From Thermoplasmata archaeon (lineage in GTDB: Archaea; Thermoplasmatota; Thermoplasmata; Thermoplasmatales; GCA-001856825), in NCBI GenBank assembly GCA_023256475.1, contig JAGDXP010000022.1, forward strand, positions 73,929 to 137,928: a DNA stretch of 64,000 nt. The letters are read 5' to 3'. A model generated the notes under the pieces. It made no database searches and was not told the origin of the DNA. It saw nothing but the letters and a program-made list of their open reading frames with translations. Positions 1-64,000 of the stretch are shown here, piece by piece. Every line of letters starts with the position of its first letter. Positions within the stretch are counted from its first letter, which is position 1. Both the position numbers and the translations under genes were made by a program.

Positions 1-197
1 ATGCTGCCATTGGCAGGCATATTAATTTTAGATGACTGGTTCAAAATTCCATAATTCAATATTTGAGGCGTAATGGGGGAGTTGGTGATGGTAACTGTCG
101 ACCCAATGGCTATCAAATTTGTTGTTGCACCTGAAGCCAATAAAATGGCTAGTACGAGAATTATAGTAGCTAATCCAAAATGCAACCGTAATTTCAT
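1..197 (-). CDS. Partial exported protein, N-terminus only
   Basis: The open frame starts at ATG 197 and runs off the left edge of the window, giving about 65 residues. The start has two basic residues (MKLRLHF), then a hydrophobic stretch of about 18 residues, then a Ser/Thr/Asn-rich segment, which fits a signal peptide or membrane anchor followed by an extracytoplasmic domain. Composition resembles archaeal surface proteins. No domain is recognisable from this fragment. The 247 bases up to position 444 are very AT-rich and hold only promoter-like A/T tracts. Confidence 0.6.
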   Translation of the reverse strand, partial: MKLRLHFGLATIILVLAILLASGATTNLIAIGSTVTITNSPITPQILNYGILNQSSKINMPANGS

Positions 198-444
198 AAT
201 GCTGTAAGCATGGACTTTTGCTTATTTATAATTTATTATTAATCAAAAAAAATTTATGAAAATTTAATTATCATTTAATTAATTAAATAAAATTTTTTAT
301 AAATCTGCGAACGAAGTTAACTATTGTTTCTTTATGTAAAATTGATCACCCAGTTATTAAGAGCAATTTAAGATAGATTAAATTAGAACTTTATTCAAGC
401 TATATTTAAAGTTTATGATTTTAAATCTAAATACTCCAAAGACC

Positions 445-2196
445 CTAATAATAGTAGTATTCTCCTTGTCTCCTTTGCTCAACATCATTCTTAGAATTTT
501 CCTTGTTAATTCTAGGTCTCAAGGTATTTTCATCTCTTCTAAATGTAATCTGAACGTCTGAAAGAAATCTGTTCATTCCGTCCTTCATGTTAGTTGGACC
601 ATAAGTTTCGCCATAGATTCCCGTTTTCCCTTGGAATACCATAAGAGAAGTGCTAATTAAATCTATAAAGTAGATGTCATGATCCACTATCATTGCAGAT
701 GTTTTGGAATTTTCAGTGAATCTTTTGATTATCCTGGCAACTATCATCCTTTGATCCGCATCTAAATAGGCTGACGGCTCATCTAGGAAGTAAATATCGG
801 CTTCCTTCCCCATGGTTTTCGCAATGTATACTTTTTGCAGGTCACCACCGGAAAGATCCCTCAGGCTTGTTTCTGAGATGGATTCTAGATTCAGCGGTCT
901 CATTATTTCGTTCTTGAATTCATTGGAGTTGATTCTATCTCCTAAGGCCCGTTCCAGGAATTCCAACACAGTAATATCTTCATCTCCCGATGGTTGCTGA
1001 GGTTTGTAAGATACCTTCAATGGTAATGCGAACTCTCCTTCATCTGGTTTCAATTCACCATTTAATATCTTCAGAAATGTTGACTTCCCAGTCCCATTGG
1101 GCCCTATAATACCTACTACCTGTCCCTTTCTCAATGTGCCGGGATTTATCTTTAATGTGAAATTATCAAATTTCTTGATCATAGTATTCCATTGCATAAT
1201 TGGTTGTATTGAATTATCCAATTCAGGTGGCTTCTTCACAAATTGAATTCTGAAATCCCTGAATTTTATATTTTCCTGCCTGATATATCCTTCAATATAG
1301 GAATTAATGGCCTGCCTTGTTGCATAGGAGTTTGATACAATACCATAAGCTCTTGGTTCTCCGTATGTTAAATAGATAAAATCGGTCATGTAATCAAGAA
1401 TTGCAAGGTCATGCTCTACCACTATAATCTTCTTCTTTTCGCTCAATTCCCTTATTATCTTGGACACCAGCAACCTCTGCCTTATGTCCAAATAGGATGA
1501 TGGCTCGTCGAGAAAATAGTACTGAGCATCCTTGCCCAGGGCAGCGGCAATAGATACCGCCTGTAGTTCTCCACCAGACAGCTGACTTAAATTTCTATCA
1601 AAGGTTTCTTGAAAACCCAATTTATTTAAATATTCAAAGGCTTCCTTATTATCCTTAAGGAGTTCAGACACTTTTCCCTTGAAGTATTTTGGTATCAGGT
1701 CAACATATTGTGGCTTCAAAGATATTTTTATCCTTCCATCATAAAGGTCCTGGAGGTACTTTCCTAAAAAGGTACCTTTAAATCTTTCAAGGACTCGATC
1801 TTTACTGCTGCTATCCTGGCCGAGATTTGGTATTAAACTTCCGGTTAGAATATTTAAAATAGTACTTTTTCCAGTGCCATTTTGACCCAATATTCCAATT
1901 ACCCCTTTAACCTCCAATGTAGGCATCCCATACAATACAAAGCCATTTTCACCATATCTGTGTACTTCATTTCCTATCTGCCTTTCAGGTACTCCTATGA
2001 TTTTTATTGCTTCATAAGGGCATCTGTGAGCACAAATTCCGCATCCAATGCATATTTCTTCGTGAATAACGGGGTAGCCATCCTCCCTGAATTCCACCAC
2101 CATTGTGCCGTTTCTCACGGGAGGACAATAATATTGGCACTCATGCTGACATTTTTTAAAATGGCATTTATCAAAATCAACTATGGCAATATGCAT
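445..2196 (-). CDS. abce1: ABCE1/RLI ribosome-recycling ATPase
   Basis: Twin-ATPase iron-sulfur protein that splits ribosomal subunits after termination; cytoplasmic and near-universal in archaea. The N-terminus carries two cysteine clusters (from C11, and CIGCGICAHRCP at about 49-60) for two [4Fe-4S] centres. Two ABC domains follow: Walker A GQNGTGKST at 104-112 with signature LSGGE, and a second Walker A GPNGTGKST near 365 with LSGGD. At 583 aa the length is normal for the family. The C-terminal tail ends in four tyrosines, which is unusual but terminal. It lies 3 nt downstream of the DUF6015-like gene, so the two are probably co-transcribed. Confidence 0.97.
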   Translation of the reverse strand: MHIAIVDFDKCHFKKCQHECQYYCPPVRNGTMVVEFREDGYPVIHEEICIGCGICAHRCPYEAIKIIGVPERQIGNEVHRYGENGFVLYGMPTLEVKGVIGILGQNGTGKSTILNILTGSLIPNLGQDSSSKDRVLERFKGTFLGKYLQDLYDGRIKISLKPQYVDLIPKYFKGKVSELLKDNKEAFEYLNKLGFQETFDRNLSQLSGGELQAVSIAAALGKDAQYYFLDEPSSYLDIRQRLLVSKIIRELSEKKKIIVVEHDLAILDYMTDFIYLTYGEPRAYGIVSNSYATRQAINSYIEGYIRQENIKFRDFRIQFVKKPPELDNSIQPIMQWNTMIKKFDNFTLKINPGTLRKGQVVGIIGPNGTGKSTFLKILNGELKPDEGEFALPLKVSYKPQQPSGDEDITVLEFLERALGDRINSNEFKNEIMRPLNLESISETSLRDLSGGDLQKVYIAKTMGKEADIYFLDEPSAYLDADQRMIVARIIKRFTENSKTSAMIVDHDIYFIDLISTSLMVFQGKTGIYGETYGPTNMKDGMNRFLSDVQITFRRDENTLRPRINKENSKNDVEQRRQGEYYYY

Positions 2197-2199
2197 AAG

Positions 2200-2619
2200 T
2201 TAACTCTTGCTCCTCCAGATTTCCTCAGGAAGTTCATCATAGACCTTTGACTCTATGGGTTTATCATCAGCCTGCTCTCTCTTTTCCATTTGAGCCAATT
2301 TTCTCACATTTTCAGGCTTCAGCATCCAGTAGTGTATCCTCCATTCTCTTCCGTCAAAAAGAGTCGTCTCCTCCCTCTCGGTATCAAGGACTCCTATATC
2401 CTCAAGTAGATAAAAGGTATCTCTATCTTCTGGCTCCAACATATTGTCGATAACATAATTTGTGTATCCAAAAAAATTCAAAACATGAAAAGCTATTTCA
2501 TAAGCCTCCTGATCCGACATTTTCTTGCTTTGTCGGCTCATTCCATTGGAAATAGCTCGAGCCAATAGGTTAACTGTAATAGGTCCATCGTTAACTTCCT
2601 TATGAATTGATTGCATCAT
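2200..2619 (-). CDS. DUF6015-like conserved archaeal protein
   Basis: Soluble protein of 139 aa resembling the archaeal DUF6015 family of unknown function; the family assignment is from memory. The N-terminal half is helical (ARAISNGMSRQSKKMSDQEAYEIAFHVLNFFGY), followed by an acidic stretch and a 'GREWRIHYW' segment. Two start codons are adjacent (2619 and 2616). It ends 3 nt before the ABCE1 start, which suggests co-expression with the ribosome-recycling factor. A direct role in recycling is inference only. Confidence 0.7.
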   Translation of the reverse strand: MMQSIHKEVNDGPITVNLLARAISNGMSRQSKKMSDQEAYEIAFHVLNFFGYTNYVIDNMLEPEDRDTFYLLEDIGVLDTEREETTLFDGREWRIHYWMLKPENVRKLAQMEKREQADDKPIESKVYDELPEEIWRSKS

Positions 2620-2803
2620 TCTTCACTTTAGATTTCCCTACGATAATACAAAAATGGTTATAAATTTAATGATGTCTGTGACCATTAATATAAAACAATG
2701 TCAATAAAAAAATTGAATAGGATCTTGGATAATTTATGGATCGGAAAACTGATAAATAGATTTTTTTCTAAAAATATATTAACGCATTCACGATTATTAT
2801 GCC

Positions 2804-3745
2804 ATGATTGAATTTGACAGGGAAATGATTATAAGGCTGCAGGATATGAGATCTCCTGTCAGTTATTTTTCAAAGGTTTTTGGCTTTAATGGATTCGTAA
2901 ATTTCTATGGCGTTGGTGGCAGTGTGGAAGCATCGGTAACATACCTAAGGGAAGGTAGACCGATGGATGAATTGAGGAAAGCCATTAGAAACCACGGTTT
3001 TGAACTGACTGAAAGGAAAGCAGGTGTAACAGTTAGAATATCAGAGGAATGTTTTATTTGTGAAACTGTACAGAAGATCCTTTCCATTAAGGGTGCTTAT
3101 ATAGAGGTGCCCGTGCTTGTAAGGGACGGAGACGTTATAATGAGAATTAAGTTCTTTAACGATTATGCTGCAGTTCTTCAGAGGGAAATCTTAACTGATG
3201 CTAATAGGATGGACTACTTCAGTATTGATTATTTAGGACCTGTGAGGGATGATAAGGTTTGGATTTCAGAAAATCTACAGAATCTAGAGTTGAGAAAATT
3301 AACATTCTATGTTTTACCTAGAAATTCCTTCTCAATAAAGTATACTAAGGAGGATCCGTCCCTAAAGGTAGAGGTTGTAACCAGATTTGTGGAGAAAGAA
3401 GGATTCCTAGAGGTGTTCTATTATGTTGAAGGAAACACAAATCAATGGGAGAGCAGCTTAAAACAGATTGCTTTAGATTTTGAAAAAATAGAAAAGAAAG
3501 GAACTGACATGAAGATATTTTATGCTAAAATAAGAGAGGAGGGTATATTAATAGATCCATACAAGATGACGGATTTGGATCTGCCCTTCACCTATGATCT
3601 TTCCATCTGGGGATCAAGGGCTGAGGTAAGTATGATATTCGAAAAGAACACTCTGGATTCATTCTTCAAATCCATAACAAGAATACCTCAGAAAGAGCTT
3701 GAAGAATCAGAATTAGAGATAAGGTATGTTATACCTTATCCATAA
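2804..3745 (+). CDS. Hypothetical protein, 313 aa
   Basis: I do not recognise this family. The protein is soluble, without signal peptide or membrane segment, and mixed alpha/beta in character. Visible landmarks are a CFIC pair near residues 88-91 and a C-terminal half rich in charged beta-type strands. A TATA-like AATATATT at about 2774-2781 lies about 26 nt before the ATG, so the transcript is probably leaderless. It is divergent from the DUF6015/ABCE1 operon, with a 184-bp gap holding both promoters. Confidence 0.75.
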   Translation: MIEFDREMIIRLQDMRSPVSYFSKVFGFNGFVNFYGVGGSVEASVTYLREGRPMDELRKAIRNHGFELTERKAGVTVRISEECFICETVQKILSIKGAYIEVPVLVRDGDVIMRIKFFNDYAAVLQREILTDANRMDYFSIDYLGPVRDDKVWISENLQNLELRKLTFYVLPRNSFSIKYTKEDPSLKVEVVTRFVEKEGFLEVFYYVEGNTNQWESSLKQIALDFEKIEKKGTDMKIFYAKIREEGILIDPYKMTDLDLPFTYDLSIWGSRAEVSMIFEKNTLDSFFKSITRIPQKELEESELEIRYVIPYP

Positions 3746-3792
3746 TTTTTTCTATTTAAATTAAGAGCCTTCTAAGTTTGTACCAGAATCTG

Positions 3793-3800
3793 TTTATATA
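3793..3800 (+). promoter_or_regulatory. TATA box of surface-protein gene
   Basis: TTTATATA is centred about 23 nt before ATG 3820, close to the usual archaeal spacing to a transcription start. No Shine-Dalgarno sequence precedes the ATG, consistent with a leaderless mRNA. Confidence 0.55.
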
Positions 3801-3819
3801 CTTCTTAATTCCTTAAATC

Positions 3820-4848
3820 ATGAGAAGCATAATTGTATTGGCTATAGTGAGCTTCTTAATAGTGGGGGCGGCTATTCCATTTAGTCATGCATCCACATTA
3901 AACGCCACAATAAACCCAAAGACGAATGTAGCAAACGTAACTGCCACTAGCAACTTTGTCGCGGTCTTGACATTTCCATCAACTTCCCTACTATCCAGTC
4001 TGAATGGAACTGAATTAACCATAAATGGCTCTGCAGTTATAAGTTCAACATATCTATCATATTTAAGCCAGGACGTTGAGAGGGGAGATGATGGCAATAA
4101 TTCAAATTCAACAAACAGTTCGGTTCCACAATTGCATGTGGTAAACGCTACGCTTTACTTCTACTATAAATTTATAGCGACCAATACCTCATTTACAGTG
4201 TATAGGAACCTAACATTAAACATGACAATAACAAACATACTTCAGAATGTCAGTGGCCATCAGGTAATTTCCATGAATTGGAGAGCATTTAAAGTTCAGG
4301 GGGAGCTAATGGCAAATCTTAATGCTTTCCTGCATCTTAAGATCAGAAATGAAAACCTCAGTACGAATGTAACTGAATCTCTTGACATAAACGAGCTTGG
4401 AGATCAATTTGACTTTGGAGATAAATTTATCCTTGGAGACAACGGAATGATTTCGGGCGACATGATGGAAAATATCTTCGGTCATTTCAAGCATATAGAT
4501 ACAATAGATTTCCATGAATTCAATGTGCCACTATCACAATGGAACAGGGTTTACAATCCAACTCTAAATGAGACAATCTATACCTATACAATAAATAGGA
4601 ATATCTGGGTTAATGAGACATTCAATTCAACTGAACTTGGCAATTTCACGCTCAGTTATCATTATGATCCATCGTCGTCCATAGCTGTCATGGGCAATGC
4701 AGTGGTTGGTCCAAATAATACACTGGAGATAGTTAGCTCATCATCCACAAGCAGCATGACAAACTATGTGATTGTAGGAATAGCAGCAATAGTTGTGTTA
4801 GCGGGTATAGTCGGAGCGGTGCTATTTGCAAAGAGAAGGAAAAAGTAA
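3820..4848 (+). CDS. Membrane-anchored, glycosylation-rich surface protein
   Basis: A 342-aa protein with an N-terminal signal peptide (MRSIIVLAIVSFLIVGAA), a long extracellular domain packed with N-X-S/T sequons (for example a run of Asn/Ser/Thr near residues 92-101), and a C-terminal transmembrane helix (about 311-336) ending in KRRKK. This is the layout of a type I membrane protein exposed outside the cell. Sequon density suggests N-glycosylation, as in acidophilic archaeal surface proteins. Function is unknown. The gene stands alone, convergent with the aldo/keto reductase. Confidence 0.8.
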   Translation: MRSIIVLAIVSFLIVGAAIPFSHASTLNATINPKTNVANVTATSNFVAVLTFPSTSLLSSLNGTELTINGSAVISSTYLSYLSQDVERGDDGNNSNSTNSSVPQLHVVNATLYFYYKFIATNTSFTVYRNLTLNMTITNILQNVSGHQVISMNWRAFKVQGELMANLNAFLHLKIRNENLSTNVTESLDINELGDQFDFGDKFILGDNGMISGDMMENIFGHFKHIDTIDFHEFNVPLSQWNRVYNPTLNETIYTYTINRNIWVNETFNSTELGNFTLSYHYDPSSSIAVMGNAVVGPNNTLEIVSSSSTSSMTNYVIVGIAAIVVLAGIVGAVLFAKRRKK

Positions 4849-4900
4849 ATTTATAAATTAAATTATTTTTAATTTTATTTATTAATTTTTCATCTGAGGG

Positions 4901-5908
4901 CTAAGGTTTAAAAATATTATCAATTTTCTTAATAACCTCATCATCAATCTTTATGCTCAACACGGATATATCTTCCTCAAGCTGTTCAATTTTGCTGGCA
5001 CCAATAATTGGGAATATATTGTCTCCTCTTGTCATAATCCATTTCAGTGAAAGCACAGACATGGGAATGCCCAATTCAACACTCAAGTCATAAAGCTTCA
5101 TAATTTTGTCACGGTTTTGTTGGAAGAGAGTATTTCCTTTGAAGTTTTTCTCATATTCCTTCCTAGAATTTGCTTCATCACCTTTAATGTATCTGCCAGC
5201 TAGGATCCCTTGAGCTAACGGGCTGTAAATCATTGATATCATTTTATTTTCTTCCGCAGTTCTGATAACTGTATTCAAATTCCTTTGTTCCAGGAGATTC
5301 AGTTTATCCTGTATTATCACAGGTACCTCTAATCCAGATTCCCTAGAAACATCGATGTATCTCTTAAGTTCGCTGTTGCTGAAATTCGAAAGTCCATAGT
5401 GAAGTATTTTTCCATCCTCTATGAGCATGTTCATAGTCCTTGAGGCGATTGCTGGATCGGTATAGTTATCAGGCGCATGATAGAGGTAAAAATCAACGTA
5501 TTTCATCTTGAGCCTTTCCAGACTCTTTTCAATTGCATTCAGGATATGCTTTCTGTTTAAACCCTGATCATTTGGCAACGGACCAACTCTGCCCATCACC
5601 TTGGTTGATATAATAAATGATTCTCTATCATATCCCTCTAGTGCCTCACCCAGTATTTTCTCGGCAAGTCCAACAGTGGAGAAATCGTTGAAGAGATTGT
5701 CTCGGTCATAAACACCTCTATAAACATCTGCAGTATCAAAAAAGTTTATTCCTAGATCATACGCCTTCTTTATTACTCTTATTGAGGCCTCTTTATCCAC
5801 TATTCTCTTATTGGAATCATTGGGATTTGGTATGTTGGGGAGGTACCACGTTCCATATATAATAGGACTGGATTTTATCCCAGTTTTTCCTAATATTTTT
5901 AGTTCCAT
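4901..5908 (-). CDS. Aldo/keto reductase
   Basis: NAD(P)H-dependent oxidoreductase of the aldo/keto reductase superfamily (335 aa, TIM barrel). The N-terminus MELKILGKTGIKSSPIIYGTW is typical. The catalytic tetrad is visible: Asp and Tyr in FFDTADVYRG, Lys in IISTKVMG, His in FYLYHAPD. The cofactor-binding C-terminal part (IFPIIGASKIEQLEED) is also present. It resembles the YhdN/Kv-beta-like subgroup. Substrate is not predictable. It is convergent with the surface-protein gene and has its own promoter. Confidence 0.92.
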   Translation of the reverse strand: MELKILGKTGIKSSPIIYGTWYLPNIPNPNDSNKRIVDKEASIRVIKKAYDLGINFFDTADVYRGVYDRDNLFNDFSTVGLAEKILGEALEGYDRESFIISTKVMGRVGPLPNDQGLNRKHILNAIEKSLERLKMKYVDFYLYHAPDNYTDPAIASRTMNMLIEDGKILHYGLSNFSNSELKRYIDVSRESGLEVPVIIQDKLNLLEQRNLNTVIRTAEENKMISMIYSPLAQGILAGRYIKGDEANSRKEYEKNFKGNTLFQQNRDKIMKLYDLSVELGIPMSVLSLKWIMTRGDNIFPIIGASKIEQLEEDISVLSIKIDDEVIKKIDNIFKP

Positions 5909-5961
5909 GTGAGTGAAGCAATTAATAGAATTTAAGCATTAATGTACAGAAAAACAATAAT

Positions 5962-8352
5962 ATGGTTAGGTGCTTAAAGGTCATGACACAGAAATCTGCA
6001 ATCTATGAGTTGGAGCTGGATTTCTTGTTTAAAGATTTGAAATACTCTGGAAAGGAAAGAATAAAAGGTGAATTCAACTCACCCATTAAGCTGAATTCTA
6101 GAGTGGATAAGATAAATAAAATCCTGATGGATGGAAAGGAAGTGGATTTTAAACACGAAAATGACGAAATAACTATAAACAGAGAGGGAAAAGAGATATA
6201 CATCGAATTTGAAAACAGGGTATCGGAAATATCCCTAATGGGTATATATAAGTCCATAACCAAGGATGGCTATATTATAACCACCCAGATGGAACCAACT
6301 GGTGCCAGGTCATTCATTCCGTGCTTCGATGATCCATCCGTAAAGGGTATTTTCAAGGTTGCAGTATCTGTGGATGATCCAACCCTTGAGGTCATCTTCA
6401 ATACAGATGCCACGGAGGACAAAGTCGTAAACGGAAAGAGGATTTTCAAATTCAGGGAAACGCCCAAGATGTCAACATATCTCCTATATTTAGGAATCGG
6501 GAGATTTGAGAGAATCTCAGAAGAGTATAAGGGTAAGGTTCTAAGCGTTGTAACGGAACCGGGAAAATCAAAATATGGGAGATTCGCACTCGACATCCTC
6601 AAGGAATTGCTGGATCAATATGAGGAGTATTATGAAATTAAATTCCCATTGAAAAAATTGGACCTCATTTCCATAAATCAATTTGCAGCGGGTGCCATGG
6701 AAAATTGGGGGGCCATAACCTTCAGGGAATCTCTTTTGCTAAAGACAGAAAACACATCATTCAATATGGAGAAGACCATTGCTAAGGTCATATCGCACGA
6801 ACTGGCTCATCAATGGTTCGGAGACCTTGTGACAATGAAGTGGTGGGATGATCTGTGGTTAAATGAGAGTTTTGCGACTTTCATGGGAGACAAAATGGTA
6901 AGCATTATCAGGCCGGACTGGAAGGTCGATGAGGAGTTCATAAACGAGAGCCTCTTCTCATCAATGGAACTGGACTCGCTTACCACAACGCACCCCATAA
7001 GTGTGGAAGTGAGGAATCCTGATGAAATATCCGAAATCTTCGACAGTATAAGTTACGGGAAGGGAGGTTCAATCTTAAGAATGATTGAGGACTACATGGG
7101 AAAGGAGGAATTCAGGAAAGGTATAGTGAACTATCTGAATAAATACAGTTACAGCAATGCTGAGGCTCAGGACCTCTGGAATTCACTTCAGGAGGTTTCC
7201 GGCAAGAAGATCTCTGAAATTATGAAGAACTGGATTTCTAAAGGCGGCCACCCAGTGGTTGAAATTGTCAAGATACCCGATGGACTAAAGTTAACTCAAT
7301 CGAGATTTACATATTTGAATAAGGAGGATGACTACATTTGGAAGATACCATTGAAGGTTAGCAAAGGGAAAAGCCAGATGGAGTTTACGTTCGAAGATAA
7401 AAAGATGGTTTCACTGATGGATTTTGACATGGTTGATCCTAATGTCAGGGGTTATTACAGGGTTTCATATGAAGAAGATTCACTGGAGCGATTTTTGAAT
7501 AAAAAGAGGCCAAGCTATCAGGAAGGGGTCTGGCTAGCAAAGGTGTTGGATGATTATTTCGCTTTTGCCTTAGCTAAAAGAATTGGTCTGGATAAGTTTA
7601 TTGACATTATGGATAAAATTTCCAAGGTTAATAACTATGTTGTCATAATGAGATTGTTGGATATTCACGGGGATCTGTTATCTATTCTTGATAATGAATA
7701 TCTCAGGGAAATATTGCTACCATATACAGAAAAAGTTTTATCAGAGGTCGAAAAAGGGGATGACAAGAATTTGAAGGTTCTTAAAGAGAGGGTTGCCACA
7801 AGGTTGGCTCAATTGAGCAAAGATTACAGGAAAAACATATTGAGCAGCAAATTAGAATCACTTGAACCTGAATATAGGCTGGCTTATTTCATTGCCTTGG
7901 CAAAGGAAGGGATGTACGAACAATTGGCAGATATTATTAGAAGGCACTCGGATGAACAGGATACAGTTAGGGCAATACAGGCATTGACTACTATAGAAGA
8001 TCCTGCGATACTGATTAACTATCTTGATGAAATAAAAGAAAGAAAGGATCTGAGAGCAAATTTGATTTATGCAATCATGGGAGCTACCAGGAATCCAAAG
8101 TTCAGAAATAATATTTGGGATTGGATTAACAAGAATTACGAATGGTTAAGGGAAATTTACGCTGGCAGTGGATATATGAGTTTCATGGTGGAATCACTAA
8201 TATCATATGCTGGCATAGGCAATAGTCAGAGAGTAAATGAGTTCCTATCTAAAATAAACAGGAATGAAGTAAAGAGAGGAGTAGAAAATGGATTAGAGTG
8301 GCTGAAGATACATGAGAGTTTGGTAGAGGGGTTTAGCAGAATCCATAATTGA
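5962..8352 (+). CDS. M1 zinc aminopeptidase, tricorn factor F2/F3-like
   Basis: Cytosolic aminopeptidase that trims peptides downstream of proteasome and tricorn; factors F2/F3 are known from Thermoplasma. The 796-aa protein has GAMEN at 244-248, the zinc motif HELAH at 279-283 and the third ligand Glu in WLNESFATF at about 302. The C-terminal half is the helical domain of M1 enzymes. The start at 5962 is 28 nt after a TTTAAGCATT TATA-like element, so it may be leaderless. An in-frame ATG at 5983 would give an N-terminus closer to Thermoplasma F3. sucC follows after about 30 nt. Confidence 0.95.
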   Translation: MVRCLKVMTQKSAIYELELDFLFKDLKYSGKERIKGEFNSPIKLNSRVDKINKILMDGKEVDFKHENDEITINREGKEIYIEFENRVSEISLMGIYKSITKDGYIITTQMEPTGARSFIPCFDDPSVKGIFKVAVSVDDPTLEVIFNTDATEDKVVNGKRIFKFRETPKMSTYLLYLGIGRFERISEEYKGKVLSVVTEPGKSKYGRFALDILKELLDQYEEYYEIKFPLKKLDLISINQFAAGAMENWGAITFRESLLLKTENTSFNMEKTIAKVISHELAHQWFGDLVTMKWWDDLWLNESFATFMGDKMVSIIRPDWKVDEEFINESLFSSMELDSLTTTHPISVEVRNPDEISEIFDSISYGKGGSILRMIEDYMGKEEFRKGIVNYLNKYSYSNAEAQDLWNSLQEVSGKKISEIMKNWISKGGHPVVEIVKIPDGLKLTQSRFTYLNKEDDYIWKIPLKVSKGKSQMEFTFEDKKMVSLMDFDMVDPNVRGYYRVSYEEDSLERFLNKKRPSYQEGVWLAKVLDDYFAFALAKRIGLDKFIDIMDKISKVNNYVVIMRLLDIHGDLLSILDNEYLREILLPYTEKVLSEVEKGDDKNLKVLKERVATRLAQLSKDYRKNILSSKLESLEPEYRLAYFIALAKEGMYEQLADIIRRHSDEQDTVRAIQALTTIEDPAILINYLDEIKERKDLRANLIYAIMGATRNPKFRNNIWDWINKNYEWLREIYAGSGYMSFMVESLISYAGIGNSQRVNEFLSKINRNEVKRGVENGLEWLKIHESLVEGFSRIHN

Positions 8353-8385
8353 TAAATAAGCGCCATTTATAGGGGAATGGTTAAA

Positions 8386-9492
8386 ATGAATCTGTATGAG
8401 TATCAGGCAAAAGAGTTGTTTAGAAAGTACAACATACCGGTTCCAGAAGGAAAAAATTATGAAGATTTGTCGAAGATTGACTGGAACAAATTTCCGGCAG
8501 TAGTGAAGGCACAGGTGCTGGTGGGAGGCAGGGGAAAGGCTGGAGGCATACAGTTTGCCAACAACAGCAAAGAACTCATGGAAAAATCATCACAGGTTCT
8601 GGGTATGACTATAAAAGGGCTGAAGGTAAAGAGTATATATATTGAAGAGAAGCTCGAAGTGGGAAAAGAATACTATGTATCCATAACATTGGATAGATCT
8701 GCAAGGAAGCCAGTTATTATGGCAACCACGGAGGGTGGAGTTGAAATCGAAGACGTTCCGGATGAGAAGATTAAGAAATTCTGGGTAGACCCAACAATTG
8801 GATATTCTGGATTTATAGGAAGGCAGCTAACATTTGATTTGGGCTTGCCTGACTCAGAAGGGAAGCAGTTCCAGGATATACTGGCGAAAATGTATAGGTT
8901 ATACAGAGAATATGATGCAGAATTAGTTGAAATTAATCCTCTTGTGATTACAAAGGAGGGCAAAATTATAGCAGGAGATGCCAAGGTTATAATTGATTCA
9001 GACTCACTCTTTAGGCACAAGGACATACCTGAGAATGCAGCGGAGAGGACAGAACTTGAGGAGATTGCATATAAAAGAGGTTACAGTTTGGTTGAATTGG
9101 ACGGGGACATTGGAGTTATTGCCAACGGAGCAGGACTAACCATGGCGACCCTGGACGCATTGACACTTCATGGCGGAAAGCCTAGGAATTTCCTAGATTT
9201 AGGTGGTTCTGATGATGTGGAGAAAGTGGTTGGCGCTTTCGAGCTTTTGAAAATTGCCAAGCCCAAGGGCATTTTGGTTAATATATTTGGAGGTGTAACG
9301 CACTGCGATACAGTGGCTAAAGGCATAGTAGAGGCAAAGAAAAGGGTTGGAATAGATGTACCCATAGTAGTACGCCTGTCAGGAGTTAATGAAGATATTG
9401 GTAGGCAGATTCTGAAGGAGAATGGAATTGAGGCTTATTCAGATATGATGAGTGCTGTTGAGGAAATTGTCAAGGTGGTGAATAAGCAATGA
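8386..9492 (+). CDS. sucC: Succinyl-CoA synthetase, beta subunit
   Basis: ADP/GDP-forming succinate-CoA ligase beta subunit of the TCA cycle, with an ATP-grasp domain at the N-terminus and a ligase domain at the C-terminus. [22 protein letters not shown] is the classic start, so I prefer ATG 8386 over the in-frame ATG at 8377. GGRGKAGGI marks nucleotide binding, and [17 protein letters not shown] lies in the C-terminal domain. The length of 368 aa is normal. The stop overlaps the sucD start by 4 nt. Confidence 0.97.
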
Positions 9493-10355
9493 GTATTTAT
9501 GTGGATGAAAATACAAAGATAGTAGTGCAGGGAATAACGGGCCACCAGGGATCTTTCAATACCCTGCAGATGCTTAAATTTGGATCGAAAGTAGTCGCTG
9601 GTGTAACTCCAGGGAAGGGAGGAACTGAGGTGCATGGGGTTAAGGTATTCAATACCCTGGCTGATGCTATGAAAATGGAACCAAACGCAACTTTCATTTC
9701 CGTCCCGGCACCATACGTCTTGGATGCAGCCAAGGAAGCTCTGTACAACGGGATTGATTTGATTTACATATTGACTGAAAAGGTACCTTATCAGGATACC
9801 ATGGAGATTGTGAATCTTGCCAGGAAGATGGGGAAAACTGTAGTTGGTCCCAACGGGCCGGGTATAACTTCTCCATTTAAGTCCAAAATAGGCATAATGC
9901 CTAACCAGATATTCAAGGAAGGAAACGTAGGTGTAATATCAAGGTCAGGCACCCTAACGTATGAAATCGTGGACCAGTTGACCAGGGCTGGTTTTGGTGA
10001 ATCAACAGTAGTTGGTCTAGGGGGAGATCCAGTCACAGGGTTGAACTTTGTAGATGTACTTAGCAAGTTCAAAAACGATTCCCAGACCGAGGCAATAGTA
10101 ATGGTGGGTGAAATAGGAGGAACAGCTGAAGAAGAGGCTGCGGAATATATTAAAAAGAATATCAGAAAACCGGTGGTCGCATACATCACAGGCAGAAGTG
10201 CGCCAAAAGGAAAGAGAATGGGCCATGCCGGAGCCATAATAACTAGAGGAAAGGGCACGGCTGAATCCAAGATAAAGGCACTGGAAGAAGCGGGAGTAAA
10301 GGTTGCAGATTACCCATATCAAGTGCCAATTCTACTTAAGGAGGTTTTCAAATGA
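9489..10355 (+). CDS. sucD: Succinyl-CoA synthetase, alpha subunit
   Basis: CoA-binding subunit (288 aa) that carries the phosphohistidine, seen in [11 protein letters not shown] near residue 238. The Rossmann CoA-binding start is [13 protein letters not shown], and VGPNGPGI is conserved. It partners SucC in substrate-level phosphorylation. ATGA overlaps join it to sucC upstream and to argF downstream, so the three genes are translationally coupled. Confidence 0.97.
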
Positions 10356-11275
10356 AGAGGGATATAGTTTCGGTTCTTGACATGAAGGATGATTTCATAG
10401 ATTTTGTGACCCAAGGCATAGAATTGAAAAATAGATTCAAGAAAGGTGAGGTAAATAATTCCCTTGCAGGAAAAACACTTGCAATGATATTTGAGAAGCC
10501 AAGCACCAGGACAAGAGTCAGCTTTGAAACCGGAATGACTCAGCTGGGAGGGCATGCCATATACCTTAGTCCCAAGGATATGCAATTGGGGAGAGGCGAG
10601 ACCATAGCTGATACAGCAAGAGTACTTTCAAGGATGGTGGATGCCATCCTTTACAGAGCCTTTGATCATAAGAACGTTCTCGAATTAGCCAGATACTCCA
10701 CCGTACCGGTCATCAACGGGTTAGATGATGAAGAGCATCCTACCCAAATGGTCGCGGATTTTATGACAATTCTGGAGAAGAAGGGGAGATTTCAGGGACT
10801 AAAATTTGCATATATAGGTGATGGAAACAACACCCTCAATTCTTTAATGTTATCAGCGGCTATCGTTGGAATGGACATCTATGCTGCAACACCCGAAGGA
10901 TATGAACCAAGGAAGGAATATGTAAAGAAGGCACAGGATATCGCAAAAAAGAAGGGGAGCAAGGTCGTAATAATCAATGATCCGGAAGAAGCAGCTAAGG
11001 ATGCAGATGTAATATACACTGATGTCTGGGTTTCCATGGGAGAGGAGAAGGAAGCGGAGGAGAAAGAAAAGAAGTTCAACAAATATCAGGTTAATTCAAA
11101 GCTTGTAAAATTGGCCAAGAAGGATTACATATTCATGCATTGCCTTCCAGCTCATAGGGGTAAGGAAGTAACAGATGAAGTCGCCGATTCAAAGAACAGT
11201 GTTATATTTGATGAGGCAGAGAATAGGCTTCATGCTGAAAAAATAATTTTACTTAAACTGATTCTTGGAATTTAG
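10352..11275 (+). CDS. argF: Ornithine carbamoyltransferase
   Basis: Forms citrulline from ornithine and carbamoyl phosphate in arginine biosynthesis. Family signatures are all present: carbamoyl-phosphate site KPSTRTR, EEHPTQ, and ornithine-binding HCLPAHRG near the C-terminus. Length is 307 aa, as expected. A Lys/Glu-rich insertion ([15 protein letters not shown]) sits near residue 230. The gene overlaps sucD by 4 nt, an unusual partnership. A T-rich stretch after the stop (11289-11310) is a likely termination region. Confidence 0.96.
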
Positions 11276-11318
11276 GTACTTGGGATAACTTTTTTAATTT
11301 GATTTTAATTATTTATTA

Positions 11319-11591
11319 ATGAATTTTAATCTAGCTCAGAGGTTAAAGAAAGAAGGGGAATACGTCCCATCCTTCCTGATTAAGATCTGGCAGATTAGAA
11401 TAAAGGAGAAATTTGGCCTTGAAGTTGATTCTGATATAGCAGAGGTATTAATAAAGATAATACATGAGAGGAGCACATGGAAAACATCCAGAGCTGAAAA
11501 GTATATTGCCATGCTATTGAGAGCTAAGGGTGAAAAGAAGGAAGAGGCCGAAAAGAGAGCTAAGGAAATCGTCAAGACAATTCTAGGTTAA
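11319..11591 (+). CDS. Hypothetical small basic helical protein
   Basis: A highly charged, all-helical 90-aa protein with no membrane segment, which I do not recognise. It opens the tightly packed RNA-processing operon (11.3-17.0 kb), starting about 43 nt after argF behind an A/T-rich promoter-like stretch, and ends 11 nt before the RNA methylase. Its position suggests a role in RNA or ribosome biology, but the sequence gives no direct evidence. Confidence 0.7.
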   Translation: MNFNLAQRLKKEGEYVPSFLIKIWQIRIKEKFGLEVDSDIAEVLIKIIHERSTWKTSRAEKYIAMLLRAKGEKKEEAEKRAKEIVKTILG

Positions 11592-11602
11592 TAAGCATAC
11601 CA

Positions 11603-12208
11603 ATGGACCAAAAGGAATTGGAAATAATATTGAGCAAACTGGATGGTATACAAAAATCCAAAGCCAAATTAGAGCAGTATCCAACACCAGCTAACGTGGC
11701 CGCTGCGCTATTGTACAGAGCCGCATTAGAGGGGGATATAATCGGCAAGAGAGTGGCCGACCTTGGAAGTGGAAATGGAATTCTGGCTATAGGGGCAAAG
11801 ATACTTGGAGCAAATTCCGTCACTGCTATAGAAATAGATGAGGATAGCTTTAATGTATGCAGGCGAAATGTTCAGAAGCTTGGATTGGATATAGACTGCA
11901 TCAACGGAAATATTGAAGATTTTCAGCTGAAAGTTAACACTGTGGTAATGAATCCTCCATTTGGTTCACAGGTTAGGGATGCAGATATCCCCTTTATTGA
12001 ATGGTCAATAAATAACTCTGAAATTTTTTACATAATTATGAACTCCAAGTCAGGAGATTTCCTTCAGCAATATATAAGGAATCGAGGGGAAATCCTGTGG
12101 AAATTCAGGGTGCCAATCGAAATCAGGAGAATGCAAAACTTCCACAGGCGGGAAAGAGTTAATATTGATAGTTTTATTCTGAAGGTGAGATCATGGCAGA
12201 AAATCTAG
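11603..12208 (+). CDS. METTL5-like RNA/DNA methyltransferase
   Basis: SAM-dependent methyltransferase of the COG2263 (METTL5-like) type, 201 aa. SAM-binding motif I is DLGSGNGILAIGA, followed by an acidic residue in AIEIDEDSF. The catalytic NPPFG motif near residue 116 is typical of N6-adenine methylases. The eukaryotic relative methylates 18S rRNA, so rRNA is the likely substrate here by family knowledge. The 3' end overlaps csl4 by 16 nt. Confidence 0.88.
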   Translation: MDQKELEIILSKLDGIQKSKAKLEQYPTPANVAAALLYRAALEGDIIGKRVADLGSGNGILAIGAKILGANSVTAIEIDEDSFNVCRRNVQKLGLDIDCINGNIEDFQLKVNTVVMNPPFGSQVRDADIPFIEWSINNSEIFYIIMNSKSGDFLQQYIRNRGEILWKFRVPIEIRRMQNFHRRERVNIDSFILKVRSWQKI

Positions 12209-12777
12209 TTCTACCAGGTGATTATATTGGGACTGAAGAGGAATATTTAGCAGGAAAATGCGTATATTCCTTGGACGGAAGGCTTTACTCAAGCTGTGCA
12301 GGAAAATTGAAAATCGTAAAGGATTTTGAAGCTACAGTGGAACCCCTGGAACAGAAGCCCCAATTGAAGTTTGGCGATGAAGTTATAGGGGTGGTCACAG
12401 ATATAAATGAGCCAATTATAGTTGTACAGGTAGAATACATTTTAAGGGAAGGGAAGTTGATTCCATACGATGAGAGAGTGCTATTGCATGCCTCCAGGAT
12501 ATTCGGGAGGTTCGTTAATGAAGCGGGTAAATTTGTGAAAATACGCGATGTTATAAAAGGGAAAGTCACCCTTATTTCCCCCACTAGGATAGATATTTCC
12601 ATTGAGAAGCCTGAAGACGGAGTTATATTGGCATATTGCATGAAATGTAGAAAGCCATTGGAAAAGATTAATACCGGGCTTTATTGTAGGTATTGCCAGA
12701 GAACAGAGCTCAGGAAAACAGCAGATATATATGGGGGAGAATTATTGTTGAAGAAGGTGAAAGAAATTGAAGATTGA
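12193..12777 (+). CDS. csl4: Exosome subunit Csl4
   Basis: RNA-binding cap subunit of the archaeal exosome (194 aa). The N-terminal domain LVLPGDYIGTEEEYLAG is characteristic. A central S1 domain covers about residues 55-140 (GDEVIGVVTDINEPIIVVQV). The C-terminal zinc ribbon has CMKC and CRYC pairs. It overlaps the methylase gene upstream and the small coiled-coil gene downstream. Confidence 0.94.
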   Translation: MAENLVLPGDYIGTEEEYLAGKCVYSLDGRLYSSCAGKLKIVKDFEATVEPLEQKPQLKFGDEVIGVVTDINEPIIVVQVEYILREGKLIPYDERVLLHASRIFGRFVNEAGKFVKIRDVIKGKVTLISPTRIDISIEKPEDGVILAYCMKCRKPLEKINTGLYCRYCQRTELRKTADIYGGELLLKKVKEIED

Positions 12778-12922
12778 CGATGAAAAAATATCGGTTGAGA
12801 AGTTAAATATTGAGGTTAAGAATCTGAGAAGAGAAGTTGAAAATATGAAGGTTATTCTTAGGAATCTCCTGCAGATAGTAATGGAGAATGATGAAGAAGA
12901 CGATTTTTATGAATACACATAG
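12767..12922 (+). CDS. Small coiled-coil protein, 51 aa
   Basis: A frame starting at TTG 12767, overlapping the csl4 end by 11 nt, encodes 51 residues. The middle (about residues 12-39) is a leucine/isoleucine heptad-like coiled coil (KLNIEVKNLRREVENMKVIL) and the tail is acidic (ENDEEDDFYEYT). A GGTGA Shine-Dalgarno sits 6 nt before the TTG (12756-12760). It fills the otherwise empty 155 bases between csl4 and lsm. Too short for a family call; a helper of the exosome or Lsm is inference from position. Confidence 0.55.
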   Translation: MKIDDEKISVEKLNIEVKNLRREVENMKVILRNLLQIVMENDEEDDFYEYT

Positions 12923-12932
12923 GTGATAAAAG

Positions 12933-13148
12933 ATGACTGTACCGTTGGGAGTTATGCAGAGTTTGCTTCAGAAAAATGTTTCTTTACTGCTAAAGGACAA
13001 TACGGTTCTGGAGGGTGTTCTTCAGAGTTATGATGAATTCATGAACGTGGTTCTAACTGATACTGAAGAAATAACAGCAGAGACCAGAAGGAAACTGGGT
13101 ACAGTGATACTCAGGGGAAACAATGTAGTAAGGATATCAGCCAAATAG
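12933..13148 (+). CDS. Lsm/Sm-like RNA-binding protein
   Basis: The 71-aa Sm-fold protein has the Sm1 region (LQKNVSLLLKDNTVLEGVLQSYDEFMNVVL) and the Sm2 motif (VILRGNNVVRIS, with RGNN). Archaeal Lsm proteins form hexa- or heptameric rings that bind U-rich RNA. A good GGTGAT Shine-Dalgarno precedes the ATG. It sits between the small coiled-coil gene and the coiled-coil RecA-like gene in the RNA operon. Confidence 0.95.
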   Translation: MTVPLGVMQSLLQKNVSLLLKDNTVLEGVLQSYDEFMNVVLTDTEEITAETRRKLGTVILRGNNVVRISAK

Positions 13149-13158
13149 AAAGGTTGAA

Positions 13159-14493
13159 ATGACGGGCGATAACCCGAGTGAAGAAATACAGAAGCTTACG
13201 GAACTTGTAGACAATTTAGCTAGACTTCTGGGCATTGAGGGTGAATTAAGCCTCGACGAAAAGATAGAAAAGATTCTGGAGAAGATAATTTATCTTACAT
13301 CCATAGACTCCTTCAATCTAGGGCCTAAGGAAATTAGCAGGGAAAAATCACTGGAAATAAAGGAAAAGATGCTGGAACTCAAGGAAAAATTCCTCAGCAG
13401 TAAAGGAGAAATCAAGCAAGAGGACAATAATAGATTTAAAAACTTAGTTGAAAATGTTACCAAAGAACTTGACAATAAGGAGATAGAATTAAATTCAAGG
13501 GAAAGGGTTCTTGCGGAAAGGGAAAGGGAGATAAGTGAAAAGGAGGCAAAACTTGATGCCGAAAAGAAGAAGATACTTGATTCGGTTACCATAGCAAAAC
13601 AGCAGTATATGGAGATGATTGATGCTGAGGTTAAGAGAAAGGAAGATATGCTAAACTCTAAACTTAAGGTAATTGAAGCCATGGAAAAGCAGTTAAATTC
13701 CAGGGGCCAAAAGGCAATCATGGCTGAGTTGCCAGAATTGGAAGAGATAATTAAAGAGGAATTGAAGCAGAGGAAGATAAAAACTGGAATTAAGAAGCTG
13801 GATGACCTTTTGAAGGGGGGCATACCCATCAGTTCAAATACCATGTTAATTGGTCCACCATTCAGTGGCAAAAAGGAGTTAATTCAGATCATGGTTGCTT
13901 CCATGCTGCAGCGGGGGTTGCCTGTAATATTTATCACCTTTGAAGAACCTGCAGCCAGCATACTAGCTGATTTGACAAACATTTCTCCCATAGTTGACGC
14001 ATACCTGCAAATAGGGCGACTATACATAATAGATGCATTCAGTATGCAGGCAGGTATTGAAAAATTAGACCAGCCTGGAATTATTTACATCGAATCACAA
14101 ACAGATACTAAGGGTGTGCTGGAGTCATGCGATAGCATTGTTAGAAATTTCGCAAAGGGGATACCTCCCGTTTTTGTGCTAACCGGAATTACAACTCTTA
14201 TAAACCTGATTGATAAGGGCGAGTTAATAAAGTTCTTCCAGATATTCACCACGAAAAGGAAAATGGAGGAATCAATCTCATTCTATGTTCTTGATAACAA
14301 TTCCATAGATGATCCAGATGTACAGGCAATTGCCCATTTGATGGATGGACTTATACTTTTCAAAAAGGAAGGTTCGAAGAGTTTTCTGCAGGTGCAAGGT
14401 TTGACAGATGTTGAATCAAGGGATTGGATAGAAACAGAGTTCACTAGAACAACCTTCAATTTAAAGTCATTTACACTTTCCAAGATAAGATAG
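13159..14493 (+). CDS. Coiled-coil RecA/KaiC-like protein, altered P-loop
   Basis: A 444-aa protein with two parts. Residues 60-200 are a long charged coiled coil. Residues 206-440 are a RecA/KaiC-like domain beginning IKTGIKKLDDLLKGGIP. The P-loop reads GPPFSGKKE (232-240), with Lys where Thr/Ser normally follows the invariant Lys, so ATP hydrolysis may be lost or altered. A VIFITFEEP strand follows. It lies in the RNA operon 10 nt after lsm and 2 nt before Kae1-Bud32. Role unknown; a structural or regulatory ATP-binding scaffold is possible. Confidence 0.8.
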   Translation: MTGDNPSEEIQKLTELVDNLARLLGIEGELSLDEKIEKILEKIIYLTSIDSFNLGPKEISREKSLEIKEKMLELKEKFLSSKGEIKQEDNNRFKNLVENVTKELDNKEIELNSRERVLAEREREISEKEAKLDAEKKKILDSVTIAKQQYMEMIDAEVKRKEDMLNSKLKVIEAMEKQLNSRGQKAIMAELPELEEIIKEELKQRKIKTGIKKLDDLLKGGIPISSNTMLIGPPFSGKKELIQIMVASMLQRGLPVIFITFEEPAASILADLTNISPIVDAYLQIGRLYIIDAFSMQAGIEKLDQPGIIYIESQTDTKGVLESCDSIVRNFAKGIPPVFVLTGITTLINLIDKGELIKFFQIFTTKRKMEESISFYVLDNNSIDDPDVQAIAHLMDGLILFKKEGSKSFLQVQGLTDVESRDWIETEFTRTTFNLKSFTLSKIR

Positions 14494-14495
14494 AA

Positions 14496-16073
14496 ATGAT
14501 TGTTCTAGGTATAGAGTCCACATCCCATACGTCTTCTGTAGGAATTTCGCAAGATGGAAGGATTACTCTCGTAAAATCACATACTTATAAGCCAGCCACG
14601 GGGGGAATTAATCCAAGAGATGCCGCTGAACATCATCGAAAATTCTTTCCACTGTTGCTAGATGAACTGCTCAGGGAAAGTGGAATTGATATTAAAGAAG
14701 TGGATAAAATAGCTTTCAGTGTTGGTCCGGGTCTTGGTCCTTCACTGAAGGTTGGGGCTTCGCTTGCCAGATATCTAGCTTTGAAATATGAAAAGCCGCT
14801 TGTTCCAGTGAATCACGGAATAGGACATCTTGAGGTGGCACGAGTTTATTCCGGTTTGAATGATCCACTGTATCTTTATGTTTCAGGGGGAAACACTCAA
14901 CTGATTCTGCATGGAAGAGGAAGATATATAGTGGTGGGTGAAACCCTGGATATTGGCGTGGGGAATTTTTTGGATAAGCTCGCCAGAGAGATGGGAATTC
15001 CATTCCCGGGGGGACCGGTCCTAGAGAAATTGGCTAAGGGAGGAGGGGAAATACTTGACTGCCCATATATAGTAAAGGCTATGGACGTATCATTTTCTGG
15101 CCTCTTCACATATCTAAAAAATAGGATTGGGAAGGTAAGGGATGAGGATATTGCATTTAATGCGCAGGAATATGCATTTTCTGCACTTGGGGAGGTATCC
15201 GAAAGGGCCATGGCACACTATGGGTTAAGCGAAATAACTGTCACCGGTGGAGTTGCCATGAACAGGAGACTTAGAGAGATACTTAAAATCATGGCCGAAG
15301 AAAGAGGATGGAAGTTCAGTGTCCCCGTAGATAGTTACCTACAGGACAATGGTGGGATGATTGCACTTGCCGGAGAAAAGATTCAAGGGACAATGGACTA
15401 TCGAATACCCATCAATCAATATGACAGGCTTGATTCCTGGTCATTGAATTTTATTAACAGGGAATTGAAATTCAGTCCAGAAGGAGTTGGTGGAGAGAGC
15501 ATAATAACCAGAGATAATGTGCTTGGCTTGAAATCAGTTAAGAAAACCAGGATTGAGAGAAAATACAGGAATGAAGTACTGGATAATAAGATCAGAAATA
15601 TGAGAATTAGAAGAGAAATAAGGGCATACGCCGCATTTATGAAGCTTCATGTAAATTTCCCAAATGTAATTTTCGTAGATATGGATCAGGGAGCCATATG
15701 GTTAGAGGAAATTGATGGTAAAAAACTAACCAATGTGTTGCTTGAGGGGAGTGATATTGATTTAAGGGAATTGGGAAAGGCAATTGGAAGGCTACATCGA
15801 GCTGACATTTCTCACGGGGACCTAACAACTTCAAATGTGCTTTACAAGGAAGGTAAATTCTTTTTGATAGATCCATCCATGGCCGAGCTAAATGCAGGAA
15901 TTGAGGAAAAAGCAGTGGACATACATCTATTCAAGGAATCCTTGAAGGCCCTGAAAAGCCACTGGATGAAGCTATTTGAAAATTTCATGGAAGGATATGA
16001 AGAGGAATCTGAAAGCGAAGAAATAATAAAAAGAGTAGATGATATAGAGAAAAGGAGAAGATATGTGATATGA
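14496..16073 (+). CDS. Kae1-Bud32 fusion (KEOPS t6A synthase and kinase)
   Basis: Two-domain protein (525 aa) that makes the N6-threonylcarbamoyl-adenosine of ANN-decoding tRNAs within KEOPS. The Kae1/TsaD part (about 1-325) has the metal ligands in NHGIGHLE (H107, H111) and ASKHA-fold motifs such as YVSGGNTQL. The Bud32 kinase/ATPase part (about 330-525) has HGDLTTSNV and a DPS in place of DFG (LIDPSMAEL). Fusion is known in several euryarchaea including Thermoplasma. The stop overlaps the next gene by 4 nt. Confidence 0.96.
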
Positions 16074-16621
16074 AGATTATAACTAGCAATCCAGGAAAAT
16101 TCAATGAGTATTATGCGTTTTTCAAGGAAATTGGTCTGGAAGCGGAATGGATACGTATGAAATACCCCGAGATTCAAGCCGATACCACGGAAGAGGTTGT
16201 AATCGAGTCGATGAACTTTCTCACATCTAAGGGTTATAAGGATTTTATAGTGGATGATTCGGGTATTTTTATTGATGCCCTAAACGGATTCCCCGGAGTT
16301 TATTCATCCTATGTATACAAGACCATAGGCCTTAGTGGCATACTGAAACTTTTGAATGACTATGAGAATAGAGGTGCTAAATTCGTAACCGTGATCGGTT
16401 TGGAACTTGGTGGAAATACCCACCTCTTCAAGGGAGAGGTGAGAGGGACGATTAGTTTTGAGCCACAAGGAACCGGGGGCTTTGGTTATGATCCCATATT
16501 CATTCCAGAAGGTATGAATAAAACATTTGCTGAAATGAGCATAGAAGAGAAGAACTCCATATCGCACAGAGGCAGGGCTATGAATAGTCTGAAAGAATTT
16601 CTAATAAAAAAAGTGATATAA
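16070..16621 (+). CDS. XTP/dITP pyrophosphatase (HAM1/RdgB family)
   Basis: House-cleaning nucleoside triphosphatase that removes dITP and XTP. The 183-aa protein begins [14 protein letters not shown], the canonical substrate loop. It also has [18 protein letters not shown] (catalytic Asp) and [15 protein letters not shown] plus SHRGRAM near the C-terminus. The start codon overlaps the Kae1-Bud32 stop. Linkage to Kae1-Bud32 is seen in other archaeal genomes. Confidence 0.95.
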
Positions 16622-16640
16622 TCGCTTAAATTCTCCTCCT

Positions 16641-17021
16641 ATGGAACCCGGCAAAATTAAAGAATTCAAGATTCCCATATCACTGTTATTAATCGCTATA
16701 ACACTGTTCTTTATGGTCTTATTTCCACTGTACTGGTTTAATTTGGTTATTCTCCCAGTGGAATTTCTCAATTTAATTAATTTCATAGGCAACTGGTCAT
16801 ATTATCTATTTGCGGTTGCGGTAATTGGCTTCTTCTATGCGGTCTATCTGTTTTACAGCACAGTAAAGGATAGAAAGAAGTTTGAAGAGCTTATTAATGC
16901 AGATAGCAAGAGTGCATTTGTGAAGAATTTGAGGGACCTGGAAATTATTTCAAGGAGACTTGGTCCTAGCTTTGTTAAAAAATTGAGGGAAAAGAAGGAA
17001 GAATTGAGAATAAAATCATGA
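16641..17021 (+). CDS. Two-TM membrane protein (DUF3198-like)
   Basis: Two transmembrane helices (about 13-37 and 46-72) are followed by a basic helical cytoplasmic tail of about 50 residues, 126 aa in total. It resembles the Thermoplasmatales DUF3198 family, a tentative assignment from memory. It is the last gene of the RNA operon, 19 nt after the XTP pyrophosphatase, and is directly abutted by the convergent speE gene. Function unknown. Confidence 0.7.
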   Translation: MEPGKIKEFKIPISLLLIAITLFFMVLFPLYWFNLVILPVEFLNLINFIGNWSYYLFAVAVIGFFYAVYLFYSTVKDRKKFEELINADSKSAFVKNLRDLEIISRRLGPSFVKKLREKKEELRIKS

Positions 17022-17837
17022 TTATTTTTGTTCAATAATATCCTTGAAAAATTGAGGATATTTATTCAGCGACTCGTAAACATCATCGTTGTAATATTTT
17101 CCAGTGAAACTCCTTTTCCTGTATATGGGAGAGTTGCTCGCCATAACATAGGACCACAAGCCAGAGGGATAAGTTGGTACGGGTGATAGATAGGGCAAAT
17201 AGTGGTTGAAGTTGCTACTGATTCCCTTGATGGCTTTGTTTATGTATGCCGGATTCATGAACGGAGACCCTGTCTGGGTTACTAATATGCCCTGTTTTCC
17301 AAGCAGTTTCGATGCCTTCTCGTAGAAAACCTCTGAGAATAATGATGCAGCGAAGCCAATGGGGTCTGTACTGTCTACTATAATGACATCATAATTTGCC
17401 GTTCTATCCACAAATTCGAATGCATCCATATTGAATACATTAACCCTGTTATCATTAAAGGAACTGGCTATTTCTGGAAAGAATTTCTTTGAGAGACTGA
17501 TGACTTCCTCATCAATTTCCACGAGATCTACATTTTCCACATTATGCTTAAGAACTTCCCTAGCAACCCCTCCGTCGCCGCCTCCAATTATGAGAACTTT
17601 CTTTGGATTAGGGTGGCTGACCATGGCAGGATGAGTTATCATTTCTTGATAGAAGTATTCGTCCTTTTCCGTAAGCATAAAGCATCCGTCAAGAAACAGA
17701 ATCTTTCCAAAGAAGTCATTTTGAACAATATCTATCTTTTGATATCTGGACTGTACTGATGCCAGATGTTCTGTTACTCTAATCCCGAATTTTACATCCT
17801 CATTTTGATTCTCAAAGAACCAGTGGTCGACCTTCAT
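17022..17837 (-). CDS. speE: Spermidine/polyamine aminopropyltransferase
   Basis: Transfers an aminopropyl group from decarboxylated SAM to putrescine or a related amine. The 271-aa protein has the dcSAM-binding GGGDGGVAREVLKH, the acidic VDLVEIDEEVI, and the catalytic region IIVDSTDPIG. The N-terminal beta domain contains YQKIDIVQNDFFGKILFLDG. Length is normal. It is convergent with the DUF3198-like gene with no gap and divergent from gdhA. Confidence 0.94.
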   Translation of the reverse strand: MKVDHWFFENQNEDVKFGIRVTEHLASVQSRYQKIDIVQNDFFGKILFLDGCFMLTEKDEYFYQEMITHPAMVSHPNPKKVLIIGGGDGGVAREVLKHNVENVDLVEIDEEVISLSKKFFPEIASSFNDNRVNVFNMDAFEFVDRTANYDVIIVDSTDPIGFAASLFSEVFYEKASKLLGKQGILVTQTGSPFMNPAYINKAIKGISSNFNHYLPYLSPVPTYPSGLWSYVMASNSPIYRKRSFTGKYYNDDVYESLNKYPQFFKDIIEQK

Positions 17838-17942
17838 ATTTTCAATATTGCTAAGTCTAACTTAATATTTTCTTAGGATTAAAGCCTTTCTTGAATATCT
17901 TTATTAAAAATAATGTAATAGGGGATTACCAGAGGTGAAAAA

Positions 17943-19193
17943 ATGCCTGAAGAATTAGACCCCTTTAAAATCGCCCAGAAACAACTGGACGAAGCGGCAA
18001 AAATTATGAAACTGGACCCCCAGGCGCATGCCATTTTGAGGGAACCACTGAGTATTTTGCAGGTGCAGATACCTGTGAAGATGGATGATGGAACTACAAA
18101 GGTATTTACTGGATTTAGGGTGCATTACAACGATGCTAGAGGACCTACAAAAGGAGGAATAAGGTTCCATCCAGAAGAGTCCCTCTCAACAGTTAAGGCA
18201 CTTGCTGCATGGATGACATGGAAGACTGCACTGGCTGACATACCCTATGGAGGCGCAAAGGGAGGAATAATTTGTGATCCCAAGAAAATGAGCCAGGGAG
18301 AGCTGGAAAGGCTATCCAGGGGATATGTTAGGGCAATTGGCGATTATATTGGTCCTGAAGTGGATATACCAGCGCCAGATGTTTACACAACCCCACAGAT
18401 AATGGCCTGGATGATGGACGAATATTCCAAGATGAAGGGAAAGAATCAACCAGGAGTTATAACCGGGAAGCCAATTGAGGTAGGGGGATCCCTTGGAAGA
18501 GGAGACGCAACCGCAAGGGGAGGAATGTTTGTTTTAAGGGAAGCTGCCAAGAAACTCGGTATTGATCTAAAGAAGGCAACTATTGCTATTCAGGGTTATG
18601 GAAATGCAGGAGAGTTTGCCCATAAGCTGGTCACAGAAATGTTTGGTTCAAAGGTAGTTGCAGTTTCAGACAGCAAGGGCGGAATATATTCAGATAACGG
18701 ATTGGATTTCAGCAAGGTGAAGGAGCACAAGGAAAAAACAGGGAGTGTTATTAACTTCCCTGGAGCCAAGAACATTACAAATCAGGAGCTCCTGGAGCTC
18801 AAAGTTGATGTTCTGATACCTGCAGCTCTTGAGAACCAGATAACAGAAAAGAATGCAAAGAATGTAAAGGCAAAGATAGTTTTGGAACTGGCAAATGGAC
18901 CTACAACACCAGAAGCCGATGAGATATTGGCAAAGAACGGTGTGTTTGACATTCCGGACTTTTTGGCCAATTCAGGAGGAGTTATTGTATCCTACTTTGA
19001 ATGGGTACAGAACATAGGTGGATACTACTGGGATGAGAAGGAAGTTTATGAGAAGCTCGATAAGAAGATAAGCAAGAGCTTCTGGGACACAGTAGCCACC
19101 ATGGAGAAATATAAGTGCAACCCAAGGCAGGCTGCCTACATACTGGCAGTTGAAAGGGTTGCAAAGGCCATGAAGATACGTGGCTGGTATTAA
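17943..19193 (+). CDS. gdhA: Glutamate dehydrogenase
   Basis: Catalyses reversible oxidative deamination of glutamate to 2-oxoglutarate. At 416 aa it is a typical hexameric archaeal enzyme. Visible motifs are the substrate-binding GGIRFHP, the catalytic-lysine region PYGGAKGGI, and the dinucleotide fold [14 protein letters not shown]. Unlike many neighbours it has a strong Shine-Dalgarno (GAGGTGA) 6 nt before the ATG and so a leadered mRNA. A poly-T terminator follows. Confidence 0.97.
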
Positions 19194-19198
19194 ATTCA

Positions 19199-19221
19199 TT
19201 TTTTCATTTTTTTCATTTTTT
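19199..19221 (+). terminator. Poly-T terminator after gdhA
   Basis: Three T-runs separated by CA dinucleotides begin 5 nt after the gdhA stop codon. Consecutive U-tracts without a hairpin are the usual archaeal intrinsic terminator. Confidence 0.7.
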
Positions 19222-19267
19222 CAAAGAGGGTTATAACCTTCAAATAATCATTGATTGATTTTCATAC

Positions 19268-19723
19268 ATGCAGGTGCCTAGAGGTATAAAGGTATTAAGA
19301 TTAAAGAGCTTAAATGAGTACAGGCTGATTCAATCTCTGGAATCATCAGAAAAAGCATTGCTGCTTCTTGGGGACGGTATATTCATAAATGTATACTCCC
19401 TGAAAAAGAGGTTTTCCAAATTGTATATACAGAGGATACTAAACATGTATCAATTCCAGAAAACCATTGATGATTACTTTTATGATGAGATTGGCATAAT
19501 AGCTATTTTAAGGCTATCGGAAATAGATCTATGGGATAGAGATATCCTTTGGAATATCAGGGAGGCCTTGGAAAAGAGATTTTTTGCTACAGGCATAAGA
19601 AGTGAGCTGTGGATAATAGAGGATCAGGAATATAGCAAGCCATACATCACAGAATATTTCCACGTAATTGAAGGGGGTGAGGGGGAGTGGGAAGAAATTC
19701 CCCAAGTAGTAGAATGGAAATAG
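19268..19723 (+). CDS. Hypothetical protein upstream of polymerase-like gene
   Basis: Unrecognised 151-aa soluble protein with mixed alpha/beta pattern and a Glu/Trp-rich C-terminus. LLLLGDGIFINVY near residues 37-49 may be a buried strand-loop-strand. It starts a set of overlapping genes: the next small gene overlaps its end, and the family-B polymerase-like gene follows. That coupling suggests a shared function with the polymerase-like protein, which is inference from layout. Confidence 0.72.
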   Translation: MQVPRGIKVLRLKSLNEYRLIQSLESSEKALLLLGDGIFINVYSLKKRFSKLYIQRILNMYQFQKTIDDYFYDEIGIIAILRLSEIDLWDRDILWNIREALEKRFFATGIRSELWIIEDQEYSKPYITEYFHVIEGGEGEWEEIPQVVEWK

Positions 19724-19911
19724 AACAGATAGCCTCAGAGATAAGGAAGTTCTACAGATTGATACCATTGGAAGACAGAGAACTTGTTGAGGATTTAATA
19801 TCAAGGGCAAAGGAAATGGCATATCTGGGTTCTGTAGCAAATCTTGATCCATATTTTCTGTTCCTTCTATCGGTTATAATATCCCTAAGGAAGGAAAAAC
19901 AGCCTCTATGA
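19714..19911 (+). CDS. Small helical protein, 65 aa
   Basis: I place the start at ATG 19714, overlapping the previous stop by 10 nt; an in-frame GTG at 19687 with a purine-rich upstream tract would add 9 residues. The protein is helical with an acidic/basic first half and a hydrophobic C-terminal helix (PYFLFLLSVIISLRK). The stop overlaps the polymerase-like gene start in an ATGA. Family unknown; probably a partner subunit of the next gene product. Confidence 0.68.
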   Translation: MEIEQIASEIRKFYRLIPLEDRELVEDLISRAKEMAYLGSVANLDPYFLFLLSVIISLRKEKQPL

Positions 19912-21872
19912 TTGTAGATGTCTACGGAATGGATAACCTTTACACAGTAGATTTACACCATAATAAAAAGGAGTGGAAATACCTTCACGAAATTTACGTT
20001 TATGGTCCCAGTCTAGAGAAAATTCACGACGAACTGGGCGGTATTCCATGGATTAAAATAGAAGAAAGGTACATGAAAGATATTTACGGTGAAAAGAAGG
20101 TTCTCTCCATATTGACCAGTCCAAGGAAAGTAAGGACTATAGTTGATGCCGTGGAAAGCATTGGAAGGAAATATCAATACCAGATTTACAACGCTGACAT
20201 TGATATATTACAGGCTTTTCTTGTTAAGAACAGTCTGGAACTTTTCTCCAACAGAATCGATGATCTGGAAGAACTTGAAGTATTGGAGATAGGTTTCCAA
20301 AATGGCCTTAATGAAATAGAAATCAACGGTGAAACTTTCCACAACGTAAGTGTTGCCATAGATGAATTCTTCACACTATTAAAAGATTCAAATGTTATTA
20401 TATCAAATCAGGGGGATACATTCTTTCCAAAATTCTTCGGAATCGCAAATAAATATGGTTACAATACGTATCACAGGATTACAAAGGAAAGATCTTTTGA
20501 ATCCTATGGTAGGGTTGTCCATAGAAAGAGCGGTTTCATTATTGAGGGTATCCCGCATATAGATGCATCCACATCATTCATGTACGGTGAGGGTGGCCTT
20601 ATGGGCTTATCACTTCTTTCAAACTTTATATCTGTACCCATATGGAAGCTTGCCAGGATAACACCGGGTACAGCAGTATCTTCCTATGAGGTCAAGAGAT
20701 CCCTTGAAATGGGTGTGATGATACCGCTTTATAAATGGGATCATGAAGAGCCAAAGGATATTGACACTTTCATAGAAGCAGATAGAGGTGGCCTTATACT
20801 ACAGCCGAAGCCTGGAGTTTACTGGGACGTATATGAGATAGACTTCAGTTCCATGTACCCATCCATAATAGTATTCTATAACCTCTCACCAGAAACTGTA
20901 AATGGAAAGTGTAGGGAGTTTGAAACGATTGAATCACTTGGATTCAGAATATGCAAAGATCATGAGGGCTATCTATCTAGATTTTTAAGGGATCTTCTGT
21001 TGCACAGGCTTGAAATCAAAAAGATTAAGAAGGTTGATGGGAGGTTTGAGGGTGTTGACGCAGTTTTCAAGTGGCTTCTTCTCACTTCATTTGGCTACAC
21101 AGGATACAAGAATGCTAAATTTGGGAAAATAGAAGTTCATGAGGCAGTAACCGGAATCGGCAGGGAGATTCTTCAGAAAAGTATGCAGATAGCAACCGAG
21201 GAAGGTTTTAAGGTAATTCACGGAATTGTTGATTCACTTTGGCTCAGTGGAAATGGCGATATAAATAGGGTAATGGAACGCATAGAAAGAGAAACGAGAC
21301 TTCAGATAGCTCTTGAGGGTAAGTACAGGTGGATAGTTTTTCTTCCATCTCGTGAAGGCATTGGTGCCCTTAACAGGTACTTTGGCTTAATGTATGGAGG
21401 CAAGATGAAGGTCAGGGGGATAGATATGAGAAGGAGCGATGTGCCAAATATATGCAAAAGGATGCAGGAAGAGATACTTCTCCTTTATTCCAATGTAAAC
21501 TCGAGGGAAGATTTTTCTATGGTCAAGGAGAAGGCCACAGCAATATATGAAAAGTATATGGAAATTCTGCAGACTGGTAGGGCCACTGATGAAGACCTTA
21601 CGGTTAATTTCGTGGCCACACGTTACCCGGAATTCTATTTGAACAGCAATGTGAGGAAAAGTGCGCTTATGAAAAATCCGGAGGCGAAGCCTGGCGATAA
21701 AATAAGTTTTATAGTTGTTAACGAAAAATCAAAGATCGTTTCCGTTATGGATTCAATAGGTTACGATATCGGGTTCTATGTAAGAAAGCTTAAGTCTTCA
21801 TGGGAGCAAATAAGTTTTCCGCTCAAAGATAATTTATATCAAATGATATTGGAGAATTATGATAGAAATTGA
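19908..21872 (+). CDS. Degenerate family-B DNA polymerase (PolB2-like)
   Basis: A short (654 aa) family-B polymerase homologue. Motif A is intact (DFSSMYPSII, Asp312). Motif B is recognisable (K388 and SFGYTGYKN 394-402). Motif C reads GIVDSLW (439-445) rather than YGDTDS, keeping only one of the two aspartates. The exonuclease is lost: the ExoII region has NQGDTFF where N-x3-F-D is expected, and the ExoIII Asp is missing in MYGEGGLMG. This matches the PolB2-type archaeal polymerases described as partly inactivated, some still weakly active. It overlaps its neighbours on both sides. Confidence 0.85.
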   Translation: MIVDVYGMDNLYTVDLHHNKKEWKYLHEIYVYGPSLEKIHDELGGIPWIKIEERYMKDIYGEKKVLSILTSPRKVRTIVDAVESIGRKYQYQIYNADIDILQAFLVKNSLELFSNRIDDLEELEVLEIGFQNGLNEIEINGETFHNVSVAIDEFFTLLKDSNVIISNQGDTFFPKFFGIANKYGYNTYHRITKERSFESYGRVVHRKSGFIIEGIPHIDASTSFMYGEGGLMGLSLLSNFISVPIWKLARITPGTAVSSYEVKRSLEMGVMIPLYKWDHEEPKDIDTFIEADRGGLILQPKPGVYWDVYEIDFSSMYPSIIVFYNLSPETVNGKCREFETIESLGFRICKDHEGYLSRFLRDLLLHRLEIKKIKKVDGRFEGVDAVFKWLLLTSFGYTGYKNAKFGKIEVHEAVTGIGREILQKSMQIATEEGFKVIHGIVDSLWLSGNGDINRVMERIERETRLQIALEGKYRWIVFLPSREGIGALNRYFGLMYGGKMKVRGIDMRRSDVPNICKRMQEEILLLYSNVNSREDFSMVKEKATAIYEKYMEILQTGRATDEDLTVNFVATRYPEFYLNSNVRKSALMKNPEAKPGDKISFIVVNEKSKIVSVMDSIGYDIGFYVRKLKSSWEQISFPLKDNLYQMILENYDRN

Positions 21873-22146
21873 TACCATAAACATAAATGGAAAAGAATAT
21901 GAAACTTTGAGGGTAGACTTAGAACCGGCTCCCCTGATACTTGTAAGAGGTAAAAAAGGCTTCCTGATGTGTGGCTACCTTAATATGGAGGCTGCAGATA
22001 AGCTCGGCGCGGTTGCCGTCTCAACGTCTGGAGTTAAAACAGTGGATGACATACTGAACAAACCCATTTCAAAGATATCTGCAAAAGCCAGAGAACTGGG
22101 AGTCAAAGAGGGAATGACAGGCAGACAGGCATTGGAATATCTCTGA
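21859..22146 (+). CDS. DUF1805 protein
   Basis: Member of the DUF1805/YunC family (95 aa, function unknown), recognised from ILVRGKKGFLMCGYLNMEAADKLG followed by VAVSTSGVKTVDDIL. The family forms small soluble alpha/beta proteins. The start overlaps the polymerase-like gene by 14 nt. The final 20 residues (ARELGVKEGMTGRQALEYL) are typical. Confidence 0.85.
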   Translation: MIEIDTININGKEYETLRVDLEPAPLILVRGKKGFLMCGYLNMEAADKLGAVAVSTSGVKTVDDILNKPISKISAKARELGVKEGMTGRQALEYL

Positions 22147-22188
22147 ACATTGTAGCCCGTGATCGAATAGAGGCATCAATTGGGGACT

Positions 22189-22809
22189 ATGCAAGCATCT
22201 TTATTTTTATATTCATCCATTCTACTATTTTTATTCCTTGTGGCTGTCATTGCATATTATTCCTTCAAGGTATCCCGCCTATATAAGAAAATAGAAGAAG
22301 TTAGAACCGAAGCCCTGAACCAGGCGCAGATCTTGGCAAAGCAAAATTTTGATCTCTGGGTTCAGCAGCATTCCCAGCAATTGAGTCAGCAGTTAGAACA
22401 ATCCATTCGAACTGAATATGAAGGAAAGCTGAAAATCTGGATGGAAGAAAGCGAGAAAAACATAAGAAAGGATGCCATTTCGAAATCAATTAATACTCTT
22501 CTGGGAAAGATGGGTGAGGAATTTGCACCCTTATTTTTAGCTGAGAAGTTAAATGTCAATCCAAGGGATTTCAGGCATCTTGGGTCACCAGTGGATTACA
22601 TTGCATTCAAGGGTTTATCTGATGACGACACCCAGGCGGAGGTAATATTCATCGAGGTTAAGGCGGGAAAAAGTTCGGGGATAACGGTCAGAGAGAAGAA
22701 GGTAAAAGAAGCTGTTCTCAGTAGAAGAGTTTCGTACGAAGTAGTGAATATGAATGAATTATTGGGCGAGGTTAGAGAAAAGCTTAGTAATGAGATAGAT
22801 AAAATGTAA
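22189..22809 (+). CDS. Membrane-anchored Holliday-resolvase-like endonuclease
   Basis: I use ATG 22189 (a TTG at 22180 is in frame), giving 206 aa. An N-terminal transmembrane helix (about 4-25) is followed by a Gln-rich coiled coil (about 30-90) and a C-terminal PD-(D/E)xK-type domain. That domain has SPVDYIAFKG and VIFIEVKAGKSS, with Asp and E-V-K as the catalytic residues. It fits the Endonuc_Holl group, distant relatives of archaeal Holliday junction resolvases. Cleavage activity is inferred. It follows the polymerase cluster by about 40 nt. Confidence 0.8.
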   Translation: MQASLFLYSSILLFLFLVAVIAYYSFKVSRLYKKIEEVRTEALNQAQILAKQNFDLWVQQHSQQLSQQLEQSIRTEYEGKLKIWMEESEKNIRKDAISKSINTLLGKMGEEFAPLFLAEKLNVNPRDFRHLGSPVDYIAFKGLSDDDTQAEVIFIEVKAGKSSGITVREKKVKEAVLSRRVSYEVVNMNELLGEVREKLSNEIDKM

Positions 22810-22888
22810 AATACTCATTGCAAATGATTTGGTTCTAATTTTAAAATTCTAATTTTTCCATATTCATATGGTTTGGAAGGTTAAAGAT

Positions 22889-23314
22889 TCAAATTCTCTC
22901 ATACACCAGTATATAAGCACCCTTTTTCTTATCTTGTATTTCCTTTGGATCACTCTTAACCAGTCCTGACCCTAGTACTTTGCCATTCTTATCAGCTATT
23001 ATGCAGGTCTTTTCAATTTCCAGGTTTCCAGATATGTTTGTTATTCCCACAGCATAGAGCTTGGCCCCATTCTTTATACTGTTGGCGGCACCATCATCAA
23101 CGATAACATAGGGGAACCCTCTATCGAGCATAGCTTTAGCAGTGGGCAGCCATTGATCTTGATATTTAAGCAGTATGGGCTTCTTTTCTGCATATATAAT
23201 AGAGACATCATTTTCTTCAATCTCTAGATTCTTTGTGTCAACCTGAATACCGTATTTTTGCATAATGTCTAAAAATTCGCCCGATTCCCTCTTTGATAGA
23301 AAATGTCTTTTCAT
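22889..23314 (-). CDS. PUA-domain RNA-binding protein
   Basis: I start at ATG 23314 (141 aa, MKRHFLSKRESGEF), because a TATA-like ATATTTTATT lies about 28 nt upstream. The first 60 residues are the pre-PUA domain typical of archaeal MCTS1-like proteins, and residues 65-141 are the PUA domain (KAMLDRGFPYVIVDDGAANSI, then GLVKSDPKEI). Such proteins bind structured RNA, probably in translation or RNA modification. It is convergent with the nuclease-like gene and divergent from PEPCK. Confidence 0.88.
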   Translation of the reverse strand: MKRHFLSKRESGEFLDIMQKYGIQVDTKNLEIEENDVSIIYAEKKPILLKYQDQWLPTAKAMLDRGFPYVIVDDGAANSIKNGAKLYAVGITNISGNLEIEKTCIIADKNGKVLGSGLVKSDPKEIQDKKKGAYILVYERI

Positions 23315-23410
23315 TTTTCTATGTAACGTATTAACGAATAAAATATTTCCGTAATTCAATTTTCAGGCAAAATTACCAAATATTTTTTAAGGTTCTTCCA
23401 TTAACCATGT

Positions 23411-25279
23411 ATGAGGGCTAATTTGGACAACCTTAATAATAAATTTAGCCTCGAACAGGTAAACAAATTGAAGGATATAAAAAATGATGACTTAGTGAAT
23501 TTTATAGGGAAGTTTGTGGATCTAATGGAACCTTCTGATCTCTTTGTCTTGACAGATAACGAGGAAGATAAAGAATTTGTTAGATTAAAAGCCCTTCTGG
23601 ACAAAGAAGAGAGGAGATTGAAGAACCGGAATCATACATATCATTTCGATAACTATTATGATCAAGCCAGGGATAAGGAGAACACCAAAATTCTAACGGT
23701 CAACGGTGAATCACTGCCTTTCTTAAATACAATGAAAAGGGAGGATGGCTTGAAGGATATCGAATCAAAATTTAAGGGCATAATGAAAGGGAGAACCATG
23801 TATATTGGTTTCTTCATACTTGGCCCATACAATTCCCCCATGTCGGAATACGCTGTGCAAATTACAGATTCCCCCTATGTTCTACACAGTGAGATAATCC
23901 TCTATAGGACAGCTTATGAAGATTTTCTGAAGAAATCAAATTTAAAATTTATGAAATTTGTGCATAGCGAGGGAGAACTTGATGAGCGGAAAGTTTCTAA
24001 GAACCTCAGGGATAGAAGAATTTACTTTGATAATGAAGGTCTAACGGCATTTTCTGTAAATACCCAATATGCGGGAAATACAGTGGGGTTGAAGAAACCC
24101 GCATTTAGATTGACCATACACAAAGCACTGAAGGAAGGTTGGCTGTCCGAACATATGTTTCTAATGGGCGTAAATGGTCCAAACGGGAGAGTCACATACT
24201 TTACGGGAGCCTTTCCATCTATGTGCGGAAAGACATCCACCTGTATGGTACCCGGAGAGAGACTTGTAGGGGACGACCTATCATTCATAAAAGTTGTTAA
24301 TGGCAAGGCATATGCCATTAACATAGAAAATGGCATTTTTGGTATCATTGATGGCATAAACAAAGAGGATGATCCCATAATTTGGAATGTGCTTCATTCA
24401 AATGCTGAGGTTATATTTAGCAATGTGCTCGTGTCAGATGGAAAGCCATATTGGGTCGGTATGGGTGAACCCATACCGGAAAAGGGTGAGAATCATAGTG
24501 GACCATGGTATAAGGGCAAAAAAGATGCAGAAGGAAAGGAAATTCCACCATCCCACAAAAATGCCCGTTTCACTGCACCACTTGAGGATTTCCCCAATCT
24601 GGATAGAGAGGCATTAAATTCACAATCCGGAGTTCCTCTGGGTGGAATCATTTACGGCGGAAGGGATCCAGATACATGGGTTCCAGTATCAGAGAGTTTT
24701 GACTGGAACCATGGAGTGATTGCTAAGGGTGCATCCATTGAATCTGAAACCACGGCAGCATCCCTAGGAAAAGAGGGAGTCAGAACATTCAACGCTATGA
24801 GTATAATGGAATTTCTTTCGGTGGATCTTGGTTTATATTTGAAGAATTACCTTGAATTTGGAGAGAAGTTAAGTGAAGTACCAAAGATATTCGGAGTAAA
24901 CTATTTCCTGAGGGATTCAGATGGTAAATTCCTTAATCATAAGACTGACAAAGCCGTATGGCTAAAGTGGATGGAGCTGAGAGTGCACAACGATGTAAAA
25001 GGTGTAGAAACGCCAATTGGCTATATACCTAGATATGAGGACCTTCAGCCATTATTCAAAAAAGTGCTGAATCGTGATTATTCAAAATCAGATTACGAGA
25101 AGCAGTTCACCATAAGGATACCCGAACTCTTAAGCAAGAACAAGAGAATTGTTTCGGTATATTCCAAGATAAATACAACACCTGAGGAAGTCTTTAAGGT
25201 ACTAAAAAAGGAAGAGGAAGCGCTGTTGGAACTGAAGAAGTTGAAAGGGGATTACGTTTCCCCGTTCAAACTTTATTAA
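23411..25279 (+). CDS. pckG: Phosphoenolpyruvate carboxykinase (GTP)
   Basis: GTP-type PEPCK (622 aa) interconverting oxaloacetate and PEP in gluconeogenesis. The P-loop GAFPSMCGKTSTCM includes the hyper-reactive Cys. Other signatures are the metal/substrate region VGDDLSF and the guanine-binding GVNYFLRDSDGKF. A TATA element (AAATATTTTTTAA, 23378-23390) is about 26 nt before the ATG, so the mRNA is probably leaderless. The stop overlaps the convergent purA stop by 4 nt. Confidence 0.97.
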   Translation: MRANLDNLNNKFSLEQVNKLKDIKNDDLVNFIGKFVDLMEPSDLFVLTDNEEDKEFVRLKALLDKEERRLKNRNHTYHFDNYYDQARDKENTKILTVNGESLPFLNTMKREDGLKDIESKFKGIMKGRTMYIGFFILGPYNSPMSEYAVQITDSPYVLHSEIILYRTAYEDFLKKSNLKFMKFVHSEGELDERKVSKNLRDRRIYFDNEGLTAFSVNTQYAGNTVGLKKPAFRLTIHKALKEGWLSEHMFLMGVNGPNGRVTYFTGAFPSMCGKTSTCMVPGERLVGDDLSFIKVVNGKAYAINIENGIFGIIDGINKEDDPIIWNVLHSNAEVIFSNVLVSDGKPYWVGMGEPIPEKGENHSGPWYKGKKDAEGKEIPPSHKNARFTAPLEDFPNLDREALNSQSGVPLGGIIYGGRDPDTWVPVSESFDWNHGVIAKGASIESETTAASLGKEGVRTFNAMSIMEFLSVDLGLYLKNYLEFGEKLSEVPKIFGVNYFLRDSDGKFLNHKTDKAVWLKWMELRVHNDVKGVETPIGYIPRYEDLQPLFKKVLNRDYSKSDYEKQFTIRIPELLSKNKRIVSVYSKINTTPEEVFKVLKKEEEALLELKKLKGDYVSPFKLY

Positions 25280-26481
25280 TCCAATTTTTCTCTAATTATT
25301 ACTTTATCTCTCTCTTCCCCATTACCGATTAATGGTATTGGAATTTTGATTTCACTTTCGATGAAATCAATGAACTTCTCTAGGTTGCCCGGATTATCCT
25401 CCCAGGGTTTGAACTCCTCATAGTTTACATTGTCTATCTTCAACAGCGGGTCGTACTCGTTAACCTCAGAACCGTTGACTTCATATGAAAGCGCAACCCT
25501 AATCTTCCTGAATTTCCCAAGAACATCGACCTTAGTTAAAGCAATGTAGTCAAATCCGTTCAATTTAGCAGACCTCCTGAGCATGGGGATATCGAAGTAT
25601 CCAACTCTTCTGGGCCTCCCTGTGGTTGCACCATACTCCCAGCCCAATTTTCTAAGTTCTTCAGCTTCAGTCCCGAATATTTCAGTTGGAAAATATCCCT
25701 CTCCCACTCTGGTTATGTAGGATTTTGCAACACCCATTATTTTATCCACGTATTTTGGAGGCAGGCCGGTTCCAACCGTAACGCCTCCGGAAATGGTATG
25801 GGAGGAAGTTACATATGGGTATGTTCCAAACTCAATGTCAATGAATGTTCCCTGCGCAGCCTCAAACAGTACCTTTTTACCTTCTTCAATATTCTCCAAA
25901 AGGAAATCTGTAGTGTCAACCAGATTTGCAGAGAATTTTTTTGCAATACCTGTGAGTTTTTCTATCTCCTCCTTTGTTATTTGAATTCCGTAAATTTGAG
26001 ATAAAAGATTGAATTTCTCATAAACATCATCCTGCAGAAGGTCAATCATCCTTATGCCATATCTCCCATATTTACTTTCATAAGCAGGACCAATACCCTT
26101 AAGTGTGGTCCCAATTTGACCCTTCCCTCTGATCCCTTCAAGGAGGGAATCCCTTTTGAAATGCGCAGGTGTAACTATATGAGCTATTTTCGAAATGAAA
26201 AGATCTGGAATTTTCCATGATGCTGACAATTCCCTAATTTCAGAGTCCAGTTTTTCTAAATTTATGACCACTCCGTTGGCCAACACCATGGTCTTAACTC
26301 CAAAGAAGCTCGCCGGAACTAGGTGAAATTTAACCTGTCTCCCGGAATTAACCACAGTATGGCCGGCATTCTCTCCGCCATTGAACCTTACGCCAATGTC
26401 AAAATAGCTGGATAAATAATCTATAATTTTTCCCTTTCCTTCATCACCAAACTGTGCCCCAACAATTGTTAGGTTTCTCAT
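25276..26481 (-). CDS. purA: Adenylosuccinate synthetase
   Basis: First committed step from IMP to AMP, GTP-dependent. The 401-aa protein opens LTIVGAQFGDEGKGKIIDYL, the GDEGKGK P-loop with catalytic Asp. The catalytic His is in ENAGHTVV. GTTLKGIGPAYESK and TTGRPRRVGYFD (IMP and GTP binding) are both present. It is convergent with PEPCK with a 4-nt overlap and no terminator between them. Confidence 0.96.
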   Translation of the reverse strand: MRNLTIVGAQFGDEGKGKIIDYLSSYFDIGVRFNGGENAGHTVVNSGRQVKFHLVPASFFGVKTMVLANGVVINLEKLDSEIRELSASWKIPDLFISKIAHIVTPAHFKRDSLLEGIRGKGQIGTTLKGIGPAYESKYGRYGIRMIDLLQDDVYEKFNLLSQIYGIQITKEEIEKLTGIAKKFSANLVDTTDFLLENIEEGKKVLFEAAQGTFIDIEFGTYPYVTSSHTISGGVTVGTGLPPKYVDKIMGVAKSYITRVGEGYFPTEIFGTEAEELRKLGWEYGATTGRPRRVGYFDIPMLRRSAKLNGFDYIALTKVDVLGKFRKIRVALSYEVNGSEVNEYDPLLKIDNVNYEEFKPWEDNPGNLEKFIDFIESEIKIPIPLIGNGEERDKVIIREKLD

Positions 26482-26556
26482 CTATTATCTAAGAATAATC
26501 GGAAGAATGATAAAAAGTTATGGAAAGTTGAAATAAATTCAAGCATTTACAAAACA

Positions 26557-28101
26557 ATGAATCAAAAACTCAAGGGGTATTTGGGAATCATAACCATAGC
26601 TGCGAGGTTTTATCCAAGAATCAGGTACTTAAGGTATTATCAGAGAACATTGAATAGGACAGGAAAACCACCAGACCAGGAAAGAACAAAGAAGGAAGCA
26701 GACAAATTGCTCAAAGCATTTATAAAATCCGGGCCCATTTTTATCAAATTCGGTCAGCTGTTATCTTCAAGAAGGGATCTGTTACCCGAAGAATACATGG
26801 AATCTCTTTCGAATCTACAGGATAGGGTCCCATTCCCCGATTTCAAGGAGGTTGAGGAGATAATTAAATCAGAGATAGGAGAAGTAAATAGGGTCTTTGA
26901 GCATTTTTACCAGGAAGGTTTGTCTGGAGCATCACTGGGTTTAGTTTACAAGGCAATATATAAGGGTAGGCCAGTAGCAGTCAAAGTTCACAGGCCAAAC
27001 ATAGAGAAAATAATAGAGATGGATAAACCAAAGATCAGGCTTCTGATAAATATGTTGGAGCGCAACACTGGAAAGTCTTTCGCCCTAAGGCCAATGATGG
27101 AAGAATTTCTTAATTCAATTTCTCTGGAACTGGACTATGAGAGAGAGGCGGAATCAATTGAGATTATTGGGAGCAAGCTGGAGGAGTTGGATTTGGACTT
27201 TAATGTAAAATTGCCAGAAGTTTACAAGGAGATATCCACAAAGAGAGTAATTGTGATGGAATACATAGATTATATCAAGATAACCGATCTGAAGTCAATC
27301 GAGAATTCTGGATTAAATCCGAAATTGTTGGCGAAAAATATAGACAAAATGTTCTTAAGACTTGCTTTGAGAAAAGGTAGATTCCACGCTGATCCTCATC
27401 CAGGCAATCTTGGGGTGAAGAAAGATGGTACCATTGTTTTGTTGGACTTCGGAATGACATCAGAGATTTCTGAGGAGACCAGGGACAGATTGATTCTGGC
27501 ATATTATTATTTAAGTAAACTGGACGCTGAAAATCTTGTGGAAACATTGACAGACCTGGGTATAGTGGACCCTCTCGCTGATAGGACTATAATGGTTGAG
27601 GCCATAAGGATGGCCCTTAAGAGTTTAGAGGGAAAGGATATTACGGAGTTAGAGTACCGGGAGTTGGTAAGGAAGGCTGATGAAATTTTGCTGAGATTCC
27701 CTTTCAGACTTCCTTATAACCTGACTTTATTTGCAAGAATGAGTGTTATACTGGAAGGAGTCTGTAAGAATCTTGACCCGGACTTTAATTTTATAGCAAC
27801 TGTATCGGAAATCATGGAAGAAGAAAAGGCCCAAAGGAAGGTGTTGTTACGAAGAATTAAAGATATACCTTTTAAGATGATTAAGACATATAATCAGATG
27901 AAGCAGATTCCAGAACTGCTCAAGTCAATATATCTCAACACAAGTACTATAAAAGATAATAGATATCAATATTCAATCATTTCTGCAGGGTTATTCATAG
28001 CTGGGTCAATTTCATATATTAAGGGAAATAATTTCTGGTTATTCCTGATATTTATATCTGGGGGAATAGCAACTGCTGCCCTTTCTTTGAGGGGGAAATG
28101 A
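26557..28101 (+). CDS. UbiB/ABC1-family atypical kinase
   Basis: UbiB/COQ8-type kinase-like protein (514 aa) tied to quinone biosynthesis in bacteria and mitochondria. The hallmark KxGQ region is GPIFIKFGQLLSSRRDLLP near residues 61-78. VAVKVHRP is the ATP-binding Lys and HADPHPGNLGVKKDG the catalytic loop, with LLDFGMTSE (DFG). Two C-terminal transmembrane helices (about 470-512) anchor it. In this organism it may act in menaquinone-type lipid metabolism, an inference. Confidence 0.93.
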   Translation: MNQKLKGYLGIITIAARFYPRIRYLRYYQRTLNRTGKPPDQERTKKEADKLLKAFIKSGPIFIKFGQLLSSRRDLLPEEYMESLSNLQDRVPFPDFKEVEEIIKSEIGEVNRVFEHFYQEGLSGASLGLVYKAIYKGRPVAVKVHRPNIEKIIEMDKPKIRLLINMLERNTGKSFALRPMMEEFLNSISLELDYEREAESIEIIGSKLEELDLDFNVKLPEVYKEISTKRVIVMEYIDYIKITDLKSIENSGLNPKLLAKNIDKMFLRLALRKGRFHADPHPGNLGVKKDGTIVLLDFGMTSEISEETRDRLILAYYYLSKLDAENLVETLTDLGIVDPLADRTIMVEAIRMALKSLEGKDITELEYRELVRKADEILLRFPFRLPYNLTLFARMSVILEGVCKNLDPDFNFIATVSEIMEEEKAQRKVLLRRIKDIPFKMIKTYNQMKQIPELLKSIYLNTSTIKDNRYQYSIISAGLFIAGSISYIKGNNFWLFLIFISGGIATAALSLRGK

Positions 28102-28467
28102 CTAATCAATTTTGACAGTTTTCACATTCTTTAATGCTAAAGTTATCTTTAGCACACCATTATCAAGCTTTGCTTCGATGGAATCACTGTCAAATTCCCT
28201 CATTATTCTGATGTATTTTGAGAATTTTGATACCCTCTCTTCGTATAAAACCTGCCCCTCCAATTTCTTATCACGTTTACCTGTAACCTTTATGCCGTAT
28301 TTCATTGCTGTAATTGTTATGTTTTCCTTTTCAAACCCAGGAACATCCAAATATATTCTGATTTTATTTCCATCTTCGGTAATATCCATGTGGGGATAGA
28401 GTGACTCTGATATTCCTTTTATGGTCTCACCCACTTTCTTGGCTATTGTTTCTGGCTCCAATTGCAT
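28102..28467 (-). CDS. hsp20: Small heat-shock protein Hsp20
   Basis: Alpha-crystallin-domain chaperone (121 aa) with a short N-terminal arm and the domain from about residue 27. Features are IRIYLDVPGFEKENI, YEERVSKFSKYIRIMREFD, and the hallmark A-x-x-x-N-G-V-L motif AKLDNGVLKITL. The tail is short and lacks a clear I-x-I oligomerisation motif. The gene ends flush against the convergent UbiB gene. Confidence 0.93.
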   Translation of the reverse strand: MQLEPETIAKKVGETIKGISESLYPHMDITEDGNKIRIYLDVPGFEKENITITAMKYGIKVTGKRDKKLEGQVLYEERVSKFSKYIRIMREFDSDSIEAKLDNGVLKITLALKNVKTVKID

Positions 28468-28519
28468 GCTAATAAACCATAAATAAAAATAAATCTTTTT
28501 TGTAGTTTAGTTCGGATAA

Positions 28520-29842
28520 TCATATAATTTTCCTTATTTCATTCTCCCTGCTGGAAATCCAGTCCTCATCCATTGCACTTATATATATTCTTATTATGGG
28601 CTCGGTTCCTGACTTCCTGGCAAGTATGAATTTATCCCCCTGAATAAGCTTTATGCCATCTGTTTCATCTTTTTCAAAGTTGCCATATTTGTCCAGAAGC
28701 TCATTTTTTATTGAGTCGAAATCTCTGTTCATGGGAATCTTTATTCTTTTTATTTTATAGTCAGGCATCTTTTTAACGATTTTAGATATGCTCTGATTCT
28801 CCGATGCAATTATATCTAGCATCATGGCCAGTGCAAATACCCCATCCCTTGCATTTAGATATTCAGGAAATATAACTCCACCGTTCTCTTCTCCACCGAA
28901 TAAACCATTCCTCTTTTCCAATTCGTCAGCCACTATGGGAGCACCCACTCTGGTTCTGTGAACGTTAACTCCATGATTCCGCGCAACCCAATCTATTAGG
29001 AAGCTAGAGGAAACCGGGACCACTAAATCACCTTTTTTATTCTTCAAGATATGATCTGCAATTATGGCCACTACCTTATCTCCATCTATGAAATTCCCAT
29101 TTTCGTCTAGAAAGACGGCTCGGTCTGCATCACCATCGTGCGCAACGGTAAGATCAAAGCCTCCAGACTTAGCGAAATCTATGGTTTTCTGAAGGTTTTC
29201 TTCATTTGGCTCCGGGTTTCTTCCAGGGAATAATCCGTCTGGATTTCCATTGATGGAGGTATATTTTACGCCCAGGGACTTCAACAGAGCCGGAGTGGTC
29301 TTGGTAGCTACCGAGCTGGCTAGATCTGCCAAAACATTAAGTCTGGCTGATCTTATCTTCGCAGCCTTTATAAATTTGTGAACCCTTGATATGTAAAGTT
29401 CGGTGGCATCCTCTGACCTGATTTTACCCACAGTATCCCAAGTTGTTTTGTAGTATAAGTCGCCCATTATAATCCGCTCAACTTCTGATTCCTGCTCCTT
29501 GTTAGGGTGGAGACCATCGGGTCTAACAAGCTTCAATCCATTGAATTCCGGTGGGTTATGGGATGCCGTAATCATGACCCCAGGGATGCCATTCTCCTTG
29601 CAGTATACCTGCAATCCCGGGGTTGGAAATAGTCCTAGGTCAACAACATTTTTACCAGTATTCATTATCCCTGCGGCAACCATCTGCTTCAGGAGCTCAG
29701 AACTTGTCCTACTGTCATTAGCAATAGCAATTTCGCTCTCTTCAAAATAGGTTCCTGCTGCCATTCCAAGTTTGTAGGCCAGCTCCGGATCTAAGGTTTC
29801 ATTTAGAATACCCCTTATGCCGTTGGTTCCAAATAAAGACAT
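28520..29842 (-). CDS. glmM: Phosphohexomutase, GlmM-like
   Basis: I start at ATG 29842 (MSLFGTNGIRG), dropping a 28-residue in-frame extension. The protein (440 aa) is an alpha-D-phosphohexomutase, probably phosphoglucosamine mutase by N-terminus. The phosphoserine loop is TASHNPPEFNG, the metal loop AHDGDADRAV, the sugar loop GGEENGG, and the phosphate loop ARKSGTEPIIRIY. It likely supplies UDP-GlcNAc precursors for glycosylation. Phosphomannomutase activity cannot be excluded. Confidence 0.92.
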   Translation of the reverse strand: MSLFGTNGIRGILNETLDPELAYKLGMAAGTYFEESEIAIANDSRTSSELLKQMVAAGIMNTGKNVVDLGLFPTPGLQVYCKENGIPGVMITASHNPPEFNGLKLVRPDGLHPNKEQESEVERIIMGDLYYKTTWDTVGKIRSEDATELYISRVHKFIKAAKIRSARLNVLADLASSVATKTTPALLKSLGVKYTSINGNPDGLFPGRNPEPNEENLQKTIDFAKSGGFDLTVAHDGDADRAVFLDENGNFIDGDKVVAIIADHILKNKKGDLVVPVSSSFLIDWVARNHGVNVHRTRVGAPIVADELEKRNGLFGGEENGGVIFPEYLNARDGVFALAMMLDIIASENQSISKIVKKMPDYKIKRIKIPMNRDFDSIKNELLDKYGNFEKDETDGIKLIQGDKFILARKSGTEPIIRIYISAMDEDWISSRENEIRKII

Positions 29843-29974
29843 AACTTCAACCGTCCCTGATGAAGAAATTAAAACATGTATTTTAATCTCTTCGGGATAT
29901 TGTGATAATTCACAAAGGAAATTCATAAAGGATAATTATGAAATCTTAAATTTCCATAAGGTATGTGAAAAATA

Positions 29975-30472
29975 ATGGATAAACGTGAGGTATTTGTAAT
30001 TGTCATGATGTTGATCATAGCATTTACGTTAATTGGAGCGGGAATATATTACGGCCAGTTTAAAATAGCCTATAGAGAGATCACAGGCAACCAATTAATC
30101 AACTATGGTGATGGAATCTACATTTCAAATATAATAAATCTAACCTACCAAGATCAATTTTCCATAGCTGCCAATGAAACTCCCATACTAATCCTAATCA
30201 ATTCCACATCAAACATAATCCAGGCATACTCCAACGGCTACAGAATTAATTATACGGGAGTTCTTGGCGATATTTATTCATATCCGAGCCTGCAAGGGGA
30301 ATATGTGGTCATTTTTCACTCCAATTATCGTCCGGAATTTAATTATTATATAATCAGCCCCACGATTTATTACGATTTATCATTGATAATGCTGGGAGCA
30401 GGACTGCTTTTGCTGATTTCAGACGCTGTTCTCATCTACATAATTATAGCAAGAGGATATTTGGGGGATTAA
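29975..30472 (+). CDS. Hypothetical two-TM extracytoplasmic protein
   Basis: A 165-aa protein with a transmembrane helix at each end (about 7-28 and 133-157) and an external domain of about 100 residues containing several N-X-S/T sequons. A TATA-like TCTTAAAT lies about 26 nt before the ATG. Family unknown. It ends against the convergent GHMP-like gene, overlapping by 4 nt. Confidence 0.68.
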   Translation: MDKREVFVIVMMLIIAFTLIGAGIYYGQFKIAYREITGNQLINYGDGIYISNIINLTYQDQFSIAANETPILILINSTSNIIQAYSNGYRINYTGVLGDIYSYPSLQGEYVVIFHSNYRPEFNYYIISPTIYYDLSLIMLGAGLLLLISDAVLIYIIIARGYLGD

Positions 30473-31527
30473 TCTATGGATATCTTTTTAATCTGAACAC
30501 CTCTGCCCAACTTTACCTCGTTGACGATCAAAGGTGTTCCATATTTCAGGAAGTAATCCTTAATGACATTGGATGCGAATCTTTCGTAGCTTTCATGATC
30601 CCAAAGAGCAGTTATTCCTCCTTCCCCATCCCCTAAATTGAAGAAATAGCCTTTTATGCCATAGGAGTCCATCATGTGTGACAGTTCATTTTGAAAATCG
30701 GATGTTATCCTTAAACTATCCCTAATGCCTTGTGCTGAGTCGTAGGCGGCTGCGGCCAGAGCTTCCATGCTTCCAATCTTTAACGCATCCAACATTTTTT
30801 TGTATATTAATGGCTCTGAGGAATAGAATATGTTATAATTATTATATGGAAAGCTCAAAGAATCCTTGCCATTCAATTTTTTAAATATTGAATTCAATTT
30901 TCTAATAAATTCGCCATAAGCTTCATTTTTTGCCAAATTCTTTTTGGTTATATGATAAATTTTGAAGGTATCCGCATTCATAACTTCTCCAGAAACACCA
31001 TCATCATTTCCAATAATGAACTCTCCAAATTTTTGATTAAGGATTGATTTTACCTTAAAATTTTTGAATTTAAATTTGAGCCTTTCGAGTATTTCCAGAG
31101 TCAATTGTTCCACCTCTGCCGATGAGAGTATCACATCATTTACCAATGCATAGGCATATATTGCTGTTAGCGCAATGGAATATTCCATTGACATATTATC
31201 TTCAAATTCAAAACTTCTCTTTATGAATATTTCAGGCCTTTTATTCCATCCCCTTTGTTTTGATAATTTCTCCATATATACAAAGGAGTCCCACCATTTG
31301 TGTAGAATTTCAGAATCGCTATTAATATGAATAACGGTTCCATCTCCTGTCCTGATAATAGTTGAATCCGAGCTCTTTACCAAAAAATTTACACCCGTGG
31401 AGATAGGCATAGCGATATACTTTTCCAGTCTTGAAATTTCAGGATTTGTTAAAGGGAAAGATAAAGCAGGGATTTCCACCAGATACCCTCCAAGAAAGTT
31501 ATTTTTTACCGCATCATCAAATACCAT
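30469..31527 (-). CDS. Degenerate GHMP-kinase-like protein
   Basis: A 352-aa protein with a GHMP-kinase-like outline (galactokinase/mevalonate kinase superfamily). NFLGGYLVEIPALSFPL followed by YIAMPIS resembles the N-terminal substrate region. LGDGEGGITALW near the C-terminus resembles the third motif. The glycine/serine-rich ATP loop expected in the middle is absent: the matching helix reads DNMSMEYSIALTAIYAYAL. It may therefore be a non-catalytic or strongly diverged member. Thermoplasmatales carry unusual mevalonate-pathway GHMP enzymes, so a link is possible but not shown. Confidence 0.5.
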   Translation of the reverse strand: MVFDDAVKNNFLGGYLVEIPALSFPLTNPEISRLEKYIAMPISTGVNFLVKSSDSTIIRTGDGTVIHINSDSEILHKWWDSFVYMEKLSKQRGWNKRPEIFIKRSFEFEDNMSMEYSIALTAIYAYALVNDVILSSAEVEQLTLEILERLKFKFKNFKVKSILNQKFGEFIIGNDDGVSGEVMNADTFKIYHITKKNLAKNEAYGEFIRKLNSIFKKLNGKDSLSFPYNNYNIFYSSEPLIYKKMLDALKIGSMEALAAAAYDSAQGIRDSLRITSDFQNELSHMMDSYGIKGYFFNLGDGEGGITALWDHESYERFASNVIKDYFLKYGTPLIVNEVKLGRGVQIKKISID

Positions 31528-31569
31528 CGCGGGGAAAAAATTTAAGAAATAAAAGTTTTCCCGAAGTAT

Positions 31570-32001
31570 ATGATTATTTCTGACGGAACCATATTGGAAT
31601 TAATAAGAGTGGGTACCATGGAAATAACCCCTTTCGATGAAACAAAGTTAACTCCCAATGGATATGATTTTTCAATAGAAAATCCGGTTGTTATAGAATC
31701 TAAGAAAGGTCTTCAGCTTGAGACAAAGGAATATGTTAGGTTACCATCTTTCATAATGGCCCAGATGCTTCTAAGATCGTCTTATTCTCGAAGGGGCCTA
31801 ATCGGAAGCTTTGGATTTGTAGATGCAGGTTTTATTGGAAAAATAAGGTTTTATGTTTTCAATTCGTCAGACGAGCCTATCGAGATTTCAAACCAGAAAG
31901 GAGTATTCCAGATGATATTTATGTCTCTCGACAAGCCAGCACTGAAGGAATACTCAGAAAGATCAGGTCATTATCAATTTCAGGGAATTCAAAATAAATG
32001 A
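31570..32001 (+). CDS. dCTP deaminase/dUTPase family protein, catalytic Glu absent
   Basis: A short (143 aa) member of the dCTP deaminase/dUTPase fold. LTPNGYDFSIENPV matches the N-terminal strand, LLRSSYSRRGLIG the R-S-S phosphate loop, and FGFVDAGFIGKI the motif III loop with Asp85. Where dCTP deaminases carry the catalytic Glu (strand after GKI), this protein has Tyr95, so cytosine deamination is unlikely. dUTP hydrolysis remains possible. The C-terminal tail keeps a Y-Q-x-Q-like closing segment. A T-run follows (about 32013-32020). Confidence 0.82.
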   Translation: MIISDGTILELIRVGTMEITPFDETKLTPNGYDFSIENPVVIESKKGLQLETKEYVRLPSFIMAQMLLRSSYSRRGLIGSFGFVDAGFIGKIRFYVFNSSDEPIEISNQKGVFQMIFMSLDKPALKEYSERSGHYQFQGIQNK

Positions 32002-32068
32002 ATTTTATTTTTTTTAAAAAGAGTCTCCCTGGATAATTTTTCTTTAGGAGAATAAGAAAAATAAAATT

Positions 32069-32839
32069 TTAACTAAAATTAGTTTCAGCCTGTTCGATAC
32101 TCTCCAGAGTTATATCTATAGGTAAGCTTTCTTCCTTCTGATTCAATTTTGATATAGGCTTCGGTTTCACCTCATTATTAACAAACTGCTTAAAAGATTG
32201 CAGCCAGATGCTCTGCAAATATTTCTGGGTCATTTTTAATTGGGTAAATATATTTTCTGCAAATTTCCTGTTCAACTGGTCAACAGTCTCATCCAGGGAA
32301 TCATTTTCGAAAGTTTGGATGCGGCAGCTGAGTTTGTGAAGATGCTGAAGCACAGTGGTGTATATTTGATTTCTTTCTTCTTCGAATTCAAAAGGCTTTA
32401 TCAGGTAGACAGAAAATGGAAGTAACTGCTCATGTAAATTGAACGCCAGCTCTAACGCAGCATATGCACTTGAACCACCCATTCCAGTTATCAATATAAA
32501 GTAATCGTTATTGCCGAGTATTCTGTCTCTTATTAATTGAATTTTTTCCTTCATAGCCCTTCTGCCTATTTCTGGTTTTCCTGACGTATCTTTATGATCC
32601 AATATTATGTCTTCGCCTATTAAGATCGTTTCTATTCCCATTCTCCTCTTATTCGATAGTTGGTCAGTGTTTATACAGAAAAACCTTACATTGCTTAATT
32701 TTTTACTCATCTCCTCAACTATGTTGCATCCAGCACCGCCTAGACCTATCACTGCTATGAAAGGATCATCAAGGAGGCCATCTCTTTTCATTCTATCGTA
32801 TAATAGGGCAGCTTCATAATCACTCATTACCTCACTCAT
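32069..32839 (-). CDS. Short divergent FtsZ/tubulin-superfamily protein
   Basis: I choose ATG 32839, which overlaps the RHH stop by 8 nt and has a GAGGTGG Shine-Dalgarno upstream; an in-frame ATG at 32869 also exists. The 256-aa protein follows FtsZ through the GTPase domain: FIAVIGLGGAGCNIV (27-41), FFCINTDQ (53-60), GKPEIGRRA, and LIKPFEFEEERNQ (146-158). The tubulin signature is altered: GMGGSSAYA (119-127) replaces GMGGGTGTG. The protein stops before the C-terminal domain and has no T7 catalytic loop. GTP binding is plausible, but FtsZ-like hydrolysis is not expected. Confidence 0.85.
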   Translation of the reverse strand: MSEVMSDYEAALLYDRMKRDGLLDDPFIAVIGLGGAGCNIVEEMSKKLSNVRFFCINTDQLSNKRRMGIETILIGEDIILDHKDTSGKPEIGRRAMKEKIQLIRDRILGNNDYFILITGMGGSSAYAALELAFNLHEQLLPFSVYLIKPFEFEEERNQIYTTVLQHLHKLSCRIQTFENDSLDETVDQLNRKFAENIFTQLKMTQKYLQSIWLQSFKQFVNNEVKPKPISKLNQKEESLPIDITLESIEQAETNFS

Positions 32840-33251
32840 ATCTTTTATCCACCTCTTCATCATTTGCAAGGTTTAGGTCCGGTAGATTATCTCCATTCTT
32901 CTTTGTATCTGCAATCCATTTTACCCTCTTATTCAATATCGCAGGTAAAAACCCTTCAGAGCCAGCTCTATCAATTATGAAGTCTATGGCCTCCTCATAA
33001 CTGTCAAAATATCCCTTCTTTATGTATGGTTCGAGGGCTTTAAGAGTTGCTGTGGAAATTCCATTGGAAATCGCTTGCGGCTTCTGTATCTGATTTGCTC
33101 CCTTTATGTAGCTAAAGATTGCAGCTCTTATGAATTCAGATTTGGTCTTAAATTTCAAAGTTGTGCTTAGAAAATCATTTATTTCATCGTCTTCCTGGGG
33201 TGTTAGCCTCAATGCAATCCTTCTGGAGTTATCTCCGGACATCCTTTTCAT
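32832..33251 (-). CDS. Ribbon-helix-helix DNA-binding protein
   Basis: The N-terminal half of this 139-aa protein is a ribbon-helix-helix (CopG/Arc-type) domain: RRIALRLTPQEDDEINDFLS, then the second helix KTKSEFIRAAIFSYIKG. The C-terminal half (about 60-139) is helical, contains YFDSYEEAIDFIID, and ends in an acidic tail. It is translationally coupled to the FtsZ-like gene by an 8-nt overlap. RHH proteins usually bind tandem sites upstream of their own operon; a tandem repeat lies 158-205 bp upstream of this start. An alternative start is MSGDN (33242). Confidence 0.85.
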   Translation of the reverse strand: MKRMSGDNSRRIALRLTPQEDDEINDFLSTTLKFKTKSEFIRAAIFSYIKGANQIQKPQAISNGISTATLKALEPYIKKGYFDSYEEAIDFIIDRAGSEGFLPAILNKRVKWIADTKKNGDNLPDLNLANDEEVDKRYE

Positions 33252-33408
33252 CTCTTAATATTGAATATGATACAAGCTGTATTTAAATCTTTTTGATCAG
33301 TTCGACGTTTAAAAAATTTGTTTCCATTAATAATAAATTTTATAATTTTTTGTGAAATGCTGAAAATTAATCATTATATTGGTTATATGACTGAATGTTT
33401 ATTAGAGG

Positions 33409-33456
33409 ATGTCAAACGATTATTTTAATTTGTATGTACAAATGTCAAACCGTTAT
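33409..33456. repeat. Imperfect 15-bp direct repeat, candidate RHH site
   Basis: ATGTCAAACGATTAT (33409-33423) recurs as ATGTCAAACCGTTAT (33442-33456), 13 of 15 identical, with a 33-bp period (about three helical turns). It lies in the 323-bp gap between the divergent RHH and aIF2-beta genes. The rest of that gap is AT-rich promoter sequence, including GATTTAAATAC near 33281 on the minus strand as a TATA-like element for the RHH gene. Spacing and position fit a cooperative operator or small centromere-like site. Confidence 0.5.
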
Positions 33457-33574
33457 ACCAATGGTAATACTTTTAGCAAACATAGTTACATAATTGGATA
33501 ACGGCTTGAGATTCGCGTATGCCTTTTGTACAAACCTATATGAAAATATTTCAATGAGAGTTATATTACTAACC

Positions 33575-34189
33575 ATGGAAGATCAAAATTATTTATCGCT
33601 CCTGAAGAAGGCAAAAACTTCAATAAGCAAAAAGGTTGATTCCAATAGATTTCAAGTTCCTAAACCTGAAATCATCATGGAGGGTAAAATAACCATACTG
33701 AAAAATTTCAAGGATATAGTGGAGACAATTAATCGTGAAAGAGAGCATATATACAAATATCTGTTGAAGCAATTTGGCGTTTCTGGGGAAATAGACGAAA
33801 GCGGAAGACTAGTACTTAAAGGAAAAATTTTAGAGGAAAACGTTGAGAAAGCATTGAATGAGTATTTAAGGATTTATGTGCAGTGCTATGAATGCGGTAG
33901 TTATGATACCGAACTGGTTAAGCAGAATAGGAATGAACTCGTACATTGCAAGGCATGCGGAGCAGAAAGGCCATTATTCGCTAAGAGGGAAATCAGATCT
34001 GCAGAGGAAAAGGTAGAAGAGGGCAAGGAATATGAGGTCACCATAACAGATGTAAACAGAGATGGTGACGGAGTAGCAGTTAAGGGCGAATATACGATAA
34101 TCATACCAGGAGCAAAGAAAGGAGAAAAAGTAAGGGTAAAGATTGAGAAGATAAAGAAGAATTATGCAATAGGACAACTGGTGAAATGA
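33575..34189 (+). CDS. Translation initiation factor aIF2-beta with TRAM domain
   Basis: I start at ATG 33575 (MEDQNYLSLLKKAK); two in-frame upstream ATGs (33494, 33554) would add non-homologous residues. The 204-aa protein is the beta subunit of aIF2, which delivers initiator tRNA. The central alpha/beta domain precedes a zinc ribbon (CYECG...CKACG). A C-terminal TRAM domain (about 145-204, VEEGKEYEVTITDVNRDGDG) adds a beta-barrel RNA-binding module, also seen in some other euryarchaea. It overlaps the PIN-domain gene by 4 nt. Confidence 0.93.
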   Translation: MEDQNYLSLLKKAKTSISKKVDSNRFQVPKPEIIMEGKITILKNFKDIVETINREREHIYKYLLKQFGVSGEIDESGRLVLKGKILEENVEKALNEYLRIYVQCYECGSYDTELVKQNRNELVHCKACGAERPLFAKREIRSAEEKVEEGKEYEVTITDVNRDGDGVAVKGEYTIIIPGAKKGEKVRVKIEKIKKNYAIGQLVK

Positions 34190-34518
34190 TGTATGTTGTC
34201 GATACCAATGCCATCATATATTCAATCAAACAGAAAGTTAATCTTGAAAAATTTCTCCTGGAAGAAATTGTGGTGCCATCTAGCGTAGTGGAAGAACTGG
34301 AAAATCTCTCGAAAAAGGACAACAATGCAAAATTGGCTCTGATGTCATTGAAGAAGTATAGAATTGTGGAAACGAGCAAGAAGGGCGATGATGGGGTCAT
34401 TGATGTGGCTTTAAGGAACAATGGAAAAGTAGTCACAAACGATGCTGAGCTGATCGGCAGACTTAAAGAACTTGGTATAAGCACGGTAAGTATTTCTTTA
34501 GGAATGGTAAGACCATGA
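34186..34518 (+). CDS. PIN-domain protein, Fcf1/VapC9-like
   Basis: A 110-aa PIN-domain nuclease. The acidic residues are visible: Asp in VVDTNAI, Glu in VVEELENL, Asp in GDDGVIDVAL, and Asp in VTNDAEL. The single-domain layout next to aIF2-beta resembles archaeal Fcf1/Utp24-like PIN proteins tied to rRNA processing, rather than a toxin with an antitoxin partner. It overlaps both neighbours in ATGA-type junctions. Confidence 0.88.
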   Translation: MMYVVDTNAIIYSIKQKVNLEKFLLEEIVVPSSVVEELENLSKKDNNAKLALMSLKKYRIVETSKKGDDGVIDVALRNNGKVVTNDAELIGRLKELGISTVSISLGMVRP

Positions 34519-35171
34519 ATCCTAATCAGTTTGACTTTTTAAAAAAATTGATGATTGTATCTAACAATGGATCCTATAGGGGATCCACTATAGAGCTATC
34601 TAAATTATTTGGAATATCTCAGCAGACAGCTTCATTATATCTCATCAATCTTGAAAAAGAAGGATTCATTAAAAGGGTCCGTGAGAAAAACGGTCAAATA
34701 ATATATTTTCTAGAACCAGCATATGACCTGATTTATGAAGAATTTAACAGCTTAAATTTCATATTGAAGAGGGAGGATAAGATCAACATTAATGGTAAAG
34801 TATTTTCTGGCCTAGGAGAAGGAAAATACTATATCTCACAGGAAAATTATAAAAACGGTTTGAAAGATATTTTGGGTTTTGAGCCATTTTTGGGAACACT
34901 CAATATTAGAATACCAAAGAAGGAATTATACAAAATGGAAATAATAAGGTTAAAAGAAAAGAGGTTTATTCCGCCTTTCGAAAAGGACGGACGTGTATTT
35001 GGAAAGGTATACGTTTATGAGGCTAAATTCAGGGATGAGAAGATTGGGGTTATAATCCCAGAAAGAACTCATTATACCGATGTTCTAGAGATAGTTGCTA
35101 GAGAAAACTTGAGGCAAAAATATGATTTGAAGGATGGAGACACTCTAGAAATCACAATAATATTTAACTGA
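34515..35171 (+). CDS. ribK: CTP-dependent riboflavin kinase with HTH domain
   Basis: Archaeal RibK makes FMN using CTP. The 218-aa protein has an N-terminal winged helix (about 10-60, SQQTASLYLINLEKEGFIKR). The kinase domain begins GKVFSGLGEGKYYISQENY and has GFEPFLGTLNIRI, the nucleotide-binding signature. The HTH fusion occurs in Thermoplasma-type and other archaea and could allow self-regulation. It is the third gene of the aIF2-beta/PIN/RibK unit and is convergent with pyrI. Confidence 0.92.
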   Translation: MNPNQFDFLKKLMIVSNNGSYRGSTIELSKLFGISQQTASLYLINLEKEGFIKRVREKNGQIIYFLEPAYDLIYEEFNSLNFILKREDKININGKVFSGLGEGKYYISQENYKNGLKDILGFEPFLGTLNIRIPKKELYKMEIIRLKEKRFIPPFEKDGRVFGKVYVYEAKFRDEKIGVIIPERTHYTDVLEIVARENLRQKYDLKDGDTLEITIIFN

Positions 35172-35195
35172 GAGAATTAATAAAATATAATGGAA

Positions 35196-35666
35196 TTAAA
35201 TAATATTCTCTTCGATCTCTTCGCCTTCCATCTCTCTCTCGCAGTAATGGCATTTCAGTACCAGCGGCTTCTTGGAAACAGTCACAAATCTTGATTTTAC
35301 TTTCTCATTGGAATTTGTTATGCATTTGGGATTGGAACACTTAATTATCCCAGAAAATTCATTGGGAATTTCCACTTCAAATTTATTCACAATATCATAG
35401 TCTTCCACTATGGATATTGTTGCTCCTCCTGCGATGAGAGCGATCTTGTTCAGCTCCGATGAATCTAGAATCCTCTCCTCAATCTTTATAACATCCTTAA
35501 GTCCCAGTTTTTGGCTTTTTACATGTATAGCTATGCTAACTGTCTGGCCAATATCCCCTTCTATATTGAGAATTTTTAAAACTTTCAACGCCCTTCCTAC
35601 TGGAATATGATCTATAACAGTACCTTTCTTTATCTTTTCTATTTTCAGCATCTTTTCTTTCTCCAT
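35196..35666 (-). CDS. pyrI: Aspartate carbamoyltransferase regulatory subunit
   Basis: Regulatory chain of ATCase (156 aa) with an N-terminal allosteric domain (LKIEKIKKGTVIDHIPVGRALKVLKIL) and a C-terminal zinc domain. The four zinc cysteines are in CSNPKCITN and KCHYCE. It starts 1 nt after pyrB and its Shine-Dalgarno lies within the pyrB end, so the two chains are translationally coupled. Confidence 0.96.
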   Translation of the reverse strand: MEKEKMLKIEKIKKGTVIDHIPVGRALKVLKILNIEGDIGQTVSIAIHVKSQKLGLKDVIKIEERILDSSELNKIALIAGGATISIVEDYDIVNKFEVEIPNEFSGIIKCSNPKCITNSNEKVKSRFVTVSKKPLVLKCHYCEREMEGEEIEENII

Positions 35667-35667
35667 C

Positions 35668-36588
35668 TTAATCCCTCCTGAGTATCAAATCTAGAATTGC
35701 CATTCTAACTGGCACTCCATAGGCAGCCTGCTTGAAGTATCTTGCTTGTGGATAATTATCAATCTCTACAGGAATTTCATCCACTCTGGGTAAAGGATGC
35801 ATAATAATCATGTTCTTTTTGGCCTTCTGTAAATATGATGTCTTAAGGATATAAGAGCCTGCAACCTTCTTATACTCTTCAGGATCCGGGAATCTTTCCT
35901 TTTGAATCCTGGTCACATAGAGGACATCTAGGTCCTGTATGATCTCTTCAAGATCATCATGCTCCTGAACTTTAATCTTTTTAGAAATATCTCTAACAAT
36001 ATGTTTTGGCATTTTCAACGATTCAGGGCTGATCAGATGAAGATCGATTTTGAAAAGAGATAATGCCTTGGATAGGGAATGAACAGTTCTTCCATATTTT
36101 AGATCCCCCATTATTCCCACACTTATGTTATCTAGCTTTCCCAATTCTCTTTTAATAGTGAAAAGATCAAGCAATGTTTGTGTAGGGTGCTGTCCTGCAC
36201 CATCCCCAGCGTTTACAACTGGAATTTGTGCAAATTCTGATGCTAATCTTGCTGCCCCCTCCATGGGATGCCTGATAACAATAACATCCGAATAATTCTC
36301 AACTATCCTTACAGTATCAATCAGCGTTTCCCCTTTAACAACTGAAGTTGATTCTATGGCTCCAAACCCTAAAATGCCTGCTCCCATTCTCATGGCCGCC
36401 GATTCAAAACTTAGCCTGGTTCTGGTGCTGGGCTCAAAGAAAAGTGTTGCTACTATTCTATCTCGCAATGGCTTTTCCGGGTGACCTGTCTTAGCATAAG
36501 GTACCATACTCTCTGATCTGTCCAGGACTTCCAAAATCTCTTCTTTTGAAAAATCCGCTATTGAAACCACATCTTTATTAAGCCACAT
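35668..36588 (-). CDS. pyrB: Aspartate carbamoyltransferase catalytic subunit
   Basis: Condenses carbamoyl phosphate and aspartate in pyrimidine synthesis. The 306-aa protein has FFEPSTRTRLSFE (carbamoyl phosphate), GQHPTQTLLDL, and the aspartate loop MHPLPRVDEI. Length and order are as in other archaea. It is transcribed with pyrI and divergent from the asparaginase-like gene across a 55-bp shared promoter region. Confidence 0.97.
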   Translation of the reverse strand: MWLNKDVVSIADFSKEEILEVLDRSESMVPYAKTGHPEKPLRDRIVATLFFEPSTRTRLSFESAAMRMGAGILGFGAIESTSVVKGETLIDTVRIVENYSDVIVIRHPMEGAARLASEFAQIPVVNAGDGAGQHPTQTLLDLFTIKRELGKLDNISVGIMGDLKYGRTVHSLSKALSLFKIDLHLISPESLKMPKHIVRDISKKIKVQEHDDLEEIIQDLDVLYVTRIQKERFPDPEEYKKVAGSYILKTSYLQKAKKNMIIMHPLPRVDEIPVEIDNYPQARYFKQAAYGVPVRMAILDLILRRD

Positions 36589-36611
36589 CCTTTATGTAAA
36601 AACGCGTATAA

Positions 36612-36621
36612 TAAATATTTA
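36612..36621 (+). promoter_or_regulatory. TATA box of asparaginase-like gene
   Basis: TAAATATTTA is centred 27 nt before ATG 36644, with no Shine-Dalgarno between, which fits a leaderless transcript. It is nearly palindromic and lies in the short divergent gap, so it might also serve pyrB. Confidence 0.5.
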
Positions 36622-36643
36622 TCCCACCACATCATTAAAGGCG

Positions 36644-37444
36644 ATGAGATCTATTATTTTACATGGAGGAGTGGGTAGCTCTACTGAATTCAATGAGGTT
36701 TTAAATAAGTATGCTAGGCTAGCATTAAATTACGGTGATCCACTGGATGCTGTGGTTGCTGCTGTGAAATATATGGAGGATGATCCGAATTTCAATGCGG
36801 GAACGGGTTCTGTGATGAGATTAGACGGAAGCATACAGATGGATGCAGCAGTTATGACCCAGTATGATTTTGGTGCAGTTATTGGGATAGAATACGTTAA
36901 GAACCCAGTTCAGGTTGCCAGGGAAATAATGGAAAGTAGTCCCCACAAGATCTTATTTGGGGACGGGGCTTTAAAATTTGCGAGAATCATGGGCCATCCC
37001 TACTATGATCCCACAACGGAAAAGGCAATTAAAAGACTAGAAGAAGTCAAAAAGAATCTATCCACCATGGAAAAGTTCACGAAGTTTGAGAAAATTAGCT
37101 CAGACACTGTTGGTGCAGTTGCAAATTATGATGGTAAAATAGCAGCTGCAATATCAACAGGTGGAGCTTCTCCTATGTTAAGGGGGAGGGTAGGGGATAC
37201 TCCCATTCCGGGCTCAGGAATATTTGTTAGAGACGATTATGGCGCGGTAGCAACGGGAACGGGCGAAGAGATAATAAGATTAACCCTAACTTTTTCCCTT
37301 TACTGTGCAAGAAATGACATCTCAAAGGAGTGGGAAAGGTTATCTTTTAATAACAAGCATCCCCTTGGGGTCATAGGATTTATTGGGGATAAGAAATTTA
37401 TTTTTGCAAATAGGAGCATGGCCGTGGGAACAGCAGACTTATAA
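36644..37444 (+). CDS. Type 2 asparaginase/isoaspartyl peptidase (Ntn hydrolase)
   Basis: N-terminal-nucleophile hydrolase (266 aa) that self-cleaves before a Thr and hydrolyses asparagine or isoaspartyl peptides. The start SIILHGGVGS is typical. The expected nucleophile is Thr in SDTVGAVANYDGKIAAAISTGG. GDTPIPGSG follows, and the GTGEEIIR segment is conserved. It may repair or recycle isoaspartyl peptides, which form readily in hot acid; that is inference. Confidence 0.92.
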   Translation: MRSIILHGGVGSSTEFNEVLNKYARLALNYGDPLDAVVAAVKYMEDDPNFNAGTGSVMRLDGSIQMDAAVMTQYDFGAVIGIEYVKNPVQVAREIMESSPHKILFGDGALKFARIMGHPYYDPTTEKAIKRLEEVKKNLSTMEKFTKFEKISSDTVGAVANYDGKIAAAISTGGASPMLRGRVGDTPIPGSGIFVRDDYGAVATGTGEEIIRLTLTFSLYCARNDISKEWERLSFNNKHPLGVIGFIGDKKFIFANRSMAVGTADL

Positions 37445-37446
37445 AT

Positions 37447-38748
37447 TCAGCTTAGATGCTTCAATTTGGTCTCAGGAGCGAGCAAAATTGTCACAGTAAA
37501 TCCCAAGAATTCGAATAATGCAAAGAACATTAACCCAAAGGATACGTTCAATTTAGAGATTATCAATGGAAATACAAAGACCCCAAGTATTGCTCCTACT
37601 CTTGAGGAAGCCGTTGCAATACCCATTCCAATTCCCCTTATTTTAGTTGGATAAACTTCGGGTGGGTATAAATAGGTTAAATTGGTGGGTCCTATGTTAT
37701 GGAAGAAATGCATCAAGGCGAAGGCAGTGAATATCATAAGAAAGGGCATTGTTGAATGCATAAATATTATAGCAAATAAAAGCAAGGCCAATCCAGCAAA
37801 TAAAAACCCGAATGATTGCAGGTTCCTTCTGCCAATTTTATCTACATAGGTTAGGCAAAATATTGTTCCCAAAATTACTGGTACGGTTTCTATAATGGTT
37901 GATATTACTGACATGGTGTATGAATTATAGTTTGAAAAGAGAGATGGAGTATAATTCCATACACCATAGCTTGATACGTCGTACGAGAACCAGGCTACTG
38001 AAGTAAAAATTACCAGTGGCATGTATTTTCTCAGATCCTTAATGTTAGAGGATCCCTTTTCTATGGGAGGGAAATCTATATTGGAATTCGTATTGGCAAA
38101 CTTTTTTGAAATTTTGGAAGCTTCCGAATCCCTTCCTTCTTTCAATAGCCAGTAAGGGGATTCAGGTATCTTGGATCTAAATATTACAACTATCATTGGT
38201 ATCACAGCACCTACAATGTACATGAGTCGCCACGCATAATTCCCTCCCCATAGGACAATGGGTATTGAGAGAGTGTATAGCACAAGGGCTCCAAACGTCC
38301 AGGAAAGCATATTTATGACAAGATACTTGCCTCTAACAAACCTAGGAGAAAATTCGGCCTGGATGGAGGCGGCTATAGGGTAATCCGCCCCTATCCCGAT
38401 TCCTGCGAAAAACTGAAAGATGAAAAATTCTAGGAGATTTGTAGAAAATGCAGTTAGGAATAAAAATGCTGAAGTGATGGTCAAATCCAATATATACATG
38501 ATTCTTCTGCCAAGGAGATCAGAAAGATATCCGAATATTAAGCTTCCAATCAGCATCCCAAAGTAAATGGCAGACGCTCCCAATGAAATTTCAAATGGAG
38601 TTTTCAAAAAGGAATATTCCAAATATAGGAGAGCAACTGAGAATATGGACAGTGAAAAACCATCCATAAATATTCCCATAGACGTGAGAAAGGTTAGATA
38701 TCCCAAATTTCTATTGGGCTTTAGCTCATCGAATAGAGTTGTTCCCAT
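37447..38748 (-). CDS. MFS transporter, sugar/metabolite:H+ symporter type
   Basis: A 433-aa, about 12-TM major facilitator of the sugar-porter/SHS type. The loop-2 signature is GYLSDLLGRRIMYI and the N-terminal half has IGIGADYPIAASIQAEF. The second half repeats the motif as VDKIGRRNLQS. Substrate is not predictable. It is convergent with the asparaginase gene and divergent from ftsZ. Confidence 0.9.
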   Translation of the reverse strand: MGTTLFDELKPNRNLGYLTFLTSMGIFMDGFSLSIFSVALLYLEYSFLKTPFEISLGASAIYFGMLIGSLIFGYLSDLLGRRIMYILDLTITSAFLFLTAFSTNLLEFFIFQFFAGIGIGADYPIAASIQAEFSPRFVRGKYLVINMLSWTFGALVLYTLSIPIVLWGGNYAWRLMYIVGAVIPMIVVIFRSKIPESPYWLLKEGRDSEASKISKKFANTNSNIDFPPIEKGSSNIKDLRKYMPLVIFTSVAWFSYDVSSYGVWNYTPSLFSNYNSYTMSVISTIIETVPVILGTIFCLTYVDKIGRRNLQSFGFLFAGLALLLFAIIFMHSTMPFLMIFTAFALMHFFHNIGPTNLTYLYPPEVYPTKIRGIGMGIATASSRVGAILGVFVFPLIISKLNVSFGLMFFALFEFLGFTVTILLAPETKLKHLS

Positions 38749-38810
38749 TGATTTAAGATTACAATACCATATTGTAATTTTTCCTACTTGCTCAATGATT
38801 CTTCATAATC

Positions 38811-38818
38811 TATAAATA
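38811..38818 (+). promoter_or_regulatory. TATA box of ftsZ
   Basis: TATAAATA is centred 27 nt before ATG 38842. An upstream in-frame ATG (38818) overlaps the box itself, so it cannot lie on the transcript. This is the main reason for choosing the 38842 start. Confidence 0.6.
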
Positions 38819-38841
38819 TGGAATTAATTTTACAATTGTGC

Positions 38842-39843
38842 ATGGAAATGACCAATCAAGAAATCGCTAAAGATACTGATCAAGAACTAATTGAGATATT
38901 GAAAACACTCAAGACAAATATTAAGATTATTGGCTGTGGCGGATCAGGATCAAATACAATTTCAAGAATAATGGAGGAAGGAATTACCGGCGCGGACGTT
39001 GTAGCAGCCAATACTGATGCACAGCATTTGTTATTAACCCAAGCTCCAAGGAAGATACTACTGGGCAAGAGGCTTACCAGAGGGTTGGGGGCAGGTGCAA
39101 TTCCACAGATAGGTGAGCAGGCGGCCAGGGAAGCTGAGGACGAAATCAGGTCAGTTGTGGAAGGAGCTGATATTGTTTTCGTGACAGCAGGAATGGGAGG
39201 AGGAACTGGCACCGGCTCAGCGCACGTTGTGGCAGAACTGGCCAAACAGGCAGGTGCTCTGGTAATAGCTGTGGTAACGTTGCCCTTTACCAGCGAGGGA
39301 AGAATGAGGATGGAGAATGCAATGTGGGGTTTGCAGAAGTTGAAGGAGAAGTCTGACACGGTCATAGTCATACCGAACGATAAGTTACTCCAAATAGTCC
39401 CAAGATTACCTTTGAATGAGGCATTCAGGTTTGCAGATGAAATATTAATGAGTGCCATCAAAGGATTGACCGAACTAATTACAAAACCCGGGCTGGTGAA
39501 TTTGGATTTCAATGACCTAAGGACTGTGATGAAGGACGGTGGAAGCGCCATGATTGGAATTGGTCAGTCCGGAAGTCAACAGAGGGCTCTGGATGCCGCA
39601 AGGAAAGCTCTAACTTCTCCGCTTTTGGAATCAGATATTTCCACCGCTACCTCAGCCATAGTTTCAGTGACGGGCAGCTCCAATATGTCTGTTGAGGAAG
39701 CACATTCAGTTTTGGAAGAGGTCAAAAAGGCCATAAATCCAAATGCAAGAATAATATGGGGAGCCCGCATTGATGAATCTATGAAAAATGATATAAAGGT
39801 CCTTACCATACTGGTTGGAGCCAAAAATAAATATTTGCCGTGA
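38842..39843 (+). CDS. ftsZ: Cell-division GTPase FtsZ
   Basis: Canonical archaeal FtsZ (333 aa from ATG 38842). Intact motifs: IKIIGCGGSGSNTI, the tubulin signature AGMGGGTGTGSAH, VVTLPFTSEGRMRMENA, IVIPNDKLL, and the T7 synergy loop LVNLDFNDLRTVM. It polymerises at midcell to drive division. It heads the secE-spt5-ribosomal protein operon, as in many euryarchaea; secE follows after 10 nt. Compare the degenerate homologue at 32.1 kb. Confidence 0.97.
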   Translation: MEMTNQEIAKDTDQELIEILKTLKTNIKIIGCGGSGSNTISRIMEEGITGADVVAANTDAQHLLLTQAPRKILLGKRLTRGLGAGAIPQIGEQAAREAEDEIRSVVEGADIVFVTAGMGGGTGTGSAHVVAELAKQAGALVIAVVTLPFTSEGRMRMENAMWGLQKLKEKSDTVIVIPNDKLLQIVPRLPLNEAFRFADEILMSAIKGLTELITKPGLVNLDFNDLRTVMKDGGSAMIGIGQSGSQQRALDAARKALTSPLLESDISTATSAIVSVTGSSNMSVEEAHSVLEEVKKAINPNARIIWGARIDESMKNDIKVLTILVGAKNKYLP

Positions 39844-39853
39844 GGGAATTTAA

Positions 39854-40075
39854 ATGGCTATTGATGAAAAATTGATTGATGCACAGTTGAAAATCGAAGA
39901 GGCAATTGGGAGGATCGGCAGAGGGAAGTATGCAAGAATCCTCAAAATGGCGAGGAAACCAACGAGGGAAGAATTCAGCAAAACCTCAATAATAACGGGA
40001 GTAGGAATAATAATCATAGGGGGAATTGGTTTTATCATCTACCTTATTATGAATGTGTTTTTCCAGGTGCCATAA
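39854..40075 (+). CDS. secE: Preprotein translocase subunit SecE/Sec61-gamma
   Basis: A 73-aa protein with a single C-terminal transmembrane helix (about 45-68) preceded by an amphipathic region with the conserved KPTREEF segment. It clamps SecY in the translocon. The arrangement ftsZ-secE-spt5 is standard in euryarchaea. The next gene starts immediately after its stop. Confidence 0.93.
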   Translation: MAIDEKLIDAQLKIEEAIGRIGRGKYARILKMARKPTREEFSKTSIITGVGIIIIGGIGFIIYLIMNVFFQVP

Positions 40076-40939
40076 ATGATGGAGATAGAATATAAACCAG
40101 GATCCATAGTTCCAGAGCACAGGGTTGTTATAGTTGGGGAACAGAGAGAAATAGAATCAGGGAACAATAAGAAGATACCATTCAAATTTACCGTAATAAA
40201 TGAAACATCCGAAGATATTAAAGGCTCAGTTAACTTCGGTTTAGATATAAATGAAACGAAAAATGAAATTGAATGGTTCATAGGAATAGTCCAGAAAAGA
40301 CCCAAGGCTGTCAGCATTCTGCCGGGGTCTGGAGATTACCTGACCTTAGAATACAAGGTAGCAAAGGGTTCGAAGGAAGTTTATGAATTGTATGTGGAGA
40401 CCCCTAAAGGCGGGGAGATAGGGGATTTTGCAACTCTGGTTGTAAAGGATGATTCAGGGAAATATTCAGCCTTTACAATCAAGATCAAACAATCCATCAT
40501 TATAATAAAAACAACCATAGGCCAGGAGATAAGGATAGCCAGGGATATCGGATTGAAGGCGCAGTCAGAAAAGGCAGATTACATTTACAGTGTTCTTGTA
40601 CCGCCAGATCTAAAGGGGTATGTTTTCATTGAAACACTATATCCAGACAGGACCATGGCTCTCCTGAGGAATGTCAGGGGAGCAAGGAATATGATCTCTG
40701 GTGATGTGGATATTAAGGAGATAGAAATATATCTCACATCGAAGCCTGCCACTGAATCATTGGAAGTAGGAAACCTCGTGCAAATAATAGATGGTCCTTT
40801 CAAGAATGAGGTAGCGCGTATAACACACATAGATCAGGCCAGAGATGAAATCACTCTGGAATTGCAGAATGCTGTAATTCCTATCCCATTAACGGTCAAG
40901 GCCGATTCGGTTAGGGTCCTTGATAAAGAGGTGAAGTAA
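40076..40939 (+). CDS. spt5: Transcription elongation factor Spt5 with N-terminal extension
   Basis: Spt5/NusG binds the RNA polymerase clamp. The C-terminal half is standard: NGN domain about 140-222 (IIIIKTTIGQEIRIARDI to IYLTSKPA) and KOW domain about 228-283 (GNLVQIIDGPFKNEVARI). Residues 1-138 are an extra domain of predicted beta strands (IPFKFTVINETSEDIKGSV, YELYVETPKGGEIGDFATLVV) with an Ig-like look. The archaeal norm is about 150 aa; this is 287 aa. No internal start or frame break suggests two genes. Confidence 0.92.
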   Translation: MMEIEYKPGSIVPEHRVVIVGEQREIESGNNKKIPFKFTVINETSEDIKGSVNFGLDINETKNEIEWFIGIVQKRPKAVSILPGSGDYLTLEYKVAKGSKEVYELYVETPKGGEIGDFATLVVKDDSGKYSAFTIKIKQSIIIIKTTIGQEIRIARDIGLKAQSEKADYIYSVLVPPDLKGYVFIETLYPDRTMALLRNVRGARNMISGDVDIKEIEIYLTSKPATESLEVGNLVQIIDGPFKNEVARITHIDQARDEITLELQNAVIPIPLTVKADSVRVLDKEVK

Positions 40940-40941
40940 AT

Positions 40942-41409
40942 ATGCCGCAAGAAGTTTCAATAATGGTTGAAGGTGGAAAAGCTACAGCAGGCCCTCCATT
41001 AGGGCCAGCTCTAGGCCCATTGGGTATAAATCTGGGACAAGTTGTTAAAGAGATAAATGAGAAAACAAAGGCATTCGCAGGAATGCAGGTTCCAATTAAG
41101 GTAATAGTAGATCCTGAAACCAAAAAATTTGAGATACAGGTCGGTAAACCTCCGGTATCTGCTCTCCTTAAGAAGGAACTTGGAGTTGAGACAGCAACCG
41201 GTGATTCAAAGAGCAAAAAAACAGGTGACCTTAAACTTTCTCAGATTAAGAAAATTGCCGAGACAAAGATGGACAACATGAATGCCTCCACACTAAAATC
41301 CGCAGTGCTTGAAGTTCTCGGTACATGTGTTTCCATGGGTATAACCGTAGAGGGTAAAGACCCAAGGGAAATACAGGCCAAGATTAAGTCTGGGGAAATT
41401 GAAATTTAG
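40942..41409 (+). CDS. rpl11: Ribosomal protein uL11
   Basis: Large-subunit protein (155 aa) at the GTPase-associated centre. The N-terminal signature is GGKATAGPPLGPALGPLGINLGQVVKEIN, and the C-terminal rRNA-binding domain includes TLKSAVLEVLGTCVSMGITVEG. It starts 2 nt after spt5. Confidence 0.98.
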   Translation: MPQEVSIMVEGGKATAGPPLGPALGPLGINLGQVVKEINEKTKAFAGMQVPIKVIVDPETKKFEIQVGKPPVSALLKKELGVETATGDSKSKKTGDLKLSQIKKIAETKMDNMNASTLKSAVLEVLGTCVSMGITVEGKDPREIQAKIKSGEIEI

Positions 41410-41420
41410 TTTTATTGGAT

Positions 41421-41483
41421 AATTTTTAATACTCTATTTTTATCCAGTGTGGAGTAGGAGAGCATTAGCTCGTAACACTACTC
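41421..41483 (+). promoter_or_regulatory. Internal promoter and candidate L1 autoregulatory leader
   Basis: In the 84-bp rpl11-rpl1 gap, a TATA-like AATTTTTAAT (41421-41430) could start a transcript near 41450. The leader then folds: GAGTAG (41452-41457) pairs with CTACTC (41478-41483), an asymmetric loop (GA versus GTAACA) intervenes, and GAGC (41460-41463) pairs with GCTC (41468-41471) around an ATTA loop. A competing lower stem pairs AGTGT (41446-41450) with ACACT (41475-41479). Archaeal L1 represses its own mRNA at sites mimicking its 23S rRNA site, which also has two stems split by an asymmetric loop. Confidence 0.5.
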
Positions 41484-41493
41484 AGGTGAACTG

Positions 41494-42138
41494 ATGGATT
41501 CTGAAAAATTGAAGCAAGCTATAGAAAAGGTAAAGAAAGAATCTCCCGAGAGGAAATTCAGGGAGAGTGTTGAGCTTACCATAAACTTGAAAGATATAGA
41601 TCTTTCGAACCCAAAGAACAGAATTAATGAAGAAATAATACTGCCAGCGGGTAGAGGGAAAGAGGTTAAAATTGGAGTTATAGGAGGCAATGAACTCATA
41701 GCCAAGGCATCTAAGGTGGCCGATAAGATAATTTCTGCTGAGGAGCTGGACAAACTAGCAGAGAATAAGAAGGATGCTAAGAAGTTAGTAAACTCCATAG
41801 ATTACTTCATAGCCGATACTGCCCTCATGGGAAGAGTAGGTAAGATTCTGGGTCCCATAATGGGTCCGAGGGGAAAGGTTCCAAGACCCATACCTGCATC
41901 TGCGGATCCTGTACCAATAATAAACAACCTTAGGAGAACAGTGAGAGCAAGAAGCAAGGAAAAACCCGTTGTCCATGTGGCAATTGGAACTAGAGATATG
42001 GAAACTGAGAAATTACTCCAGAATGCACAGGAAGTTCTGAAGAGGGTTACATCTAAATTGGAGAAGGGTGAGGATAATATCAGGAGCATGTACGTCAAGA
42101 CTACAATGGGTCCAGCTGAAAAGGTAGAGGTGAAGTAA
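41494..42138 (+). CDS. rpl1: Ribosomal protein uL1
   Basis: L1-stalk protein (214 aa). Signatures are FIADTALMGRVGKILGPIMGPRGKVPRP and the C-terminal VKTTMGPAEKVEVK. In methanogens L1 also represses translation of its own mRNA. A GGTGA Shine-Dalgarno precedes the ATG, just after the leader hairpin. Confidence 0.98.
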   Translation: MDSEKLKQAIEKVKKESPERKFRESVELTINLKDIDLSNPKNRINEEIILPAGRGKEVKIGVIGGNELIAKASKVADKIISAEELDKLAENKKDAKKLVNSIDYFIADTALMGRVGKILGPIMGPRGKVPRPIPASADPVPIINNLRRTVRARSKEKPVVHVAIGTRDMETEKLLQNAQEVLKRVTSKLEKGEDNIRSMYVKTTMGPAEKVEVK

Positions 42139-42139
42139 A

Positions 42140-42997
42140 TTGAGGCAAGTTATTGAGTCAGAGGAAAAGAAGAAAGTGATCGATGAAATTGTAAATGAGG
42201 CTAAAAAATCAAAATCAATTGCAGTTGTAGGGATTGGAGGAGTACCTGCGAAGCAGTTCCAATCCATAAGGAAGAGCTTAAGGGGTAAGGCTAAGATAAA
42301 AGTTGCCAAAAAGACATTGATAAAGAAGGCTTTGGATCAAACAAATCTAGAATCTATATCAGAACTTGAGGCTCATTCAGAGGGTCCCATTGCAATAATA
42401 TTCAGCAATGAGTCCTCGTTCAAGCTATACAAAGAAATTCAGAACAGCAGAATGAGGGCACCCGCAAGGGGCGGAGAAATAGCTCAGGAAGATATTCTTG
42501 TCCCAGCCAAGGCAACAAACCTGAAGCCAGGTCCTGTTGTTGGAGAATTGCAGAAAGCAGGCATTCCTGCAGCCATAGACCAGGGTAAAGTAGTCATCAA
42601 GAAGGATGTTTTACTTGTTAAGAAAGGGGAGAAAATATCAAGGGAAAAGGCACTGGCATTGGCGAAGCTGGAAATTCTTCCTCTAGAAATTGGACTCGAT
42701 TTCAGGGCCGCATGGGAAGATGGAATAGTGTTCCACAAGGATGTATTGGCGGTACCTCCAGAGCAGCAGATTGCTCAGATGAGGGAAGCTTATGCTAGGG
42801 CCCTGGCACTAGCCGTAGCAATAGAATATCCTACAAAGGAATCGATACCAATACTATTATCCAAGGCTTTCAACAACGCAAAGGCACTGTCCATCGCAAT
42901 AGAATTCCCCACAAAGGAGAACATAAAGGAGCTATTGGCATTAGGAAAGGCTCAGGCGGAAGCGATTTCCAAGATCGCAGAGGAAAAGAAGGAATAG
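42140..42997 (+). CDS. rplP0: Ribosomal stalk protein uL10 (P0)
   Basis: Stalk base (285 aa) that anchors L12 dimers. It starts at TTG 42140 with GGTGA 6 nt upstream, 1 nt after rpl1. The rRNA-binding domain includes GVGGVPAKQFQSIRKSLRGKAKIKVAKKTL written here in part as IGGVPAKQFQSIR. The C-terminal half has repeated helices (ALALAVAIEYPTKESI and ALSIAIEFPTKENI) that each bind an L12 dimer. Confidence 0.97.
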   Translation: MRQVIESEEKKKVIDEIVNEAKKSKSIAVVGIGGVPAKQFQSIRKSLRGKAKIKVAKKTLIKKALDQTNLESISELEAHSEGPIAIIFSNESSFKLYKEIQNSRMRAPARGGEIAQEDILVPAKATNLKPGPVVGELQKAGIPAAIDQGKVVIKKDVLLVKKGEKISREKALALAKLEILPLEIGLDFRAAWEDGIVFHKDVLAVPPEQQIAQMREAYARALALAVAIEYPTKESIPILLSKAFNNAKALSIAIEFPTKENIKELLALGKAQAEAISKIAEEKKE

Positions 42998-43051
42998 ATA
43001 TGTTTATTACATCAAATTTATTAGGGTGCTATAATTAAGGGTGAAGAGAAT

Positions 43052-43366
43052 ATGGAGTACGTATATAGTGCATTGCTACTTAATGCGGTTGGAAAACCAA
43101 TAACAGAAGAGGGAATTACGGAAATACTGAAGGCAGCTGGTGTTACTCCAGATCCAGCAAAGGTAAAGAGCTTAGTCTCATCCTTGGAGGGAGTCAACAT
43201 AGAGGAAGCCATTAAATCCGTTTCATTCGCAGCTGCCCCAGCTGCAGCAGCTCCAACTGCCGGAGAACAGAAGAAGGAAGAGAAGAAAGAGGAGAAGAAG
43301 GAAGAGAAGAAAGAGGATAAGAGCGAAGAAGAGGCAATTGCAGGACTTGGTGCACTCTTCGGATAA
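43052..43366 (+). CDS. rpl12: Ribosomal stalk protein P1/L12
   Basis: Archaeal P1-type L12 (104 aa). The N-terminal dimerisation domain is [21 protein letters not shown], then an Ala-rich hinge, a Lys/Glu-rich run and the conserved tail IAGLGALFG that recruits GTPase factors. It ends the ribosomal operon. T-runs at about 43385-43397 could terminate transcription, though they fall within the next small frame. Confidence 0.97.
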
Positions 43367-43374
43367 GGTTTTGG

Positions 43375-43539
43375 ATGAGGCCTCTTTTAATTTTTTTGAT
43401 TATAATTCTTTATATCGTACCCATCGTATTGCTTGGAGTGGGGTTCTGGATATCAAACTTTGTTTATCAATATGCAGGCATTGTCTGGCTAATAAGCGCA
43501 GCAGTTTTAACAGTCATTTCCACGAAGGGAAACAATTAA
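43375..43539 (+). CDS. Small two-TM membrane protein, 54 aa (tentative)
   Basis: A frame from ATG 43375, 8 nt after rpl12, encodes 54 residues. Two hydrophobic helices (about 4-24 and 28-48) flank a short loop (WISNFVYQYAG), with basic residues at both ends (MRP and TKGNN). Its start region includes the T-runs that might terminate rpl12 transcription, so it may be chance coding in AT-rich DNA. No family can be assigned. Confidence 0.42.
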   Translation: MRPLLIFLIIILYIVPIVLLGVGFWISNFVYQYAGIVWLISAAVLTVISTKGNN

Positions 43540-43541
43540 GC

Positions 43542-44660
43542 TCAGGCTTTTATTTTCCTTTTCAGGTAATTAAAGATTCCAAGGGAAACGAATCCTGGCG
43601 TTATAAGTATCTCCCAGAGAAGAATTCTGTTCTTTACAATTGACAGTACCTCCGATCCAAAGGTTGGCCCTATGGACCTTCCAATAGAAGAGAAGAAATT
43701 AAAAGCTCCCATATAGGAAGCCATCCGGCCCTTCTTTGCAATTATTGATGTAATGGTATTTGCAGTTGGAGTTGTAAAGTTCTCACCCATGGTAACAACA
43801 ATCATGGAAATTATAAAGGATTCAAGATTACTATCAAATCCCATGGAAAGATAGCCGATCATGTAGAGTATGTTTCCCAGTAGTATACCTCTCCACATCC
43901 CTATTCTCCTTATGGCAAGATAGACAGGCCATTGAAATAATACTACTACGAGTCCGTTGGTCAAGTATATGAAACCTATGCTGGAATAATTCAAAGATAT
44001 GAAGACAGAGGCATAAATTGAAAGTGTTACACTGAACTGCGAAATGAGAATAAATAAAAATAGCACTCCCAGTCCATAGGATATCATTGTCCAATCATTA
44101 AGGACCAGTTCTGCTTTTTTCAACCTGTTATCCTGCTTAACATCTACAATGAACAAATACATCATCAGGGCTAATAATGAGGTCCCAAAGGAAATATAGT
44201 ATATGGAGGGGAATCCATAGTAATCTATGAGGAAACCACCCGCTGCAGGACCTATGGCCCATCCTAGGTTTGTCAAAATTCTCAAATAGGAAAAGGACCC
44301 AAGGGTATTCTTGGAGCTCAGGGCCAGAATGGCATTAGAACTTGGTTGATAAAGACTTACAAGAATGTTTGTAACCAGAAAGGCAGAGGCAAATACTATA
44401 CCACTCCTTATGAAGGAGATGGAAATTAACTGGGAAAGGTATCCCAATGTTGCCAAACCAGAAAATGTTATTATGGATCTCTTAAGTCCATACTTATCTC
44501 CTAGAAAACCTCCATATATCTGAGAAAGCCCACCGACTATGGCATTTATTCCAAATAGCATGCCAATAACCAAAAGTGGTACATGGAAGTATCTATCAAG
44601 AATTATGGAAGTAAATATCCATGTGGCACCAGTTCCGAATGTTCTAATGGAGGAACCCAC
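43542..44660 (-). CDS. MFS transporter
   Basis: A 372-aa, 10-12-TM major facilitator. The loop-2 motif is IYGGFLGDKYGLKRSII, and the N-terminal MGSSIRTFGTGATWIFTSIILD is typical of the MFS_1 type. A short form with no obvious substrate clue. It is downstream of, and on the same strand as, the phosphodiesterase gene (35-nt gap), so the two may be co-transcribed. Confidence 0.87.
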   Translation of the reverse strand: MGSSIRTFGTGATWIFTSIILDRYFHVPLLVIGMLFGINAIVGGLSQIYGGFLGDKYGLKRSIITFSGLATLGYLSQLISISFIRSGIVFASAFLVTNILVSLYQPSSNAILALSSKNTLGSFSYLRILTNLGWAIGPAAGGFLIDYYGFPSIYYISFGTSLLALMMYLFIVDVKQDNRLKKAELVLNDWTMISYGLGVLFLFILISQFSVTLSIYASVFISLNYSSIGFIYLTNGLVVVLFQWPVYLAIRRIGMWRGILLGNILYMIGYLSMGFDSNLESFIISMIVVTMGENFTTPTANTITSIIAKKGRMASYMGAFNFFSSIGRSIGPTFGSEVLSIVKNRILLWEILITPGFVSLGIFNYLKRKIKA

Positions 44661-44695
44661 TGAAATAATTGTGAGGTTTCTCCTTTGAAGTCCCC

Positions 44696-46108
44696 CTAAA
44701 TCAGAGATTTACCGTCCATCTCCTTGGGTATATCGCATCCAAATATTTTCAGTATGGTTGGTGCAAGATCATATATGCTTGCTTTCATATATCTGCTTTC
44801 TATTCCCGGCCCAACCAGGCCAAAGATTCCCTGTATTCTGTGATGGCCGACCTGTCTCAGCCTGTATCCCCATTTGTCTTCAGGTATATCCGAGGCCCAT
44901 ACATAGCCTGAAAGTGGATAGCGCTGATGATATATCTCATTGGTAAGGGCCACTATATCGGGGGCCTCATTTACATGCTTCCCCCAGTATACCTCATCTC
45001 CCCTGAAGATGTTTTTATAGACTTTCTTTCCACTCTTTGATGTGAAGTTTTCAAGAATTTTTCTCAATTCCTCGATTATCTGATCCTTTTCATCATAGTA
45101 GAGGGGATTTACATAGAACAGCCCCTCATCCAACGCAATGACCCTAGTTTCTTTCCAATCTATTTTCTCCTCAATACCCGTTTCCATGGAACTCTCAATA
45201 TGTTGTATTCTCTGAATTATCCTCTTCTGGAATGAATAGGGCAGTTTCCTGGCTAATTTGTCAAGCCCAAGCCTGGTTCCAAATTTCACCACACTCTCTC
45301 TGTTTATTTTTTTCTCTTTGAACTCCTTTTTTATGAGAATGCCGTGCTTCGCTAGAAGCTCATTGGCATAGAATTCGTCCTCAATAGGCCCATTTCCATG
45401 ATCGCTCATTAATATGGTGTATCCATCCTTATTTTTTCTTAGAATCCTCTGTAAGCCTTCGTCATTTGCTTTTAAATTTCTATACATTATTTTTTCATTG
45501 TTCCACATGAAATGGGAAACATGATCATTCATCACTACAGACACATGTATAAGATCATGGTCCCATAACATTTCAGCCATTTCAAATCTAGACCAAATCT
45601 CTTTTTCCAGGCCATCCATGGTTATTTCTGGATCCTCATTTTTAACGAACAGGTGCACACTCTCTTTGGGGTACCATTCAGGAATCTTCTGTTCAAATTC
45701 TGGTGGATATGTCCAGTTACCAGACCCATGGGGAATTCCCGTTATGAGCACTCCATTAACTGGCTTTGGGGGGAATGTAGACGGCATATCAATTATGGCT
45801 GTCTTGTACCCTTTCTGCCCCAATATATCCCAATAATCAACTCCATCAAATCCCAGGGAATTTATGTTTTTAATCTTCATATCCTTCCAGTCTATCTTTG
45901 ACCAGAAGAATACCCCCATCTTTCCGGGATTCTTTCCCATGGAGTAGGCTTTCCACCCTGGCTGTGTTATATATGGAATTGTTGATATTAGGGGGCCATG
46001 CAGACCATGATTCCAAAAATGGGAATAACCCGGTAACAAACCCTTTTCAATGTATGGAACCACAGGGTCCCAGGTAGCCCCATCTATGCCAATAACAACG
46101 ACCTTCAT
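44696..46108 (-). CDS. Alkaline-phosphatase-superfamily phosphodiesterase/transferase
   Basis: Type I phosphodiesterase/nucleotide pyrophosphatase fold (470 aa). Metal ligands and nucleophile: Asp in VVIGIDGATWD, Thr in TQPGWKAYSMG, DHVSHFMW, LMSDHGNGP, and a late His in QVGHHRIQGIFGL. No signal peptide, so it is probably cytosolic or peripheral. Between two glycosyltransferases and a transporter, it may act on nucleotide-sugar or lipid-linked phosphate groups; the substrate is not evident. Confidence 0.85.
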   Translation of the reverse strand: MKVVVIGIDGATWDPVVPYIEKGLLPGYSHFWNHGLHGPLISTIPYITQPGWKAYSMGKNPGKMGVFFWSKIDWKDMKIKNINSLGFDGVDYWDILGQKGYKTAIIDMPSTFPPKPVNGVLITGIPHGSGNWTYPPEFEQKIPEWYPKESVHLFVKNEDPEITMDGLEKEIWSRFEMAEMLWDHDLIHVSVVMNDHVSHFMWNNEKIMYRNLKANDEGLQRILRKNKDGYTILMSDHGNGPIEDEFYANELLAKHGILIKKEFKEKKINRESVVKFGTRLGLDKLARKLPYSFQKRIIQRIQHIESSMETGIEEKIDWKETRVIALDEGLFYVNPLYYDEKDQIIEELRKILENFTSKSGKKVYKNIFRGDEVYWGKHVNEAPDIVALTNEIYHQRYPLSGYVWASDIPEDKWGYRLRQVGHHRIQGIFGLVGPGIESRYMKASIYDLAPTILKIFGCDIPKEMDGKSLI

Positions 46109-46198
46109 TCATAGTTCATGGAGTTTATCTATTTATTTTTTACAAAAAAATTCATGCTGTTACCTTAATCTTTTAATCAAGCTTGGAGAGATATGGGA

Positions 46199-46984
46199 TC
46201 ATTTTCTGATCACAGCATCCAGAAGTGCAATGGGTTTAAGCATAGTCTCAATGATATAAAAAGGGTGATCTATTTTTGCGGCGATGCCTTCACGGCTTCT
46301 CTGGGCTAATTTGCCATTCTTGATGTAGGTTTTGGCTGTTGCTCTGAGATATGAGTATCTCTTCTTCACGAGCTTTCTGTAATTATTTATATCAGAATGA
46401 TCATGAATTACATAGGCCTCCGGAATGAACTTACCTCGATAACCTTTCTCAATCGCCCTCATATTTACATCATAATCTTCTGATCCACCCCATATGTTTT
46501 CATCGAAGCCACCCAGTGTATCAAATATTTCCTTTTTCCAGGCGGAATTTCCCATTGGGAGATACATAATATTTCTCGGAACCATGACATTGTAAATATA
46601 GTCTTCAAGCTTGTTGACATAATCTTCTGCCCTGGATTTGGGTTCCAAGTGCTTCGCTGGACCACCGGTAAAATCAGCAGAATTGTTTTCTATAGGTTCA
46701 GTCAACAATTTCAACCAGTCTGGGGAAGCAACCTCATCCGTGTCAATAAACGCGATTATCTCAGAATCTATCATCTTTATGGCCTTATTTCTGGTCTGTA
46801 CAACATTTCCCGGGATCAGTTCAAATCTTGCATTATACTGCTTGCATATGGATTTTATATCCCATCTGGTACCCCCATCTGCTACAAATATTTCATCGGG
46901 TTTTCTCGTTTGCTTCACGAGGGATTCCAGAGTATTGATAATCCTATTATCATTATAGGATGTGATTAGAACACTTACCTTCAC
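46199..46984 (-). CDS. Glycosyltransferase family 2
   Basis: A 261-aa GT-A glycosyltransferase. The N-terminal VSVLITSYNDNRIINTLESL is the nucleotide-sugar fold. IAFIDTDEVASPDWL holds the metal-binding D-x-D, and WGGSEDYDVNMRAIEKGY is the acceptor/base motif. No transmembrane helix, so it acts at the cytoplasmic face. It probably works with the divergent GT4 gene in surface glycan assembly. Confidence 0.9.
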   Translation of the reverse strand: MKVSVLITSYNDNRIINTLESLVKQTRKPDEIFVADGGTRWDIKSICKQYNARFELIPGNVVQTRNKAIKMIDSEIIAFIDTDEVASPDWLKLLTEPIENNSADFTGGPAKHLEPKSRAEDYVNKLEDYIYNVMVPRNIMYLPMGNSAWKKEIFDTLGGFDENIWGGSEDYDVNMRAIEKGYRGKFIPEAYVIHDHSDINNYRKLVKKRYSYLRATAKTYIKNGKLAQRSREGIAAKIDHPFYIIETMLKPIALLDAVIRK

Positions 46985-47055
46985 ATTTCCCCATAGATAT
47001 TTGATTTAAATGCTTATGGTATAAATTATAATCACGTAGTAAATATAGAAAGCAA

Positions 47056-48057
47056 ATGCTAACGATTGTTTATCCAAAGATAAATGTACCCAGTGGTAAC
47101 AAGAATTATGCAAATAGAATTATAAAGGGGTTGAAAAGAAAAAATTATGAATTCAAATCCGTGGGTATAAGAAAGATAGAATTCTCGATAGGAGGTAAGC
47201 CATTTGGAGGAATTATTTCACAGAATATTCAACTGAGGATTCACAGATTCAAGGATCATCCGATCCATGCACTTGTTCCCGAGGTTGCACCTAAGAATTG
47301 CGATGTGGTTACGGTTCATGATGTAATACCATTAAGAAAGAATGATTCATTCATTTCTTCCGTCTATGACAGAAAGGCCTATGAAATAATGTATCGAAAT
47401 GCAATTAACTCAAAAATTTTAATATCTTCAACCAACGTAGGGGTTAAAGAAATAGAAGATGGGTTAGGCGTCCCAAAGGATAGGATTAGGGTAGTTTATG
47501 AGAGCATCGATCATGATATTTTTTATCCAGACAAAGAGAATCCTTATCCAAATGATGGGAAATATCATCTCATAACGGTCGGGGATTTCAACCCGAGAAA
47601 GAGATTTGACTTACTGTTCGAAATATTTGGTGGTAGGGATGACATAACCCTATACCACATTGGCCCCATAAATTCCTGGAAAATGTACTATGAGAAAAGC
47701 AAGAGAATTGCCGACAGATTCTCTAACATAAAAATTTTGGGTCCAAAGGATTCCGACAGCCTCAGGAGGTATTTGAGCAATGCTCATCTATTCGTATATT
47801 ATTCTGAGGCAGAGGGATTTGGCCTTACACCCATAGAAGCCATGGCTACAGGCACTAACGTTCTCGTAAACCACCTTGATGTATTCCACGAAACCCTGGG
47901 AGATATGGCTTTCTTCTCCGACAGAGATAATTTCCTTGAAACCGCATACAGGGCAATTGCCAATCCAAGAAAGCCAGAATACTTAGTAGAGTATTCCAAG
48001 AAATATTCGCTGGAAAGGGAAATATCTGACCTAATCAAAATATATGAATCTCTATAG
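47056..48057 (+). CDS. Glycosyltransferase family 4
   Basis: GT-B retaining glycosyltransferase (333 aa). The donor-binding E-x7-E motif is EAEGFGLTPIEAMATGTNVLV near residues 254-274, and the middle has ITVGDFNPRKRFDLLFEIF. VVTVHDVIPL in the acceptor domain is typical of mannosyltransferase-like members. It is divergent from the GT2 gene across a 71-bp promoter region. Confidence 0.92.
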   Translation: MLTIVYPKINVPSGNKNYANRIIKGLKRKNYEFKSVGIRKIEFSIGGKPFGGIISQNIQLRIHRFKDHPIHALVPEVAPKNCDVVTVHDVIPLRKNDSFISSVYDRKAYEIMYRNAINSKILISSTNVGVKEIEDGLGVPKDRIRVVYESIDHDIFYPDKENPYPNDGKYHLITVGDFNPRKRFDLLFEIFGGRDDITLYHIGPINSWKMYYEKSKRIADRFSNIKILGPKDSDSLRRYLSNAHLFVYYSEAEGFGLTPIEAMATGTNVLVNHLDVFHETLGDMAFFSDRDNFLETAYRAIANPRKPEYLVEYSKKYSLEREISDLIKIYESL

Positions 48058-48098
48058 GTCTAAGTTAAAATTATCAAAATAAAAAATGAAGCAAAAAA

Positions 48099-49661
48099 TT
48101 AATCTGGAATTTCCTTTAATTCTTCCCCTTTAATTGCCACTTCTCCCAGCTCAATTGGGCTCGATAGATATGTACCTATTCCATATATTAGCAGCCCAAA
48201 CATGAAAACGATTATGTTGTCATATGGGAAAGGTATAAAGTTGATTCCCTCGCTTCCTAGGTATGATAAGAACGGTATACCTATTAACATTGCTATAAAC
48301 CACGAACCTCCGATAAGATCCCCCTGCTCTATTCCAGATTTTTTAACTGAGTATATGAATGGTAATATTCCAAATATTGCTATTATGCTCATATAGAGTG
48401 TATAGGGATATCCAGACCAATATATCAATAGGATGGAAAAGGAAAAGGCAACGGGTGACAAAATCCTTATTAATCCCATTTTTTGCCCCTGGAATAGACC
48501 TTTCCTATACATGATCTCCAGAGCTAATGGCCCTGTTGCATAAGCAATTATGCTCATTCCTGAGTTTATTGATACCAATGATTGCCAGGATGGGAATGGC
48601 AATATGAATATGAGCATTATAAATAGATCAAACGCCAGTGCAAAGAATGGAACTCCAAACCTATTCAATTTTTTGAAAATGCTGGGAAGGAAACCCATAT
48701 CACCCAGAGCGTAGACAACCCTTGAAGTTGAAGTTTGATAAATATTTCCAGTACCCAATGGAGATATAACCCCATCCACCAGAAGTATCATTGCCAACCA
48801 TGTGAGTCCCAGGGTTGAAGCCAAGACCAGCATAGGCCCTTTCACATATTGTGAACTGGATATACTCTGCCAGTCACCCTGAACTAGATTTCCCCATTGG
48901 AATGAGGCTATAAATGCCAATTGAACTGTTATATAGATTATCGTGGATATGACAACACTCAAAATAATGGCCCTAGGGAGGGTCCTCTCAGGATCCTTCG
49001 CTTCACCTGCCAGTTCAACTGCCTGCCTGAATCCAAGGAATGAAAATGCTATGCCCGATAATGGGATGGTGGCCAGGATGGTCTTTAAATAAGGTCCCTG
49101 TATCTGGAAATTTGTAAAATTGCTCCATGAGAAGTAAGTGATCAGAAAGGCTATTGATGCGGTCAACGGAATTATGATTTTTATGAAAGTTAATCCGAAA
49201 TTAAATTTGCTGACCCTGGAAATACCAACGGAGTTTATTAAGAAGAAACCAATTAGTAGCAATACGGCAGCAATAATACCCTTCTGGGTCAATAATCCAC
49301 TGGAGTTGATGAAGCCACCCATAATAAAATTCAGATATGTAAGCGCAGCAATAGTCTCCAGCGGTGGGGTTGATACATATCCCATAAACAATGACCAGCC
49401 ATTGAGAGCTGTGGTCAACTTTCCGTGAGTATATTTTGGAAATACAGCAGCCGCCCCTGCCATGGGCATTTTTAGGGAGAGCTTTGCATATACCAGGGCT
49501 ATAGTTGATATAATAAGAGCACCAATTATCCACGATATGACTGCAAAAGGACCAGCCATTGATGAGGCGTAGAATGCGCTAAATAGCCAACCGGATCCAA
49601 TCATTCCAGCAATGGATGCAAATGTCAGTTGCCATACACCCAATTCTCTTTTAAGACCCAT
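48099..49661 (-). CDS. APC-family amino acid permease
   Basis: A 520-aa amino acid/polyamine transporter with about 12 TM segments. The N-terminal signature LTFASIAGMIGSGWLFSAFY (unwound helix 1) and the later FSFLGFRQAVELAGEAKDPERTLPRAI are standard. Amino acid uptake fits a peptide-eating acidophile. It is convergent with the GT4 gene and divergent from the SALARKI gene. Confidence 0.93.
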   Translation of the reverse strand: MGLKRELGVWQLTFASIAGMIGSGWLFSAFYASSMAGPFAVISWIIGALIISTIALVYAKLSLKMPMAGAAAVFPKYTHGKLTTALNGWSLFMGYVSTPPLETIAALTYLNFIMGGFINSSGLLTQKGIIAAVLLLIGFFLINSVGISRVSKFNFGLTFIKIIIPLTASIAFLITYFSWSNFTNFQIQGPYLKTILATIPLSGIAFSFLGFRQAVELAGEAKDPERTLPRAIILSVVISTIIYITVQLAFIASFQWGNLVQGDWQSISSSQYVKGPMLVLASTLGLTWLAMILLVDGVISPLGTGNIYQTSTSRVVYALGDMGFLPSIFKKLNRFGVPFFALAFDLFIMLIFILPFPSWQSLVSINSGMSIIAYATGPLALEIMYRKGLFQGQKMGLIRILSPVAFSFSILLIYWSGYPYTLYMSIIAIFGILPFIYSVKKSGIEQGDLIGGSWFIAMLIGIPFLSYLGSEGINFIPFPYDNIIVFMFGLLIYGIGTYLSSPIELGEVAIKGEELKEIPD

Positions 49662-49775
49662 GGAAAAAGTTTACACTTTAGGGTATAAATTGGTATTGGC
49701 TAAGAATATTTTCCAATTTTATCAAATTGGGCACAATGGAAAATATTAACATCTTGATCAGCATCATGACCAGTA

Positions 49776-50402
49776 TTGAACATCTCTGACCAGGTTCGGG
49801 ATTATTTACGGAAGAATCCAAATATCCGGATTGCAGTGGAGATGGGCATAGTTAATTACTCTGCGTTAGCCAGGAAAATAATGAAGGAGGAAAATATTGA
49901 AAATTTCGATGCAATAATATCAACATTGAAAAGGATCCCCAAATCTGAAAGGGAACCAACTTCAATTAAAAGAATTCTGAAAAATTCCAAAATTGAAACA
50001 GTTACAGGTCTATCTTATATTGTCCTGAAATCAACCACCGCAAATATGAGAAAGGCTGTAAACTCACTGGCATCTATAATAAGGGACTATCACAAATACA
50101 GGATTGTGCAGAGCGTTCAGGGTATAGGAGTTATAATTGACGACTCAGACTTAGACAGATTCATTCTCTCGATTCCAAGGACCGAAATAATTGAGGAGAT
50201 GAGAAACATTGGAGAGCTAATAGTGACAAGCAACGAAGATACAACATATATAAAGGGTTACGTTGCTTACATAACAAATTTGCTTGCATCTAATGATATC
50301 AATATGCTTCAGATAATTTCATTCTATACTGATGTTACGGTGATACTGGAAATAAAAGATGTATCACGCGCATTCGAAGTTCTGATAAAGGAGATAAGTT
50401 AG
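49776..50402 (+). CDS. SALARKI-type regulator-like protein, paralogue 1
   Basis: A 208-aa protein starting at TTG 49776 (no in-frame ATG upstream before a stop; TATA-like AAAATATTA at 49738-49746). The N-terminus NPNIRIAVEMGIVNYSALARKI looks like a small helical or HTH module. The C-terminal half (about 80-208) has alternating strands and helices compatible with ACT-like small-molecule-binding domains. It is clearly related to the protein at 54076. Probably a ligand-responsive regulator, by inference. Confidence 0.7.
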   Translation: MNISDQVRDYLRKNPNIRIAVEMGIVNYSALARKIMKEENIENFDAIISTLKRIPKSEREPTSIKRILKNSKIETVTGLSYIVLKSTTANMRKAVNSLASIIRDYHKYRIVQSVQGIGVIIDDSDLDRFILSIPRTEIIEEMRNIGELIVTSNEDTTYIKGYVAYITNLLASNDINMLQIISFYTDVTVILEIKDVSRAFEVLIKEIS

Positions 50403-50569
50403 GTTTTTACCAAGTGCATTGAAATACAAAGCGCATATTCCATTAACTTCTGAATTCTTTCAAGTATGATTAGATAAACATCTTATAAGATTCAATTATA
50501 GATCATTATTCTGAGTGCTGAAATTAAAAGAATTGGAAAACGCTTTTTATATGATAAGCATAAACATTC

Positions 50570-51472
50570 ATGCGTGCTTTGGTCACTGGTGGCTCAGGAT
50601 TCATAGGTAGGAACATTATAGAGCAATTGAATGAACTTGGTTTTGAGACAATTTCTTATGACATTGCGGATAAGAATTCCAGCTCACATAGTCATGTAAA
50701 AGGTAGTATATTGGATAGGGAAAAACTAAGACAATCCATGAAAGGGGTGGATTATGTATTCCACCTTGCAGCTGTTACTTCTCCTCCCGAATTTGAGAAC
50801 TTCGATTCGGAAGGATATGCAGTTAATGTTATGGGTACATATAATGTATTGACAATTAGCCAAATGAGTGGTGTTAAGAGGGTAATTTTTGCATCCTCAT
50901 CGTCTGTTTATGGTATACAATCGAAACCAACAAGGGAAAGTGATATACCCACAAGTTATACCAATATGTATCCAACCAGCAAATTGATTAATGAAATCAC
51001 TGCCAGAACTATGAACTTTTATGGGTTGGAAACTATTGGACTAAGGTTTTTCAATACCTACGGCATAGGGGAGAACTCTAAGGGGAGCTATTCCAGTGTA
51101 ATCTGGAAATTTATAGAATCCATAAGAAAAGGCGAAAGGCCAATCATATATGGTGATGGTAAGCAGAGGAGAGATTTCATTTATGTCGAAGATGCAGCAA
51201 GAGCAGCGATAAATGCCATTAATTATGGTAAGCCCGGGGAGGCCTATAATGTTGGTACAGGAACATCTACGGAATTCAACGAGATATTTAAGATTGTCAA
51301 GGAGGAAACAGGATACAAGGGGGAACCGATGTATATCCCCAATCCATTAAAGAGCTATCAGATGTTTACTCAGGCAGACATGACAAAAACCAGTTCAGAA
51401 TTGAAGTTTATTCCGAGGTATACAATCAGGGAAGGTGTAAGGAAAATACTGGATAATCTAGATGGTAACTAA
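50570..51472 (+). CDS. NAD-dependent sugar epimerase/dehydratase
   Basis: Extended short-chain dehydrogenase (300 aa), similar to UDP-glucose 4-epimerase. NAD site TGGSGFIGRN at the N-terminus, catalytic Ser in ASSSSVYG, and Y-x3-K in MYPTSKL. GDGKQRRDFIYVEDAARA and YNVGTGTSTEFNE are conserved in the family. It likely supplies a nucleotide sugar to the glycosyltransferases a few kb upstream. A TATA-like CTTTTTATATG (50543-50553) precedes the ATG by about 22 nt. Confidence 0.93.
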   Translation: MRALVTGGSGFIGRNIIEQLNELGFETISYDIADKNSSSHSHVKGSILDREKLRQSMKGVDYVFHLAAVTSPPEFENFDSEGYAVNVMGTYNVLTISQMSGVKRVIFASSSSVYGIQSKPTRESDIPTSYTNMYPTSKLINEITARTMNFYGLETIGLRFFNTYGIGENSKGSYSSVIWKFIESIRKGERPIIYGDGKQRRDFIYVEDAARAAINAINYGKPGEAYNVGTGTSTEFNEIFKIVKEETGYKGEPMYIPNPLKSYQMFTQADMTKTSSELKFIPRYTIREGVRKILDNLDGN

Positions 51473-51695
51473 GTAAGATGTTCATTTTAGCAATTATATT
51501 CACATATGTTTCTCCCTCTTAATTTATAATAAAGCACCTGTTATGAGAGTCGAGCAAGAGAATGAAAAACAGGGGAACTTTTAAATTCAAAAATTCTTAA
51601 GTTAACCATAAGAAGACAATTATTAGAAAACACTTACAACAACTCAGTCTCTATATACGAAATCTATTTATAGTCGTATGACTATTGTCAGACAT

Positions 51696-52358
51696 ATGTC
51701 ACTCGTCACTATCCATGGATGGAAATCGAAGGCAAAGACTGAAAAAACAGGGGAACCGAGGAAATTCTCACTTAGATCTTCAATAGCGATTGCATATATA
51801 TCCACTATACTCCTCTGGTGGCTTCCAATATTTGGTCCCATGATTTCCGGCTACGTTTCAGGTAGAGCAGCAGGTACTAAATGGAAAGGGTTGCTCTCCA
51901 CAACTGTAGTTGCATTAACGTTTGCAATCACATCCTTCATTATATCATTCAGGGAAACATGGGTTCCTAATTATCTTAATTCATACTTTAACTCAACAAT
52001 TTTGAACAATATAACCCACATATCACCATTTGTTGGGTGGTTGTTATACTCCTTGGAAATGGCTCTGACAAATTTTAATTCCTATGTGTTTGAAAGGCCG
52101 CCAAATTGGGAGGTTTTAATAGTTTTTGGCTTCCTAGGTGGAGCTATGTCAGAATTGGCAATTTTAAATAATGAGCGTAAAAGCATTCTGGCTGCAAAGC
52201 ACCCAAAGCACAGGGACGAAGAAGCCGTTAAACCCAAAGTTGTGGAATATGAGCCAGCTGATAAGCCACATCCATTGATTAAAAGAGTCTTCAAGGAAAA
52301 AGAAAGGGAGAGCCCACCCGAACCACAATCAACGAACGAGAGCGACGAATACATATAG
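51696..52358 (+). CDS. Hypothetical membrane protein with GPMISGYVSGRAAG motif
   Basis: I start at ATG 51696 because a CTATTTATAG TATA-like element (51664-51673) is about 27 nt upstream, leaving the in-frame ATG 51678 too close. The 220-aa protein has 3-4 transmembrane segments between about residues 27 and 155, including the glycine-rich FGPMISGYVSGRAAGTKWKG. The hydrophilic, charged C-terminal tail of about 60 residues ends ESDEYI. Similar glycine-rich hairpins occur in archaeal DUF5518-like proteins, but I cannot assign a family. Confidence 0.68.
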   Translation: MSLVTIHGWKSKAKTEKTGEPRKFSLRSSIAIAYISTILLWWLPIFGPMISGYVSGRAAGTKWKGLLSTTVVALTFAITSFIISFRETWVPNYLNSYFNSTILNNITHISPFVGWLLYSLEMALTNFNSYVFERPPNWEVLIVFGFLGGAMSELAILNNERKSILAAKHPKHRDEEAVKPKVVEYEPADKPHPLIKRVFKEKERESPPEPQSTNESDEYI

Positions 52359-52577
52359 CATCGTTTCTTCTCTGAATTGTTTCTGAATTGATTTATTTTA
52401 ATTTTAAAAGTTAAAATCGATTTCTTAATGAAAATTAATATTACATACATTTAATTCCAAAGATTAGACCGTGGCAGATGGCTTAGGTTACAGACTCTGG
52501 AATTAAATTTCAATATGAAATAACGCAATTTTAAAATTGAAATTAAAATTAAAAATAATTGAGGGATTAAAACCTAT

Positions 52578-53960
52578 TTATGCAAATCCTTGAGCATTGA
52601 TTTTCATGTGCATAAAGTATCTTAGCGTTATCCTTGCGCCTATAAATACGAATATCATGAAGGTGAAGCTGGAAATGGCCATTTTAATGTTACCGCTTAG
52701 TATATGGCCTGAGGCACAACCGTTAGCCATTCTTGCCCCAAACAAGACTAGGAATGCGCCAAAGAAACTACCTAATGGCCTGAATTTTGGATTATGTCTC
52801 TGAGTCCATATTTTTGGTACCTGCCTTTTAAATCCCATGAATCTCCTTGATATCAATGTTGCAGAGATAAGCCCACCGATGAAGGTGCTGGTGTCTGTAA
52901 ATGGTTCCCAGCCTATTTCGCTGAACGGTTTATTTACGGGTATGCCATTGATTATGTGAAGTCCTCCAAACATCTGGAAATATGGATTAGAAGCAGCCCA
53001 GGTTGGATTCACAAGATATGATAGCTGTGCGCCAATCCAGGAATAGGTGGTAGATTCTCCGAAGATCTGGTGCAAAATTATTACTGCCACCGCAGTTATG
53101 GTAAAAGCTAATCCAAGGGGAATGGTCATCCTAGCATTTTCAATGCTGCTTTCGTTTATGATTTTATTGAGATATCTATTGCTATTTGGATATTTTTCTA
53201 AGTCTTCATTGACCACAGTTTCGAAGGATATGGTTTCATTACTTTTTCCGAGCATATGATACCCACAGGAATTTCTAATTTTGGCTCCAGGATATCTTGG
53301 AAGGAAGAGGAAAAGTAGCATCATGATAATTCCAAATACTAAACTTACTAAGAAGATCCCTATTTTTGAATTTATTCCTATTATAGAAGCCCAAGTTATA
53401 GGACCATAATTTAGCGTATTCCAGAGTGGCCCCCTGAGAATCCCAAATAGCACCGACCACGTAAAGGCTCCAAGAAGTCCTCCCAATAGGGCGTATATCG
53501 CATCCCTCCTTCCTTGACCAAGTGCGATCCAAATTGTTCCTGGGAAATATCCTGCTAGTCCAACTCCGACTCCAAAAATTAGGCCTCCAATTACAACTCC
53601 TGGAACAAAGAAGTCCTTTATTCCGAAATTGGGTTGAGTTATTAGGGCGACTCCATAGAGAATTATAGATCCCAGGCCAATTGCAAATCCAAAACATACC
53701 ATCAGAAATCTATCCTGAAATGCCATAACTCTCCACAATGTATCTGGGTCTGTAAAATTCCACAATTCAAGGGGAATTGCCAAAGGGAGTGCAACGATTA
53801 AACCAAGCCACAAAGGTGCCTTCCTTTCATGGAAGAAAACTTGCATAATTATGCCTGTGGCCATCAAGGCTATAGATAATATTAAAAGTCCGTATACAGC
53901 ATCCCAAAATATCCTTTTGTCTCGGGATAGGTTGGGATTATTATTCGATGTTTCAAACAT
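52578..53960 (-). CDS. YeeE/YedE-family sulfur transporter
   Basis: A 460-aa protein with about 12 TM segments in two homologous halves. The second half has GARMANGCASGHILSG, the Cys-containing signature of thiosulfate/sulfur-compound transporters (TsuA/YeeE). The equivalent first-half loop reads GVGLAGYFPGT, with Phe where Cys is usual. An extra Cys occurs in RNSCGYHML in the linker. Import of a sulfur compound is likely from family knowledge, but the missing Cys makes the exact mechanism uncertain. Confidence 0.85.
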   Translation of the reverse strand: MFETSNNNPNLSRDKRIFWDAVYGLLILSIALMATGIIMQVFFHERKAPLWLGLIVALPLAIPLELWNFTDPDTLWRVMAFQDRFLMVCFGFAIGLGSIILYGVALITQPNFGIKDFFVPGVVIGGLIFGVGVGLAGYFPGTIWIALGQGRRDAIYALLGGLLGAFTWSVLFGILRGPLWNTLNYGPITWASIIGINSKIGIFLVSLVFGIIMMLLFLFLPRYPGAKIRNSCGYHMLGKSNETISFETVVNEDLEKYPNSNRYLNKIINESSIENARMTIPLGLAFTITAVAVIILHQIFGESTTYSWIGAQLSYLVNPTWAASNPYFQMFGGLHIINGIPVNKPFSEIGWEPFTDTSTFIGGLISATLISRRFMGFKRQVPKIWTQRHNPKFRPLGSFFGAFLVLFGARMANGCASGHILSGNIKMAISSFTFMIFVFIGARITLRYFMHMKINAQGFA

Positions 53961-54075
53961 TTGGCATCATCTTCATATTTTCATCAAGTATTTACGATTT
54001 ATGAATATATTTCTTAAAAATGACAAATAATCCCATATGATAAATATTATATCAAATATTTGATTGTGTGTCAAC

Positions 54076-54654
54076 ATGAAAGGACTGAAGGTGCCAGATG
54101 TGGTTGAATCTATAGTGGAAAACGATATTATTTACAAATTATCTTTGAGGAAGGGAATAGCGAACTCAAATGCTTTGGCCAGGAAAATCAAGCCTGAGGT
54201 TGATCGCATTACGGGACATGATATACCTATCAATACAATTGCAAAGATATTAGCAAGGCGGTTCAGAGCAATTGACCAAATTGATGGGGATATATACGAT
54301 GCGCTCAACGAGATGGAGATATCTTTGGAATATGGCTACACCAGAAGTATGACTGAAAGTGAAGAATTATTGAAGTATAATTTCAAAATTGCGATAAAGT
54401 TAGGACAGAAGTATGAAATTCTATACAAAGATGAAAGTAGTTCAGAATTTGCATTACTTAAATTAAAACTTAAGGAGGTATATTCAGAGACTCCTGGAAT
54501 CACTGTACTCATCATTTCAATTCTTGAGTTATATGAAATTAGTGTAAGATACACATATAGAATGGGCCATGAAATATGGTTCTTAATTGATAGTGAGTAT
54601 GGTTCCATAGCCGCAGAAAAATTGCTATTTTTATCAAGGCCGATCAAAAGATAA
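54076..54654 (+). CDS. SALARKI-type regulator-like protein, paralogue 2
   Basis: I use ATG 54076 (192 aa), about 28 nt after a TATA-like TATTATAT; an in-frame TTG at 54064 is less likely. The N-terminus (VVESIVENDIIYKLSLRKGIANSNALARKI) matches the protein at 49776 (GIVNYSALARKI) in order and spacing, followed by AKILARRFRAI, a probable DNA- or RNA-binding helix. The C-terminal half alternates strands and helices. It lies 153 nt before the KaiC/GvpD-like ATPase on the same strand. A regulator role is inference. Confidence 0.68.
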   Translation: MKGLKVPDVVESIVENDIIYKLSLRKGIANSNALARKIKPEVDRITGHDIPINTIAKILARRFRAIDQIDGDIYDALNEMEISLEYGYTRSMTESEELLKYNFKIAIKLGQKYEILYKDESSSEFALLKLKLKEVYSETPGITVLIISILELYEISVRYTYRMGHEIWFLIDSEYGSIAAEKLLFLSRPIKR

Positions 54655-54807
54655 TAACGTTGGATCCAAAGAACCGTATTTATATGATCAATGAAATAGA
54701 TGCCTGAAATTACTTTCGAACCAGGATTGAATTTCTTCATCCCTAATATATACCAGCTTTTAGATAAAACTTAAATCTCTTTGATTAATACTACACTAGG
54801 AAATCAA

Positions 54808-56283
54808 ATGAATATTCCACCCGAAATAATTGAGTTTATAGACGGTAATTGGGGTAAGTCCTTAATAATAAAAGGGAGTCCCGGATCAGGCAAGACCACA
54901 TTAGCATTAGAAATTATGGGTCATGCTATGAAGAAGAACGGGGCAATTTATTTTTCAACGAGGCAAGGGGATGAATCCCTATATCATCAATTTCCGTGGC
55001 TCAGGTCCGAAGATTACAAGAATGTGATCATTGATACGTCTTATGAATTTTTAGAATCCTTGGGTAATAATGAAGAGGATATAATACATATTTCATCTAA
55101 AAGTGAGAAGATTAATGCGTCACGTAAATTTTTGGGTTCTATCAGAGATGGAGTCGAACCAGTATTATCCTTAAATAACATAATGAAGCTAAATGTAAGG
55201 CGAAAGGAATTCTTCAGATTAATATATATGCTGAAGTCGAAGTATAAGCCCGGGTTAGTTTTAATAATTGATAGTATAGAAGGAATTGCACAGAGATGGA
55301 ATATTACAAAAGTAGAATTAATGGATGCAATCCAAAAAGATCTGGTAGAGAATTCAAGTCTGAACATCCTGGTTATTTCAGAGCAAAATGACACAACCAA
55401 CTCAATAGATGTGCTTGAGTATCTTGCAGATGGGGTAATAAGGTTAGAAAAGAGGCTGATTGAAAACAGGATGACGAGGACTTTAATATTTGATAAACTG
55501 AGATTTGTTGAATCAAAAAACGTAATTCATAATTACACACTTGCAGGCGGGAGATTCAATTATTTTGATCAGACTCTATATTCTAATGTACATAAATATA
55601 AAATAAGGTCAATTAATAATAAAGTCAGTACAGGTTTCCAGGAGCTTGATTCCATAATCAACGATGAGGCCAAGATTAATTTTGCCGTATTAGAAGCAGG
55701 TAACATTCCAAAAGAATTCTTCCTTTATATTTTAGCGCCATTAATAATGAAATCAGTTGAAAATAATATAGGTGTTATAATATCCTGCGATCCTAACGAT
55801 GATGCAAATGAAGAATTTAGCGTTTTGTCTAATTTCGGGGATCCAAAGATTCTTTCTGAGAAGGTTAGGATTATTGATTTTGGATCAGAATTAGCAGGGA
55901 AGAAATACATTATCCCTATGGGATATGATGATCCATCCATCCGGGAAAGAGAATTGACAAGAGCAATAGTGGAACTGATGGACAGTTCAAAATCAATTTT
56001 ACACATCTATAGATCATCTGGAATAGAGAGAATTTACGGAAAAATAATGAGCGCAGAAGATCTATCAAAGCTATTATCATCCATAAGACCAAGGAGAGAT
56101 AAGATAATTCTTATTGATGACAGAAATCAACCTGATAGTCATTTTTCTAAAATCGGAAATATTACATTTAAGAGTAAGTACCTAGGGCGGATTCCAGTAA
56201 TTTATAGTGATACTCCATTCACTCCTTTTTATGGACTCCAATTAGATGACGAAGGAAAATTATTCATGCAGCCGATTGAATAG
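54808..56283 (+). CDS. Two-domain KaiC/GvpD-like ATPase
   Basis: A 491-aa protein from ATG 54808 (a TTG at 54781 is in frame). The first RecA-like domain has Walker A GSPGSGKTT (23-31) and Walker B VLIIDS (151-156). The second domain starts about 275 (KVSTGFQELDSII, the KaiC-type entry motif) but lacks a P-loop (FAVLEAGNIPKEFFL). One active plus one dead RecA domain recalls GvpD and other archaeal KaiC-like signalling ATPases. The neighbouring SALARKI protein is a plausible partner. Role unknown. Confidence 0.78.
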   Translation: MNIPPEIIEFIDGNWGKSLIIKGSPGSGKTTLALEIMGHAMKKNGAIYFSTRQGDESLYHQFPWLRSEDYKNVIIDTSYEFLESLGNNEEDIIHISSKSEKINASRKFLGSIRDGVEPVLSLNNIMKLNVRRKEFFRLIYMLKSKYKPGLVLIIDSIEGIAQRWNITKVELMDAIQKDLVENSSLNILVISEQNDTTNSIDVLEYLADGVIRLEKRLIENRMTRTLIFDKLRFVESKNVIHNYTLAGGRFNYFDQTLYSNVHKYKIRSINNKVSTGFQELDSIINDEAKINFAVLEAGNIPKEFFLYILAPLIMKSVENNIGVIISCDPNDDANEEFSVLSNFGDPKILSEKVRIIDFGSELAGKKYIIPMGYDDPSIRERELTRAIVELMDSSKSILHIYRSSGIERIYGKIMSAEDLSKLLSSIRPRRDKIILIDDRNQPDSHFSKIGNITFKSKYLGRIPVIYSDTPFTPFYGLQLDDEGKLFMQPIE

Positions 56284-56442
56284 AATTTCAATTATTTCCA
56301 GAACGTATTCTCATTTTCTATTACTTTTATAATGTGCCTGTGAAAGCTGATAAGTTAGTTTATGGATAAACTTTCGGAATTTTTTTTAACAATAATGATA
56401 TTCTTTTGAAAATTTTTCATTGTTGCCGAGCATCCCAATAAA

Positions 56443-56451
56443 ATATTTATA
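56443..56451 (+). promoter_or_regulatory. TATA box of sedolisin gene
   Basis: ATATTTATA is centred 24 nt before ATG 56471. A longer frame starting at 56420 would begin upstream of this box and so lie outside the mRNA. Confidence 0.6.
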
Positions 56452-56470
56452 CCAAATAATATTAGCAAGT

Positions 56471-57715
56471 ATGGCCAAAACTAATCAGAAACAATTTTTG
56501 GTATTTGCTTTGGCAGTAATTTTGATTGGGGGCTTTTCCTTACCATTGGGTGTGTACGAATTGGGGACTGCAGTAAACACCCATAGTGGAATCGGTTTCT
56601 TTGCATTCCCGCTTAAGGGCAGCTCCGGATCATCTTCTCTGACACCGACTACGTACCCAGCTTATATCCCAATACAGATATGGAAAGCCTATGAGTATAC
56701 GAGTAACGGGAACTACAACTCAAGCTACGGAAAGGGTGAAGTAATAGCTATAATAGATGCATATGGAAGTCCCACTATTGTTAACGATGTGAATTATTTT
56801 GACAACTATTTTGGCTTGCCAAAGATAAACCTCACGGTTGTTCAACCTTTCGGTAAGGTATCAAAAAATGGAGGATGGGCCTTAGAAACATCATTAGATG
56901 TAGAATGGGCACATGCAATGGCACCAGGAGCTAGTATAGTTCTGATTGAGACTCCTTCCGCTTCAAATACATATCTAATCAATGATGCTGTTAATTATGC
57001 CATCAATGTAACACACGCCAATGTTATCTCAATGTCCTGGGGAGAGGCAGAATCATACCTAACATCAACTCAGCTAGCTCAATACGATTCTGTATTCCAC
57101 TATGCTGCTTCACACGGTGTTATCCTTGTTGCAGCATCCGGTGATAATGGAGCAAACGATTCCACAAGTTCTCCTACTGTGGATTATCCTTCAGCTGATC
57201 CCAATGTAGTAGGGGCAGGTGGAACAACATTAATTCTTAAAGACCTATCTTCTACAACAGCTTCTTACAGCAATGAATATGCCTGGAATTCATCGGGCGG
57301 CGGAATCAGCTCTTACTTCCCTGAGCCTTCATATCAGGCAAATGCAGGAATTTCTTTGAGCGGCAGAGGAGTTCCAGATGTATCTTATGACGCAAATCCA
57401 AATACCGGAGTCTGGGTTTACGATACGACTCCATATCAAGGAATAGATGGATGGGGGGAGGTTGGAGGTACTAGCGCAGCAGCACCACAATGGGCAGCTA
57501 TATTTGCTGATGCACAATCTATCCACGGCTCAGCAAACATAAATGGCCAGAATGTTCACAATCTTTTGTATTCGATTTATAGCAGTAGCAGCTACTCTTC
57601 TGCATTCCACGATATCACAGTAGGCTACAATGGATGGTATTACGCGGGCCCTGGATACGATGAAGTAACAGGCATAGGTTCTCCCATAGTTTACGAGCTT
57701 ATTAATTTGTTATAA
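56471..57715 (+). CDS. Secreted sedolisin (S53, kumamolisin-like) without prodomain
   Basis: Acid serine-carboxyl protease, 414 aa from ATG 56471. Signal peptide about 1-30 (FLVFALAVILIGGFSLPLG). Catalytic Glu139 and Asp143 are in WALETSLDVEW, the oxyanion Asp225 in AASGDNGA, and Ser335 in VGGTSAAAPQW. The calcium-site region is HDITVGYNG with GYDEVTGIGSP at the C-terminus. Most sedolisins have a prodomain of about 180 residues; here the catalytic domain follows the signal peptide almost directly. It probably digests protein outside the cell in acid. Confidence 0.93.
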   Translation: MAKTNQKQFLVFALAVILIGGFSLPLGVYELGTAVNTHSGIGFFAFPLKGSSGSSSLTPTTYPAYIPIQIWKAYEYTSNGNYNSSYGKGEVIAIIDAYGSPTIVNDVNYFDNYFGLPKINLTVVQPFGKVSKNGGWALETSLDVEWAHAMAPGASIVLIETPSASNTYLINDAVNYAINVTHANVISMSWGEAESYLTSTQLAQYDSVFHYAASHGVILVAASGDNGANDSTSSPTVDYPSADPNVVGAGGTTLILKDLSSTTASYSNEYAWNSSGGGISSYFPEPSYQANAGISLSGRGVPDVSYDANPNTGVWVYDTTPYQGIDGWGEVGGTSAAAPQWAAIFADAQSIHGSANINGQNVHNLLYSIYSSSSYSSAFHDITVGYNGWYYAGPGYDEVTGIGSPIVYELINLL

Positions 57716-57795
57716 AAATTTCATCTATTCTTTTTTGAGGTTTTTGGAATTTATGTAGCACCAACAAAAATTAAAAAAATTGAATAAATTTATGA

Positions 57796-58194
57796 TCAGG
57801 CAAGTGCGGTTAATGTTTCTAGCAAAATTAAGGAATAAATGATTATCACTGTTCCGGTTATTATTAGGAAAACACGTACCCATCTATCATCTCCTGTCCT
57901 TGAGAAAGCAAAGGTAAACATTTTACTTATAGCCAAGAGGAACAGAGCCAATGCTATTATAGACAATCCAAGGGAAAGAAGGATATACCCTGCCTCAACA
58001 AGTCCAGTTCCATTGGTACTGTTCATTCCAATTACTCTAAGAAGATCTCCAATCCATGCCAGGAAAATTCCAAGGGCAATAGTTGCGATTATTATAGTCG
58101 TATTTGCTATCAGATTCTCAAGGTTGCGTCTTTGCCATATTGCCTGTTCAGAACTCTGTGGTTCCATATTCTGAGGGCCACTTCCTGATGTCAT
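57796..58194 (-). CDS. Hypothetical three-TM membrane protein
   Basis: A polar N-terminus of about 30 residues (MTSGSGPQNMEPQSSEQ) precedes three hydrophobic segments (about 31-54, 67-92 and 107-128) in this 132-aa protein. An FSRTGDDRWVRVF loop sits between the last two. No family recognised. It is convergent with the sedolisin gene. The bases upstream of its start (58195-58350) contain no other frame that I can support. Confidence 0.65.
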   Translation of the reverse strand: MTSGSGPQNMEPQSSEQAIWQRRNLENLIANTTIIIATIALGIFLAWIGDLLRVIGMNSTNGTGLVEAGYILLSLGLSIIALALFLLAISKMFTFAFSRTGDDRWVRVFLIITGTVIIIYSLILLETLTALA

Positions 58195-58350
58195 GATTAT
58201 CTTTTATATATTGTCATGCCTATATTAAATCCTTTTTGTATACTGATAATTGAAATTTACTTTCTATGTGGGTCTCATTTCATTGATTCCTCGTGGTTTA
58301 TCAACTTTATAAACTTTAATGTTTAAGATGAATTATATACTACAAACTTA

Positions 58351-59318
58351 ATGAAATCCGTAACGGAAATCAGGATGATGGAGTTCTTCATTTTTAAATT
58401 TCTTTTCTTGCACTAATCTGTAATATACCTTTCCAAATATTCGTTTACAACTATTTATTGCATATGAGGGGCGATGATTAGTTTTATAATATTTCCCTTC
58501 TTGAGTATTTTTGGGTCTGCATTATTTGGCGAATATCTGGATAAACGGAACAGAAAGAAATTATTTCTTTCAACCATGCCAATCTGGTTAACCTCTGTAA
58601 TGGTAATTTTACTGCTGAATTTATTATCGGTTATTAGTGAATATATAGCAGTTGTATCAATGTTATATTCCTCAGAAATCATAGCGGTGCCATTCTGGCA
58701 TATTTTTTCTCCCTTCATGAATGCCATTTCATTAAATTCTTCTAAGGTCAGGTGGAACTCAGTTTCAGAAATTGCAAGTCAAGCAACTAATATGTTGGGA
58801 GGCATTTTTGTCATGATCATTGCAAGCATGATTGATTTCTATACTGTAACAATGTTTTATGTTCTCCTTCTGAGTGCTGCCACATACATCCTATTAACAA
58901 TGGAATAAAATCATGTAAAAATCAAGAACAGAATTGATCATAGAAGTGATGCTGTTGAGCTGGCCAGAACTGTTAAATTTTTCGTTCAAACAAAGGGTCA
59001 TTGATGGTCACTTTCTTAATCTCATTTCCCATTCTGATCACATCTTATGCTAATTTATTAAAGCGAATAATGATAGTGTCTTTATTTCATGGTGGAGTTA
59101 GGTCTATTGCTATTTCAGAATCAGTTTATAGTTTCGGCAGGGTGATCATGAGTTTATTCATGTACTTGAATCTTAAGGCTGCAAGATTATATAACTCGCC
59201 AGCTCTGTCACGAGCGTTCTTGTTGAGAGTCAGTCATATAATTAGTAGTTTTAAAAATGATATAAATTTCTTAACTATATGCGTTGATCATTGCATATCA
59301 AAAAAGAAGGTTTCATGA
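58351..59318 (+). pseudogene. Broken MFS transporter gene
   Basis: Three reading-frame fragments together look like one major-facilitator protein. A possible N-terminus at 58351 (MKSVTEIRMMEFF) runs into a stop. The piece 58474-58908 carries the MFS loop-2 motif GEYLDKRNRKKLFLS and four hydrophobic segments. The gap up to 59000 encodes a linker-like KFFVQTKGH in another frame, and 59001-59318 gives further TM segments. Frameshifts and stops separate all pieces, and total length is below a normal MFS. The 58474 fragment might still be expressed. Confidence 0.7.
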
Positions 59319-59321
59319 AAC
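59310..59321. repeat. Palindrome GTTTCATGAAAC
   Basis: Perfect 12-bp inverted repeat immediately before an AT-rich TATA-like tract (59326-59342). Its 10-bp core TTTCATGAAA recurs at 60008-60017, so the two copies flank the membrane winged-helix regulator gene. Confidence 0.45.
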
Positions 59322-59447
59322 ATGTTTTAAATATAATATAAACCGTTCAACTTAAAGACTGATTTTTGAAAGTATAAAATTCGGACATTGTATTGTTGCC
59401 TAAAATAGGATAATATTAATCTAGCAAAGTAATAATAGGACGAAGGG

Positions 59448-60005
59448 GTGACCAAATCTATAACTGCCAATGGAAAAGTACCTTCGAAAAGCTATAGATT
59501 GCTCTTTAACGTTATTGTAGGAACCATTGTTATGTTTACCACAATTATATTGGCAATACTAATATTCACTGTAGTCCCATTAATATCGGATACATCAATA
59601 TTCAAAATTTTCTCCAATCAGGATTCAGAATGGCCGTACTATGTTACAGCAGTGGCGCTACTTTTCTCCCTTCTCATCTTATCTTCATTTTACGTGAGGA
59701 GAAATTTACATGAACTATCTGAATCAATTGATAAATTCATAAATAAAAGCGATCTAACATCATATGAATCCATAACTTCAAAAGATGAAGATTTCCTTAA
59801 CTATCTGGACGAAGGTGAGAAGAGAATATATCTATTGCTAAAGGACTCTGGAGGATCACTTCTTCAAAAGGATCTAATTGGTGTAAATGGCTATTCAGCA
59901 GCGACCATTTCAAGAATACTTGATAAACTTGAAAGAAAGGGACTGATAGAGAAAATAAGGTTTGGATCCACTTATAAAATCATATTGAAATCGAATTTTA
60001 AATGA
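59448..60005 (+). CDS. Membrane-bound winged-helix regulator
   Basis: A 185-aa protein starting at GTG 59448 (next upstream in-frame codon is a stop; the purine tract GAAGGG abuts the start). Two transmembrane helices (about 18-46 and 59-83) are followed by a linker and a C-terminal winged helix (about 115-185, LLKDSGGSLLQKDLIGVNGYSAATISRILDKLERKGLIEK with the recognition helix near SAATISRIL). Such proteins are thought to sense signals at the membrane and bind DNA. The next genes encode a SHOCT protein and a blue copper protein. Confidence 0.8.
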   Translation: MTKSITANGKVPSKSYRLLFNVIVGTIVMFTTIILAILIFTVVPLISDTSIFKIFSNQDSEWPYYVTAVALLFSLLILSSFYVRRNLHELSESIDKFINKSDLTSYESITSKDEDFLNYLDEGEKRIYLLLKDSGGSLLQKDLIGVNGYSAATISRILDKLERKGLIEKIRFGSTYKIILKSNFK

Positions 60006-60007
60006 TT

Positions 60008-60040
60008 TTTCATGAAATTTCATCACTTTTCATCACTTTT
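60008..60040. promoter_or_regulatory. Palindrome plus tandem repeats before SHOCT gene
   Basis: A TTTCATGAAA palindrome (60008-60017) is followed by two copies of CATCACTTTT (60021-60040), just upstream of a GTTTATAC TATA-like element at about 60048-60056. This is a plausible operator region for the SHOCT-sulfocyanin pair. The second copy of the palindrome lies at 59311-59320. Confidence 0.45.
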
Positions 60041-60089
60041 CAACATAGGTTTATACCCCCTTTCATGATAATAATATTTGGTGATTTGA

Positions 60090-60458
60090 TTGAGAAAAGA
60101 TACCAATATTTATGAGATGTTTAAGATTTTCCTAGGGATATTGCTAATATTTTTAGCAGTGGCTGTAATAATAGCGGCACTATTTTCCTACAGATTTGGA
60201 GGTTATAGATTTGGAATGATGTATGCATATCCAGCAATGTGGCTTCTGGGTCCACTGTTCATGGTCTTATCCCTGATATTACTATTCCTCTTCATATACT
60301 GGGTAATCAATGCAGTGGCAGCACACGAGGATAATTACACTAACATGAACGATAAGGAATATAAGGAAGCTTTGGAGATTCTGAATTTAAGATATGCAAA
60401 GGGGGAAATTACACAAGAACAATATGTGAAAATGAAGGAAGACATACTCAGGAAGTGA
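60090..60458 (+). CDS. Two-TM SHOCT-domain protein
   Basis: A 122-aa protein starting at TTG 60090 with GGTGAT 4 nt upstream. Two transmembrane helices (about 13-33 and 48-74) precede a C-terminal SHOCT domain (EYKEALEILNLRYAKGEITQEQYVKMKEDIL). SHOCT is a short helical hairpin often found at the ends of membrane proteins, of unclear role. The stop is 5 nt before the copper-protein gene, so they form an operon. Confidence 0.83.
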   Translation: MRKDTNIYEMFKIFLGILLIFLAVAVIIAALFSYRFGGYRFGMMYAYPAMWLLGPLFMVLSLILLFLFIYWVINAVAAHEDNYTNMNDKEYKEALEILNLRYAKGEITQEQYVKMKEDILRK

Positions 60459-60463
60459 ATTGA

Positions 60464-61060
60464 ATGAGTTTTTCCTCCAAATTTCTTATTTTATCAGCTT
60501 TGATCGTTCTAATCCTTGCAGCATTCAGCATTAATGAATATGATTATTCCTCCCAAATTGGTCACGGTATGGTAATCAATGAGGAGCAGTTAAGCCAATT
60601 TAAATATGAAAGTAATGGGTTAATTGTCAACAAAGTATCTAATACTATCTACATAAATAATAGCTCTGTTCTGTTGATAGAGCAATCTCCTGGTATGGGT
60701 AAAATGAATTCCACATTCGAAGAGTATTTCATGATAAACGGTATGATTAATCCCACGATAATCGCCAAAGATGGTATTAGAATAAAATTAGTGGTTATTA
60801 ATATGGATAACATGGAACACAATTTAGCGATTATTAATCAGCCTCCACCATATCCTTATATGATCATGGGTGGTGGAATGATGGGTTCATCGGTAAAATT
60901 CCTCCTCTATTCAAATTACCTCCCACCGTATAGTGGTGGAACTAACTATCCAGCTCTAATAATTAATTTCGATGCCAATCAGATGGGTACATACTGGTAT
61001 CTATGCACATATCCCGGGCACGCACAAGAAGGAATGTACGGCAAAATAGTAATCGATTAG
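60464..61060 (+). CDS. Sulfocyanin-like type I copper protein
   Basis: Exported or membrane-anchored cupredoxin (198 aa). A signal/anchor helix (about 7-22) is followed by a beta domain. Copper ligands are His119 (MEHN) and the C-x4-H-x4-M cluster: Cys181, His186, Met191 in CTYPGHAQEGM. This spacing is typical of sulfocyanin/rusticyanin-type electron carriers in acidophiles. A Gly/Met-rich loop (MIMGGGMMGSS) lies between. It likely serves respiratory electron transfer. T-runs at 61087-61096 may terminate the message; the next 200 bases hold no gene. Confidence 0.88.
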   Translation: MSFSSKFLILSALIVLILAAFSINEYDYSSQIGHGMVINEEQLSQFKYESNGLIVNKVSNTIYINNSSVLLIEQSPGMGKMNSTFEEYFMINGMINPTIIAKDGIRIKLVVINMDNMEHNLAIINQPPPYPYMIMGGGMMGSSVKFLLYSNYLPPYSGGTNYPALIINFDANQMGTYWYLCTYPGHAQEGMYGKIVID

Positions 61061-61276
61061 GATATACGTTTTGATTTCAACAACTATTTTTGAATTTTTG
61101 AAATTAATTCATATCATATATCCTGTAATTGAAATAATAATGTGCTTCGATCGATTAATATAATTAGGTAATTACATATATGATCAATTATTCTCATCGA
61201 GTTAATATATAATTGTCATTATTACTTATTAAGTTAAATCAATTGCATTACTATCATTATCAGAACAATAACAATC

Positions 61277-61624
61277 CTATAATTTAGTATCCTGCGATAA
61301 TAATCTTGTAATCTCCAAATAAACCTTTTTTCCTTCCTCCGTGATTTCATATATAAGTCTTGGACCTCTAAGTGTTAAAACTTCCTTTCCTTTTATTAAT
61401 CCATCTTCCTCTAATAGATCAAGGTGATTCTTCATACTACCCTTGCTTATACCCATGACTTCAACCAGATTTGAAAATGTCATTGTTTTATTAAGTGAGA
61501 GCATAAGTAAAATTGTCAGTCTGGTGGTAGATCTGAGGGATTTTCTTACATTAATCTCATTGATAATTTCCGAAATTCTGGGTTCCTTTGAATTATTCGG
61601 TATTCCTATATCATCCTTATCCAT
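61277..61624 (-). CDS. Winged-helix repressor of the ABC operon
   Basis: A 115-aa ArsR/HTH_34-like winged-helix protein. The DNA-binding part (about 30-95) includes RSTTRLTILLMLSLNKTMTFSNLVEV, the recognition helix SKGSMKNHLDLLEEDGLI and the wing GPRLIYEIT. The start overlaps the permease gene by 8 nt. It is the last gene of a four-gene operon whose promoter carries a perfect palindrome, suggesting autoregulation. Confidence 0.85.
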   Translation of the reverse strand: MDKDDIGIPNNSKEPRISEIINEINVRKSLRSTTRLTILLMLSLNKTMTFSNLVEVMGISKGSMKNHLDLLEEDGLIKGKEVLTLRGPRLIYEITEEGKKVYLEITRLLSQDTKL

Positions 61625-62306
61625 CGGTACTTCCTCCGTAAGCTCTGTAGCTAAGAAGGGATGAAAAGATCCAGAATATTCCTGTTACAGTCCATGATAT
61701 TGATATTATGGTAAAAATCAAGCTGTAATCCTTTTGGAAAAGTATGGCCGAAAGGATTGAAATACCAACGGAAATACCAAATGAGAAGCCTGATAGATAA
61801 CCCTCAATAGGCAACCTTGAATATGAAATGATTATGCCCTTGATTATATAATAGTCAATTATGAGAAGCATTACATCGAGGGCTAAATAAGTAAACAGTG
61901 AATATAACCCAGTTTTGTTCGTAAGTGAGAAATATGATATAAGACTCCCGAGAATAAAGAATGTCAGATAAAAGGGAACTATGAATCCCCAGGTGTTTAG
62001 CGGTATAGCCCTTCTTATGATCTTAATCCTGAATTGATTGAATCTAACGATGGGTTTAAAAATTGATTTTGTCATTATCAGACCCAAAATGGTCAAAGCG
62101 ATACTTTCAGCGGGATAGAGAACGTAGGTGATCCATCCATGAATCGAATAATAAATTGCTACTGGAATCCAGGAATACAGTATAAAAATTGTGCCCCAAA
62201 CTAAGAAATATTTGGAATATAAGAGCTTTAAATACCTCTGTTCCTTGGCTTCGAATAAATCTAAAACCATGGTTAAGTCTGTGTATGATTCATCCTGATT
62301 TGTCAT
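61617..62306 (-). CDS. Multi-TM membrane protein of ABC operon
   Basis: A 229-aa protein with about six hydrophobic segments after a polar N-terminus of about 35 residues. No clear family. It overlaps the permease upstream (4 nt) and the regulator downstream (8 nt), so it is translationally coupled in the ABC operon and may be a second permease half. Confidence 0.72.
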   Translation of the reverse strand: MTNQDESYTDLTMVLDLFEAKEQRYLKLLYSKYFLVWGTIFILYSWIPVAIYYSIHGWITYVLYPAESIALTILGLIMTKSIFKPIVRFNQFRIKIIRRAIPLNTWGFIVPFYLTFFILGSLISYFSLTNKTGLYSLFTYLALDVMLLIIDYYIIKGIIISYSRLPIEGYLSGFSFGISVGISILSAILFQKDYSLIFTIISISWTVTGIFWIFSSLLSYRAYGGSTDG

Positions 62307-63106
62307 GTCATCCTTGCCTCTTCTATGTAGCTCCCCTTTATATTTTTAATAGTGAATATTGCTAGCAACATCAAGATTATGGTCCATATGAAAATTGAGA
62401 GGATTGCTAGATTAAGTTTTATAGGTTCTGAGTATGGATTCACCAGAACGGAGGTAGGTGTCTTCGAATCGAAGCTGTAAACGTATAAATACTCAAGAGG
62501 AGTAATAAAATTTCCGTACATAATATTACTTGGAAGCTTAGAATATAGAGCAGTGTATCCGAATCCCATTCCAAGGAATAGCGAAATGAATGATATGAAA
62601 TTGATATTTCTCAGACCTAGCCAGTTATTGAATACTATAACAAGAGTAGCGGCCATGGAATAGAAAATAATACCAGAAATGAAAAACAGGACTATTGAAT
62701 AGGCAATAAGATTCGGAAGTTCGAAAATATGGAATTTAATATAGAAAAATATCCCAGTTATCAACATAAGAATGCTACCAAGAATAACGAATGCTACTCC
62801 TGCAGAAGCCATGGTTTCAAGGTAGTATCTTAAGGGAGACATCTTAGAGTTCCTGAACAGATATGCTAATGAATTGCTTGAAAAATATATTGAATAGGAC
62901 ATAGTTACTCCTATTGCTGATACGGAAATTATTGAATCCAGTGCAAACCAGACTCCTGCGTACTCGTGAAGCATGTTCTTTGGTATCGAGTAATCAGAAG
63001 CAAAAACAAATACACCCATGAATAACCAGAACACAACAAAACTTATGCCCCACAGCCAGATAGGTCTGGATTTCAATATACTCCTAAGGTTTGGTGTAAA
63101 TATCAT
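62303..63106 (-). CDS. ABC-2-type permease
   Basis: Six-TM membrane protein (267 aa) with the layout of ABC-2 exporter permeases: N-terminal cytoplasmic helix (NLRSILKSRPIWLWG), TM segments, and an extracellular loop before the last pair. It begins 1 nt after the ATPase stop, the usual pairing. Substrate unknown; drug or lipid export is typical for this type. Confidence 0.78.
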   Translation of the reverse strand: MIFTPNLRSILKSRPIWLWGISFVVFWLFMGVFVFASDYSIPKNMLHEYAGVWFALDSIISVSAIGVTMSYSIYFSSNSLAYLFRNSKMSPLRYYLETMASAGVAFVILGSILMLITGIFFYIKFHIFELPNLIAYSIVLFFISGIIFYSMAATLVIVFNNWLGLRNINFISFISLFLGMGFGYTALYSKLPSNIMYGNFITPLEYLYVYSFDSKTPTSVLVNPYSEPIKLNLAILSIFIWTIILMLLAIFTIKNIKGSYIEEARMT

Positions 63107-63107
63107 T

Positions 63108-63878
63108 TTATTCCCCTCCTAGTATTTCTTCAATGCTAGAGAACGAACTCAAAGGAAAATCGCCTGAATCCAGACTTAGGTAGTATTTCGAAAATCCACC
63201 TTGAATTTCTGCGATATAATTGCCCTTCCCCTCCCTGGAGATGAACAGTCTATCGAAGATTGAGGGATCAAATCCTCCATATATTTTGCCAGAAATCATT
63301 ATGAAAAATCGGTTAGGCCTTAACTTTTTCAGAAGCTTAAGATCATGGGTTACCAATAGGTATCTCTTGGAAACAAATTGTTCTATAAGTCTTTCCGCCA
63401 GTTCTCTTCTGGAAGGATCCAAATTTTCTGTTGGTTCGTCAATTAGAATATAATCTGCATTCAGGGAGTATGCCATCGCCAGTCCAAATATCTTTGTTTC
63501 TCCGGTGCTTAATTTATATATTTTTGTATCTAAGATTCTTGTCATTTTAAAGGTTTCGATTATATTTTTGAATTGATTATAATCGCCTCCGATCATATTG
63601 ATATATAGCTTGGAGATGTTATTTACTGAATCATTGTAAAGTCTGTACACCAAGTCAAGATTGGTAGCGAAATTGCATTTCTTTCCTTCAAAATAACATT
63701 TTATCTCGCCATTATATTTGATTATCCCTAGTATTGCCTTAAGCAATGTTGTCTTACCTGAGCCATTTGGTCCAATGATAACATTTTTTGGATCCTCAAA
63801 ATTGATGCTCAAATTAGATAAAATGTATTGATTCTTCTTCCGACTCTTACTTACAGTTAAATTCTCAACCCTGATCAT
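63108..63878 (-). CDS. ABC transporter ATP-binding protein
   Basis: A 256-aa nucleotide-binding subunit starting at ATG 63878 (a TTG at 63887 is in frame). A TATA-like TTAATATT about 25 nt upstream supports a leaderless start. Walker A is GPNGSGKTT near residue 39; the signature reads LSTGETKIF (LSGGQ variant with Thr); Walker B is YILIDEPTENLDPSRREL, with the H-loop in LLVTHDLKLL. First gene of the ABC exporter operon. Confidence 0.92.
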   Translation of the reverse strand: MIRVENLTVSKSRKKNQYILSNLSINFEDPKNVIIGPNGSGKTTLLKAILGIIKYNGEIKCYFEGKKCNFATNLDLVYRLYNDSVNNISKLYINMIGGDYNQFKNIIETFKMTRILDTKIYKLSTGETKIFGLAMAYSLNADYILIDEPTENLDPSRRELAERLIEQFVSKRYLLVTHDLKLLKKLRPNRFFIMISGKIYGGFDPSIFDRLFISREGKGNYIAEIQGGFSKYYLSLDSGDFPLSSFSSIEEILGGE

Positions 63879-63917
63879 GATTAGCAAATAATTTTATTGA
63901 ATATTAACTGCTAAATA

Positions 63918-63934
63918 AGTTCAAAATTTGAACT
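63918..63934. promoter_or_regulatory. Palindromic operator of ABC operon
   Basis: AGTTCAAAATTTGAACT is a perfect inverted repeat (8+1+8). It lies 40 bp upstream of the ABC ATPase start, directly next to the TATA-like region (about 63899-63914, minus strand). A dimeric winged-helix regulator such as the product of the last gene of this operon could bind here and block TBP/TFB. Confidence 0.6.
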
Positions 63935-64000
63935 AATGATAATCCAAAAATAGAATTATGGATTGAGAATGCGGCATAAATTATGTAGGTTCGCTTATTC

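Follow-up and report, generated by a model that had tools for sequence, protein, structure and literature searches.

An RHH protein and a GTPase-domain-only FtsZ form a conserved, putatively autoregulated gene pair in the class Thermoplasmata

The window analysed here, a whole stretch of 64,000 nucleotides from a Thermoplasmata archaeon (contig JAGDXP010000022.1 of assembly GCA_023256475.1), carries an RHH gene (RHH-A) directly upstream of a gene for a short FtsZ reduced to its GTPase domain. The reading that we favour, with a probability of about 0.5, is that the two encode an autoregulated RHH regulator and its nucleotide-responsive co-regulator, and that the pair, a derived relative of the archaeal cdrS-ftsZ operon in truncated form, would have arisen at the base of the class or close to it. 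The RHH protein, with its two RHH-like units, would bind GTATGAC-type half-sites in its own promoter and control the operon, as the conserved operators suggest. The short FtsZ, having neither T7 loop nor C-terminal domain, should be unable to form canonical protofilaments and would bind the RHH protein as a co-regulator, GTP or GDP occupancy switching the RHH protein wherever the phosphate loop is kept. In the window's genus and in the Thermoplasmataceae, where decay of the loop was observed, the short FtsZ may persist beside the RHH protein in a fixed, structural role. The locus looks like a cell-division gene turned regulatory partner, and if this is correct, living archaea put the tubulin fold to a regulatory use that involves no filament, a use conserved across the class, with the nucleotide site lost in two lineages.

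Both open reading frames described by the first-pass annotation, an RHH gene and a 256-aa FtsZ homologue overlapping it, were confirmed (Table 1); the overlap is 8 nt, and the FtsZ measures 256 aa from its ATG or 266 aa if an upstream TTG start is used. The short FtsZ matches Pfam Tubulin (PF00091) with an E value of 4.5e-13 and 50.3 bits, above the gathering cut-off of 33, and gives no Pfam match to FtsZ_C. In alignment its C-terminus follows an H7-like helix, the T7 loop and all beyond it being absent, which agrees with the stop before the T7 loop noted earlier. Against the NCBIfam equivalog model TIGR00065 it reached 61.3 bits, below the cut-off of 295, and covered model positions 18-182 of 353. 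An AlphaFold2 model of the protein, built with 17 relatives (pLDDT 79, pTM 0.76), comprised the FtsZ N-terminal domain, a terminal long helix and a disordered tail, and the best 50 Foldseek matches listed against the PDB were all FtsZ (top E 3e-11, TM 0.62 over ~190 residues). The tubulin-superfamily fold, which had been named beforehand as a check on the proposal, is thus borne out by sequence and model, and the domain is of the tubulin/FtsZ GTPase type.

Table 1. Features of the RHH-A-short FtsZ locus and its surroundings (window coordinates; distances are from the RHH-A start)
Feature	Position	Strand	Description
Short FtsZ gene	32069-32839	-	256 aa; GTPase domain and H7-like helix; no T7 loop or FtsZ_C
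T4 phosphate loop GMGGSSAYA	32459-32485	-	Residues 119-127; replaces GGGTGxG
RHH-A gene	32832-33251	-	139 aa; basis: ORF call, relatives, helix pattern
RHH-A protein helices			N-terminal RHH 18-30 and 37-53; second RHH-like pair 67-78 and 85-98; third helix 101-118
TATA-like box of RHH-FtsZ operon	33280-33287	-	Gene strand TTTAAATA; basis: consensus and conservation in sister species
Third operator-like site GTCGAAC	33300-33306	-	-55; just upstream of TATA-like box
Operator copy 1 (putative, from sequence)	33409-33423	-	Gene strand CGTTTGACAT; -166
Operator copy 2 (putative, from sequence)	33442-33456	-	Gene strand GGTTTGACAT; -199; 33 bp from copy 1
aIF2-beta gene	33575-34189	+	Divergent neighbour in the window's family and Thermoplasmataceae; served to fetch named relatives
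Canonical full-length FtsZ gene	38818-39843	+	GTPase and FtsZ_C; upstream of Spt5; ~6 kb from the pair

The RHH assignment stands with one correction. Pfam RHH_1 gives no match to the window's RHH-A, whose identity is drawn from its helix pattern and from its relatives, which match both Pfam RHH_1 and NCBIfam CdrS; a PDB sequence search with the RHH profile returned chance matches only. RHH-A is 94% identical to its counterpart in the sister species, and identities across the window's family range from 42 to 49%. Both genes of the pair are under purifying selection, as evidenced by comparison with the sister species: pN was 0.10 and pS 0.82 for the short FtsZ (given as pN/pS, the synonymous sites being saturated), and dN/dS was 0.03 for the RHH gene.

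All short FtsZs examined in the class (~70 loci) have an RHH gene directly upstream, which bears out gene-pair conservation in relatives, another check that had been set in advance. The taxa concerned include Aciduliprofundum, methylotrophic methanogens, I-plasma and others. Short FtsZs of 230-310 aa proved widespread when 117 genomes of the order and 300 of the class were searched by profile, and Pfam searches found FtsZ_C absent from the short proteins examined. Within the window's family, which includes I-plasma and CPBay_Spr30G08_8, an orthologue was present in 14 of 15 genomes (the one missing it is 52% complete), with the RHH gene directly upstream in 14/14 and aIF2-beta nearby on the opposite strand where the contig reaches. 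The RHH gene was likewise directly upstream at 20/20 loci chosen from the best short matches in ten further families of the class and at 29/29 loci in family f10, an unselected set obtained by a plain PF00091 search; the pairs inspected in Aciduliprofundum-type genomes were intact. A scan by way of aIF2-beta added Thermoplasma, Ferroplasma, Acidiplasma, Cuniculiplasma and Aciduliprofundum, and among 50 RHH loci adjoining that gene 49 had a same-strand partner directly downstream, the remaining one being cut by a contig end. We take the sampled relatives to include T. acidophilum, A. boonei and Ca. Methanoplasma termitum, and f10 to be Methanomethylophilaceae-like. Among the matches listed from other classes of the phylum almost all were long, full-size frames, and by sequence the short form looks specific to Thermoplasmata. 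A conserved operon order could, by itself, also come from co-regulation of proteins that form no complex.

The gene order and overlap also resemble those of a type II toxin-antitoxin pair, here an RHH antitoxin with a truncated, FtsZ-poisoning FtsZ, and the relatives' RHH proteins weakly resemble ParD/VapB-type antitoxins. Such a pair is nevertheless most improbable: the genes are single copy, vertical, in the same neighbourhood across genera and under strong purifying selection, and they are kept in genomes without FtsZ_C, where the supposed poison would have no target.

In a tree of the GTPase domain alone (56 rows, 185 columns), the short FtsZs fell on one side of a branch separating them from all full-length FtsZs (ultrafast bootstrap 100, SH-aLRT 98.7, 200/200 bootstrap trees). 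Two sequences initially labelled as full-length turned out to be short types whose starts had been extended too far, and a quick tree that included more long branches looked similar. The short FtsZs of the window and the sister species form a long branch, yet are placed with their own family. The canonical FtsZ that had been reported close by has both domains and lies outside the clan of the short FtsZ; the window's genome (1.39 Mb, 28 contigs) holds three FtsZs with FtsZ_C, the short FtsZ and another fragment.

An RHH gene and an FtsZ gene in one operon are known already from cdrS-ftsZ2 of Halobacterium and Haloferax (PMC7439475, PMC8406309), and the proposal of a new RHH/tubulin-superfamily module must be read in this light: the module is real and conserved and its repeat is operator-like, but this nearest known system had gone unnamed. 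As in cdrS-ftsZ2, the RHH gene immediately precedes the FtsZ gene in the same orientation, conservation is vertical, and most of the relatives' RHH proteins have CdrS (NF058555) as their top NCBIfam family, with scores of up to 34.8 bits for relatives and 12.2 bits (E 0.14) for the window's RHH-A against a cut-off of 100 bits. In contrast to cdrS-ftsZ2, the partner is no full-length FtsZ, having neither C-terminal half, FtsZ_C nor T7 loop and forming a clan of its own; RHH-A is a tandem protein of ~120-140 aa rather than the ~60 aa of CdrS; and the short pair persists where neither canonical FtsZ nor SepF is detectable. A search of the open-access literature found no description of a truncated RHH-linked FtsZ, and the literature searched likewise held no truncated FtsZ clan with a tandem RHH, a recurring operator and persistence without the Z-ring.

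The class also has a second pair (type B), in which RHH-B (~104-122 aa, two RHH_1 stretches) lies directly upstream of a full-length FtsZ with FtsZ_C. The strongest matches to the CdrS model come from RHH-B (to 8e-21 and 73.8 bits, under the 100-bit cut-off), which points to this pair as the likely counterpart of cdrS-ftsZ2. The partner of RHH-B in the window's family is a decayed protein of 284-291 aa; it has no Pfam match, though profile alignment still links it with type-B FtsZ (prob 91.5). A copy is found on contig C3 of the window's genome (L131 1802-2668, 2643-2999), where a second RHH gene overlaps a 284-288-aa pseudo-FtsZ with no Pfam match. RHH-B stands before pheT, with no ftsZ next to it, in two Thermoplasmataceae (L248, L249), and in one f2 genome (L247) it remains with the neighbouring ftsZ gone. 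An RHH-adjacent FtsZ has thus lost its nucleotide loops twice, independently, while the gene pair stayed.

Kinship with TubR-TubZ-tubC, to which the first-pass annotation had likened the locus, was rejected on sequence and domain content. The two systems share a DNA-binding protein, a tubulin-superfamily GTPase and repeats; however, the profile matched FtsZ at 1e-21 and TubZ/RepX only at 3e-5, the half needed for TubZ-type filaments is absent, an RHH protein with a tandem helix-helix pattern replaces the winged helix, and the pair is chromosomal and vertical. As for iterons like those of tubC, the locus has two or three conserved sites that appear operator-like. FtsZl1 resembles the short FtsZ in having an FtsZ-like GTPase domain without T7-region elements; unlike the short FtsZ, it carries coiled-coil and helical C-terminal extensions, and no RHH partner is mentioned for it (PMC2875224). 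An FtsZ-like clade of Culexarchaeia, Thermoplasmata and Bathyarchaeia outside FtsZ1, FtsZ2 and CetZ, described as uncharacterised (PMC9723716), includes Thermoplasmata sequences and may overlap with the short FtsZ family; the passages on this clade give neither truncation nor an RHH link.

The 15-bp direct repeat reported upstream of the pair was confirmed, with 87% identity between copies and a period of 33 bp. Both copies and the third site stand at identical positions in the sister species, and three of the seven GTC[AG]AAC sites on both strands of the whole window fall within the 324-bp RHH-A promoter. In the neighbouring genus g2, GTATGAC (once GTTTGAC) lies 23 bp upstream of GTC[AG]AAC in 9/9 promoters listed, and in unprompted k-mer counts the two leading words were GTATGAC and TATGACA, in Aciduliprofundum and again in the wider class. 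Relative to the rest of the same loci, GTATGAC was enriched 38-, 17- and 159-fold upstream of RHH-A in three groups, the last being the window's family, with P values that are inflated because the motif was picked from the same sequences used to test it and the sequences are related. A stronger argument for an operator than these P values is independent recurrence at differing distances from the start codon: the distance of GTATGAC-type sites from the RHH-A gene varies between families, and their recurrence therefore reflects more than aligned conserved DNA. The sites often flank the TATA-like box. On these grounds we take the direct repeat to be the window genome's version of a putative operator, not a chance occurrence, through which the pair probably controls itself; the conserved operator is an immediate handle for binding assays. 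Thermoplasmataceae promoters upstream of RHH-A carry other enriched words, GTATGGC and GTATGTAC (L159, L160, L185, L192, L203, L207), possibly a sign of shifted RHH specificity.

Sites upstream of the operon would also suit a segregation module in which, by analogy with ParM-ParR-parC and SegA-SegB, the repeats would act as a centromere to which the RHH protein binds as adaptor, with the short FtsZ as a cytomotive or positioning NTPase. The RHH protein SegB of the SegAB system of Sulfolobales acts in this manner, its binding sites lying ahead of its own operon (PMC12284271), and the locus shares with SegA-SegB an RHH protein, putative sites in the same place and an NTPase partner. One Thermoplasma RHH weakly matches the ParR model (7e-5), and the independence of the pair from the Z-ring described below agrees with such a role. 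We nevertheless hold it to be unlikely. SegA is a ParA ATPase, whereas the partner here is a PF00091 protein that has neither the T7 loop nor the C-terminal domain which tubulin-type filaments require; the pair persists in two lineages that lost the GTP loop; the exact GTTTGAC pair at the repeat's spacing occurs once in the 1.39-Mb genome; and a search of 72,556 plasmids returned three distant FtsZ matches only and no short RHH-linked FtsZ.

The independence from the Z-ring is seen in f10. FtsZ_C was undetected in 15/16 f10 genomes searched, with a weak match in the remaining one, and SepF was undetected in 12/16, and in nearly every genome of the family, single-contig ones included, no FtsZ but the RHH-linked short one has intact GTP loops (example loci are L216-L222 and L296-L324). 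SepF otherwise tracks full-length FtsZ in these genomes and has been reported absent where FtsZ is absent (PMC8178401). Since the pair is kept in f10 without detectable FtsZ_C and mostly without SepF, a canonical Z-ring is not required. That the FtsZ is split, with the C-terminal domain encoded at another locus, was considered and rejected, PF12327 being missing in those 15 genomes and weak in the other.

As the sole FtsZ to keep its GTP loops intact in nearly all f10 genomes, the short protein might be a working cytoskeletal FtsZ that assembles unconventionally and is the only division FtsZ of Methanomethylophilaceae-like archaea, its expression regulated by the RHH protein as CdrS does for ftsZ2; the operon order is indeed the same. 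We consider this improbable, because the T7 loop and C-terminal domain are absent, SepF is absent in most f10 genomes, relatives in the class carry the short FtsZ beside several full-length FtsZs, and it decays in two lineages to a form without GTP loops. Unlikely, too, is a modulator of FtsZ, in which the short protein would use its GTP face to cap or sequester full-length FtsZ, thereby tuning the Z-ring, the RHH protein doing no more than autoregulate the operon. A GTPase domain without T7 is the expected shape of an end-capping, dominant-negative FtsZ, CdrS binds upstream of ftsZ1 in Haloferax (PMC8406309), and Thermoplasmataceae without FtsZ have no FtsZ-like partner (14/14), but the pair is retained in f10 without detectable FtsZ_C and mostly without SepF, and the decayed T4 loop of the window's genus should weaken binding through the GTP face. 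Returning to the co-regulator reading, we suggest tentatively, and with less than even confidence, that the short FtsZ could be a non-polymerising, GTP-sensing tubulin-superfamily subunit of a DNA-binding regulator throughout the class and, in f10, the last FtsZ with intact GTP loops after full-length FtsZ and, mostly, SepF were lost. How Methanomethylophilaceae-like methanogens divide thereby becomes testable, their sole FtsZ with intact GTP loops having no filament-forming half and most of them no detectable SepF.

The altered T4 loop GMGGSSAYA, confirmed by alignment, had been stressed in the first-pass annotation. Within the window's family this loop is confined to the window and the sister species, sampled genomes outside the genus keeping GGGTG, and most short-FtsZ relatives retain the canonical GGGTGxG. 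It was rejected as a novelty, since one genus only within the family has it, and across the sequences compared it is a loop decay local to that genus, no trait of the short-FtsZ family. The window's short FtsZ retains the T1 loop GLGGAGCN, the residues NTD and the conserved E153, R156 and N179, which by alignment with known FtsZs should lie near the nucleotide base and ribose; partial nucleotide binding is therefore possible.

In the Thermoplasmataceae the RHH-A partner is mostly 244-281 aa long, is missing both phosphate loops and aligns by profile to that of the window's family (prob 97, E 7e-11). Given a pair independent of the Z-ring and a GTP loop that is dispensable under purifying selection, a partner of an RHH regulator fits better than a filament.

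In some Thermoplasmataceae genera PF00091 found no match (15 genomes, the majority of them at least 96% complete), and there the RHH-A partner is a 157-179-aa protein in 14/14 loci, versus a long partner in 20/22 loci of genera with FtsZ. This association hints that FtsZ matters to the partner in the Thermoplasmataceae; the FtsZ-less genera may be one clade and reflect a single event, and the association is therefore suggestive only. Profile comparison gave no significant similarity between the 157-179-aa and the long partner, and homology of the former to the short FtsZ is unsupported, position alone linking them. FtsZ-less Ferroplasma-type genomes keep RHH-A and the 157-179-aa partner at the same operon position (L124, L125, L128, L129, L272-L281). 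Elsewhere in the window's own genome, on contig C18 (L005 1372-2118), a 248-aa FtsZ-like protein is encoded directly 3' of an Orc1/Cdc6-like AAA+ gene; of the GTPase domain it matches the second half only (E 8e-8).
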